IMG/VR virus record: IMGVR_UViG_3300047443_000053
Location: 1 to 34,992 of that record
Origin: a virus
Strand: one strand, 5' to 3'
Length of the DNA: 34,992 bases
The notes under the pieces are model-generated. The model ran no database searches and was not told the origin of the DNA. It saw nothing but the letters and a program-made list of their open reading frames with translations. The position numbers and the translations under genes were made by a program. Below are positions 1 through 34,992 of the stretch, piece after piece (position 1 is the stretch's first letter; every line of letters begins with the position of its first letter).

Positions 1-389
1 TAAGCACGGTGCTCGGCTGATAAGCACGGGATTGCACTCGCCTAGAAATCTCATCCGTCTTGGCTTTACCAAACTTGTCTGAATTATCCGGACAATTAAA
101 ACCCATGAGAGGCGGCATTTGACCTAAATTTTTTCAAAGGCGACAGTTCCTGGCCAAGGCTGCCGTGACAAAATTTGCAAAAGCAATATCACTACATTGC
201 GCCGCTGACCGGCAGTTTCTGGCCGACCGCACACCTTCGAGTAATGCTGAATCTTGAGTAAATCTGACACTTACTATCAGGCAAAGTGTGGCCTTCCCCA
301 TACTGTCACTATACATTCAACCCTATCGGCCATTAGCACAGTGATTAATGGTATACGGTCCCCGTGCCGGGCAGTGAAGCCGACATTAT
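1..389. other. Left-flank non-coding region, probable attachment-site side
   Basis: No convincing gene lies here. A 60-codon minus-strand open frame at 134-316 has no clear ribosome site and no recognisable motif. Visible structure: a direct repeat TAAGCACGG at 1-9 and 21-29; a near-identical 12-mer CAGTTYCTGGCC at 144-155 and 213-224; and an inverted repeat CCATTA/TAATGG at 330-335 and 346-351. Tyrosine integrases of temperate phages usually sit beside their attachment site, so the core att sequence probably lies in or next to this stretch. The matching right end is outside the window, so the core cannot be defined. No tRNA gene is seen. Confidence 0.5.
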
Positions 390-407
390 CTATTTTGTAG
401 GCTTCAC
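374..407. repeat. Inverted repeat across the integrase stop codon
   Basis: GTGAAGCC (374-381) and GGCTTCAC (400-407) form a perfect 8-bp inverted repeat with an 18-nt loop that contains the integrase stop codon. It could act as a weak transcript end or as a recombinase arm or core element. There is no clear T-run, so a classic intrinsic terminator is unlikely. Confidence 0.45.
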
Positions 408-1406
408 CAGCTTGCCTCGGCGATGCCGGACATAGTGCGCCGTCATCACTTCTGACGAGTGTCCGAGCTGATCTTTCGCCGCCGCCATGCCGCGCAATTC
501 CTCTGTGTCGGTGCCAGCCTTGGCGCGCAGATCCCGGAACTGGAAGGCGCGAATCTTTGCCTCCAACTCGGGATGCTTTTTCACCGCCTCATCGCGGGCC
601 CGGTCAAACGCGCCGCGCAACGCCGACTTCGTCACCGCCTTTCCTTGTCGGGACACCAAAGTCATGCCGGCGACCTTGCCCGCCTTGATGCGGTCAATGA
701 CAGCCGCCAGTTCGCCCTCGACGGCGATACGCAGACGCCTGCCCGTCTTGTTCTGCACGACCATCAATTCCCTGTCCTGGATGTCCGACGGCGATAGTTT
801 CAGGACATCCGCCGGCCGCTGGCCAGTGAGATAGGCGAGGTCCATCGCGTCGCGCAGCTGCTCCTCTGCCGCATCCCAGACTGCAGCATAGATCGCATCC
901 TCGATATAGGCGTCCCGTCCGGATTCCGGATTTCCCTTGATGCCGGCCGCCGGATTCGGCATGGCCGTGATGCCCTTGTCTCGCGCGAAATTCCAGATAT
1001 GGCTGAAGAGCGCCTTCTCCCGGTTCGCGCGGATCTTGGCCGTCTGGCCGCGCCAGTCGATGAATTGGCGAACATGGATCGGCTCGATGTCCTCCAGCGT
1101 CGCGCCCTCGAAAAACTCCAGCAGCTTGGCCAGCTCGCGCAAATTGTCCTTGCGCGTTGCTGGCGCCTTCTGTGGCAGCACATCCCGGATGTACCGGTCC
1201 GCGACGTTCTTGAATGTCAGCTTCGCCGCAGCCTTCGACGCGGTCAGCTCCGCCCACTTCTGAACGGCCGCCACATAGTCCGAGCCGAGCGGGATTTCGC
1301 GCCGCGGCTTCTCGCCGGTGTCCAGGTAATAATAGGTCCCGGATGGGCGGTGCCGCGCGCGCATGCCGGCCGGCAGGTTCTTGTTGCGAGTGGGCGCTCT
1401 CCCCAT
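390..1406 (-). CDS. int: Phage tyrosine recombinase / integrase
   Basis: Site-specific recombinase of the tyrosine class that integrates and excises the prophage. The 338-aa protein has a basic N-terminal arm-binding region, a SAM-like core-binding domain (about residues 60-150) and a C-terminal catalytic domain. Catalytic candidates are Arg197 (TGQRPADVL), Lys220, Arg294, His316 (LGHSS) and Tyr325 (AHYVR). The box II position normally held by histidine (HDLR) is RDLR here (residues 291-294). The ATG lies 1 bp after the stop of the upstream DUF4224-like gene, implying translational coupling. It is the leftmost gene, as expected for an integrase flanking att. Confidence 0.95.
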   Translation of the reverse strand: MGRAPTRNKNLPAGMRARHRPSGTYYYLDTGEKPRREIPLGSDYVAAVQKWAELTASKAAAKLTFKNVADRYIRDVLPQKAPATRKDNLRELAKLLEFFEGATLEDIEPIHVRQFIDWRGQTAKIRANREKALFSHIWNFARDKGITAMPNPAAGIKGNPESGRDAYIEDAIYAAVWDAAEEQLRDAMDLAYLTGQRPADVLKLSPSDIQDRELMVVQNKTGRRLRIAVEGELAAVIDRIKAGKVAGMTLVSRQGKAVTKSALRGAFDRARDEAVKKHPELEAKIRAFQFRDLRAKAGTDTEELRGMAAAKDQLGHSSEVMTAHYVRHRRGKLVKPTK

Positions 1407-1407
1407 G

Positions 1408-1620
1408 TCAGCGCATCCTCAGCACTTTCGGCACCCAAGCCTTTTTCGGCTCCGCCACCTGCGCTTTCGCACCATCGATGGCCGCGCGCGCCACGACCGG
1501 ATGACCCGTCGCATTCACGAAGAACGGGATGCCCATCTGGCGCAGGGCATCGATCTGCAGGCTCTTGAACTTGCGGCCCGTGAGCACCGAAATCTCAGCT
1601 GGCTCCAGAAACATGTTCAC
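1408..1620 (-). CDS. DUF4224-like small protein
   Basis: About 70 aa. The segment MFLEPAEISVLTGRK, then IPFFVNATGHPVV, matches the DUF4224 pattern often found immediately upstream of phage integrases. The family has no firmly established function; an excisionase-like or DNA-binding accessory role is possible because of the location. The start is chosen as GTG (1618-1620), 8 nt after GGAG. An ATG two codons later (1612-1614) starts exactly at the conserved motif and is the alternative. A longer upstream reading frame lacks family similarity. The stop is 1 bp before the integrase ATG, so the two genes should be co-translated. Confidence 0.8.
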   Translation of the reverse strand: MNMFLEPAEISVLTGRKFKSLQIDALRQMGIPFFVNATGHPVVARAAIDGAKAQVAEPKKAWVPKVLRMR

Positions 1621-1633
1621 GTCGTCTTCTCCT

Positions 1634-1840
1634 TCATTTCTCCGGCGCCTGGTTGTCGCCGGCGGGTAAATCGTGTTCGGTGGTGATGTGTTCCCGTAAA
1701 GTCTCACCATCTGGATTGCATGCGCTGCATTCCACTTTCCTGCCTTCCGTCTGCTCGTAGCCATGGCCGTGGCAGAGTTCGCAGCACAATTGAGCTAGAT
1801 GAAATCCAGTCGTATTTGGTCGCTTCAAACTGATCTCCAT
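1634..1840 (-). CDS. Small Cys-rich protein with a CxxCHGHGYE motif
   Basis: About 68 aa with CELCHGHGYE followed about 12 residues later by CSAC. This CxxCxGxG ... CxxC layout resembles half of a DnaJ-type zinc-binding module, so zinc binding is likely; function is unknown. The ATG at 1838-1840 starts the part homologous to a second copy encoded near 2230-2292. The ribosome site is weak, and the frame remains open upstream to 1918. It is the same direction as the integrase and ends just before the DUF4224-like gene, so it probably belongs to the same transcript. Confidence 0.55.
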   Translation of the reverse strand: MEISLKRPNTTGFHLAQLCCELCHGHGYEQTEGRKVECSACNPDGETLREHITTEHDLPAGDNQAPEK

Positions 1841-2127
1841 TCCATAGGAGACATGACATGCCAATAAGCATCCGACTCTCTGAACTTGAGGTGCAGGTGG
1901 GGCGCTTTGTCTATGCATTCGAAGAGTGCGATGAAGCAGACGGCTTCCAAGCGTGCATATCCGCGGTTAATGCAGGCTACTGCGAAAGAAAACATCCATA
2001 CGCTGCAAAAATACCCGCTGCGGAGCATGCCAAGGCAGAGACAAGCAAGCCCGATTCCTCTAGGGTGCACGCCGAGAACGACGGCTGGTATCACGTCGGG
2101 ACGTAGGGCATCGGTGTTGCGTTTCAT
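1825..2127 (-). CDS. Alternative minus-strand ORF, possibly a small membrane protein
   Basis: A 100-aa frame starting at ATG 2127, antiparallel to the plus-strand frame at 1858-2106. In its favour: a GGGAG site 8 nt before the ATG, an ATGA overlap with the short upstream frame ending at 2124, and agreement with the leftward operon. Against: it is rich in Cys and Phe and has the hydrophobic look often produced by the antisense of a hydrophilic gene. Roughly residues 10-60 are hydrophobic. Listed as the competing interpretation. Confidence 0.25.
   Translation of the reverse strand: MKRNTDALRPDVIPAVVLGVHPRGIGLACLCLGMLRSGYFCSVWMFSFAVACINRGYARLEAVCFIALFECIDKAPHLHLKFRESDAYWHVMSPMEWRSV
1858..2106 (+). 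CDS. Hypothetical 82-aa protein (strand uncertain)
   Basis: A hydrophilic, acidic protein with no recognised domain. It has a good ribosome site, AGGAGA at 1845-1850, ahead of the ATG at 1858. It runs against the surrounding leftward genes. The opposite strand of the same DNA is also open (1825-2127) with its own GGGAG site, and codon third positions do not separate the two, so only one is likely to be real. No function can be suggested. Confidence 0.4.
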   Translation: MPISIRLSELEVQVGRFVYAFEECDEADGFQACISAVNAGYCERKHPYAAKIPAAEHAKAETSKPDSSRVHAENDGWYHVGT

Positions 2128-2292
2128 GCCGGCTCTCCCGGCGCGGCCGCTCGCGCCAATCTGTAATCGGTCCTGAAGTGCCAGTAGTCCGGCGAACTTG
2201 GACGATCTGCCTCCATGCTCGTAGCCATGGCCGTGGCATCGCTTGCATGTAACTTGAGGTTGGTGAAAAGTGGTTGCGTTTTGCGCTGTCAC
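2124..2292 (-). pseudogene. Second, possibly frame-disrupted copy of the CHGHGYE module
   Basis: From a GTG at 2290-2292 the minus strand reads a segment containing NATTFHQPQVTCKRCHGHGYE, which aligns with NTTGFHLAQLCCELCHGHGYE of the gene at 1634-1840. The two also share the DNA stretch coding HGHGYE almost exactly. After the motif the similarity stops and the second CxxC pair is missing, so this looks like a decayed or recombined paralogue. A 30-codon frame (ATG 2216, stop 2124) opens inside it in another phase and reads plausibly, so a shifted or fused small gene is also possible. Confidence 0.35.
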
Positions 2293-2297
2293 ACTGA

Positions 2298-2320
2298 CCT
2301 TGCTTCTTAAAAAAGCAAGG
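2298..2320. repeat. Inverted repeat CCTTGCTT/AAGCAAGG before the 2329 gene
   Basis: A perfect 8-bp inverted repeat with a 7-bp AT-rich spacer, immediately upstream of the ATG at 2329. It lies between a leftward start candidate (2292) and a rightward start (2329), so it could be an operator for divergent promoters or an RNA hairpin covering the AAGGGG ribosome site. No T-run follows on the plus strand. Confidence 0.4.
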
Positions 2321-2328
2321 GGGCCGGA

Positions 2329-2739
2329 ATGCCAAAGAGCATCGAATATAAGGGCTACGTGATTTCTGCAAATGCCGAACAGTGGGCTGAAGATCTTTGG
2401 GCCGGGAGCTATACCATTACGCTTCAAAATACTGGCGAGCAGATGCGCGAGATCCTGGACGCCGTGGTAGGGAAAACGTTTGATGCCGCATGTGATGGGG
2501 CGCTTGCCCACGGGCGACAATACATCGACAAAAAACTTTCCATGAATATTCGCGGTACACGCCTCGTAGAGGCAGACGTGGAAAGGCTCGAAAATGGAAA
2601 ATACCGGGGATTCGTAATCATTAGCTTGCCGGACCAAGGCACTCACGACGAAATAGAACTTCTGTGCGACAACGAGCGCGATACCGTAGAGGAAGCGCTT
2701 TCCGATGCGGAGGCGCTTGCGGCGGAACATCAACGATAA
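2329..2739 (+). CDS. Hypothetical protein with internal repeat, reverse to its operon
   Basis: A 136-aa soluble acidic protein preceded by AAGGGG. Two halves look alike: IEYKGYVISANAEQ followed by FDAACDGALAHGRQYID, and KYRGFVIISLPDQ followed by VEEALSDAEALA, suggesting an internal duplication of a small alpha/beta unit. The pattern (Y-K/R-G-Y/F-x-I ... A-xx-xG/A) is reminiscent of small proteobacterial DUF6566-like proteins, but this is only an impression. It lies on the plus strand inside a leftward gene cluster and ends 5 bp from the convergent gene at 2745, so it is probably an independently acquired gene. Confidence 0.65.
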   Translation: MPKSIEYKGYVISANAEQWAEDLWAGSYTITLQNTGEQMREILDAVVGKTFDAACDGALAHGRQYIDKKLSMNIRGTRLVEADVERLENGKYRGFVIISLPDQGTHDEIELLCDNERDTVEEALSDAEALAAEHQR

Positions 2740-2744
2740 TGAGT

Positions 2745-2936
2745 TCATGCCGCAGGCCCTTCAGGCATCAGTGCGTAGTGCGTCGGATTCCTCGGCCAGG
2801 CCAAGGCATCGCGCCACGTCTCGCCGTCGAAGAAGCCTTCCGAGACTTCGCCATCGACGCCCGGGAAGATGAGGACGGCTAGATCGGCGTCGGGTGGCTC
2901 GGATACCGGGCGCCAGGTGATGGTTTCAGTATTCAC
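2745..2936 (-). CDS. DUF551-like small phage protein
   Basis: A 63-aa protein with the pattern TWRPVSEPPDADLAVLI, a Gly/Asp-rich middle with FFDGETWRD, and a THYALMP end. This is the signature of the small DUF551-type proteins common in phage accessory regions (function unknown). It starts at GTG 2934-2936 with AAGGA upstream; the GTGA overlaps the stop of the preceding minus-strand gene by 4 bp, so translation is coupled. Confidence 0.75.
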   Translation of the reverse strand: MNTETITWRPVSEPPDADLAVLIFPGVDGEVSEGFFDGETWRDALAWPRNPTHYALMPEGPAA

Positions 2937-3310
2937 GCTGCTTTCCTTTCAGCGAGTTGGTCGGCATACGGAATCCAGCCAATAACCGGCACGCCCTTGC
3001 GCGTGCGCTCCTTGCCCTTGGCATCGACCTTCTTGCCCTTGACCATGATCCGTGGCGCGCGAATTTGGGGGGGCGAGCCACGAAGACCCAGCTCGATCCA
3101 ATCCCGGCAAAACTGCGGCGAGTCGAACGAGGGGCTGATCTGCTTCGGCTTGGCGGCGTCGAACAGTTCATCAGCCATGGCCGCGACGCGCTCAGCCCAT
3201 TCTTCCGGCGACAGATCCTTCTTCGTCTTCGGATCCCGGGTCGATACCTTGGCGCGCGCCCGCTTAATGCAGTCTTGCCGCGTCACGCCGAAAACACAGA
3301 ATGCACTCAT
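2933..3310 (-). CDS. Conserved phage protein of unknown function
   Basis: A 125-aa basic protein beginning MSAFCVFGVTRQDCIKRAR. The ATG at 3310 has GAGGAG 6 nt upstream, better than the in-frame TTG two codons earlier. It contains Lys/Arg-rich stretches near residues 20-30 and 90-105 (KGKKVDAKGKERTRKG), compatible with nucleic-acid binding. I recognise it as a type seen next to rdgC-like genes in beta-proteobacterial prophages but cannot assign a role. It sits 22 bp downstream of rdgC in the leftward operon. Confidence 0.7.
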   Translation of the reverse strand: MSAFCVFGVTRQDCIKRARAKVSTRDPKTKKDLSPEEWAERVAAMADELFDAAKPKQISPSFDSPQFCRDWIELGLRGSPPQIRAPRIMVKGKKVDAKGKERTRKGVPVIGWIPYADQLAERKAA

Positions 3311-3332
3311 GATCAACTCCTCGTCGTGATGG

Positions 3333-4253
3333 TTAAGCAGCCTTGGCCGCCAGCATGCCTTCCTTCACTTCGCCGCCCAGCGCTTCCACCAAGTCAGCCA
3401 GCAGCTTCGCGAGTTCGCCGGTCATCAGCATGAAGTCCGCATCGAAACGCTCGTCGTCATTGCTGGCGCCAATGTCGGCTTCCTTTAGCACGTCCAGCGG
3501 CGCAATCCGCTTGATGCCGAGGCTCTCGGTCAGCACGAAGGAAATCTTGTCCGACCAGGTCAGCGCGAGGCGGGTGCACTGCTTGCCAGCCTCAATGTGG
3601 CGTTGCACGTCATCGGCCTCGAGGGTGTGGCGCACGTAACGGACCGTGGCCTTGCCTTCGCCAAGGGCGCGCAGCTCGGTGTCCTGGTCGACCGTGAAGC
3701 CGGCCGGCGCTTCGTCAGCGGAAAGCCATTCGGTCATGGCGCGCAGTGGCGACTGGGCGACGCGCAGCGTATCGAGCGGGAAGCGATCAACGGCCTTCAG
3801 CAGGAGGCGGATAACATCCTCGGCGCGGCTATGGCTGGCGGCATCGATCGCGAGCCAGCCGTTCACCGGGTCAATCCAGACGAATGTGCTGCTGCGGATC
3901 GAAAAGGCGCGCGGCAGCAGTTCGTCGGCGACTTGCTCCTTTAGCTCCTTCGTTTGCTTGCGGCCTGGCTTGAATCCCTGCTGCTCCTCGAGCTCGGCGG
4001 CCTTGGCCTTCGCCACCTGGTTGATGACGGAGGAGGGCAGCAGCTTCTTTTCGGTACCGAGGCAGAGCAGCAGCTGCTGATTGACGGCATGCACCAGGGC
4101 GCCACCCGGGCGCGGCGGGATCCAGCCTTGGCGCTGCAGTTCCATGCTCGTGCACGGCGTGAAGGCCTGGGGCGCCAGGAATTCGGCCAGCCGCTCGGCG
4201 GTCATGTCCCAGCGGGCCGGCAGTCGGTAGATCTGAAGATTCTTAAACCACAT
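3333..4253 (-). CDS. rdgC: Recombination-associated protein RdgC
   Basis: A 306-aa protein matching RdgC along its length: N-terminal [12 protein letters not shown], then the central [29 protein letters not shown] region and a C-terminal [27 protein letters not shown] region. RdgC forms a ring-shaped dimer that binds double-stranded DNA and restrains RecA filament growth. In a phage it could modulate recombination or protect phage DNA during replication and SOS. The start has AGGA 7 nt upstream. The length equals that of chromosomal RdgC, so it is a complete gene carried by the leftward early operon. Confidence 0.93.
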
Positions 4254-4287
4254 GGAAGTGTCCTGTTCTTATCGTTGATGGTTGGGT

Positions 4288-4881
4288 TTAGGCCGGCTCG
4301 AGCTCGGCCGGGGTTTTGACTTCGTCTTGCTGCTGTGAGAACGCCTGCTGCACCGCCGCGACGATTCGGCACAGGTACAGGTAGTCGGGATTCGGTGCGG
4401 TTGGAATGGCATTCCACCATTCCTCATGGCCGACTACGGAGCCGATCAGGTCGGCATTCCCAGCGGGGTCATCGTAGAAGTGCTCATCCTCGATACGGTC
4501 CCATAGCTCCCTGGCTTCGGTTTTCGTGAGCGAGTCGTAAGTCCAATCCTGGCGCGCGCCCGGTCGCCATTGATCCAGCTGGCGGCGGCGGGCAAGCACG
4601 ATCTTTTTCAGCACGCGGTCCGCTTGGGATGGATCGTATTTCATGGATTCGATGCCGCGGTCCAAGCAATTCACGACGTATTCGACATGGCAGCTGCAGA
4701 TGAATGCGGCTACGCCCTTGTCGCCGCAGCCGCCCCAGTAGGCGGACCACGACTTGCCGTAGCATTCGATCGTGACCTTCCCCTGGCGCGGACCAAGGTC
4801 CTCGGCGAAGACCGTGATCGGGTCGAGCGATAGTGCGCCCGTGATGGTCAGCTTCTCTACTTTGGTTCGCTCGATCTTCAT
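4288..4881 (-). CDS. Conserved hypothetical phage protein
   Basis: A 197-aa soluble protein starting MKIERTKVEKLTITGA at ATG 4881, with GGAG 6 nt upstream (preferred to a longer frame reaching 4917). The middle has WSAYWGGCGDKGVAAFICSCHVEYVVNCLDRG, with several Cys but no clear zinc motif. Later there is an acidic Glu/Asp-rich stretch and LYLCRIVAAVQQAF. It resembles small proteins found in early regions of many proteobacterial phages; function unknown. It lies 34 bp upstream of rdgC in the same transcript direction. Confidence 0.75.
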   Translation of the reverse strand: MKIERTKVEKLTITGALSLDPITVFAEDLGPRQGKVTIECYGKSWSAYWGGCGDKGVAAFICSCHVEYVVNCLDRGIESMKYDPSQADRVLKKIVLARRRQLDQWRPGARQDWTYDSLTKTEARELWDRIEDEHFYDDPAGNADLIGSVVGHEEWWNAIPTAPNPDYLYLCRIVAAVQQAFSQQQDEVKTPAELEPA

Positions 4882-5002
4882 CGTGATCTCCGTTTGATGT
4901 CCTTGCCGGTCTCCCAACCAGCTGGCGCTGTTCGGCCCGCTGCGATCGCGGGGTCATGAGGGTCTACCTGTTACCCTTTGCCTACCCTTGCGGGATTCGT
5001 TG

Positions 5003-5350
5003 TCAGGCGCTCGGTACCGCTGCTTCAGCTTCGCGAAGCATTGCGGCCGTCACCTGGTAGCGGGGAAGCTCTGCCTCCTCGCGGAATTTCGCCTCGATCG
5101 CGGACCACTCGGCGATCAGCACCTTCCAGGCGGCAGACAGCTTGGCCAGCCGGAAGTGGTATTCGCGCAGCTCGGGCACGGCGCCGAGCAGCTGCAGGCA
5201 GCCCTCGAACTCTTCGGGGCGCGCCGGCGTCAGTACGGCCCGGTGCTTGATTCCAAATGCCAGCCAAAGCGCGATGACCTTCGCCGGCTCGCTGGCGCTT
5301 CCTGCGGCGAGCCATTCGATGACCTTGTGCTGAGTCTTTTTCGTGATCAC
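5003..5350 (-). CDS. Hypothetical phage protein
   Basis: A 115-aa largely helical protein starting at GTG 5348-5350, which reads ITKKTQHKVIEWLAAG. It is rich in Ala, Glu and Leu and lacks Cys and membrane segments. There are 13 bp between the stop of the upstream 50-aa gene and this GTG. No family is recognised; its position in a tight early operon suggests a small accessory function. About 120 bp separates it from the next leftward gene at 4881, and nothing convincing is coded there. Confidence 0.65.
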   Translation of the reverse strand: MITKKTQHKVIEWLAAGSASEPAKVIALWLAFGIKHRAVLTPARPEEFEGCLQLLGAVPELREYHFRLAKLSAAWKVLIAEWSAIEAKFREEAELPRYQVTAAMLREAEAAVPSA

Positions 5351-5363
5351 ATTCGCCTCGGAA

Positions 5364-5516
5364 TCAAGCGGCCGGCTGCTTCGGGATCACCACCACGCTG
5401 CACAGGCCGCCAAAGCGGTCCATGGCTGCCGCATGCACATCGCTGCTGCTGGCGCCGATAGCGGTGTAGCTGTGGCGCTGGTCGGTTGTCCGGACGGTTA
5501 CGGAGAAGGTGCTCAT
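5364..5516 (-). CDS. Small 50-aa phage protein
   Basis: A short gene between two clear ones. ATG 5514-5516 overlaps the TGA of the upstream HTPGPW gene (ATGA), and the stop is at 5364-5366. The product begins MSTFSVTVRTTDQRHSYTAI, continues with SSSDVHAAAMDRFGG and ends CSVVVIPKQPAA, a plausible beta-alpha-beta fold. The coupling, operon position and protein-like sequence support it despite its length. Function unknown. Confidence 0.7.
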   Translation of the reverse strand: MSTFSVTVRTTDQRHSYTAIGASSSDVHAAAMDRFGGLCSVVVIPKQPAA

Positions 5517-5887
5517 ACATTGCCTCCCTTGGCTTGTGCGATGAGGTCGCGCGCTACGGCAGCGAGATTGATGGTGGTCAGACTGGTGTCGCCGCGCCTG
5601 GCGGTGCTGGACGGTCGGTACACCGGCTTGGTGGTCATGTAGCCCTGCTCCAGATCTCGCAGCACGTATTCAACGAAGTCGAGCAGGGCTGGCGCTGCTG
5701 CCACCAGGTGCGCGTTGGCGCGAACCTCTTCATCGCTGGTGACCAGGCAGTTCGCATACACATGGGCGATGACGCCACCGCCTTGCGCCTTAACGACCGG
5801 GATGTGTTGAATGCTGCCGTCCGCGCCTTTGCCGATTTCCTTGGCATTGATCGACCAGGGGCCGGGGGTGTGATGGATTGGCTTCAT
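5513..5887 (-). CDS. HTPGPW-motif phage protein (copy 1)
   Basis: A 124-aa protein with N-terminal HHTPGPWSI and a central NAHLVAAAPALLDFVEYVLRDLE helix, the hallmark of a very common but uncharacterised phage early-protein family. It starts at ATG 5887, overlapping the stop of the neighbouring paralogue by 4 bp. The C-terminal 35 residues (around STARRGDTSLTTINLAAVARDLI) extend the usual family end. It is probably a small cytosolic protein; role unknown. Confidence 0.8.
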   Translation of the reverse strand: MKPIHHTPGPWSINAKEIGKGADGSIQHIPVVKAQGGGVIAHVYANCLVTSDEEVRANAHLVAAAPALLDFVEYVLRDLEQGYMTTKPVYRPSSTARRGDTSLTTINLAAVARDLIAQAKGGNV

Positions 5888-6168
5888 GCCTGTTCTCCGG
5901 TGGCTTTGGCGATCGCGGCGCGAGCAGCATCCATAAGCGGGCTGTTCTCATCGAAAACGGATTGGGGCTCGAACCCCATCCGCGCCGCGAGAACGATCGC
6001 CTCGGCAACTTCGAGCAGATCCGGCGCGGCGGAAACCAGCTGGGTATTCGCCTTGCTCGCTTGGTGGCCGCTGAAGACGTCAGCGATGAAATAGCCAGCT
6101 GCTGGCGCCTTGACGATGTTCGGCTGGTTAGCGTCGATGACCCATGGGCCTGGCGTGTGCTTGCTCAT
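5884..6168 (-). CDS. HTPGPW-motif phage protein (copy 2)
   Basis: A 94-aa paralogue of the next gene: KHTPGPWVIDA at the start, then NTQLVSAAPDLLEVAEAIVLAAR and ENSPLMDAARAAIAKATG at the end. Two adjacent family members joined by ATGA overlaps indicate a tandem duplication followed by divergence. Function unknown. It is overlapped at its start by the stop of the first gene of this leftward operon. Confidence 0.8.
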   Translation of the reverse strand: MSKHTPGPWVIDANQPNIVKAPAAGYFIADVFSGHQASKANTQLVSAAPDLLEVAEAIVLAARMGFEPQSVFDENSPLMDAARAAIAKATGEQA

Positions 6169-6398
6169 GCCGACACCCGAACGTTGGCGCCGCAGTCGTT
6201 GCAGATACCGGCTGCACGCTTCGGATCCAGGCGCTCGGTGCGCTGGTGGCTGCAGCTAGCATTCAGTAGCTGCTGGCGCACGTCATACAGCACCAGCCAG
6301 TGGGCTCGGTCCATGACATCAGTCGTGCTTGCGAGGACGCCTTCGATTCTGCTTGCTTGCTTGCGCAGGTCTGGCGCCGGCTTAATTTCTAGGCTCAT
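6165..6398 (-). CDS. First gene of the leftward early operon, possible zinc protein
   Basis: A 77-aa protein starting MSLEIKPAPDLRKQASRIEG. ATG 6396-6398 has GGGAG 6 nt upstream and is preferred to a longer frame reaching back through the promoter. The C-terminal half has SCSHQRTERLDPKRAAGICNDCGANV, a C-x-H then CxxC arrangement that may bind zinc. The nearest promoter candidate is about 45 bp upstream. Function unknown. Confidence 0.7.
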   Translation of the reverse strand: MSLEIKPAPDLRKQASRIEGVLASTTDVMDRAHWLVLYDVRQQLLNASCSHQRTERLDPKRAAGICNDCGANVRVSA

Positions 6399-6443
6399 GC
6401 CTATCTCCCATGTGGCTCGCTGTTCGGTCAGCGCATGGGAGGC

Positions 6444-6473
6444 ACTATAGCAAACGATAAAGTAAACGCGCAA
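6444..6473 (-). promoter_or_regulatory. Candidate promoter of the leftward early operon
   Basis: On the minus strand a -10 element TATAGT (6449 to 6444) follows TTGCGC (6473 to 6468) with an 18-bp spacer. The -10 is good and the -35 only moderate. A copy of the CAAGCAWTTG decamer overlaps the -35 region, consistent with repression by the phage repressor or the YdaS-like protein. Confidence 0.5.
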
Positions 6474-6482
6474 GCAATTGCT
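6471..6482. promoter_or_regulatory. Candidate operator at the leftward promoter
   Basis: CAAGCAATTG at 6471-6480 lies within the palindrome AGCAATTGCT (6473-6482). The decamer recurs as CAAGCATTTG in the divergent repressor/Cro intergenic region and before the rightward operon. Its overlap with the -35 box fits a repressor-binding site. Confidence 0.5.
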
Positions 6483-6564
6483 AAAGTACCGGCGTAAATC
6501 TCATTGAACCAATTTGCATAAGAAAATGCGAATGCATGGTGATTTGGTTATAAAGAGCGCAGAC

Positions 6565-6588
6565 AAAAAAATACCCGCCGAAGCGGGT
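6565..6588 (-). terminator. Intrinsic terminator after the repressor operon
   Basis: On the minus strand a 6-bp stem ACCCGC/GCGGGT closes a TTCG tetraloop and is followed by TATTTTTTT. The stable UUCG loop and T-run mark a strong terminator for the leftward repressor transcript, separating it from the leftward early promoter about 100 bp further on. On the plus strand the same stem is followed by TTTGTTGTTTT, so it may also work in that direction. Confidence 0.85.
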
Positions 6589-6610
6589 TTGTTGTTTTAT
6601 GGAAACTAGA

Positions 6611-6804
6611 CTACATCCCGAATTTCTTCAAGAGTGCCGGCAGGAGCTGGGAAGCAGGATCGCGCTGACTACCCACATGATGACGCTGTTCTTTGCGTCT
6701 GCCACATCAGCCTTGGTGGCGTAATTTGACTTGATTACGGCAAGGTCGGTCTTGATTGACGCTAGGTCCCTCTCGACGGCGGAAACTCGATCTTCCAATT
6801 CCAT
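6611..6804 (-). pseudogene. Small coiled-coil / membrane-anchor protein with apparent frameshift
   Basis: ATG 6804 starts a protein beginning MELEDRVSAVERDLASIK, with heptad-like repeats (about residues 1-40) leading into SVIMWVVSAILL, a hydrophobic anchor. In frame it ends after 58 aa as PSSCRHS at 6628. In the -1 frame the DNA continues as QLLPALLKKFGM and stops at 6611, a much more natural amphipathic tail. A single missing base near 6650 would explain this: mutation, sequencing error or real truncation. It lies 12 bp downstream of the repressor gene and before the terminator, so it is repressor-linked and expressed in the lysogen. Confidence 0.55.
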
Positions 6805-6816
6805 GGCGCGGCCCTC

Positions 6817-7548
6817 TCAGAAATTCTCGCGCTGTAGCATCACGACCCTGCCAATGATCAAGCAGCCATCCCCAGAACACTCCTTGCGCGGGTACTGGCG
6901 CTGGTCGGGATTGTCCGAGGAAAGCCACCAGGCGCCAGAGTCGCGGATCATGCGCTTGATGATCGCTTCGCCCTCATAGTTAATCGCGAAGGTCTTCCCA
7001 TCTTTGGGTTCGCGGTCCGCCGTGTTGATGACTACCACGTCACCGTCAGACATGGTCGGCTCCATGCTATTCCCCGTTACCCGAATGGCAATAAGGCTCT
7101 CTGGGCGATAGCCGTGGGCCATGAACCATTCTTTGCGGAAGCTAATTGGATTGCCGTCTTCCTCGTCCGGTTCGGTCGCGAAGCCGGTAATCCCTGCTGA
7201 TAAGCGCAATTTGACCCTGCGAATCTGAATATACGATGCATCATTATGCTCGAAAGCAACAACTCTAGTATATCCCCCAGGAATGTCCGGCTGTTGCCTT
7301 TGTGCATCGTTTGCCGGGGCGCCCTGGTCAATCCGATCAAGGGACATAGGGGTCAATCCAGCTGCCGCCTCAATTGTTCTGGCAGCCTTTTCGCCGAAAT
7401 TCTTTCCATCCCTATAAGTTTCGGATAGCACTTGCGATAGGCGCGACTCCGGAATGCCGGATTTCCGGCTGAACTCCGCAACCGAGCCTTCGTATTTTTC
7501 CTCTATCGCCGCACGCAGATTTCTGCGCCTTACCGCATTCATATCCAT
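6817..7548 (-). CDS. LexA-like S24 phage repressor (CI analogue)
   Basis: The repressor maintains lysogeny. Numbered from ATG 7548 (243 aa): an N-terminal helix-turn-helix (about 8-60, with SVAEFSRKSGIPESRLSQVL), a linker, then an S24 self-cleaving domain. Visible features are the Ala118-Gly119 cleavage site (RLSAGITGF), Ser161 (TGNSMEP) and Lys198 (EAIIKRM). All are intact, so RecA-stimulated autocleavage and SOS induction are expected. No strong ribosome site precedes the ATG; ATG 7542 is an alternative, and a leaderless mRNA is possible. It is divergent from the YdaS/Cro-like gene across a repeat-bearing intergenic region. Confidence 0.92.
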   Translation of the reverse strand: MDMNAVRRRNLRAAIEEKYEGSVAEFSRKSGIPESRLSQVLSETYRDGKNFGEKAARTIEAAAGLTPMSLDRIDQGAPANDAQRQQPDIPGGYTRVVAFEHNDASYIQIRRVKLRLSAGITGFATEPDEEDGNPISFRKEWFMAHGYRPESLIAIRVTGNSMEPTMSDGDVVVINTADREPKDGKTFAINYEGEAIIKRMIRDSGAWWLSSDNPDQRQYPRKECSGDGCLIIGRVVMLQRENF

Positions 7549-7568
7549 GGCGTGATTGGAAACTAAAT

Positions 7569-7597
7569 TTAGCATTTGCGACACTATCAAATGCTTG
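7569..7597. promoter_or_regulatory. Candidate operator pair between repressor and Cro-like genes
   Basis: AGCATTTG (7571-7578) and CAAATGCT (7588-7595) form a perfect inverted repeat with a 9-bp spacer. The right arm extends to CAAATGCTTG (7588-7597), the reverse complement of CAAGCATTTG found at 8012-8021. It lies between the divergent start codons (7548 and 7631), the expected place for an OR-like operator. Confidence 0.6.
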
Positions 7598-7623
7598 AGT
7601 AAGACATTATCATCTGCTAAAGT
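7595..7623 (+). promoter_or_regulatory. Candidate rightward promoter for the Cro-like gene
   Basis: TTGAGT (7595-7600), a 17-bp spacer and TAAAGT (7618-7623) preceded by TGC give a moderate extended -10 promoter. Its -35 overlaps the right operator arm. The predicted start would be about 7 nt downstream, almost at the ATG 7631, so the transcript would be nearly leaderless or the true promoter is slightly different. Confidence 0.35.
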
Positions 7624-7630
7624 GGAGTTC

Positions 7631-7933
7631 ATGAAAACGCTTCTTGAATTCCTTAATGGGCTGCCGGTTCCGGAGCAGGAACGCTTCGCAGAGCGCTGCG
7701 GCACAAGTATCGGCTATCTGCGACAGATCGCATACGGACATCGCAAATGCGTTGCAGAACTTGCAATAAACATTGAGCGCGAATCGAAGCGCGCCGTGGT
7801 TTGCGAGGAGCTTTGCCCGACTGCCGACTGGGCTTATGTGCGCGCCGAGCGCCGCCGCAAAGGGGCGCGCCGCGTTCTGCCGGATCGTCGCGCCGCCGCG
7901 CGCCAGCTATCGAACCCAAGTCCGCCCAACTAA
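7631..7933 (+). CDS. YdaS / Cro-like HTH regulator
   Basis: A 100-aa protein. LLEFLNGLPVPEQERFAERCG then TSIGYLRQIAYGHRKCVAELAINIER is the YdaS-type Cro/CI helix-turn-helix (about residues 5-55), followed by ELCPTADWAYVR and a basic C-terminal tail (RRRKGARRVLPDRRAAAR). It is the first rightward gene of the immunity region and probably represses the repressor promoter and the early promoters, as Cro does. ATG 7631 follows GGAG closely (3 nt). Pairing with the YdaT-like gene downstream mirrors the Rac prophage ydaS-ydaT order. Confidence 0.85.
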   Translation: MKTLLEFLNGLPVPEQERFAERCGTSIGYLRQIAYGHRKCVAELAINIERESKRAVVCEELCPTADWAYVRAERRRKGARRVLPDRRAAARQLSNPSPPN

Positions 7934-8009
7934 ACCCCGAATTCGCCGCACCGATTAAGCACCACCCAAGAGGCGGAACAGCCTCGGCAATTACAAGAAT
8001 TTTTTCGCT

Positions 8010-8032
8010 CTCAAGCATTTGATTCCAATCAA
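8010..8032. promoter_or_regulatory. Candidate operator before the rightward early operon
   Basis: CTCAAGCATTTGAT (8010-8023) is a 14-nt exact reverse-complement match to 7586-7599 in the divergent control region. It overlaps a second palindrome TTGATTccAATCAA (8019-8032). The position between the Cro-like gene and the YdaT-like gene suggests a further binding site for the repressor or the YdaS-like protein. The rest of the 7934-8122 gap holds no gene; TATAAG at 8067-8072 is a possible -10 without a good -35. Confidence 0.55.
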
Positions 8033-8122
8033 GCAAGGTTTCTAAGGCGAAATTTTTCTAGTTTCCTATAAGAATCAACGATTTACCACGAAAACAGAAT
8101 AGTTCAAAGGGAGTGCAAGGTC

Positions 8123-8713
8123 ATGTCAATCCAATCACACAAGTCGCCGATCAGCGCGCTGCTAGAAAAACTGGATGCGTGGCGCAAGGGTCTGGGCTGG
8201 AGCCGCGAGACCGTCGCCGCGGAGATCGTTGTCGCGCATGAGCGCATTGGTGGCCCGGCGCGCACCGGCATCGCATTCGAGCCGCGCACCACGGACGTGT
8301 TCAAGCGCATGCATACCGACGCAGCGCGCATCTTCCGCTGGTTCGATGACGCCAGCAAAGACACCAATCTGCTCAACGTGAACTTCCTGCCATCCGTGCT
8401 GGAAGCCATGCCGGAGGATCTGCGCATCCAGTGGCTGAACGACTTCCTGCGCCCGCTGAACCTGTGCGTGCGCGGCGTCGAACAGGCTGGCAGCGAATCG
8501 TTGGACGTGCTTGATCTGCTCGGCAAGAACCTGAAGGAAACCGCAGAAGCGAACCAGGCGCTGGCCGAGTATGCCGCGCATCCGACTAAGGCTGGCTTGG
8601 TGAAGGTCGAGATGGAGCTGGCGCAGGAGGTGGAGGTTGCGGAGCATGCGCTGGCCGAAGTTCGCTCGGTGCTCGGCACTCAGACCAAACTGCAGGCGGT
8701 GAGGGCGGCATGA
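8123..8713 (+). CDS. YdaT-like phage regulatory protein
   Basis: A 196-aa protein with the pattern of the YdaT / CII-like family: a SRETVAAEIVVAHERIGGPARTGIAF segment near residues 30-55, then DAARIFRWFDDASKDTNLLNVNFLPSVLEAMPEDLR. In the Rac prophage YdaT pairs with YdaS, and overexpression is toxic; related phage genes act as CII-type activators of the lysogeny choice. The C-terminal 60 residues are a Glu/Ala-rich helix. GGGAG lies about 10 nt before the ATG. The stop overlaps the next ATG (ATGA), beginning a tightly coupled operon. Confidence 0.75.
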   Translation: MSIQSHKSPISALLEKLDAWRKGLGWSRETVAAEIVVAHERIGGPARTGIAFEPRTTDVFKRMHTDAARIFRWFDDASKDTNLLNVNFLPSVLEAMPEDLRIQWLNDFLRPLNLCVRGVEQAGSESLDVLDLLGKNLKETAEANQALAEYAAHPTKAGLVKVEMELAQEVEVAEHALAEVRSVLGTQTKLQAVRAA

Positions 8714-8892
8714 ACGAGCCGATCGTATCTATAGACCACATTCGCCGCTCGGCGGCAAAGGCATTCGCCAGCCGCAATCAGCCGGCCGAATGCCCCTATC
8801 CGGAAGACTCTGAGGCGCGCGCCGCCTGGCTCAAGGAATACCGCACCCTTCACAGCACCTGGGCGGCAATGCAACTGCGGAGGGCGGCATGA
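8710..8892 (+). CDS. Small protein resembling ribosome modulation factor
   Basis: A 60-aa protein reading SAAKAFASRNQPAECPYPEDSEARAAWLKEY. The CPYP...R-AAWL-x-E/G-Y core is like that of ribosome modulation factor (Rmf) and of the many Rmf-like small phage proteins. If so it would bind ribosomes or be an adapted relative; the inference rests on one short motif. It is coupled to both neighbours by 4-bp ATGA overlaps. Confidence 0.65.
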   Translation: MNEPIVSIDHIRRSAAKAFASRNQPAECPYPEDSEARAAWLKEYRTLHSTWAAMQLRRAA

Positions 8893-9197
8893 AGACCGTT
8901 GTCGCAGATACCAGCCTGGCCTCGATCTGGTCCATGCGCGATGCCGGCGAGCTGCCGGAGCGCGAGCGCGCAGTGTACGACGCGCTTTTCCGCTACGGCC
9001 CGATGACGCGGGAGCAAATTGCCGCGCGCACCGGAATGAAAGAAGGCTCGGCATGTGGCCGCGTCAACAGGTTGATGGAACGCGGAATCGTGGTCCATCA
9101 CGGCGCCCGTGAAAACCCCATCACCCGGAAGCTGAACGAGATCGTTGACCTGGCGCCGGCGCGGCGCGCGCTGCACCAGGTGCGGGAGGCTGCGTGA
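8889..9197 (+). CDS. Small winged-helix DNA-binding protein
   Basis: A 102-aa protein. ERERAVYDALFRYGPMTREQIAARTGMKEGSACGRVNRLMERGIVVHHG (about residues 23-71) has the spacing of a winged helix: helix, helix, recognition helix, then a beta wing beginning IVVHHGAREN. This is typical of MarR/Lrp-type small phage regulators in early operons. Target unknown. ATGA/GTGA overlaps join it to both neighbours. Confidence 0.7.
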   Translation: MKTVVADTSLASIWSMRDAGELPERERAVYDALFRYGPMTREQIAARTGMKEGSACGRVNRLMERGIVVHHGARENPITRKLNEIVDLAPARRALHQVREAA

Positions 9198-9376
9198 ATT
9201 ACGTCATGTTCGGCATCGGCTTTGTTTCCCTCGTGTTTGCGATCGTGGTGCTGCTCATGACCTTGATCGGCAAAGTGGTGCCGGAACCGGAGCTGCTGGT
9301 TGTCGATGCGCCGCTGCCTGGTGAGCACGAGGCTGGCGCTGTTGAAGCTGACGCCGCTCTGGAAGTGCGCGCATGA
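9194..9376 (+). CDS. Small single-pass membrane protein
   Basis: A 60-aa protein from GTG 9194, overlapping the preceding TGA. Residues 3-28 (VMFGIGFVSLVFAIVVLLMTLIG) are one strong transmembrane helix with a short N-terminus, followed by an acidic Ala/Glu tail. No family recognised. Phage small membrane proteins in early operons may alter host envelope functions or exclude other phages; nothing here decides. The stop overlaps the next ATG by 4 bp. Confidence 0.7.
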   Translation: MNYVMFGIGFVSLVFAIVVLLMTLIGKVVPEPELLVVDAPLPGEHEAGAVEADAALEVRA

Positions 9377-9867
9377 AGCGCTCGGCCCTTGTCCGCAAAA
9401 CACCGATGAAGCGCGGCACGACGCAGCTGCAGCGCTCGCCGATGTCGCGCGGCCTGACCGGCATGCTGTCCATCGAGTCGCGACAGCTGGAGGCACGCGC
9501 ATCCAAGCTGCCGGAAGCCCACAAGCGAGCCAGGAAGGCTAAGGGAATGCAGTCGAAGGAGCGGCCGGTTACCGCGGCGGAAAAGGTGCTGTGGGGTCGC
9601 ATGGCGACCGAGGTGGGCTGCATCGCCTGCTTGCTCGATGGATTCCTCACCACCTACGTCTCGATCCACCACATTGACGGGCGCACGAAGCCGGGATGCC
9701 ACCTGCTGGTGCTCCCGCTGTGCGCTCCGCATCACCAGCAAGACGATAGCGACATGGCTTGTCGCATTGCTGTGCATCCGAACAAAGCAAGGTTTGAGGC
9801 GCGCTATGGCTCGCAGTACGAGCTGCTGGCGCTTGTAAAAGAAAAGCTCGGTATCAGCGGGAACTGA
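9373..9867 (+). CDS. Ref-family RecA-dependent nuclease
   Basis: A 164-aa protein with a basic, disordered N-terminus (about 1-65, RKTPMKRGTTQLQR) and an HNH-like C-terminal domain: Cys83-x2-Cys86 (GCIACLLDG), His99-His100-Ile-Asp, Cys117 and His120-His121 (LPLCAPHHQQD), then an AVHPN...FEARYGS end. This matches the phage P1 Ref / NinG-like recombination-enhancement nucleases. P1 Ref cuts DNA where RecA has formed a D-loop. Together with rdgC and a VRR-NUC gene it suggests active control of recombination. About 36 bp of non-coding DNA follows. Confidence 0.85.
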   Translation: MKRSALVRKTPMKRGTTQLQRSPMSRGLTGMLSIESRQLEARASKLPEAHKRARKAKGMQSKERPVTAAEKVLWGRMATEVGCIACLLDGFLTTYVSIHHIDGRTKPGCHLLVLPLCAPHHQQDDSDMACRIAVHPNKARFEARYGSQYELLALVKEKLGISGN

Positions 9868-9903
9868 TCCGAGCTTGATCACGTAACTGGGGAAATCAGT
9901 CAC

Positions 9904-10881
9904 ATGAATGCGAAAAGTATAGATGAAAGCGGCGAGAACATGAAGCTTGGTTCGAGTGCAGCAAACGATGGATTGCCGGAGCCATTGGTGCCTGGCGACT
10001 GCGATCTGCAGGATTTCCAATTCATGCCGCTGGACGTCATGCGTCTGCGGGATTCCGACCTGGCAGCCACCGAGACGCCGGAAGCATGCTGGGCCGCGGT
10101 CCAGCTGTGGTGCGCCGCATGGCATCAGGTGCCGGCCGGCTCGATCCCGGACGATGACAAGTGGCTCGCCAAGCATACGGGCTATGGCCGCATCGTGAAG
10201 GAATGGATGCGGGTGCGCGATGGCGCGCTGCGCGGCTGGATCAAGTGCTCGGATGGTCGGCTCTATCACCCGGTGGTGGCAGAGAAGGCGCTGGAGGCAT
10301 GGCAAGCGAAGCTGGAACAGCGCTGGCGCAGTGAGTGTGCGCGCATCAAGAAGCACAACCAGCGGCACAGCACGAACATCGTTCCGATGCAGTTTGATGA
10401 GTGGCTGTCCTCCGGTCGTCCCTCGGGACATCCGCTCTTTGTCCCCATGGACAACGCATCCGGTCCCGATTCTGTCCCTCGGGACAAGCACTCCAAGAGA
10501 CAGGGAGAGGGACAGGGACAGGGAGACTCTTATTCCGTACCTAGCGGTACGGGCGGCGAGCCGCCGGCAAAGTCGCCCGAGCAGATGACCAAGGACGAAA
10601 TCTGGACCGTCGGCAAATCGCTGCTCGTGATGGCTGGCATGCCTGGCGCCCAGTGTGGCTCCTTCGTCGGCAAGCTGGCCAAGGACTACGGCGACGACAT
10701 CGTGCTGGAGGCGGTGCGGACCGCAGTGCTTCAGCGCCCGGCAGATCCGGCGTCCTTCCTGAAGGCCTGCTGCCAACGCATGGCAGGCGAGCGCTCCTCC
10801 ACGCGGCCGAATCGCCAGGAGGCGCTTGAGCGCCAGAACCAAGAAATCGCCAACCGTCTCGCCGAGGAGCAAGCAGCATGA
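9904..10881 (+). CDS. DUF1376 replication-initiation-type protein
   Basis: A 325-aa protein. An N-terminal DUF1376 domain (about residues 25-135) is recognisable from LVPGDCDLQDFQFMPLDVMRL, AAVQLWCAAWHQVPAGSIP and CSDGRLYHPVVAEKALEAW. A linker rich in Gly/Gln (QGEGQGQGD) follows, then a C-terminal helical domain. Such proteins occupy the lambda O position and are thought to initiate phage replication; the linker DNA may contain the origin, as in lambda. Start choice is weak: ATG 9904 has GGGG about 11 nt upstream, and ATG 9940 is an alternative. It overlaps the next gene by ATGA. Confidence 0.82.
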   Translation: MNAKSIDESGENMKLGSSAANDGLPEPLVPGDCDLQDFQFMPLDVMRLRDSDLAATETPEACWAAVQLWCAAWHQVPAGSIPDDDKWLAKHTGYGRIVKEWMRVRDGALRGWIKCSDGRLYHPVVAEKALEAWQAKLEQRWRSECARIKKHNQRHSTNIVPMQFDEWLSSGRPSGHPLFVPMDNASGPDSVPRDKHSKRQGEGQGQGDSYSVPSGTGGEPPAKSPEQMTKDEIWTVGKSLLVMAGMPGAQCGSFVGKLAKDYGDDIVLEAVRTAVLQRPADPASFLKACCQRMAGERSSTRPNRQEALERQNQEIANRLAEEQAA

Positions 10882-11543
10882 ACGAAAACGACAAAGAGGA
10901 GCGCAAAGCCTTTTTCGCTCTGATCGCGGGTGTCTACGCCTTCTACGACAAGGGATTTTCCGACTTCGCCGGCCGCGTCTGGTGGGAGGCGATGAAGCCC
11001 TTCGACCTGGCCGCGGTGAGCGATGCGCTGAACCGCCACTGCGTGAACCCGGATGTCGGGCAGTTCATGCCGAAGCCTGCCGATGTGGTGCGCATGCTGC
11101 AGGGCTCGACGCAGGACGCCGCCCTGGTGGCCTGGTCCAAGGTCGATCGCGCTGTGCGTGAGGTCGGCACCTACCGCTCGGTGGTGTTCGACGACGCGCT
11201 CATCCATCGCATCGTCGTCGAGATGGGCGGTTGGGTGGCGCTGGGTACGACGACGAGCGACGAGCAGTGGCCGTTCACTCGCAATGAGTTCGTGAACCGG
11301 TACCGCGGCTATCGAGGCCGTAGCGCGATCCCGGAATACCTGCCGGTGTTGATCGGCATGGCTGAGGCGCATAACCGCAAGGCAGGTTTCGACGCTGAGC
11401 CGCCGACCCTGATCGGCAATCCCCAGCTGGCGCAGCAGGTGCTGCTCGGCGGATCCACCACCCCGATCCTGCCGGTCCAGCAGCTGGCGCCGGCCGCGGC
11501 CGCCAAGGTGCTGCAGCTGCAGGACGCACGGAGGCGCGCATGA
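10878..11543 (+). CDS. DUF6475-type protein, probable replication partner
   Basis: A 221-aa protein. AFFALIAGVYAFYDKGFSDFAGRVWWEAMKPFDLAAV, then FMPKPADVVRML and WSKVDRAVREVGTYRSVVFDDALIHRIV, are distinctive for DUF6475 proteins that follow DUF1376 genes in beta-proteobacterial phages. By position it equals lambda P, suggesting helicase loading or recruitment, but no ATPase motif is visible. The C-terminal Ala/Gln-rich tail is probably flexible. Coupled by ATGA to both neighbours. Confidence 0.75.
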   Translation: MNENDKEERKAFFALIAGVYAFYDKGFSDFAGRVWWEAMKPFDLAAVSDALNRHCVNPDVGQFMPKPADVVRMLQGSTQDAALVAWSKVDRAVREVGTYRSVVFDDALIHRIVVEMGGWVALGTTTSDEQWPFTRNEFVNRYRGYRGRSAIPEYLPVLIGMAEAHNRKAGFDAEPPTLIGNPQLAQQVLLGGSTTPILPVQQLAPAAAAKVLQLQDARRRA

Positions 11544-11833
11544 AAGCGGAGCGAATCAACCAAGCGCTGTCGGTCCTGCTGGACCACGAACAGGGCACCG
11601 AGGAATACCAGGTCGCGGCATTCGCCATCAACGCGGCAATGAGCGACACCCACCGCCGGATGCTGGCGCGGCTGGTGCAAGACGGGCCGGTGTCGGATCG
11701 CTCGCTGCGGGCAAAGGGCGCACGCGAAGACCTGGTGGCCTGGGGCTTGGCCACGCAGATCTGCGTCAAGGGCAGCCAGAACTACACCGGTGCGAACTGC
11801 CGCGGGCTTGCGGTCTACCAGGCGGCGAACTAG
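11540..11833 (+). CDS. Hypothetical phage protein
   Basis: A 97-aa protein; MSDTHRRMLARLVQDGPVSDRSLRA (about 34-60) looks like the first helices of a winged-helix domain, followed by DLVAWGLATQICVKGSQNYTGANCRGLAVYQ, which could be the beta wing. A small DNA-binding protein is plausible. It overlaps the DUF6475 gene by 4 bp, ends the coupled run that starts at 9904 and is followed by a 35-bp gap. Confidence 0.65.
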   Translation: MKAERINQALSVLLDHEQGTEEYQVAAFAINAAMSDTHRRMLARLVQDGPVSDRSLRAKGAREDLVAWGLATQICVKGSQNYTGANCRGLAVYQAAN

Positions 11834-11868
11834 GCGGTCGACACAGTTTTATAACAGGGAGAAAAAAG

Positions 11869-12108
11869 ATGATGAGGTCCAGACTTTTAATGGCAGCAGC
11901 ACTTGGCACGGCGCTTACGATCGGCGCACTGCCGCACCAGGCGTTGCCAGCACAAACCACGACTCAGGCGTCGGCGCGCCGCCGGGTTTCCAGTGGCATC
12001 GGTCGCAAGGTAGCGCTGATCGGGACTCGCTATTCCCGCCGCACCGTGGCCATGGACAAGCGCGCCGCAGCGAAGAAACGCAACCAGATGCGAAACAAGG
12101 GGCGCTAA
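11869..12108 (+). CDS. Small basic protein with signal-like N-terminus
   Basis: A 79-aa protein with a good ribosome site (CAGGGAG, 7 nt). The N-terminus MMRSRLLMAAALGTALTIGA looks like a signal peptide with a possible cut after an Ala near residue 28. The C-terminal half is strongly basic (RKVALIGTRYSRRTVAMDKRAAAKKRN). Either a secreted cationic peptide or a DNA/RNA-binding protein is possible; no family recognised. Its stop is 2 bp before the ATG of the VRR-NUC gene. Confidence 0.6.
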   Translation: MMRSRLLMAAALGTALTIGALPHQALPAQTTTQASARRRVSSGIGRKVALIGTRYSRRTVAMDKRAAAKKRNQMRNKGR

Positions 12109-12110
12109 CG

Positions 12111-12479
12111 ATGGCGATCGCCGGCCGTGTACCGCTGGAGACCACGATCCAGCAGGCATTCATCCAGTGGGTGCATCTGGCGGAGCGGACGATCCCTGCG
12201 CTGAAGCTCCTCTTCGCGGTACCGAACGGCGGCAAGCGCTCGATCAAAACCGCCGTGACCCTGAAGAAGGAGGGCGCGCGGGCCGGTGTGCCTGACACGT
12301 TGCTACCGGTGCCGCGCAAGGGATTCACCGGGCTGGCGATCGAGTTCAAGCGACCTGGCGGATCCACATCGGACGACCAGGTGGAATACATCAACCGCCT
12401 GCTGGATGAGGGATGGAAGGTCGTGATCTGTACCGATGCGGAAGCGGCGATTCAGATCGTTAAAGACTATTTGGCGTAG
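12111..12479 (+). CDS. VRR-NUC domain nuclease
   Basis: A 122-aa stand-alone VRR-NUC protein. Visible family motifs: FAVPNGGKRS, LKKEGARAGVPDTLLPVPRKGF, LAIEFKRPGGSTSDDQVEYINRLLDEGWKVVIC. Asp in GVPDTL and Glu-x-Lys in EFK are the expected PD-(D/E)xK catalytic residues. Phage VRR-NUC enzymes act on branched DNA such as Holliday junctions, so a resolvase role in replication or packaging is likely. ATG 12111 follows AAGGGG. The frame is open further upstream, but that part overlaps the previous gene and lacks similarity. Confidence 0.85.
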   Translation: MAIAGRVPLETTIQQAFIQWVHLAERTIPALKLLFAVPNGGKRSIKTAVTLKKEGARAGVPDTLLPVPRKGFTGLAIEFKRPGGSTSDDQVEYINRLLDEGWKVVICTDAEAAIQIVKDYLA

Positions 12480-12495
12480 AAGGCGGCGAAGAGAG

Positions 12496-12837
12496 ATGGC
12501 AGAAAACAATAACCCAGCAGCTGACGCTGCTGTCGAGATCAAGAGCCTCGGTGACATCCTGGCGTACATGAGGCCAGATGCCTCCTACGGCGCGCGTCAG
12601 ATTGCCAAGCATCTCGGCGTGTCGGCGGCGGATGTGCGTCGAATCCTCAGCCCAGCAATTCATCGTGGCGTGGTCGAATCGCGCGGCGTCAAGCGGTTGG
12701 TCAAATATGCCTTGGTCAAGGAGCGTGTGGCGCTGGTGCCGCTGAAGCCGCTGACCATTTCGCGGGAAATGCGCATTGCGATGGAGCGGTGTAAGGAATT
12801 GCGCATTTACCCGAGCAACTTCGGGACTGGCACATGA
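12496..12837 (+). CDS. Winged-helix / HTH phage protein
   Basis: A 113-aa protein from ATG 12496 (GAAGAGAG upstream). LGDILAYMRPDASYGARQIAKHLGVSAADVRRILSPAIHRGVVESRG forms a clear helix-turn-helix followed by VKRLVKYALV, a likely wing. It is probably a transcription regulator acting within or after the early operon; no specific family can be named. It overlaps the next ATG by 4 bp. Confidence 0.65.
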   Translation: MAENNNPAADAAVEIKSLGDILAYMRPDASYGARQIAKHLGVSAADVRRILSPAIHRGVVESRGVKRLVKYALVKERVALVPLKPLTISREMRIAMERCKELRIYPSNFGTGT

Positions 12838-13031
12838 CAGTGCTCGAACAGCGCCGGTACCGGGATCCGCTCGAAGTCCTGCTGGCGGACGAAGCGAAGA
12901 CCTGCAAAGGGTGTGTGCACGAGCAGTTTTATACGGCGTTCGACCTTGCGGTTTGGGTCTGCACAGCCAAGGACAAAAACAATAAGCGCCGCAACCATGG
13001 AAAGCGGTGCTCTCAGTACAGGGAGAAGTAA
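12834..13031 (+). CDS. Small Cys-containing phage protein
   Basis: A 65-aa protein: Cys-Lys-Gly-Cys (CKGCVHEQFY) followed by VWVCTAKDKNNKRRNHGKRCSQYRE gives four Cys, a probable zinc site. Small proteins of this kind (KTC-xx-C ... C...KRC-x-Y) are common in beta-proteobacterial prophages near the end of the early operon. Function unknown. Overlaps its upstream neighbour by ATGA. Confidence 0.65.
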   Translation: MTVLEQRRYRDPLEVLLADEAKTCKGCVHEQFYTAFDLAVWVCTAKDKNNKRRNHGKRCSQYREK

Positions 13032-13033
13032 CG

Positions 13034-13534
13034 ATGGCAGCAAGGGAAAAAATTACGCTCGGATGGCGCAGGCCCGCGGGGGCGAATGCGCCGCAGCCCG
13101 CGCCGCAAGATGACTATGTCGAAATCGCAGAGCCTGCAGCGCCGCAGCTGGCGCTGGTGACGGCACACCAGGTGGTAAAGGTTGATCCGTGGACGCCGCC
13201 AGATCCACTGGATGTCTGTCTTGAACTGTGGAAGACATCCATGCGCCATGATGACAAGGATCTCGGCTACAAAAACCAAAACACGCTGCGAGGAGACGAC
13301 GAGGGAAACGCCGATACGTCGCAGCAGCGCTGTGACAATGAGATAGCCGACGCGACGCACGCTTGCATCCATGACCTGCGGGCCTGCCACCGATGGGCAA
13401 TCTATCGCCTGTGCGGCGTAGCCACCGTATGGAACTTCCCGCACATGGATTACCTGGACATCGCATTGGAGGCTCGCGCGGCGCTGGAGGACAAGCTTCG
13501 AAAAAATATTGCAACCCGAGCACTGTTCGATTAG
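13034..13534 (+). CDS. Hypothetical protein in the late-regulator (Q) position
   Basis: A 166-aa protein from ATG 13034, with GGGAG upstream and 2 bp from the previous stop. The N-terminus is Pro/Ala-rich; the C-terminal half (DATHACIHDLRACHRWAIYRLCGVATVWNFPHMDYLDIALEARAALEDKL) is helical and contains Cys and His. It is the last early gene, directly before a strong terminator and the start of the late region, where lambdoid phages carry an antiterminator or late activator. That role is inferred from position only; no Q-family motif is seen. Confidence 0.6.
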   Translation: MAAREKITLGWRRPAGANAPQPAPQDDYVEIAEPAAPQLALVTAHQVVKVDPWTPPDPLDVCLELWKTSMRHDDKDLGYKNQNTLRGDDEGNADTSQQRCDNEIADATHACIHDLRACHRWAIYRLCGVATVWNFPHMDYLDIALEARAALEDKLRKNIATRALFD

Positions 13535-13575
13535 ACTGCGAAGCACTGGGTGTCTTCGCTCGCCCGGAAAAAAGC

Positions 13576-13604
13576 AAAGCCAGCCAAAAGCTGGCTTTTT
13601 GTTT
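13576..13604 (+). terminator. Strong intrinsic terminator ending the early operon
   Basis: AAAGCCAGC (13576-13584), a CAAAA loop and GCTGGCTTT (13590-13598) give a 9-bp stem followed by TTGTTT. It lies 42 bp after the last early gene and just before the promoter at 13616. Confidence 0.9.
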
Positions 13605-13615
13605 GCGCTGCCGCA

Positions 13616-13645
13616 TTGAAACGCTGTCTATATGTACAGTAGAAT
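13616..13645 (+). promoter_or_regulatory. Strong sigma70-type promoter at the start of the late region
   Basis: TTGAAA (13616-13621), an 18-bp spacer, and TAGAAT (13640-13645). Both boxes are one or two bases from consensus. A LexA box fills the spacer. Predicted transcription begins near 13652 and runs rightward into the non-coding hairpin-rich segment and then the late genes. Confidence 0.7.
13624..13639. promoter_or_regulatory. LexA (SOS) box within the promoter spacer
   Basis: CTGTCTATATGTACAG fits CTGT-N8-ACAG exactly, with an AT-rich centre, and extends to TA on the right. It matches 16 of 20 positions of the E. coli-type operator TACTGTATATATATACAGTA. Its place between -35 and -10 would give tight repression by host LexA, with release on DNA damage. 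Confidence 0.8.
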
Positions 13646-13651
13646 TCACTC

Positions 13652-13995
13652 GCGGCGCGCTAGCTTAGGTGCTGAATCCGTCGGAACAACAGTGCTCCTC
13701 GCAGAGAGGGGGCGCACACGCTGCCGGCGAATAAGGTCGGGTTAGCTCCGGCCACCGCGCTATGAAGCATGGGCTCTGCCACCTGTACCCATTGGGGCCA
13801 GGGTGGAGTCCATTCTTGATAGTGAATGCGCCGTGCTGAGGCGCAGGGACGTGCGAAGGCAGACATGGAAACGGCGACGCATAGCGTTTAGGACCGCCCA
13901 TACCGCTGTGACACTTAGCAGCAAGCCGGAGATCAGCGTCGGCCACTATCACCCAATTCAAGCCCGATGTCCGAATCCGGATGTCGGGCTTTCGC
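13652..13995 (+). ncRNA. Hairpin-rich untranslated segment: candidate small RNA or long leader
   Basis: About 340 bp between the LexA-box promoter and the first late gene, without a convincing reading frame. Complementary arms recur: GCTCCTC with GAGGGGGC (13694-13713), GGTCGG with CCGGCC (13735-13753), CCACC with GGTGG around 13779-13806, CATTC with GAATG (13811-13828), GCGCC with GGCGC (13829-13844), ACGC with GCGT near 13880. It ends in a terminator-like hairpin at 13960-13991. It could be a regulatory RNA, an antitermination element or just a structured 5' leader. Confidence 0.45.
13960..13995 (+). terminator. Terminator-like hairpin inside the late leader
   Basis: AAGCCCGA (13960-13967) pairs with TCGGGCTT (13984-13991); an inner partial stem is possible. 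The following TTCGCATTT is a poor T-run, so termination may be partial or conditional. Confidence 0.5.
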
Positions 13996-14010
13996 ATTTC
14001 TGGAGCGCAC

Positions 14011-14097
14011 ATGCACATAGGCACCATGATGTTGATCTGGTGGGGCATGTGGCTCCCGCGTCAACGTACCGAGTCTCCTTCCACATCTTCCAGATGA
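14011..14097 (+). CDS. Possible 28-aa hydrophobic peptide
   Basis: ATG 14011 has GGAG 5 nt upstream and opens MHIGTMMLIWWGMWLP, a short hydrophobic stretch, then a polar tail RQRTESPSTSSR; stop at 14095. The good ribosome site and the position on the late transcript favour a real small membrane peptide or a leader peptide for the following gene. Length alone prevents certainty. Confidence 0.4.
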   Translation: MHIGTMMLIWWGMWLPRQRTESPSTSSR

Positions 14098-14103
14098 TGG
14101 TTT

Positions 14104-14135
14104 GCCCGCCGCCGCAAGGTGGGCGGGCTCCTTTT
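14104..14135 (+). terminator. Terminator-like hairpin before the 14153 gene
   Basis: GCCCGCC (14104-14110) pairs with GGCGGGC (14122-14128), followed by TCCTTTTATT. The stem is strong and the T-run interrupted. It lies only 18 bp before the next ATG, so it may act in conditional termination of the late transcript or in controlling translation. Confidence 0.55.
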
Positions 14136-14152
14136 ATTCCAGGCGGTCGCCC

Positions 14153-14830
14153 ATGCCCGACTTCGAAATCTCGATTGCGAGCAATCTCAAGCAGATCCAG
14201 AAGTCGCGCGGCGCGTTCGCCTACCAGCAAATGCCGTTTGCCACGGCGACCGCGCTCACGGCATTGGCCAAGCGCGTGAAGGAGGAGGAGGTCAAGAACT
14301 TGGCCGCAACCTTCCAGAACCCGTCGCCATTTACGCTGCGTTCGGTACGCTCGACAGCGGCGCGCAAGGATAGTCCGGTTGCCACTGTGTTCGTGATGGA
14401 CAAGGCGGCGGAGTATCTCGACCCGTACGAGAAGGGCGGTGTGCACAAGCTGCCCGGTCGCGCGCTGCTCAACCCGAAAGACATTGCACTGAACCAGTAC
14501 GGCCAGCTGCCGCGCCGCACGCTCGCCGCGCTCAAGGCGCGCAGCGACATCTTCATTGGTCCGGTCAAGACCAAGCACGGCATCGTGAACGGAGTGTGGC
14601 AGCGCGCAGCAGCGACTGCAGTCGTCACGAACAAACGCACAGGCAAGACACGCATCAGTAAGAAGGGCGTCAATGCAACCGGCAAGCTCAAGCTGCTGAT
14701 CCGGTTCGGCGATGCGCTGCCAGTGCGACAGCGGCTGAACTACCAGGCCCGCGCCAAGCAGGTGATTGATCGCGAGTTCAACCGCGAGTTCGGCAAGGCG
14801 ATGGCTAAGGCGATTGCGACGGCGAAGTAA
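14153..14830 (+). CDS. Conserved phage protein of unknown function
   Basis: A 225-aa basic, soluble protein from ATG 14153 (AGGCGG upstream). It begins MPDFEISIASNLKQIQKSRG; helical N-terminal part with ATALTALAKRVKEEEVKNLAATFQNP, then beta-rich AATVFV-like segments and a basic C-terminus (KTRISKKGVNATGKLKLLIRFGDALPVRQRLNYQARAKQVIDREFNREFG). The general look, charged with a FxNPSPFTLRSV segment, is like minor structural or head-tail accessory proteins of phages, but I cannot name a family. It is flanked on both sides by terminator-like hairpins. Confidence 0.7.
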   Translation: MPDFEISIASNLKQIQKSRGAFAYQQMPFATATALTALAKRVKEEEVKNLAATFQNPSPFTLRSVRSTAARKDSPVATVFVMDKAAEYLDPYEKGGVHKLPGRALLNPKDIALNQYGQLPRRTLAALKARSDIFIGPVKTKHGIVNGVWQRAAATAVVTNKRTGKTRISKKGVNATGKLKLLIRFGDALPVRQRLNYQARAKQVIDREFNREFGKAMAKAIATAK

Positions 14831-14848
14831 TCGAAATTCAGAAAAGCG

Positions 14849-14884
14849 AAAGCCCGGGATGTTGACGCATCTCCGGGCTTTCTT
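14849..14884 (+). terminator. Intrinsic terminator after the 14153 gene
   Basis: AAAGCCCGG (14849-14857) pairs with CCGGGCTTT (14873-14881), with an additional GATG/CATC inner pairing, followed by CTTG. A long strong stem with a short T-run, 18 bp after the stop codon. Confidence 0.8.
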
Positions 14885-14911
14885 GCCATCTAGGCCTACG
14901 ACTAGGCATAC

Positions 14912-15655
14912 ATGACTGACAAGCATTCTAGCAAGCGCTGCAACAAATGCGGCGAGGAGAAGCCGTTCTCCGGGTTTTTCAGTGATCCACGTCGCAAAGA
15001 CGGCAAGCGGGCGACATGCAAGGCATGCTTTCCGCGCACCGGCGGCAAGCCAACGCCCGAGCAGCGCGCCCAAGCGCGACGACGTCGCGGCGAAACGACT
15101 GCAGAGTACGTTCCGGCGGCGATCAGGCTGGCACAGGCCGAGATCAGAAGGGCGGAGAAGGCCCGGGCTGCGGAAGAGCGAATAACGGCGGCAAAGGCAA
15201 TCAGGGAATCACTACATGATGCGCACGTTCAAGTGTTCAGGTCCGCATCAGTGAAGTGGGCGCGGAGATATAACGAAGACCCGAAGTTCGCAATCAAGCA
15301 GCGACTGCGCAGCCAGCTCAGGAAGAAGGCAAAGCTATTCCCAAAGCTGGATGGCCTGATGCGGGATGCAATCCGCCGCGGCGGGCGAAGTGGGAAGGTC
15401 GAGATGGTTTGTGGATATGCCATTGCCGACTTGATGCGGCATCTCGAAAGTCAGTTTGTGAGCGGCATGAGCTGGGATGCATTCCTTACCGGCGACATCC
15501 ACATCGATCACATCGTCCCGCAAGCAGCGTTCGATTTGTCCGACATCGAGGAGACGCGGAAGTGCTGGGCGCTGGAGAATTTGCAGCCGCTATGGGCGCA
15601 GGACAACCTGCGGAAGGGCGCGACGATGCCTGGGGCGCACTGTGGGTCCCTGTAA
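14912..15655 (+). CDS. HNH endonuclease with N-terminal zinc ribbon
   Basis: A 247-aa protein. Cys10-x2-Cys13 and Cys36-x2-Cys39 form a zinc ribbon (CNKCGEEKPFSGFF ... CKACF), then a long charged helical linker, and at about residues 195-235 an HNH core: DIHIDHIVPQAAFDLSD, then CWALENLQPLWAQDNLRKG. HNH nucleases beside terminase genes often assist DNA packaging by nicking at cos; a free-standing homing-type enzyme is the alternative because of the zinc ribbon and the flanking terminator. The start has only a weak ribosome site. The following 81 bp gap contains the first GGTAAC repeats. Confidence 0.82.
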   Translation: MTDKHSSKRCNKCGEEKPFSGFFSDPRRKDGKRATCKACFPRTGGKPTPEQRAQARRRRGETTAEYVPAAIRLAQAEIRRAEKARAAEERITAAKAIRESLHDAHVQVFRSASVKWARRYNEDPKFAIKQRLRSQLRKKAKLFPKLDGLMRDAIRRGGRSGKVEMVCGYAIADLMRHLESQFVSGMSWDAFLTGDIHIDHIVPQAAFDLSDIEETRKCWALENLQPLWAQDNLRKGATMPGAHCGSL

Positions 15656-15721
15656 AAGCTTTTTTTCCGCGTGGGCATTGCGCACCGCGGTATTTCTCTA
15701 GCTACAAAGGTTTGAAATTTG

Positions 15722-15975
15722 GGTAACAGGTAACAGATGGCACTGATCAAACAAGCCGCGTTCGCGGAGCTGCATGGCGTAAGCCGCAAGACTGTCACAT
15801 CGTGGAAACAGCGCGGCTGGCTTGAGTTTCAGGGCGATCTGGTCGATGTCGAAGCCTCGAATGCGCTGCTGAAAAAATACCGGCGCGATGGCATCGATCC
15901 TGTTACCCAGCCCGTTACCCAAGACGAGCCGGGTAACAAGTCGGGATCGGCGAAAAATCAGGTAACACGGGTAAC
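15722..15975. repeat. Cluster of seven GGTAAC/GTTACC hexamers
   Basis: GGTAAC occurs at 15722, 15729, 15932, 15961 and 15970, and its complement GTTACC at 15902 and 15914. The first two form a tandem GGTAACAG x2 directly before the small terminase ATG, covering its ribosome site. The others lie in the coding segment for residues about 55-80. Chance predicts roughly 0.1 such hexamers in 260 bp. A terminase-binding packaging site (pac or cosB-like) or an autoregulatory operator is possible. Confidence 0.6.
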
Positions 15976-16324
15976 AATCGAAGCCGGCGAGAGCGCCGAA
16001 CAGGCCGCCGTCCGGCTGCTGGTCGCATCTGGTGCCGAGATGTCGTTCGAAGAAGCGCGGCGCGTGAAAGAGAACTACCTGGCGCTGCTGAACCAGCTGG
16101 AGTACGACAAGGAGTCCGGCGCGGTGGTCGCGGTGGCCGATGTCGTGAAGCTGGTCGGCGAGGAATATGCCCGGGTCCGCACCAGGTTGCTTGCCATCCC
16201 CGCTGAGCAGGCGCCGCGGATCCAGCGGCTCAAGACGGTCCTGGAAGTGCAGGACGCCCTGCAGCAGATCATTGTTGACGCGCTCGAGGAGCTGACCAGA
16301 GATGGAGTTGGACGCACCGCCTGA
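15737..16324 (+). CDS. Terminase small subunit (Nu1-like)
   Basis: A 195-aa DNA-recognition subunit of the packaging motor. The N-terminal winged HTH (QAAFAELHGVSRKTVTSWKQRGWLEFQGD, residues about 5-35) is like lambda Nu1. A low-complexity hinge follows (residues 55-80, coded by the repeat cluster), then a helical oligomerisation/terminase-binding part rich in Glu, Ala and Leu. The ribosome site is only the AGGTAA of the tandem repeat, so protein binding there could control its synthesis. It overlaps the large subunit gene by 23 bp. Confidence 0.85.
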   Translation: MALIKQAAFAELHGVSRKTVTSWKQRGWLEFQGDLVDVEASNALLKKYRRDGIDPVTQPVTQDEPGNKSGSAKNQVTRVTIEAGESAEQAAVRLLVASGAEMSFEEARRVKENYLALLNQLEYDKESGAVVAVADVVKLVGEEYARVRTRLLAIPAEQAPRIQRLKTVLEVQDALQQIIVDALEELTRDGVGRTA

Positions 16325-18278
16325 AGCGCGGCGCTATGCCAACGGTTACGCTGCCCTTCAGCGCGGCCTGCTGGATGCGCGCCGGCGCAATATCCAGCCG
16401 CCGCCGAAGCTGACGCTGAGTCAGTGGGCGGAACGCTATGCGGTCCTGTCGCGCGAGACCAGCGCGCAGACCGGCCGCTTTCATGCCTTTGCGTATCAGA
16501 ACGGGATCATGGATGCCGTGACGGATCCGACCGTCAGTGTGATAACGGTCCAGAAGTCGGCTCGGGTCGGCTACACCAAGATTCTCGACCACATCGCCGG
16601 CTACTTCATCCACCAGGATCCTTCGCCGATGCTGGTCGTGCAGCCGCGCGTCGAGGACGCCGAAGACTACAGCAGCACCGAGATCGAGCCGATGCTGCGC
16701 GATACGCCGGCGCTGGCCGAGGTCGTCGGCGACCTGAAGAAGAAGGATGCGAAGCAGAAGATCCTGAAGCGGGTCTTCCGCAATGGCTCATCGATGTCGT
16801 TCGTCGGCGCGAACAGCCCGGGCGGCTTTCGCCGGATTACCGCGCGCATCGTCGCTTTCGACGAGGTGGACGGCTATCCGGTCCAGGGCGCCGGCAATGA
16901 GGGTGACCAGATTGCGCTGGGCATCAAGCGGACGGAATCCTTCTGGAATCGCAAGATCATCCTCGGCAGCACGCCGACCGTGAAGGGATACAGCCGCATC
17001 GAAAAAAGTTACTTGGAAAGCGACCAGCGCCGGTACTACGTGCCGTGCCCGCATTGCGGCGAGTTCCAGGTGCTGGAGTGGGGCGGCCCTGATACGCCGT
17101 ACGGCATGAAGTGGGACCGGGACGAGTCCGGTGCCGGCATCCCGGAGTCGGTCTATTACGTCTGCCGTGAAAACGGCTGCGTCATCCATGACGTCGACAA
17201 GCCGGAAATGGTGGCGCGCGGCGAGTGGCGCGCCACCAAGCCGTTCAAGGGCCATGCCGGCTTTCATATCTGGGCAGGCTACAGTCTGTTCCCGAATGCC
17301 AGCTGGCAGAATCTGGTGGCCGAGTGGTTGCGGGTGAAGGACGATCCGCTCGCGCGCCAGACCTTCATCAACCTGGTGCTGGGCGAGCCTTACGAGGACC
17401 GTGGCGACAAGGCGCTGAACGAGAAGCGCCTGGCCGAGCGCTGCGAGGTCTGGCCGGCGCCGGTGCCGGATGGTGTCGCAGCGATCACTGCCGGCGTCGA
17501 TACCCAGGATGACCGCTTCGAGATCGAGGTGGTCGGCTGGGGCAAGAACGAGGAAAGCTGGTCGATCGATTACCACGTCATCGAGGGCGACCTTGAGACA
17601 CCCGGCCCATGGGAAGAGCTGGACGCCTACCTGCAGCGCATCTGGTACCGGGCGGACGGCCGCGGCTTCGAAGTCATGGCGGTCTGTCAGGACTCCGGTG
17701 GCCACCATGCCCAGAAAGTGTACGAGTTCGCCAAGGCGCGGCTTGGACGGCGGGTGTGGGCGATCAAGGGCGAGTCCGCGATCGGCGGCAAGCGCTCGCC
17801 GGTGTGGCCGACGAAGAAGCCGAGCAAGCGCTCGAAATCGTCGTTTCGGCCGATCATCCTCGGCGTCAACGCGGCGAAGGATTCGATTCGCTCAAGGCTG
17901 CACATCGAGACATCTGGCCCGGGCTACATGCATTTTCCGTCCGATCGCGACATCGGCTACTTCGCGCAGCTCACTGCGGAGCGCTCGGTGGTGAAAACCT
18001 CCGGCGGCCAACGGTACCGCGTTTGGGAATGCCCGCCGGGCCGCGCCAATGAGGCGCTGGACTGCCGGGTGTATGCCTATGGCGCGCTGTGCGGCCTGTT
18101 GCATCTCGGATTGAAGCTGAACCGGCGTGCCGAGGAAGTGGCGCGGACCATCACCGAGCCGCTGCCCGCCGAAGTGCTGGTGGCAGTGACGGAGAAAGTG
18201 TTCGAGGAAAAAGTGGCGACGCCTGCGACGGCGCCGCCGGTGAAGAAATCTTTGGCCAGTCGGCTAGCGAGGATATAA
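16302..18278 (+). CDS. Terminase large subunit (lambda GpA family)
   Basis: A 658-aa ATPase-nuclease that cuts and packages phage DNA. Walker A-like KSARVGYTK (about residues 85-93) is nearly identical to the lambda gpA form; Walker B is IVAFDEVD (about 183-190). A Cys pair CPHCGEFQVLEW lies near residue 247. The nuclease domain starts at GVDTQDDRFEIEVVGWG (about 398), with the acidic Asp residues expected for metal binding. Length matches lambda gpA (641 aa). ATG 16302 lies inside the small subunit gene with GAGGAG upstream. A cohesive-end (cos) mechanism is expected by family. Confidence 0.96.
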   Translation: MELDAPPEARRYANGYAALQRGLLDARRRNIQPPPKLTLSQWAERYAVLSRETSAQTGRFHAFAYQNGIMDAVTDPTVSVITVQKSARVGYTKILDHIAGYFIHQDPSPMLVVQPRVEDAEDYSSTEIEPMLRDTPALAEVVGDLKKKDAKQKILKRVFRNGSSMSFVGANSPGGFRRITARIVAFDEVDGYPVQGAGNEGDQIALGIKRTESFWNRKIILGSTPTVKGYSRIEKSYLESDQRRYYVPCPHCGEFQVLEWGGPDTPYGMKWDRDESGAGIPESVYYVCRENGCVIHDVDKPEMVARGEWRATKPFKGHAGFHIWAGYSLFPNASWQNLVAEWLRVKDDPLARQTFINLVLGEPYEDRGDKALNEKRLAERCEVWPAPVPDGVAAITAGVDTQDDRFEIEVVGWGKNEESWSIDYHVIEGDLETPGPWEELDAYLQRIWYRADGRGFEVMAVCQDSGGHHAQKVYEFAKARLGRRVWAIKGESAIGGKRSPVWPTKKPSKRSKSSFRPIILGVNAAKDSIRSRLHIETSGPGYMHFPSDRDIGYFAQLTAERSVVKTSGGQRYRVWECPPGRANEALDCRVYAYGALCGLLHLGLKLNRRAEEVARTITEPLPAEVLVAVTEKVFEEKVATPATAPPVKKSLASRLARI

Positions 18279-18536
18279 ATGGCAATGCCGGGACTTTTTG
18301 CAGGTATGTCCGCTGACAAGCTTCAGGCGCAGCTCGCGGAAGCGCAGCAGGCGTACCTCGACCTGTCTTCCGGCGCGAAGGGCGCTTCGTATTCCTACAC
18401 CCAGGGCGATGGCGCGAAGGCTGTCACCTATACCCAGACCAACATTCAGCAGCTGGCCGCGCTGATCCGACAACTGCAGCAGCAGCTCGGCATCATTTCG
18501 CGCACCCGCCGCCCCGCACGATTCCGGTTTCTCTAA
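18279..18536 (+). CDS. gpW-like head-tail joining protein
   Basis: An 85-aa protein directly after terminase, in lambda gene order. SADKLQAQLAEAQQAYLDLSSGAKGASYSYTQGDGAKAVTYTQTNIQQLAALIRQLQQQLG is characteristic of gpW: two helices with a beta hairpin between. gpW stabilises filled heads and provides the site for FII and tail attachment. Its TAA overlaps the portal ATG (TAATG). Confidence 0.9.
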   Translation: MAMPGLFAGMSADKLQAQLAEAQQAYLDLSSGAKGASYSYTQGDGAKAVTYTQTNIQQLAALIRQLQQQLGIISRTRRPARFRFL

Positions 18537-20170
18537 TGGACAGCTCCGTATCTCTTCTCGGTGCCGATGGCAAACCCATCCCGCCGCGGCAGTCGCGCGC
18601 GTCCATGCTGGTGAATGGCGGCAGCACTCCGTACGACGCGGCGGACCGGACGAGCGATCACATGTCGGCCTGGTCGCCATACCTGGCGTCGCCGGACGGC
18701 GAGCTCAACATGTACCGCGACACGATCGTGTCGCGCGTACGGGACCTGGTCCGGAACGATGGCTGGGCGAGCGCCGCGGTGACGCGCACGCTCGACAACG
18801 TCATCGGCGCGGATTTCCGTCCGATGTCGAAGCCGGATTACCAGGCGCTGCGCGCCATCACCGGCATCAAGGCTTTCGATCATGTCTGGGCCGATGAATT
18901 TGGGCAGGCGGTCGAGGCGCATTACCGCACCTGGGCCTATGATCCGGCCAGGTACTGCGACACGCAGCGCAACCAGACCATCGCGCAGATGATGCGCCTC
19001 GGTTTTCGCCACAAGATCGTCGATGGCGATGCGATCGCGATCATGCACTGGCTGCCGGAGCGGGTGAGCCCTGGCCGCGCGCGCTATGCAACAGCGCTGC
19101 AGATGGTCGATCCGGATCGCTTGTCGAACCCGCAACTGCAGTTCGACCAGGCGACGATGCGCGGCGGCGTCGAGATCGACGAATTTGGCGCGGCGATCGC
19201 ATATCACATCCGGCGTGCGCACCAGGGCGACTACTTCAGCGCGGCCAAGGCAATGACGTGGGACCGGGTGCTGCGGGAAACCGATTGGGGCCGGCCAATC
19301 GTGGTGCACGACTTCGACGCTGACCGCGCCGGCCAGCACCGTGGTGGCGCCGGCATCCTGACGCCGGTGCTGCAGCGGCTGAAGATGCTGATCAAGTACG
19401 ACGGCACTGAGCTGGACGCGGCGATCATCAATGCCATCTTCGGTGCCTACATCGAATCGCCCTTCGATCCGTCCATGGTCGAAGACGCCCTTGGCGAAGG
19501 CGAGGAGCTCGGCCGCTACCAGACTGAGCGGGCGGACTTCCACAGCGAATCCAAGATCAAGCTCGGCGGCGCGCGCATGCCGATCCTGTTCCCGGGCGAG
19601 AAGATCAACACGGTCACCGCCGCGCGGCCGAACAGCAACTTCGCCGAGTTCGAGGCAGCGATGCTGCGCAACGTCGCGGCCGGTACCGGCACCTCGACGC
19701 AGCAGATTTCGCAGAACTGGTCGGATGTGAATTACGGCTCCTACCGTGCCGCGATGCTGGAGGCGTGGAAGACCTTCGACCGCCGGCGCAGCGACTTCGC
19801 AATCGGCTTTGGGCAGCAGATTTTTAATGCCTTCCTCGAAGAATCCATGGAAGTGGATAGCCTGCCGCTACCGGCTGGCGCGCCGTCGTTCATGGAGGCC
19901 CGGGCAGCGTATGCCCGCGCGAAGTGGATGGGTCCCGGCCGCGGCTACACCGATCCGGTCAAGGAAAAGCAGGGATCGATTCTCGGCATGGATGCCGGCC
20001 TGTCGACGCTCGAGGCAGAAGCCGCCGAGTTGGCCGGCGAGGACTGGCGCGACAACCTCGACCAGCGCGCGATCGAGGTGGCTCGGTTCAAGGAACTCGG
20101 GCTGCCGCTTCCGAAGTGGGCGGCCGGCGACGACGTCGCGCAGGCCGGCAAAGAACAAGAGGCAACCTGA
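18536..20170 (+). CDS. Portal protein (lambda GpB family)
   Basis: A 544-aa protein that forms the dodecameric ring through which DNA enters and leaves the head. Typical segments: NGGSTPYDAADRTSDHMSAW, NMYRDTIVSRVRDLVRNDGWASAAV, VIGADFRPMSKP, GILTPVLQRLKMLIKYDGTELDAAIINAIFGAYIESP, and TSTQQISQNWSDVNYGSYRAAMLEAWK. Length is close to lambda gpB (533 aa). Stop and next start overlap (TGATG). Confidence 0.95.
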   Translation: MDSSVSLLGADGKPIPPRQSRASMLVNGGSTPYDAADRTSDHMSAWSPYLASPDGELNMYRDTIVSRVRDLVRNDGWASAAVTRTLDNVIGADFRPMSKPDYQALRAITGIKAFDHVWADEFGQAVEAHYRTWAYDPARYCDTQRNQTIAQMMRLGFRHKIVDGDAIAIMHWLPERVSPGRARYATALQMVDPDRLSNPQLQFDQATMRGGVEIDEFGAAIAYHIRRAHQGDYFSAAKAMTWDRVLRETDWGRPIVVHDFDADRAGQHRGGAGILTPVLQRLKMLIKYDGTELDAAIINAIFGAYIESPFDPSMVEDALGEGEELGRYQTERADFHSESKIKLGGARMPILFPGEKINTVTAARPNSNFAEFEAAMLRNVAAGTGTSTQQISQNWSDVNYGSYRAAMLEAWKTFDRRRSDFAIGFGQQIFNAFLEESMEVDSLPLPAGAPSFMEARAAYARAKWMGPGRGYTDPVKEKQGSILGMDAGLSTLEAEAAELAGEDWRDNLDQRAIEVARFKELGLPLPKWAAGDDVAQAGKEQEAT

Positions 20171-21039
20171 TGCGATTTGAATTTTTGGCCCAGCGACTCT
20201 TCAACGTGCCGCTGGCGATCACGCCTGGGAAGGCGGAAGTCATCATGGCGGCGCTGGCTGGTCGCCTCGGCATCGGGCAGATCGAGCGCCTCGGCACCGC
20301 TGCTCCTAGCATGATGGAAGACGACGACTACGACTATGTCGAGCCCGGGCGCAACCCGCGCAAAGGCTACGAGGTGGTCGGCGGCGTAGCCATCGTCCCG
20401 GTGTGCGGCACGCTGGTGCAGAAGCTCGGCACCTTGCGGCCGTATTCGGGCATGACTGGCTACGACGGCATCCGGCAGAACTTCCTGACGGCGCTGACCG
20501 ACCCGGATGTACAGGCAATCATGCTCGACATCGACAGTCCGGGCGGCGAAGTATCCGGCTGCTTCGACCTGGTGGACACAATCTACAAGGCGCGGGGCAA
20601 GAAGCCGATCTGGTCGATCCTGAACGAGTCGGCCTATTCCGCGGCGTACGCGATCGCGAGCGCGGCCGATCGGATCGTGGTGCCGCGCACCGGCGGCGTC
20701 GGCTCGATCGGCGTCATCTGGATGCACATGGACTGGTCCAAGGCGCTGACCTCGGCCGGGTTCAAGGTGACCTTTATCACCTATGGCGACCTGAAGGCCG
20801 ATGGCCACCCGGAAATTCCGCTGTCCGAGGATGCGCGCAAGCGCTTCCAGGACGACATCACGACGATGGGCGAACTGTTTGTCTCGACGGTCGCCCGCAA
20901 TCGAAATATCTCGGCAAAAGCAGTCCGGGATACGCAGGCCGCAACGTATTTGGGGGCCGCTGGCGTCAGCCGGGGTCTTGCGGACGAAGTCATGGCCCCT
21001 GATGCAGCGTTTCGGGCACTGCTTGCCGAAATCAATTAA
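20170..21039 (+). CDS. S49-family head maturation protease (lambda C-like)
   Basis: A 289-aa serine protease of the SppA/S49 type used to process portal and scaffold in the prohead. Visible motifs: LDIDSPGGEVSGCFDLVDTI, then ESAYSAAYAIASAAD with likely nucleophile Ser157, GGVGSIGVIWMHMDW, and DLKADGHPE with likely general base Lys209. Start ATG 20170 overlaps the portal stop; a longer frame upstream only overlaps the portal gene. Lambda C carries the scaffold as an in-frame C-terminal part; here the scaffold-like part is a separate gene 14 bp downstream. Confidence 0.93.
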   Translation: MRFEFLAQRLFNVPLAITPGKAEVIMAALAGRLGIGQIERLGTAAPSMMEDDDYDYVEPGRNPRKGYEVVGGVAIVPVCGTLVQKLGTLRPYSGMTGYDGIRQNFLTALTDPDVQAIMLDIDSPGGEVSGCFDLVDTIYKARGKKPIWSILNESAYSAAYAIASAADRIVVPRTGGVGSIGVIWMHMDWSKALTSAGFKVTFITYGDLKADGHPEIPLSEDARKRFQDDITTMGELFVSTVARNRNISAKAVRDTQAATYLGAAGVSRGLADEVMAPDAAFRALLAEIN

Positions 21040-21053
21040 CTCCTGGAGAAACC

Positions 21054-21653
21054 ATGAAACTCGCAAAAATTTCCGCCGCGCTCGGTTTCGCACATCTGAT
21101 GGGCCTGTCAGCAGCTGCTGCGCGCGCCGAGGATGACGAAGACAAGAAGCAGCAACGCGCCGACGAGTCCGACGAAGACTATGCCAAGCGCATGGAGGAA
21201 GAGGACAAGAAGGACGAGGGCGACAAGGACGAGCAGGGCGCCAAGAAAGCCGAGGAAGGCGACGATGGCGCCGGGGACGATGAAAAGGACGAGGCAAAAG
21301 CCAAAGGCAAGGCTGAAGACGAGGGCGAAGAGGGCGACAAGGAAAAGGCCGCTCGTAAGTCCGAGCGCGCCCGCTGCGCTGCAATCTTCGCCTCCCCGGC
21401 TGCCGGTGTGCGCCCCGATATGGCGGCGCACCTGGCTTTCAACACCGACATGGGCGTGAAAGCAGCAGTCGAAATGCTGGGTGCCATCGCCGCCGGTGGC
21501 GCCGCGCAGCCAACCAATCTGGCCAGCCGCATGGCCGGCGTGAAAACCCCGAATGTCGGCGCTTCCACCCCGGCAGGCAAACAGGCAACCGGCTCGGCCG
21601 CTACCGCAAACATGATCATCGAAGCGGGCAAGAAGCGCCGCGGCGAAGCCTAA
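21054..21653 (+). CDS. Scaffold-like protein
   Basis: A 199-aa highly charged protein. Residues about 27-105 are a low-complexity Glu/Asp/Lys segment (DEDKKQQRADESDEDYAKRMEEED and similar), probably coiled or disordered. The C-terminal part SERARCAAIFASPAAGVRPDMAAHLAFNTDMGVKAAVEMLGAIAA resembles the C-terminal segment found after S49/ClpP head proteases that acts as scaffold (lambda Nu3 role). The apparent N-terminal signal (residues 1-25, ending AAAARAEDDED) is probably not a true secretion signal. It precedes the decoration protein gene. Confidence 0.8.
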   Translation: MKLAKISAALGFAHLMGLSAAAARAEDDEDKKQQRADESDEDYAKRMEEEDKKDEGDKDEQGAKKAEEGDDGAGDDEKDEAKAKGKAEDEGEEGDKEKAARKSERARCAAIFASPAAGVRPDMAAHLAFNTDMGVKAAVEMLGAIAAGGAAQPTNLASRMAGVKTPNVGASTPAGKQATGSAATANMIIEAGKKRRGEA

Positions 21654-21678
21654 TCCATCCCTTTCATAGGAGCAGACC

Positions 21679-22095
21679 ATGTCCCTTCCCGTCACTTCCG
21701 TTGGCGCCAATCCCCAGATTCCGGGCATCGCCGCTGATGCATTCATTCCCGACCAGCTCATCGCTGGCCGCCACCAGCTGGTTACCGACACGGTGACCAT
21801 CGCCTCTGGCCAGGTGATCCAGCGCGGCGCTGTGCTCGGCATGATCACCGCCTCTGGCAAATACGTGCTGGCGCTGAGCGCATCGGCCGACGGCTCGCAG
21901 AATCCGGTGGCAATCGCCGCTGACAACATCGACGCCTCCGGTGGCGACGCGCTCGGCGCGGTCTACCTGGCCGGCGAATTCAACGGCAATGCGCTGACCC
22001 TCGGTACCGGCATCACGCTGGCCGCAGCCAAGTCGGCACTGCGGCCGCTGTCGATCTACGTGAAGACCTCGGTCTCCGCAGCGGATCCGTCCTAA
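21679..22095 (+). CDS. Head decoration protein (lambda D-like)
   Basis: A 138-aa protein with AGAVLG-type beta segments: GQVIQRGAVLGMITASGKYVLA, QNPVAIAADNIDASGGDALGAVYLAGEFNGNAL. These match the lambda D / HDPD family trimer that stabilises the expanded capsid. Slightly longer than lambda gpD (110 aa). Good AGGAG ribosome site; in the order D then E. Confidence 0.92.
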   Translation: MSLPVTSVGANPQIPGIAADAFIPDQLIAGRHQLVTDTVTIASGQVIQRGAVLGMITASGKYVLALSASADGSQNPVAIAADNIDASGGDALGAVYLAGEFNGNALTLGTGITLAAAKSALRPLSIYVKTSVSAADPS

Positions 22096-22117
22096 TCCAT
22101 CCTTCCAGGAGTGAGTG

Positions 22118-23191
22118 ATGCAAAATAACACTTTCGTTTTCGACACCAACGCCCTGATCGGCGTCGTACCGAACCTGAAGCGCCCGCAGAAATTCCTGCT
22201 GGACCGCTTCTTCCCGAACATCGTCATGAGCGACACCGAGTTCGTGTCGATCGACGTGGATGTCGGCAAGCGCCGCATGTCGCCGTTCGTTTCGCCGCTG
22301 GTCGAGGGCAAGCTGGTCGAACAGCGCCGCTACCAGACCAACCAGTTCAAGCCGGCCTACATCAAGGACAAGCGCGCCCCGGACCTGCGCAAGCCCGTGC
22401 GTCGCATGATCGGCGAGCGCATCGGCGGCGAGCTGAGCGGCGCGGAGCGCGAAGCGGCCAACCTCGAAGCCGAGATGACCGATCAGATCGACATGATTGA
22501 TCGCCGCCTGGAGTGGATGGCTGCCTCGGCACTGTCGACCGGCACCGTGACCGTTTCCGGTGATGGCTTCCCGACCGTGGTGGTCGATTTCGGTCGCGAC
22601 GCCGCGCTGACGCTGGCGCTGTCGGGCTCGAACAAGTGGGATACTGCCTTCGCTGCCGTCGGCGCGAATGGCATCTTCACCCTGCCTTCGACCAGCATCG
22701 AGCAGTGGGCGCACCTGATGCTGAAGAAGTCCGGTGCCGCGCCGACCGACCTGGTGTTCACCACCTCGTCCTGGCTGCTGTTCATTGCCGATACCAACGT
22801 GCAGAAGTCGATCTTCTACCCGCGTTCCGGCGAAGGCAACAACATCAACATGGGCGGCCAGATCCAGCGTGGCGCCCAGTACAAGGGCAAGTGGGGCCAG
22901 TACGACCTGTGGGTCTACAACGACTGGTACGTCGACGATAACAACGTCGAGCAGCCGATGCTGGTCGACGGCAGCGTGCTCATGACCGGTCCGGACCTGC
23001 TGGGTACCCGTGCCTTCGGCCAGATCCTGGACCCGGCGTTCAACTACGCTTCGCTGCCGTATGCGCCGAAGACCTGGGTGAACGAAGATCCGGCGCAGCG
23101 TTTCCTGCTGATGCAGTCCTCGCCGATCCTCATCCCATCGCGCGTCAACGCATCGCTTTCCGCAACCGTCTGCACGCCGGTGGTGAACTGA
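22118..23191 (+). CDS. Major capsid protein (lambda E family)
   Basis: A 357-aa HK97-fold capsid protein of the lambda gpE type. Recognisable: FDTNALIGVVPNLKRPQKFLLDRFFPN, DVDVGKRRMSPFVSPLVEGK, FKPAYIKDKRAP, and VYNDWYVDDNNVEQPMLVDGSVLMTG near the end. Start ATG 22118 lies 6 nt after AGGAG; a GTG at 22115 is less well placed. Length is near lambda gpE (341 aa). Confidence 0.96.
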   Translation: MQNNTFVFDTNALIGVVPNLKRPQKFLLDRFFPNIVMSDTEFVSIDVDVGKRRMSPFVSPLVEGKLVEQRRYQTNQFKPAYIKDKRAPDLRKPVRRMIGERIGGELSGAEREAANLEAEMTDQIDMIDRRLEWMAASALSTGTVTVSGDGFPTVVVDFGRDAALTLALSGSNKWDTAFAAVGANGIFTLPSTSIEQWAHLMLKKSGAAPTDLVFTTSSWLLFIADTNVQKSIFYPRSGEGNNINMGGQIQRGAQYKGKWGQYDLWVYNDWYVDDNNVEQPMLVDGSVLMTGPDLLGTRAFGQILDPAFNYASLPYAPKTWVNEDPAQRFLLMQSSPILIPSRVNASLSATVCTPVVN

Positions 23192-23193
23192 TC

Positions 23194-23418
23194 ATGGCCG
23201 CTAAAACTGTGAAGGCGGTGGTCGCGCTGCGCAAAACCGTCTGGATCGACAACAAACAGTTCGGCCCCGGCGCGGAAATTTCGCTGCCGGCCGACGAGAT
23301 CGAGCACCTGCGTGAGCGTGGATTCCTCGTGGATCCGGATGCGGCGGAAGTGCCGACCGGCGAAGGTCCGTCGTTCGATAGCGCCGATCCGAATGCTGTC
23401 ACCGTGACCGCGAGCTGA
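23194..23418 (+). CDS. Small virion-assembly protein between capsid and FII genes
   Basis: A 74-aa protein; TVKAVVALRKTVWIDNKQFGPGAEISLPADEIEHLRERGFLVD looks like a small beta-barrel (SH3/KOW-like) unit common in phage head modules. It occupies the place of lambda FI. Function unknown, probably packaging or completion. It is 2 bp after the capsid stop and 3 bp before the next ATG. Confidence 0.75.
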   Translation: MAAKTVKAVVALRKTVWIDNKQFGPGAEISLPADEIEHLRERGFLVDPDAAEVPTGEGPSFDSADPNAVTVTAS

Positions 23419-23421
23419 CGC

Positions 23422-23751
23422 ATGATCGACTGGGATACGGCAGTTCTCGGGCCGGTGCATGCGGTCTTCGGCGAGCCGGTGATCTACATGCCGGCGCGGG
23501 GCATGCCTTTCCCGATCGATGGCGTCTTCGACAAGGCGTACCTTGCTTCCGATGCGCTGGGCGACGGCACGGCGATGAGCACAGCCATGCCGGTGCTGGG
23601 CGTCCGTTTAGCGCTGTTTCCCGCTGGTGCGCCGCCGGTCCAAAACGACAAGCTGAAGATCCTGTCCTCTGGTGCGACATACAAGGTCAAAGAGGTCCGG
23701 CCCGACAGCCATGGTGAAGCGAAATTGCTGCTGACCTTTGTGAGTGCCTGA
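23422..23751 (+). CDS. Head-tail attachment protein (lambda FII-like)
   Basis: A 109-aa protein. Segments PVIYMPARGMPFPIDGVFDKAYL, MPVLGVRLALFPAGAPPVQNDKLKIL and TYKVKEVRPDSHGEAKLLL fit the FII / Phage_attach beta-barrel that joins heads to tails. Lambda FII is 117 aa. The gene order gpE, small protein, FII-like is as in lambda. Confidence 0.82.
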   Translation: MIDWDTAVLGPVHAVFGEPVIYMPARGMPFPIDGVFDKAYLASDALGDGTAMSTAMPVLGVRLALFPAGAPPVQNDKLKILSSGATYKVKEVRPDSHGEAKLLLTFVSA

Positions 23752-23753
23752 CG

Positions 23754-24356
23754 ATGCTGTATCGAGCGAACTTGCGGCAGATCGCCGTCGCTGCGCTGAA
23801 GTCGGCGCGCACCTTGGCTGGCCAAAGCGTGTTTTCCCCGCGCGATTGGCCGGACTGGAGCGGCAACTATCCAGTCATTCATGTGCAGACGCTGCGGGAG
23901 CGGAAAGAGTCGGTTGGCCGGCAAATGCCGGAGTTCACGACGACTGTCACGATGACCGTGATCGGGCGCCTGGACGGCACCGACGAAGGGCGGGTCGAAG
24001 AGCAGCTGGAAACCCTGTGCGAGCAGATCGAGCAGGCGATCCTGACCAATCACGACCTGGTGCAGCTGACGCAGCAGTTCTCGTCGGTTGATACCCGCAT
24101 GGAAGTCACGAACGAGGGCGAAAAGCACATCGGTGAAGTGCAGATGGATTTCGCCATGGAATTCTTCGAAGCCTTCCAACCGGTGTTTCCCGACCCGATC
24201 GAGCAGGTCAATGTCCATGTCGATCTCGCCAGCCCGTTCGACGCCACCGGCACCTATCCGGATCCACCGTTCCCTGATGCGGTCCAGCCCGCGACGCGCT
24301 CTTCCGGTCCGGATGGCCGGGATGAGGGCGCGCTGACCATCATCCTGCCCCAATAG
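23754..24356 (+). CDS. Tail terminator / completion protein (gpU-like)
   Basis: A 200-aa protein. N-terminal helix MLYRANLRQIAVAALKSAR, then beta strands YPVIHVQTLRERKES and EFTTTVTMTVIGRLDGTD, a helix EEQLETLCEQIEQAILTN, and HIGEVQMDFAMEFFEAF: the order seen in gpU-type tail terminators. The C-terminal 50 residues (Pro-rich) are extra. It is the last gene of the lambda-type head module and borders the Mu-type tail module, so it likely adapts between them. Confidence 0.75.
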   Translation: MLYRANLRQIAVAALKSARTLAGQSVFSPRDWPDWSGNYPVIHVQTLRERKESVGRQMPEFTTTVTMTVIGRLDGTDEGRVEEQLETLCEQIEQAILTNHDLVQLTQQFSSVDTRMEVTNEGEKHIGEVQMDFAMEFFEAFQPVFPDPIEQVNVHVDLASPFDATGTYPDPPFPDAVQPATRSSGPDGRDEGALTIILPQ

Positions 24357-24365
24357 GAGTACCCC

Positions 24366-24533
24366 ATGTACGTGAAACCCGCGCCAGGGCTCGTGATCCG
24401 CGACCCTGACCTGAAAGACCTGTTGCCCGCTGAAGGGCGCAAGGTCCCCGAAACCGATTATTGGCACCGCCGCGTGCGCGACAACGATGTCGTCCTGGCT
24501 GAGCCGCCCACTGAAGGGAGCGCGACCGAATGA
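24366..24533 (+). CDS. DUF2635-type small Mu-like tail protein
   Basis: A 55-aa gene. KPAPGLVIRDPDLKDLLPAEG then VPETDYWHRRVRDNDVVL is the DUF2635 signature of the small gene before the sheath gene in Mu-like phages. AGGAG is 7 nt before the ATG; the stop overlaps the sheath ATG by 4 bp. Function unknown. Confidence 0.88.
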   Translation: MYVKPAPGLVIRDPDLKDLLPAEGRKVPETDYWHRRVRDNDVVLAEPPTEGSATE

Positions 24534-26008
24534 TTCCATTCAAGAACGTGCCGGCCAATGTCCGCGTTCCGCTGTTCTATGCGGAAGTCGACAACAGCCG
24601 GGCGAACAATGCCACGATCAACCAGCGCGCGCTGATCGTTGGCCAGATCACCTCGGCCGGCGCCGCGACGCCGAACGTGCCGGTGATCTCTCAGGGCATC
24701 TCCGATGCGCTGACTGCCGGCGGCCCGGATTCGATGCTGGCGCTGATGACGCAGGCGTACCGCCTGAACGACACCTTCGGCGAAGTCTGGTACCTGCCGC
24801 TGGCCGACGACCCGTCTGCCATTGCCGCGACCGGCACCGTGACTTTCACGGCCGCCGCGACTGCCAACGGCACGCTGTATCTGTACGTGGCTGGCGTGCG
24901 TTACGCGCTGCCGGTGCTCACGACCCAGACCACTGCCCAGCTGGCAACCGCGCTGGCCGCGCTGATCAATGCGGACCCGTCCTGCCCGGTGAATGCTTCG
25001 GCGTCGACCAACGCTGTCACGCTGACTGCGGTGAACAAGGGCCCGTGCGGCAACGACATCGACCTGCGCCTGAATTACCAAGGCACCCGCGGCGGCGAAG
25101 TACTGCCGACTGGCCTGGGTGTGACGCTGGTCCAGATGACCGGTGGCGCGACGGCGCCGAACTTGACCACGGCATTCGGCAACCTGTCCGGCATGGCGTT
25201 CGACTTCATCGTCTGCCCGTACACCGACGCCACGTCGCTGGACGCGTTCAAGACGCTGCTCAACGACGCCACCGGCCGCTGGGCGTGGAATGTGCAGCTG
25301 TACGGCCACTTCTTCGCGGCTTACCGCGGCACGCTGGGCGCGCAGACCACGCTCGGCACCGGCCGCAACGATCCGCACGGCACGATCATGGGGTTCAATG
25401 ATTCCCCGACGCCGAACTGGATCTGGGCCGCCGCGCTGGCCGGCGCCGTGGCAGGCAGCGTGCGCGCAGACCCGGCCACGCCGCTGCAGACGTTGGCGCT
25501 GCAGGGCGTGCTGGCGCCGCCGCTGCAGTCGCGCTTTCAGCTCACCGATCGCAACACGCTGCTGTTCGATGGCATTTCCACCTTCACGGTGGCTGACGAC
25601 GGCACGGTGGCGATCGAGAACCTGATCACGACCTACCAGAAGAACGCGTTCGGCGCGCCGGATGACAGTTACCTGGAAGTCGAGACGATGTTCACGCTGG
25701 CCTTCGTGCTGCGCGCGCTGAAGGCGGTGGTAACCACCAAGTATGCACGGGTGAAGCTGGCCGCCAACGGCACCCGTTTCGCGCAAGGCTCCAACGTCGT
25801 CACGCCGAACACGATCCGCGCCGACATCATCGCGCAGTACCGCACACTCGAGGATGCTGGCCTGGTGCAGAACGGCGACGCGTTCAAACAGGCGCTCATC
25901 GTGGACAAGAACGCCAGCAATCCGAATCGCGTCGACGTGCTGTGGCCCGGTACCCTGATCAACCAGCTCCGGATCTTCGCGCTGCTCGCGCAGTTCCGCC
26001 TCAACTAA
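24530..26008 (+). CDS. Tail sheath protein (Mu gpL-like)
   Basis: A 492-aa protein forming the contractile outer tail tube, almost the length of Mu gpL (495). It shows N-terminal VRVPLFYAEVDNSRANN, the LPTGLGVTLVQMTGG region, FDFIVCPYTDATSLDAFKTLLND, and a C-terminal part QGVLAPPLQSRFQLTDRNTLLFDGISTF ... IENLITTYQKN, all typical for Mu-type sheaths. It proves a contractile (myovirus) tail. Confidence 0.95.
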   Translation: MIPFKNVPANVRVPLFYAEVDNSRANNATINQRALIVGQITSAGAATPNVPVISQGISDALTAGGPDSMLALMTQAYRLNDTFGEVWYLPLADDPSAIAATGTVTFTAAATANGTLYLYVAGVRYALPVLTTQTTAQLATALAALINADPSCPVNASASTNAVTLTAVNKGPCGNDIDLRLNYQGTRGGEVLPTGLGVTLVQMTGGATAPNLTTAFGNLSGMAFDFIVCPYTDATSLDAFKTLLNDATGRWAWNVQLYGHFFAAYRGTLGAQTTLGTGRNDPHGTIMGFNDSPTPNWIWAAALAGAVAGSVRADPATPLQTLALQGVLAPPLQSRFQLTDRNTLLFDGISTFTVADDGTVAIENLITTYQKNAFGAPDDSYLEVETMFTLAFVLRALKAVVTTKYARVKLAANGTRFAQGSNVVTPNTIRADIIAQYRTLEDAGLVQNGDAFKQALIVDKNASNPNRVDVLWPGTLINQLRIFALLAQFRLN

Positions 26009-26021
26009 ATAGGAGCCTGAA

Positions 26022-26390
26022 TTGGGTGATACATCAAAACGCCTAGCTGGCGTCGCCTACCTGTCGGTCGATGGCCAGTCCTACATGCTGTCCGGCGATC
26101 TTGCGTATAGCCCGTCGAAGGTGACGCGCGAGACGCTGACCGGCCAGGACGGCGTCCATGGCTACTCAGAAAAACCGCACGCCGGCTACATCTCGGGCAC
26201 GTTCCGCGACGCTGGCAGCCTGACGGTCGCCGACTTCAACGCGATGACGAATGTCACCGTGACGGCGGAACTGGCCAACGGCAAGACGATCATCGGCCGC
26301 GGCATGTGGACGGTCGATGCCCAGGAAGTGAAAACCGCCGAGGCCACCTTCGATGTGAAGTGGGAAGGCATGAGCGTCGAGGAGGCGTAA
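26022..26390 (+). CDS. Tail tube protein (Mu gpM-like)
   Basis: A 122-aa protein (Mu gpM is 118). LAGVAYLSVDGQSYMLSGDLAYSPSKVTRETLTGQDGVHGYSEKPHAGYISGTFRD and ANGKTIIGRGMWTVDAQEVKTAEATFDVKWEG match the Mu tail tube family. The start is an unusual TTG at 26022, set by AGGAG exactly 6 nt upstream; no ATG lies in a better place. It overlaps the next ATG (TAATG). Confidence 0.93.
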   Translation: MGDTSKRLAGVAYLSVDGQSYMLSGDLAYSPSKVTRETLTGQDGVHGYSEKPHAGYISGTFRDAGSLTVADFNAMTNVTVTAELANGKTIIGRGMWTVDAQEVKTAEATFDVKWEGMSVEEA

Positions 26391-26683
26391 TGGAATTGCA
26401 AGAAGAAAAGGTCATCGTGCTGCGCAAGCCGGTGGTGATCAAGGAGCAGACCTACGCCGAGCTGGCGCTGCGCGAGCCGACTGCCGGCGAGCTGTCAAAG
26501 GCCACGAAGGCCGGCGGCGACAACGGCGTCGACGTCGGCATCTCGCTGATCTCCCAGATCGCCAAGGTGCCGCGCATCGTGGCCGAGCAGCTGTGCCAGC
26601 GCGACTTCCAGGAGGCGAACGATTTTTTGGGCAGCTTTACGGTCGGTGGCCCGGAAACTGGCGAGACGTCGTCGCTGACCTGA
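26390..26683 (+). CDS. Tail assembly chaperone, zero-frame form (Mu gp41-like)
   Basis: A 97-aa protein: VIVLRKPVVIKEQTYAELALREPTAGELSKA is the signature of Mu gp41 (Phage_TAC). Chaperones of this type hold the tape measure protein while the tube assembles. Codon 79 lies on a slippery T_TTT_TTG, and a second frame takes over afterwards, so this is the shorter of two products. Confidence 0.9.
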   Translation: MELQEEKVIVLRKPVVIKEQTYAELALREPTAGELSKATKAGGDNGVDVGISLISQIAKVPRIVAEQLCQRDFQEANDFLGSFTVGGPETGETSSLT

Positions 26684-26808
26684 CGTGCTTTTACCACTGG
26701 GGCCCTCAAGACGCATGGGGGCTGCCGTGGTTTGGCGACGGCGGGCTGCACTGGTGGAATGAGCAGTCCAAACGCATAAGCAGGGCGGGTGAATCGGATG
26801 GCAACTAA
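26390..26808 (+). CDS. Tail assembly chaperone, -1 frameshift product (G-T type)
   Basis: A predicted 139-aa fusion made by ribosomes that slip back one base at 26623-26629 and continue in the -1 frame with FFGQLYGRWPGNWRDVVADL, then CFYHWGPQDAWGLPWFGDG, ending at 26808. That extension has no ribosome start of its own, and its aromatic/Gly-rich sequence resembles Mu gp42-type extensions. The ratio of the two forms normally sets tail assembly. Its end overlaps the tape measure start by 11 bp. Confidence 0.85.
26623..26629 (+). promoter_or_regulatory. Programmed -1 frameshift site
   Basis: TTTTTTG read as T_TTT_TTG in the chaperone frame is an efficient X_XXY_YYZ slippery heptamer. After a -1 slip, the frame stays open for 60 codons. 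The position equals that in other tail chaperone genes. Confidence 0.88.
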
Positions 26809-28531
26809 GAACAATTTCCAGATCGTTATTTCGGCGAATGACCGGGCGACCGCGTCGATCCGCCGGATTAACACGTCGATGGAACGCATGGTTCGACCGG
26901 TTTCCAATGTCCAGCGCTCAATGCGGTCGCTGACCCGGGAAGTGGGCAAGAACGTTGCGGTGAAGGCGTTGTCCGGTGTGAGCCGGGCGGCCGAGGGCGC
27001 CGCATCTAGCATTTCGAAGATCGTCGCTCCGATGTCGGCGGTGATTGGCATCGGATCGATCGCCGGCATGGTGGCGCTGGTGAACAGCTGGGGCAAGCTT
27101 GGGATCGAGGTCTCGCAGACTGCAGGCCTGCTCGGTACTGGCACGGCAGGCCTGCAGTCGTTGCGCGGCGCCGCCGAGCTGGCCGGGCTGTCCTCCAACG
27201 CATTGACAGGTGGCCTGACGTCCCTGCGGCAAGTGATGCACGACGCAAAATGGAGTCGGAACCCGGACATCATTAATTTGATGGACCGTGTTGGGATCAA
27301 ATTTCGCACAACCAGCACGGGGGCGATCGATGTTGTAAGTAGCCTCAAGGACGTCGCTGACGCCATTGCCGCACAGCCGGACATAGGCGCGAAGCACACG
27401 ATCGCGCAGGCTTTCGGGCTCGAAGGCCTGCTGCCGTTGCTGATGAAGGGCGCGAAAGGAATGGAGGAGCTCGAGCAACGTGCGAAGAGCCTCGGCTTGG
27501 TGCTCGACGGGCGGGCGATCGAGGCGGCGAAGCGCTATGGTGAGAGCATCCTCCAGCTGGAGGGTTCGCTGACAGGCCTTCGCTATTCCATTACCGGGGC
27601 GCTCGCTCCCGCGTTCACGCCGCTGATCAACCAGTTCACGAAGTGGATCGAGCTGAACCGGGATCCAATTGCCAAGGCGCTTGGTGATGGCATGGAAAGG
27701 CTCGTGAAGTGGGTCAAGCAACTCGACTTCACGGAAGTCCTCAAGGACATAAAAGAGGTCGGCAACAGCATCTTGTTCATTGCTACGCAGATCAACAGTG
27801 CTGCCGATGCCATGGAGCGGTTCAACAAGCGGCGGCTTGACGATCTCGATAAGTATGGCTGGCACCCGAAGCGCCCAGCTGGGGCCGCGTCGGCTTCATC
27901 CACCGCGGTGCTACCGTCAATGCCACCCGGAACATCCAGTGCGGGGTGGGGGCGCGGCGTGTCGCCCGGATCGCCAGGAGTAGATCCACGTTCGCTCGGC
28001 TACAACCATCCGCTGCTGAACGCCTACGCGGCGCAGGTGGAGCAGGCGAACAAGCTCCCGCCCGGGCTGCTCAATGCCATCAAGAACTACGGCGAGCGCA
28101 GCGGCAGCTTGGCTGTGTCTCCAAAGGGTGCGCGTGGGATGATGCAGTTCATGCCAGATACCTGGAAGAAGTTCGGCGCTGGCGATCCTACCGATCCGTA
28201 TGCGTCAATCGATGCCGCCGGTCGCTATTTCAAGGACATGCTCGGGCGGTATGGTGGCAACGTCGACGCCGCGATCACCGAATACAACGGCGGCACCAAG
28301 CAGGCGAAGGCGGTGCAGGGCGGCGGGCAGCCGTGGGTCGCAGAAACGGCAAATTACCTTTCCAGGGTAAAGGCCGGCATGGGCGGTGAAGCAGCAAGCT
28401 CCAAGCCGCAGGAGCTGCATGTCACCTTCGACGGTCTCCCAACCGGCGTCACCGCCAAAGTGCGCACTGGCGCTGGCCAAGCCGTACCGGTCCGCATCAA
28501 TCATTCCATGAATACCTTGTCGGCAGGCTGA
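26798..28531 (+). CDS. Tape measure protein with lytic transglycosylase domain
   Basis: A 577-aa protein setting tail length. The N-terminus FQIVISANDRATASIRRINTSMERM and a central hydrophobic Ala/Gly/Leu region (about residues 70-125) suit a tape measure. Residues about 400-525 are a soluble lytic transglycosylase domain (PPGLLNAIKNYGERSGSLAVSPKGARGMMQFMPDTWKKFG), with the likely catalytic Glu near residue 432; this would cut peptidoglycan during DNA injection. It is short for a Mu-type tape measure, predicting a short tail. ATG 26798 is preferred to GTG 26789. Confidence 0.9.
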   Translation: MATKNNFQIVISANDRATASIRRINTSMERMVRPVSNVQRSMRSLTREVGKNVAVKALSGVSRAAEGAASSISKIVAPMSAVIGIGSIAGMVALVNSWGKLGIEVSQTAGLLGTGTAGLQSLRGAAELAGLSSNALTGGLTSLRQVMHDAKWSRNPDIINLMDRVGIKFRTTSTGAIDVVSSLKDVADAIAAQPDIGAKHTIAQAFGLEGLLPLLMKGAKGMEELEQRAKSLGLVLDGRAIEAAKRYGESILQLEGSLTGLRYSITGALAPAFTPLINQFTKWIELNRDPIAKALGDGMERLVKWVKQLDFTEVLKDIKEVGNSILFIATQINSAADAMERFNKRRLDDLDKYGWHPKRPAGAASASSTAVLPSMPPGTSSAGWGRGVSPGSPGVDPRSLGYNHPLLNAYAAQVEQANKLPPGLLNAIKNYGERSGSLAVSPKGARGMMQFMPDTWKKFGAGDPTDPYASIDAAGRYFKDMLGRYGGNVDAAITEYNGGTKQAKAVQGGGQPWVAETANYLSRVKAGMGGEAASSKPQELHVTFDGLPTGVTAKVRTGAGQAVPVRINHSMNTLSAG

Positions 28532-28534
28532 TCC

Positions 28535-29398
28535 ATGAGCATCGATAACGCAATGGATGGCGTCCGGTCGCTGACCAATGCGGTCACGACCGGCGTCAAC
28601 ACCGTCACGCGTGCCACGGCGGACCTCGGTCTGGCGAATATCGCCGGGCAGGGGAAATACTGGATGGACCAGCTCCGGCCGGCCATCTACCGCGGCGTGC
28701 GGTTCGGCGTGTTCGGCGGCGAGAGCCACTTCGGCCGGCGCAACGCGGTGCACGAATATCCGTACCGCGACACGGCATGGGTGGAAGACCTCGGCCGGCA
28801 GGCGCGCCGGGTCACCATGGGCGGCTTCCTGGTCGGCGACGATGTAATCGCCCAGCGCGATCGCATGATCACTGCCTGCGAAGCGCCGGGTGACGGCGAG
28901 CTGACTCACCCAACCTTGGGGCGAATGACGGTCAGCCTCATCGAATTCTCCAGCGTCGAGCGCTGGGACCAGGGCCGCGTCTTCGAACTGAGCTTCGTGT
29001 TCATCGAGGCCGGCCGGCGTACTTTTCCGACGGTTGCGACGTCGACCGGGGATGCGGTCTCGGCCGAAGCTGCGGCGGCGGATGCGGCGGTTGCTGGCGA
29101 CTTTGCGGCCGGGGTGAGCGACGCGTTGAAGCATGGCGCTGCCGTCGTGAAGCAGGCGGCATCCACGGCGGCGACGTGGGCCAACCAGGCACAGCGCCTG
29201 GCGAACGACGCGACGAATCTTTACAACATGGTGGGGCGCCTTAGCGGGAGTAACGGGCGCTTCTTCGGCGGGCGCAGCAATGCGACAAAATCTGTCGCCA
29301 CGGTGGCCGGCCTGATCGCCGCCGGCGCGACGGCACGCACGCAGGTGGTCAACGCGGCGACGGCACTCGCCTCCATTGCAGGAAAACTAAGCGCATGA
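28535..29398 (+). CDS. DNA circularisation/baseplate protein N, N-terminal half
   Basis: A 287-aa protein with the DNA_circ_N region: DQLRPAIYRGVRFGVFGGESHFGRRNAVHEYPYRDTAWVEDLGRQARRVTMGGFLVGDDVIAQRDRM, as in Mu gpN (gp43), a baseplate hub component. After residue 165 it becomes Ala-rich (SAEAAAADAAVAGDF...). Family members are usually single chains of about 450-490 aa; here the reading frame stops and a second gene continues 4 bp inside it. Confidence 0.88.
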   Translation: MSIDNAMDGVRSLTNAVTTGVNTVTRATADLGLANIAGQGKYWMDQLRPAIYRGVRFGVFGGESHFGRRNAVHEYPYRDTAWVEDLGRQARRVTMGGFLVGDDVIAQRDRMITACEAPGDGELTHPTLGRMTVSLIEFSSVERWDQGRVFELSFVFIEAGRRTFPTVATSTGDAVSAEAAAADAAVAGDFAAGVSDALKHGAAVVKQAASTAATWANQAQRLANDATNLYNMVGRLSGSNGRFFGGRSNATKSVATVAGLIAAGATARTQVVNAATALASIAGKLSA

Positions 29399-29958
29399 GC
29401 ACATCGACCGACTTTGCAACCGCAGCGCAGGCGCTGGCAGCAGCCGTGAATTCCTCGGCAGTTGACCCGGCTGATGCGATTCGCATGCTGGGCAACTTGG
29501 CCCCCTTCACGCCGAGCGACCCAACCGGCTCGGCGGCGATCGGTACGGCCATGGCGACGATGCAGCGTGCGAGCGGGGACCTGTTCCGGCGCGCCGCAGT
29601 GGTCGCGCTGGCGCGCGCATCGAGTGCCTACCAGGCAGTCTCGGCGGATGACGCCGCGCAGGTGCGCGCGACGGTGTGCAATGCGCTCGACCGGGAGATC
29701 GGGATTGCCGGTGACCAGGGAGAGGATGCGACCTTCAATGCGCTGCGGAGGTTACGCGCGGCGGTTGTGGCGGACTTGAATTCCCGTGGCGCCGGGCTGC
29801 CGGATACCGCGGCCGTGCAGCTGCCGGCGCCGATTCCGGCCCCGGTGCTGGCGCAGAAGCTGTATCGCGACGCCAGTAGGAGCGACGAGCTGGTGTCCGT
29901 CTCCGACTGCGTGCATCCGGCATTCCTGCCGACGGCATTCAGCGCGCTTTCGAAGTAG
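29395..29958 (+). CDS. Probable C-terminal half of the gpN-like protein
   Basis: A 187-aa protein. FRRAAVVALARASSAYQAVSADDAAQVRATVC, then LYRDASRSDELVSVSDCVHPAFLPT is the pattern seen at the C-terminus of full-length gpN-like proteins. Sum of both parts (474 aa) is close to Mu gpN (491 aa). ATGA overlap and a -1 shift in phase relative to the upstream gene suggest gene fission, or less likely a frameshift. No slippery heptamer is obvious at the junction. Confidence 0.75.
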   Translation: MSTSTDFATAAQALAAAVNSSAVDPADAIRMLGNLAPFTPSDPTGSAAIGTAMATMQRASGDLFRRAAVVALARASSAYQAVSADDAAQVRATVCNALDREIGIAGDQGEDATFNALRRLRAAVVADLNSRGAGLPDTAAVQLPAPIPAPVLAQKLYRDASRSDELVSVSDCVHPAFLPTAFSALSK

Positions 29959-29968
29959 GTGACGCGAA

Positions 29969-30199
29969 TCAGCCCGCCGGAAGAGTCTTCATCTCATGAA
30001 CCACTGGCGCAGCAGGTGCTTTTCGGGGCTTAGTTTCAGCACAAACAAATGACGTTTGGTGGCCGGCATTCACCATTTGCATGGCCATTTGGGCTCCGTA
30101 TCTATTACAGCTTGCCAAATCTTTGAAATCTCGTGCGTGAGTCGACCCGCCCAGATAGCCATCGGCGAATACCAAAGTCAAAGCAAAAATAGTAACCAC
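29969..30199 (-). CDS. Reverse-strand small exported protein (moron-like)
   Basis: Located against transcription inside the tail operon. From GTG 30199 (GGGAGG 4-5 nt upstream; an ATG four codons earlier lacks a site) the product is 76 aa: a hydrophobic signal (VVTIFALTLVFADGYLGG) followed by a mature part with two Cys (ASCNRYGAQMAMQMVNAGHQTSFVCAETKP), likely a disulfide in the periplasm. The DNA is AT-richer than its neighbours, as in horizontally gained morons. TAGAAT at about 30238 may be its -10. Role unknown; lysogenic conversion or superinfection exclusion are guesses. Confidence 0.65.
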   Translation of the reverse strand: MVTIFALTLVFADGYLGGSTHARDFKDLASCNRYGAQMAMQMVNAGHQTSFVCAETKPRKAPAAPVVHEMKTLPAG

Positions 30200-30270
30200 G
30201 AAGCCTCCCATTCGAATATTTGGTTTTAGGAAACACTATTCTATGCCGAGAGGTGAATCGCGAGGTGGCT

Positions 30271-31359
30271 ATGACCGATGACCTCACTCTGATCGTTGGC
30301 GGCCGGCAGATGTACGGCTGGACGTCGGTGCGCGTTACCCGCGGCATCGAGCGCTGTCCGAGCGATTTCGAAGTCGAAATGACTGAGCTCTATCCCGATG
30401 AGGCGAGCGCCTTCGTCATCCAGCCCGGCGATGCCTGTCAGGTTCTCCTGGGGAGCGACACGGTCATCACTGGCTACGTGGACCGCTTCGCGCCTTCCAT
30501 TGACGCCGGCAATCATGCCATCCGGATCTCTGGCCGCGGCAAGTGTGCCGACTTGGTGGACTGCGCGGCCGAGTGGCCTGGAGGGCAGATCAGCGGTTCG
30601 TCCGTCCTGGAAATCGCCCGAAAGCTCGCCGAGCCCTACGGCCAGCCGGACAGCCCGATCGGCGTGCGCGCCGATGTGGCGGATGTCGGGCCGGTGATTC
30701 CGCAGTTCAGCCTGACGCTTGGCACGACCGCCTTCGAAATCATCGACCAGCTGTGCCGGTATGCGGCGCTTCTCGCATATGACGAGCCGGATGGGAATTT
30801 GCTCTTGACTCGTGCGAGCACCGTGCAGGCCGCGAGCGGTTTCAAGCAGGGCGTGAACGTGCAGTCTGCCTCATTGACGTTCTCGATTGACCAGCGCTAC
30901 TCCGAGGTTCTCGGGTTGATCCAAGCAGTAGATATGTTTAAGGACCTCGGTGATCGGGGCAATCTTCAAGCCGTCACAACAGACCAGAATGTGCGTCGGC
31001 ATCGGCGCAAGATCATCGTGGCGGAATACGGGGATAACAGCAATTTCGATGTGCTGAAGAAGCGCGTCGATTGGGAGGTTTCGCGGCGCTCGGGCCGGTC
31101 GCGCGCGCTGCAGCTGACGACGGACAGTTGGCGCGATTCTGCCGGCACGTTGTGGACGCCGAACACCTTGGTCGATCTGCAGTTGCCAGCGCTGAAGCTG
31201 CCGCAGGCGAAATGGCTGATCAGCGAGGTTACCTTCCGGCGCGACGGCTCGAACGGCACCGCGGCAGACCTTGTGATCATGCCGCCGGAAGCTTTCGATG
31301 TGCAGCCGATCGTATTCATGCCGGCTCCGGCCGACGTTGTTCCTATGGCGGGCAAATGA
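30271..31359 (+). CDS. Baseplate hub protein (Mu gpP / gp44-like)
   Basis: A 362-aa protein from ATG 30271 (GAGGTGG upstream; a frame open to 30220 overlaps the reverse gene's control region). [61 protein letters not shown] and [24 protein letters not shown] match Mu gp44 (379 aa), the gp27-like hub that holds the spike. The stop overlaps the next ATG. Confidence 0.93.
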
Positions 31360-31832
31360 TTGAAGCAGCGATTCAGCGCATCATCCAGCGTATCCAGCAT
31401 GTGATTGGCCGCGGCCGCGTCACGACCGGCAACGACGGCGGCAATGTACAGCTGCTGCAGGTGAAGCTCGGCGCCGACGAGATCCGCGACAACACGCCTC
31501 GCCTGGCCGAGTATGGCCTGACGTCGATGCCGCCGGCCGGATCGGACGCGGTGGTGGTCTTCATCGGCGGCGATCGCTCGAACGGCGCGATCGTGGCCAC
31601 TGGCCATCAGGCATCCCGCCTCAAGGGGCTGAAGCCGGGCGAGGTGGCGATCTATGACGACCTGGGCCAGTCGGTGTATCTCACGCGCGCCGGCATCGTC
31701 ATCAATGGCGGCGGCTTGCCCATTAACTTCATCAACACGCCCAGCATCAAGCATGACGGCGTCGAGATTGGTAACCAGCACGTTCACGGCGGCGTCGCGC
31801 CTGGCGGCGGCAATACGAGCACACCAATATGA
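31356..31832 (+). CDS. Baseplate spike protein (Mu gp45 / gpV-like)
   Basis: A 158-aa membrane-piercing spike. N-terminal OB-like part ([62 protein letters not shown]), then a beta-helix end with [13 protein letters not shown], the His-x-His metal site at the tip. Shorter than Mu gp45 (197 aa), mainly at the C-terminus. Coupled by ATGA on both sides. Confidence 0.93.
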
Positions 31833-32353
31833 GCGATACCGTAACGACATGGGTTCCCGCGCTAGGCCGCGGGGACTGGCTGCTGGACGGCGTGCAGCTC
31901 GCCGATGGCTCTGACCTGCAGACTGCGATCCTGATTAGCCTTTTCACCGACCGCCAGGCCAATCCGGACGACGTCATCCCGGATGGCTCTGGCGACCCGC
32001 GCGGTTGGGTCGGCGACCTCGGGCAAGACTATCAGATCGGCTCGCGGCTCTGGCTGCTGAGCCGGGCCAAGCAGACCGGCGAAACGCTGGCGCGCGCTCA
32101 GGATTACATCACCGAGGCGCTCCAATGGCTCATCGACGATGGCGTGGTGGCGAAGTTCGACATCCTGACCGAATGGACGCGGGCCAGCCAGCTCGGCGCG
32201 CGCGTGACGGCATACAGGACCGACGGGACTGCCGTTGCGCTCAATTTTGCATCGGCGTGGAAGACTCCAATTCCCCAGATCAGTAACCAGCCACCTACGC
32301 CAGCCGCGGCGGTTCTCACGCTGGATTATGTCGCCTCAGATTACGCAGTTTAA
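31829..32353 (+). CDS. Baseplate protein (Mu gp46-like)
   Basis: A 174-aa protein of the GP46 family, the T4 gp25-like wedge part. [86 protein letters not shown] are diagnostic. The C-terminal SDYAV and its stop are coded by the 9-bp repeat that flanks the tailspike gene. Confidence 0.92.
32345..32353. repeat. Direct repeat left of the tailspike gene
   Basis: GCAGTTTAA at 32345-32353 includes the stop codon of the gp46-like gene. The same 9 bases occur at 34358-34366 with the stop codon of the tailspike gene. Confidence 0.6.
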
Positions 32354-32365
32354 GGAAAAAGCTAC

Positions 32366-34366
32366 ATGGCAATCGTAAAACGCAATGGGCTGGGACGGCC
32401 GCTTACCTATGCTGAGGTCGACGGCAACTTTGATGCCATCAATGCAGTTGCAGCGGCTGCGCAGGCCGCGGCGCAGTCCGGGGCAGATGCGGCTGCCGCA
32501 CTCAGCTTGGCTGACTATGTCGCGCTTCGGGCCTACGCCGGATCGCAATCGCGCGTCTATGTGACTGGCTATCTGGTATCGGCCGCACCATCCGGTATCG
32601 CCGGCATGTTCGTGCGCGACGATAGCGACACGACGAGCGCAGACAATGGCGGGACGGTCATCGTTGCCGGCAATGGCAAGCGGTGGAAGCGAGCATACGT
32701 CGGACCCGCAAATGCTATGTGGTTCGGGTCTTCCGCAACAAGCCTGCAACAAGCGTTCGCCGCCACTCAAAGTGTCACCGTTCCAAAATCTAACACTGTC
32801 ACGCTAAACACCGCATTGCAGATACCGGACGGCGGCAATTTAATTGTATACGGGGCCATTACCGGGACCGGCTCCATCGTGTTTCTGGGCAGCGGCAAGC
32901 TGACCGGCTTCGGCATCATTAATGGCCCCTATGTGAACATCACCAATGGCGATGTCTTGGTGCAAGGGATGAAGTTTTCCGGGCAGTCGGCAACGGCGGC
33001 GATCCTGGTTGATGGCGCGGCCACCATCACCCGCTTGCGCGTGCTGGATAACGTGTTCGAGCAAGTGAACTACGGCATCCTGCGGCAAGGCCAAAATTCC
33101 ACACTTAACCGCGCCGTCATTGCACGCAACACGTTCTATAACAACATGGCCGATGCGGTCGAGTGGAACGTCTGCCCGAATGATTCCGATGTCTGGGTAA
33201 TGGATAACGACATTGACCTCATCAACAACACCACGGCAAACGGAAATTGGGGCATCGGCATCGGTTTCGCAGGGAAAAACTATGACACCGCATACGCCGA
33301 TGCGAACATGGTCAAGGACTTCCATATCTGGCGAAACAAGATCAGCCGATGCGCGCAAGGCATCCACGTTGAATGTGGAAAGCGGTTCACGATTAAGGGC
33401 CACACGCTGCGGAAAATCGATAACACCTACAGCACATCGAGCGGCCTGAACAATTCCGGCATTGCTGTATTCGGGTGCAGCGATTTCCGCATCAGTGATA
33501 ACGAAGTGACCGATTCAACCGGGCGAGCAATCATCACTTGGGCCGGCGTCGTGAACTCGTCATATGTAGCGGGGAACCGTGATTATGAGGTCGTGCGCAA
33601 TACCGTAGAACGGTCCGGAGATTTCTACATGACCTTTTGCGGAACCGGCGGCAAGGTGCGCGTCGCGGATAACTCCGTCAAGGGCGTCATGCGCCTGTAT
33701 GGGAAAGCCTCGGACATGGTTTTTGAGCGCAACCATGTCGTATCCGGTACGGGCACTGCGTTATATATCGACCTTGACCCTGCGGCCTTTGACGGCTCAG
33801 TTGATAAGGCGTCGGGATCAATTCGCCTAGAGGCGCGGGACAATGAGGTAAGGGCAGATGATTACTCGGCAGCCGTAAGCATCGCAAACTTCACGCCGGA
33901 CGTACTGCGGGCGTTCGGAAATAACTTTGCATTGGCATCGGCAAAAACCAATCTGCGCACACCGCAACGCATTTTCACCGTTAACACGGCAAACAACTTC
34001 CCATACGGGGTTGAGCTATTGAAAGACGATTTGGTCATCGATGCAGACACGCCAACTCGGTGGCTGGTCACTACGGCCGGATCGCGCAACCGGGGGAGTG
34101 ACACATTTAGTGTTGTTGACGCATACAACATCAAATCCACAAACTATGCCTGGACCGGATTGGGTAGCGGCGGCAATCACGAAGTAGGGCAGAAAATCAC
34201 GCTGCCAGGGTGTGGGGCAGGTGGCACAGACCTGAAAACGACAATCGTGCAGGTGTACATCAGCGGCGGGAATTATCAGATCAAGGTGCAAGACGCGATT
34301 AGCGCATCGGTAGGTACGGCCGGAACGCTTGCCGCGACCAATCCAGTTGCCTTCATTGCAGTTTAA
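32366..34366 (+). CDS. Beta-helix tailspike, probable receptor-binding depolymerase
   Basis: A 666-aa protein. Residues 1-30 (GRPLTYAEVDGNFDAINA) are a typical particle-attachment motif; about 55-115 are a head-binding-like segment (RVYVTGYLVSAAPSGIAGMFVRDDSD, WKRAYVGPANAMWFG). From about 130 to 520 many short beta repeats with buried Asn (RNTFYNNMADAVEW, RNKISRCAQGIHVE, GNRDYEVVRNTVERSGDF) form a right-handed parallel beta-helix of the pectin-lyase type, as in capsule- or LPS-degrading spikes. A separate beta-rich C-terminal domain follows. Base composition is more AT-rich than the neighbours. It lies between gp46 and gp47, an unusual place. Confidence 0.82.
   Translation: MAIVKRNGLGRPLTYAEVDGNFDAINAVAAAAQAAAQSGADAAAALSLADYVALRAYAGSQSRVYVTGYLVSAAPSGIAGMFVRDDSDTTSADNGGTVIVAGNGKRWKRAYVGPANAMWFGSSATSLQQAFAATQSVTVPKSNTVTLNTALQIPDGGNLIVYGAITGTGSIVFLGSGKLTGFGIINGPYVNITNGDVLVQGMKFSGQSATAAILVDGAATITRLRVLDNVFEQVNYGILRQGQNSTLNRAVIARNTFYNNMADAVEWNVCPNDSDVWVMDNDIDLINNTTANGNWGIGIGFAGKNYDTAYADANMVKDFHIWRNKISRCAQGIHVECGKRFTIKGHTLRKIDNTYSTSSGLNNSGIAVFGCSDFRISDNEVTDSTGRAIITWAGVVNSSYVAGNRDYEVVRNTVERSGDFYMTFCGTGGKVRVADNSVKGVMRLYGKASDMVFERNHVVSGTGTALYIDLDPAAFDGSVDKASGSIRLEARDNEVRADDYSAAVSIANFTPDVLRAFGNNFALASAKTNLRTPQRIFTVNTANNFPYGVELLKDDLVIDADTPTRWLVTTAGSRNRGSDTFSVVDAYNIKSTNYAWTGLGSGGNHEVGQKITLPGCGAGGTDLKTTIVQVYISGGNYQIKVQDAISASVGTAGTLAATNPVAFIAV
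34358..34366. repeat. Direct repeat right of the tailspike gene
   Basis: Second copy of GCAGTTTAA, with the tailspike stop codon; the next gene begins 4 bp later. Together with the copy at 32345 it brackets the tailspike gene exactly. Confidence 0.6.
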
Positions 34367-34369
34367 TTT

Positions 34370-34992
34370 ATGCCATACACCAGACCAACACTGTCCGACC
34401 TGCGCAACCAGGTCGCGCAGGACATCGCCTCTGCGCTGCCCGGCGCCGATGCGCTCCTGCGATTTTCGAACCTCAAAATTACCGGCGATGCACAAGCCTT
34501 CCTCGCGCACCTGCATTATGGTTACCTGGACTGGATCGCGAAGCAGTCGGTGCCATTCACCGCAACCGATGAATTCCTCGAGGGCTGGGCGGCGCTGAAG
34601 GGAGTTTTCCGAGAGCCGGCAACATCGGCAAGTGGCGCGGTGACGTTCACTGGCGCTGCTGGCGCTTATATCCCGAGCGGCGCGCCGCTGGTGCGTGGGG
34701 ATGGCAAGACCTTCACGGTCCAGGTTGGCGCAGCCATCGACTCCGGCGGCACGGCGATCGTGACCGCGACGGCGGATGCGGACCCAACCGCCTTGGCCGG
34801 AGCGTTTGGCAACACGGCTGTCGGCACGGCCATGACGCTTGGGCAGGCCATTGCCGGCGTCCAGTCCAACGGCTCTGTGTCAACCGCATTCGTGGGTGGC
34901 GCTGACATCGAAACCGACGATAGCCTGCGCAGCCGCATGCTGGCCGCCTATCAAAGTCCACCGGAAGGCGGCGACCAAAGCGACTATGTGAA
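34370..34992 (+). CDS. Baseplate J-like protein (Mu gp47), partial
   Basis: The first 207 residues of a baseplate J protein, cut by the window end. Recognisable: YTRPTLSDLRNQVAQDIASALPGADALLRFSNLKI, HLHYGYLDWIAKQSVPFTATDEFLEGWAALKGV, and TDDSLRSRMLAAYQSPPEGGDQSDYV, all Mu gp47 / GpJ hallmarks. No clear ribosome site precedes ATG 34370 (TTTAATTT), consistent with disturbance of the upstream sequence by tailspike insertion; coupling with the spike stop may drive it. Confidence 0.93.
   Translation, partial: MPYTRPTLSDLRNQVAQDIASALPGADALLRFSNLKITGDAQAFLAHLHYGYLDWIAKQSVPFTATDEFLEGWAALKGVFREPATSASGAVTFTGAAGAYIPSGAPLVRGDGKTFTVQVGAAIDSGGTAIVTATADADPTALAGAFGNTAVGTAMTLGQAIAGVQSNGSVSTAFVGGADIETDDSLRSRMLAAYQSPPEGGDQSDYV

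Follow-up and report, generated by a model that had tools for sequence, protein, structure and literature searches.

A kissing-loop RNA module with an exchangeable insert in the late leader of a lambda-like phage and its relatives

The gap at positions 13652-13995 of the window (the whole stretch of DNA that was analysed, one complete IMG/VR record of 34,992 bases) is near certainly, on comparative sequence evidence, a genuine structured non-coding RNA locus. By the same evidence, the 3ʹ half of its RNA is a member of a phage RNA class that has no name and is absent from Rfam. Sequence matches indicate that the module defining this class is carried unannotated by hundreds of unrelated bacterial viruses, usually heading the late genes. 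As far as the literature searched shows, the kissing contact within the module, its exchangeable insert, its non-enterobacterial breadth and its general late-leader position are new; neither the 17-mer GAATGCGCAGGCTGATG in print nor a description of the module was found there.

The late-leader locus

The window comes from a lambda-like phage, as is evident by the GpA-type terminase and lambda-family portal encoded downstream of the RNA locus, and both it and its relatives are probably beta-proteobacterial phages. The features surrounding the RNA are the following.

13034..13534, + strand: gene of 166 aa directly upstream, in the late-regulator (Q) position; placed by position, function presumed
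13509..13537, + strand: candidate late promoter TTGCAA-N17-TAGACT, read from sequence; overlaps the 3ʹ end of the 166-aa gene
13576..13606, + strand: intrinsic-terminator-like hairpin where tR' would lie in a late leader (terminator scan)
13616..13645, + strand: predicted sigma-70-type promoter TTGAAA-N18-TAGAAT (promoter scan), predicted start near 13652
13624..13639, + strand: LexA-like box CTGT-N8-ACAG between the -35 and -10 elements, read from sequence
14083..14135, + strand: conserved element GTCTCCTTCC and terminator hairpin, 5ʹ of the first late gene (comparison with relatives)
14153..14830, + strand: first late gene, a minor tail protein (family match, phrog_1924)

The layout of a lambda-type, Q-dependent leader (promoter, early terminator and a gene in the Q position) is present, with a 166-aa gene that matches no family, a Q family included. 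Relatives of this gene occur in loci L002, L003, L014-L019 and L133. Read by eye, the same late-promoter layout recurs in L002, L003, L014, L015, L017, L019 and L133, and terminator hairpins stand at the equivalent tR' site in L002, L003, L014, L019 and L133. The window copy of the module is flanked by the candidate late promoter and terminator on its 5ʹ side and by late genes on its 3ʹ side; to judge from this sequence context, its slot is the late leader that runs from the Q-position gene to the late genes. The closest relative by layout is L133, in which the Q-position gene is followed by a promoter, a terminator, the upstream hairpin, the module, another terminator and the GTCTCC element. 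More widely, GTCTCC(T)TCC and, after it, a terminator hairpin lie 5ʹ of the first late gene in the window, L002, L003, L005, L014, L021 and L133.

Architecture of the RNA

Read 5ʹ to 3ʹ, the module consists of the outer stem, AAU, hairpin 1, the insert, hairpin 2 and the closing strand of the outer stem. Its parts, together with the remainder of the RNA, are placed as follows in the window.

13652..13757, + strand: 5ʹ domain of the RNA (in silico fold)
13760..13822, + strand: upstream hairpin CTATGAAGCATGG...CCATTCTTGATAG (fold; equivalent in L133)
13817..13951, + strand: conserved RNA module (comparative structure, covariation)
13817-13824/13944-13951, + strand: outer stem TGATAGTG/CACTATCA, 8 bp, closing on GUGAA / CAC
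13828..13844, + strand: hairpin 1, GCGCC-GUGCUGA-GGCGC, with loop GCUGA at 13835-13839 (covariation)
13845..13924, + strand: variable insert (comparison with plasmid copies)
13925..13943, + strand: hairpin 2, GCCGG-AGAUCAGCG-UCGGC, with loop UCAGC at 13933-13937 (covariation)
13835-13839/13933-13937, + strand: kissing contact GCUGA/UCAGC (covariation; invisible to single-sequence folding)
13960..13992, + strand: terminator-like 14-bp hairpin with weak U-tract TTTCGCATTT, 3ʹ end of the RNA (fold)

Loop 1, GCUGA (usually GCUGAU), and loop 2, UCAGC (usually AUCAGC), are reverse complements of each other. The features by which the class is recognized, namely the outer stem GUGAA/CAC, complementary loops and a late-leader position, are all found in the window.

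An earlier note on this DNA had described the gap as hairpin-rich and without a good gene, and both descriptions hold. The 347-nt stretch folds at -151 kcal/mol compared with -135 kcal/mol for shuffles (z -2.55), better than 99 of 100 shuffles; the open frames that cross 13652-13995 are unsupported by relatives, and module lengths are evenly spread modulo 3 (33/29/38). The six arm pairs that it counted are better replaced by the comparative structure. The terminator-like end that it noted does contain a 14-bp hairpin, but the U-tract is weak and the hairpin is absent from the terminator-scan list. The L133 equivalent of this 3ʹ hairpin has five T.

The upstream hairpin (3ʹ strand) and the outer stem (5ʹ strand) share sequence, and the two pairings compete. 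Over 88 loci, the 5ʹ strand of the outer stem pairs at -16.1 kcal/mol with its own upstream hairpin and at -12.7 kcal/mol with sequence farther upstream (P 1e-7). In the window, the alternative folds lie 2.2 kcal/mol apart with the kissing contact left uncounted. On these modelled energies, the module may alternate between two folds by way of the upstream hairpin. The 5ʹ domain has no relative among the loci compared; from its sequence, it is possibly another, divergent module that ends in the hairpin GGUCGG-GUUAGCU-CCGGCC-ACC. Upstream of that hairpin, a GCUAGC can pair with GUUAGC.

Covariation and the kissing contact

That the gap holds a candidate phage RNA, as the earlier note proposed, is strongly supported by covariation, a check that it had asked for beforehand. 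The test covered 38 distinct sequences with the insert removed and used 500 shuffles and five measures. Standard pairs fill 97.5% of cells in the 38 sequences, compared with 85.6% in shuffles, and two-sided changes are seen in 14 of 23 pairs (6.2 in shuffles). The covariation score is 0.321, against 0.088 when shuffled and at most 0.078 in slid controls; relatedness of the sequences is uncorrected in the shuffles and retained in the slid controls. On none of the five measures do any of the 500 shuffles reach the observed value. Helix 2 (hairpin 1) and helix 3 (the kissing contact) each have two-sided changes in four of their five pairs. Helix 4 is fixed by the search pattern and so carries no covariation evidence; its closing pair is A-U in HK629 in place of G-C. 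A descriptor of the module finds 110 copies in the loci compared and none in shuffled or reversed sequence.

Additional evidence for the contact comes from a further scan, in which the usual loop 2 was excluded so as to catch changed loops. Of the 14 distinct pairs of non-canonical loops, 9 share five or more complementary nucleotides, compared with 3.7 when permuted (1/2000), in a test that counts Watson-Crick pairs only and, at 14 distinct loop pairs, is modest in size. Loops that have changed together include GCUAAU/AUUAGC in L260, GCUCA/UGAGC in L185, UGGCA/UGCCA in L220 and GGUGGUG/CACCACC in L158. Furthermore, mismatches in the supported helices comprise 14 G-U and 3 A-C on the + strand. 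This preference for G-U over A-C, together with module lengths that are spread over the three frames, argues for an RNA read on the + strand rather than a protein gene or a DNA palindrome. A third variant, with the hairpin 1 loop GAAAGCAGA (GGTGCGGCGTGGAAAGCAGACACGC...GCCGGAGTAGCGACCGGCCACC), keeps the structural frame of the module in L096 (position 9493), L172, L173 and L207, and loop-loop complementarity is not visible in these four.

Distribution of the module

Searches with the flanking proteins brought up phages of like gene order whose slot is differently filled. In the closest of these (L002, L003, L014, L015 and L021) it contains other non-coding or coding cargo, so that synteny alone did not reveal the RNA. 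A megablast search of phages gave no match; sensitive DNA searches gave Salmonella, Variovorax and Klebsiella plasmids and the phages HK620 and HK633. Alignment of these plasmid and phage matches yielded a 24-base anchor, the pattern of which occurs in at least 119 IMG/VR stretches, and the structure was read from the IMG/VR matches side by side.

Named carriers, in which the module is mostly unannotated, are HK620, HK633, HK629, PY54, PAJU2, P1-type phages and an Ackermannviridae phage; plasmid carriers are known from Salmonella, Klebsiella and Variovorax. In PAJU2, HK620, HK633 and HK629, the module stands downstream of the antitermination gene Q and upstream of the lysis genes, in HK620 between pR'/qut and the terminator tQ; in PY54 it is placed directly before the lysis genes. 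Among 70 other loci, the commonest named first downstream genes are those for the terminase small subunit, endolysin and holin, in a few loci each. In P1, the module region falls within a tRNA cluster, where it coincides in part with the annotated 'plp' frame. This frame (putative lipoprotein, L366:1455-1832) also overlaps a tRNA on the opposite strand and is possibly no genuine gene. In KP6, an Ackermannviridae phage (L369, 291-3030), about 2.7 kb without annotated genes hold the module and an STnc100 above cut-off. In complete E. coli genomes, 156 of 5,426 match one module plus flank, and 14 of 15 among the matches listed have no annotation at the site. Among 398 Pseudomonadota species genomes, only 2 contain a 22-base anchor, in keeping with a phage element.

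Exchange of the insert

Inserts are 31-218 nt long (median 76) and hypervariable, 99 of them falling into 87 clusters at 70% identity. In some pairs of loci the upstream sequence is 99-100% identical and the inserts 53-59%, and the reverse pattern is also found. For example, L034 and L104 are 100% identical over the upstream 150 nt and 59% identical in the insert, while L034 and L118 share a 97% identical insert and 57% of the upstream sequence. Judging by these identities, inserts recombine against constant flanks. The window's insert type is also present in a Variovorax plasmid copy (81% over 69 nt), and a Salmonella plasmid copy carries a related insert. Wadjet-type defence genes follow the Variovorax plasmid copy (L033:4001-4069) at a distance of about 1 kb.

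Complementarity of inserts to the flanks of their own phage shows no excess (mean 9.9 nt, compared with 10.0 nt for other loci) and so indicates no target; an antisense action on the own phage was rejected on this comparison. T-arm-like pieces were likewise not convincing, with 1 against 0.6 expected in inserts and 5 against 2.3 upstream.

Relation to known RNAs

The Rfam search that the earlier note had proposed gave nothing relevant in the window, at the gathering cut-off or at E up to 10. This includes STnc100 (RF02076), which has no match in the window at its 47-bit gathering score or at E up to 10. STnc100 and the window RNA are alike in having an outer stem (GGUGAAU 5ʹ, CACC 3ʹ), then hairpin 1, a variable stretch and a hairpin 2 abutting the outer stem, and in a prophage position near Q. 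However, hairpin 1 of STnc100 is CCCCC-UGUGCGG-GGGG and its hairpin 2 CCGGG-AGGCA-CCCGG, which differ from those of the window. The window has the GUGAAU outer stem and abutting hairpin 2 of the STnc100 outer frame and lacks the C-rich hairpin 1 and CCGGGAGGCACCCGG hairpin 2. Moreover, any loop contact in STnc100 comprises at most 3-4 bp and is not upheld by its variants, unlike the kissing contact of the window. Identification of the window RNA as STnc100 was rejected on the missing score and the different hairpins; on sequence and structure, it is better called a sister class of STnc100/PasD. PasD is a northern-validated, Hfq-bound prophage sRNA encoded near Q and a structural homologue of STnc100 (preprint, PMC13192938); Hfq binding is known in this sister group only, from the preprint for PasD. 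STnc100 stands in tandem with a window-type module in L032 and KP6. A scan with an STnc100-like pattern gave mostly chance matches, with an outer partner in 3 of 82 and none convincing.

The un-named late leader RNA of HK620, between pR'/qut and tQ, contains the same module with canonical kissing loops. It is longer (about 590 nt), has an extra upstream stem-insert unit, and shows no LexA promoter of its own. The lambda-type late leader (6S RNA) and StxS, a lambdoid late-leader transcript that is a stable trans-acting sRNA (PMC7873438), resemble the window RNA in lying between Q and the late genes and in ending at a terminator. However, 6S RNA and StxS are short pR' products that end at tR' and lack the module, whereas the window RNA lies 3ʹ of the tR'-position hairpin and has a predicted promoter of its own. 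GOLLD and ROOL are, like the window RNA, large structured phage or prophage RNAs of unassigned function, often near tRNAs; the architecture of the window RNA is smaller and different. The put RNA of HK022 is about 65 nt long, with two hairpins, and follows the early promoters. Compared by description, it is like the window RNA a phage RNA with hairpins 3ʹ of a promoter.

The LexA-like promoter

The earlier note took the promoter upstream of the gap to be SOS-regulated. For the window phage the sequence agrees: a LexA-like box overlapping a sigma-70 promoter, as expected of the LexA regulon, is present at 13624-13639 as a predicted site. It is the only CTGT-N8-ACAG box in the window, where 0.26 are expected; 22 of 100 shuffled 35 kb sequences contain at least one. 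As a family trait, SOS control was rejected, such a box lying within 500 nt upstream in 1 of 100 other module loci; L133 and nearly all other loci have no LexA-type promoter upstream of the module. The box could be private to the window phage or fortuitous. If functional, the promoter would let the window phage produce the RNA at an early stage of induction, ahead of late-promoter activity.

Function and alternative explanations

The best explanation at hand is a late-leader RNA that acts in trans, its scaffold presenting a swappable specificity domain; read from sequence, this proposal is about evenly poised between right and wrong. The constant scaffold would be formed by the outer stem, GUGAAU, hairpin 1 and hairpin 2, locked by the kissing loop. 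The RNA would be made within late transcripts, as in relatives, and in the window phage it would also be transcribed from its own LexA-controlled promoter upon prophage induction, with a 3ʹ end near 13992. Less certainly, it would be a stable small RNA acting in trans, with the scaffold protecting the insert and presenting it as a specificity domain, and phages might swap inserts to change the bound partner, which could be an RNA of the host or of a rival, or else a defence protein. The module structure lends itself to testing by mutation and compensation, and the insert varies as if under diversifying exchange. A broader, tentative extension holds that this is an antibody-like phage RNA class, in which a constant scaffold carries a hypervariable insert against host or rival-phage targets and STnc100/PasD is one sister branch.

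In lambdoid phages, the interval from the late promoter to the lysis genes is known to encode Hfq-binding sRNAs, for a reason that a review calls unclear (PMC7873438). The class described here occupies this slot in Escherichia, Pseudomonas, Yersinia and probably beta-proteobacterial phages, and its presence in the laboratory phages HK620, HK629 and P1 type makes the function directly testable.

An unlikely alternative is a cis-acting late-leader element, similar to put or a Q leader, whose nascent fold controls terminator read-through or late mRNA processing. In the window, as in HK620, HK633, HK629 and PAJU2, the late promoter, terminators and late genes surround the module, and the conserved alternative pairing with the upstream hairpin (-16.1 vs -12.7 kcal/mol) would suit a switch. 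However, copies outside late leaders (the P1 tRNA cluster, plasmids), the hypervariable inserts and the window's own promoter and terminator-like end point away from it. The late-transcription element suggested by the earlier note suits the late-leader position, but no finding speaks for it rather than for a free RNA, given the copies elsewhere, the insert and the promoter.

Slightly less credence is due to an architectural RNA similar to GOLLD or ROOL, the modules of which would form a multimer or space RNA islands with tRNAs. It would account for the tandems of module and STnc100-type RNA in KP6 and the Salmonella plasmid, for tRNAs near L053, L058, L112 and L144, in P1 and beside an STnc100 copy, and for the L017 slot, which holds a tRNA and a permuted tmRNA; GOLLD and ROOL also share the niche of the module (PMC12286853). 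However, neither of them has a sequence or Rfam covariance-model match in the window, the kissing contact lies inside one module, and most loci have no nearby tRNA.

An element acting as DNA, such as a mosaic boundary or recombination fold, is improbable. While flanks and inserts recombine freely and phage modules change at the site, G-U outnumbers A-C on one strand (14 vs 3), the loop-loop covariation spans an insert of 31-218 nt, and the STnc100/PasD relatives are expressed RNAs (PMC13192938). An unannotated small protein gene can be practically discounted: frames cross the region and some phage records call a 'hypothetical protein' or Plp there, but module lengths spread evenly over the three frames, inserts are of any length and base pairs change on both sides.

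Other RNAs in the late-leader slot

Other structured RNAs were met at equivalent positions. The late-leader slot of L017 (5379-6742) contains a tRNA-Ser, another tRNA-like match and a permuted tmRNA of beta-proteobacterial type. Shortly 3ʹ of the Q-position gene, L018 (6330-6419) has a match above cut-off to sRNA-Xcc1 (RF02221), with a promoter-like sequence of its own. Upstream of the module in the HK620 leader, the part at L030:2686-2837 has counterparts in many lytic phages, among them Felixounavirus and Kuttervirus-like ones, and may, from its sequence, be another un-named RNA; the HK620 leader is matched by 908 phage records in all.
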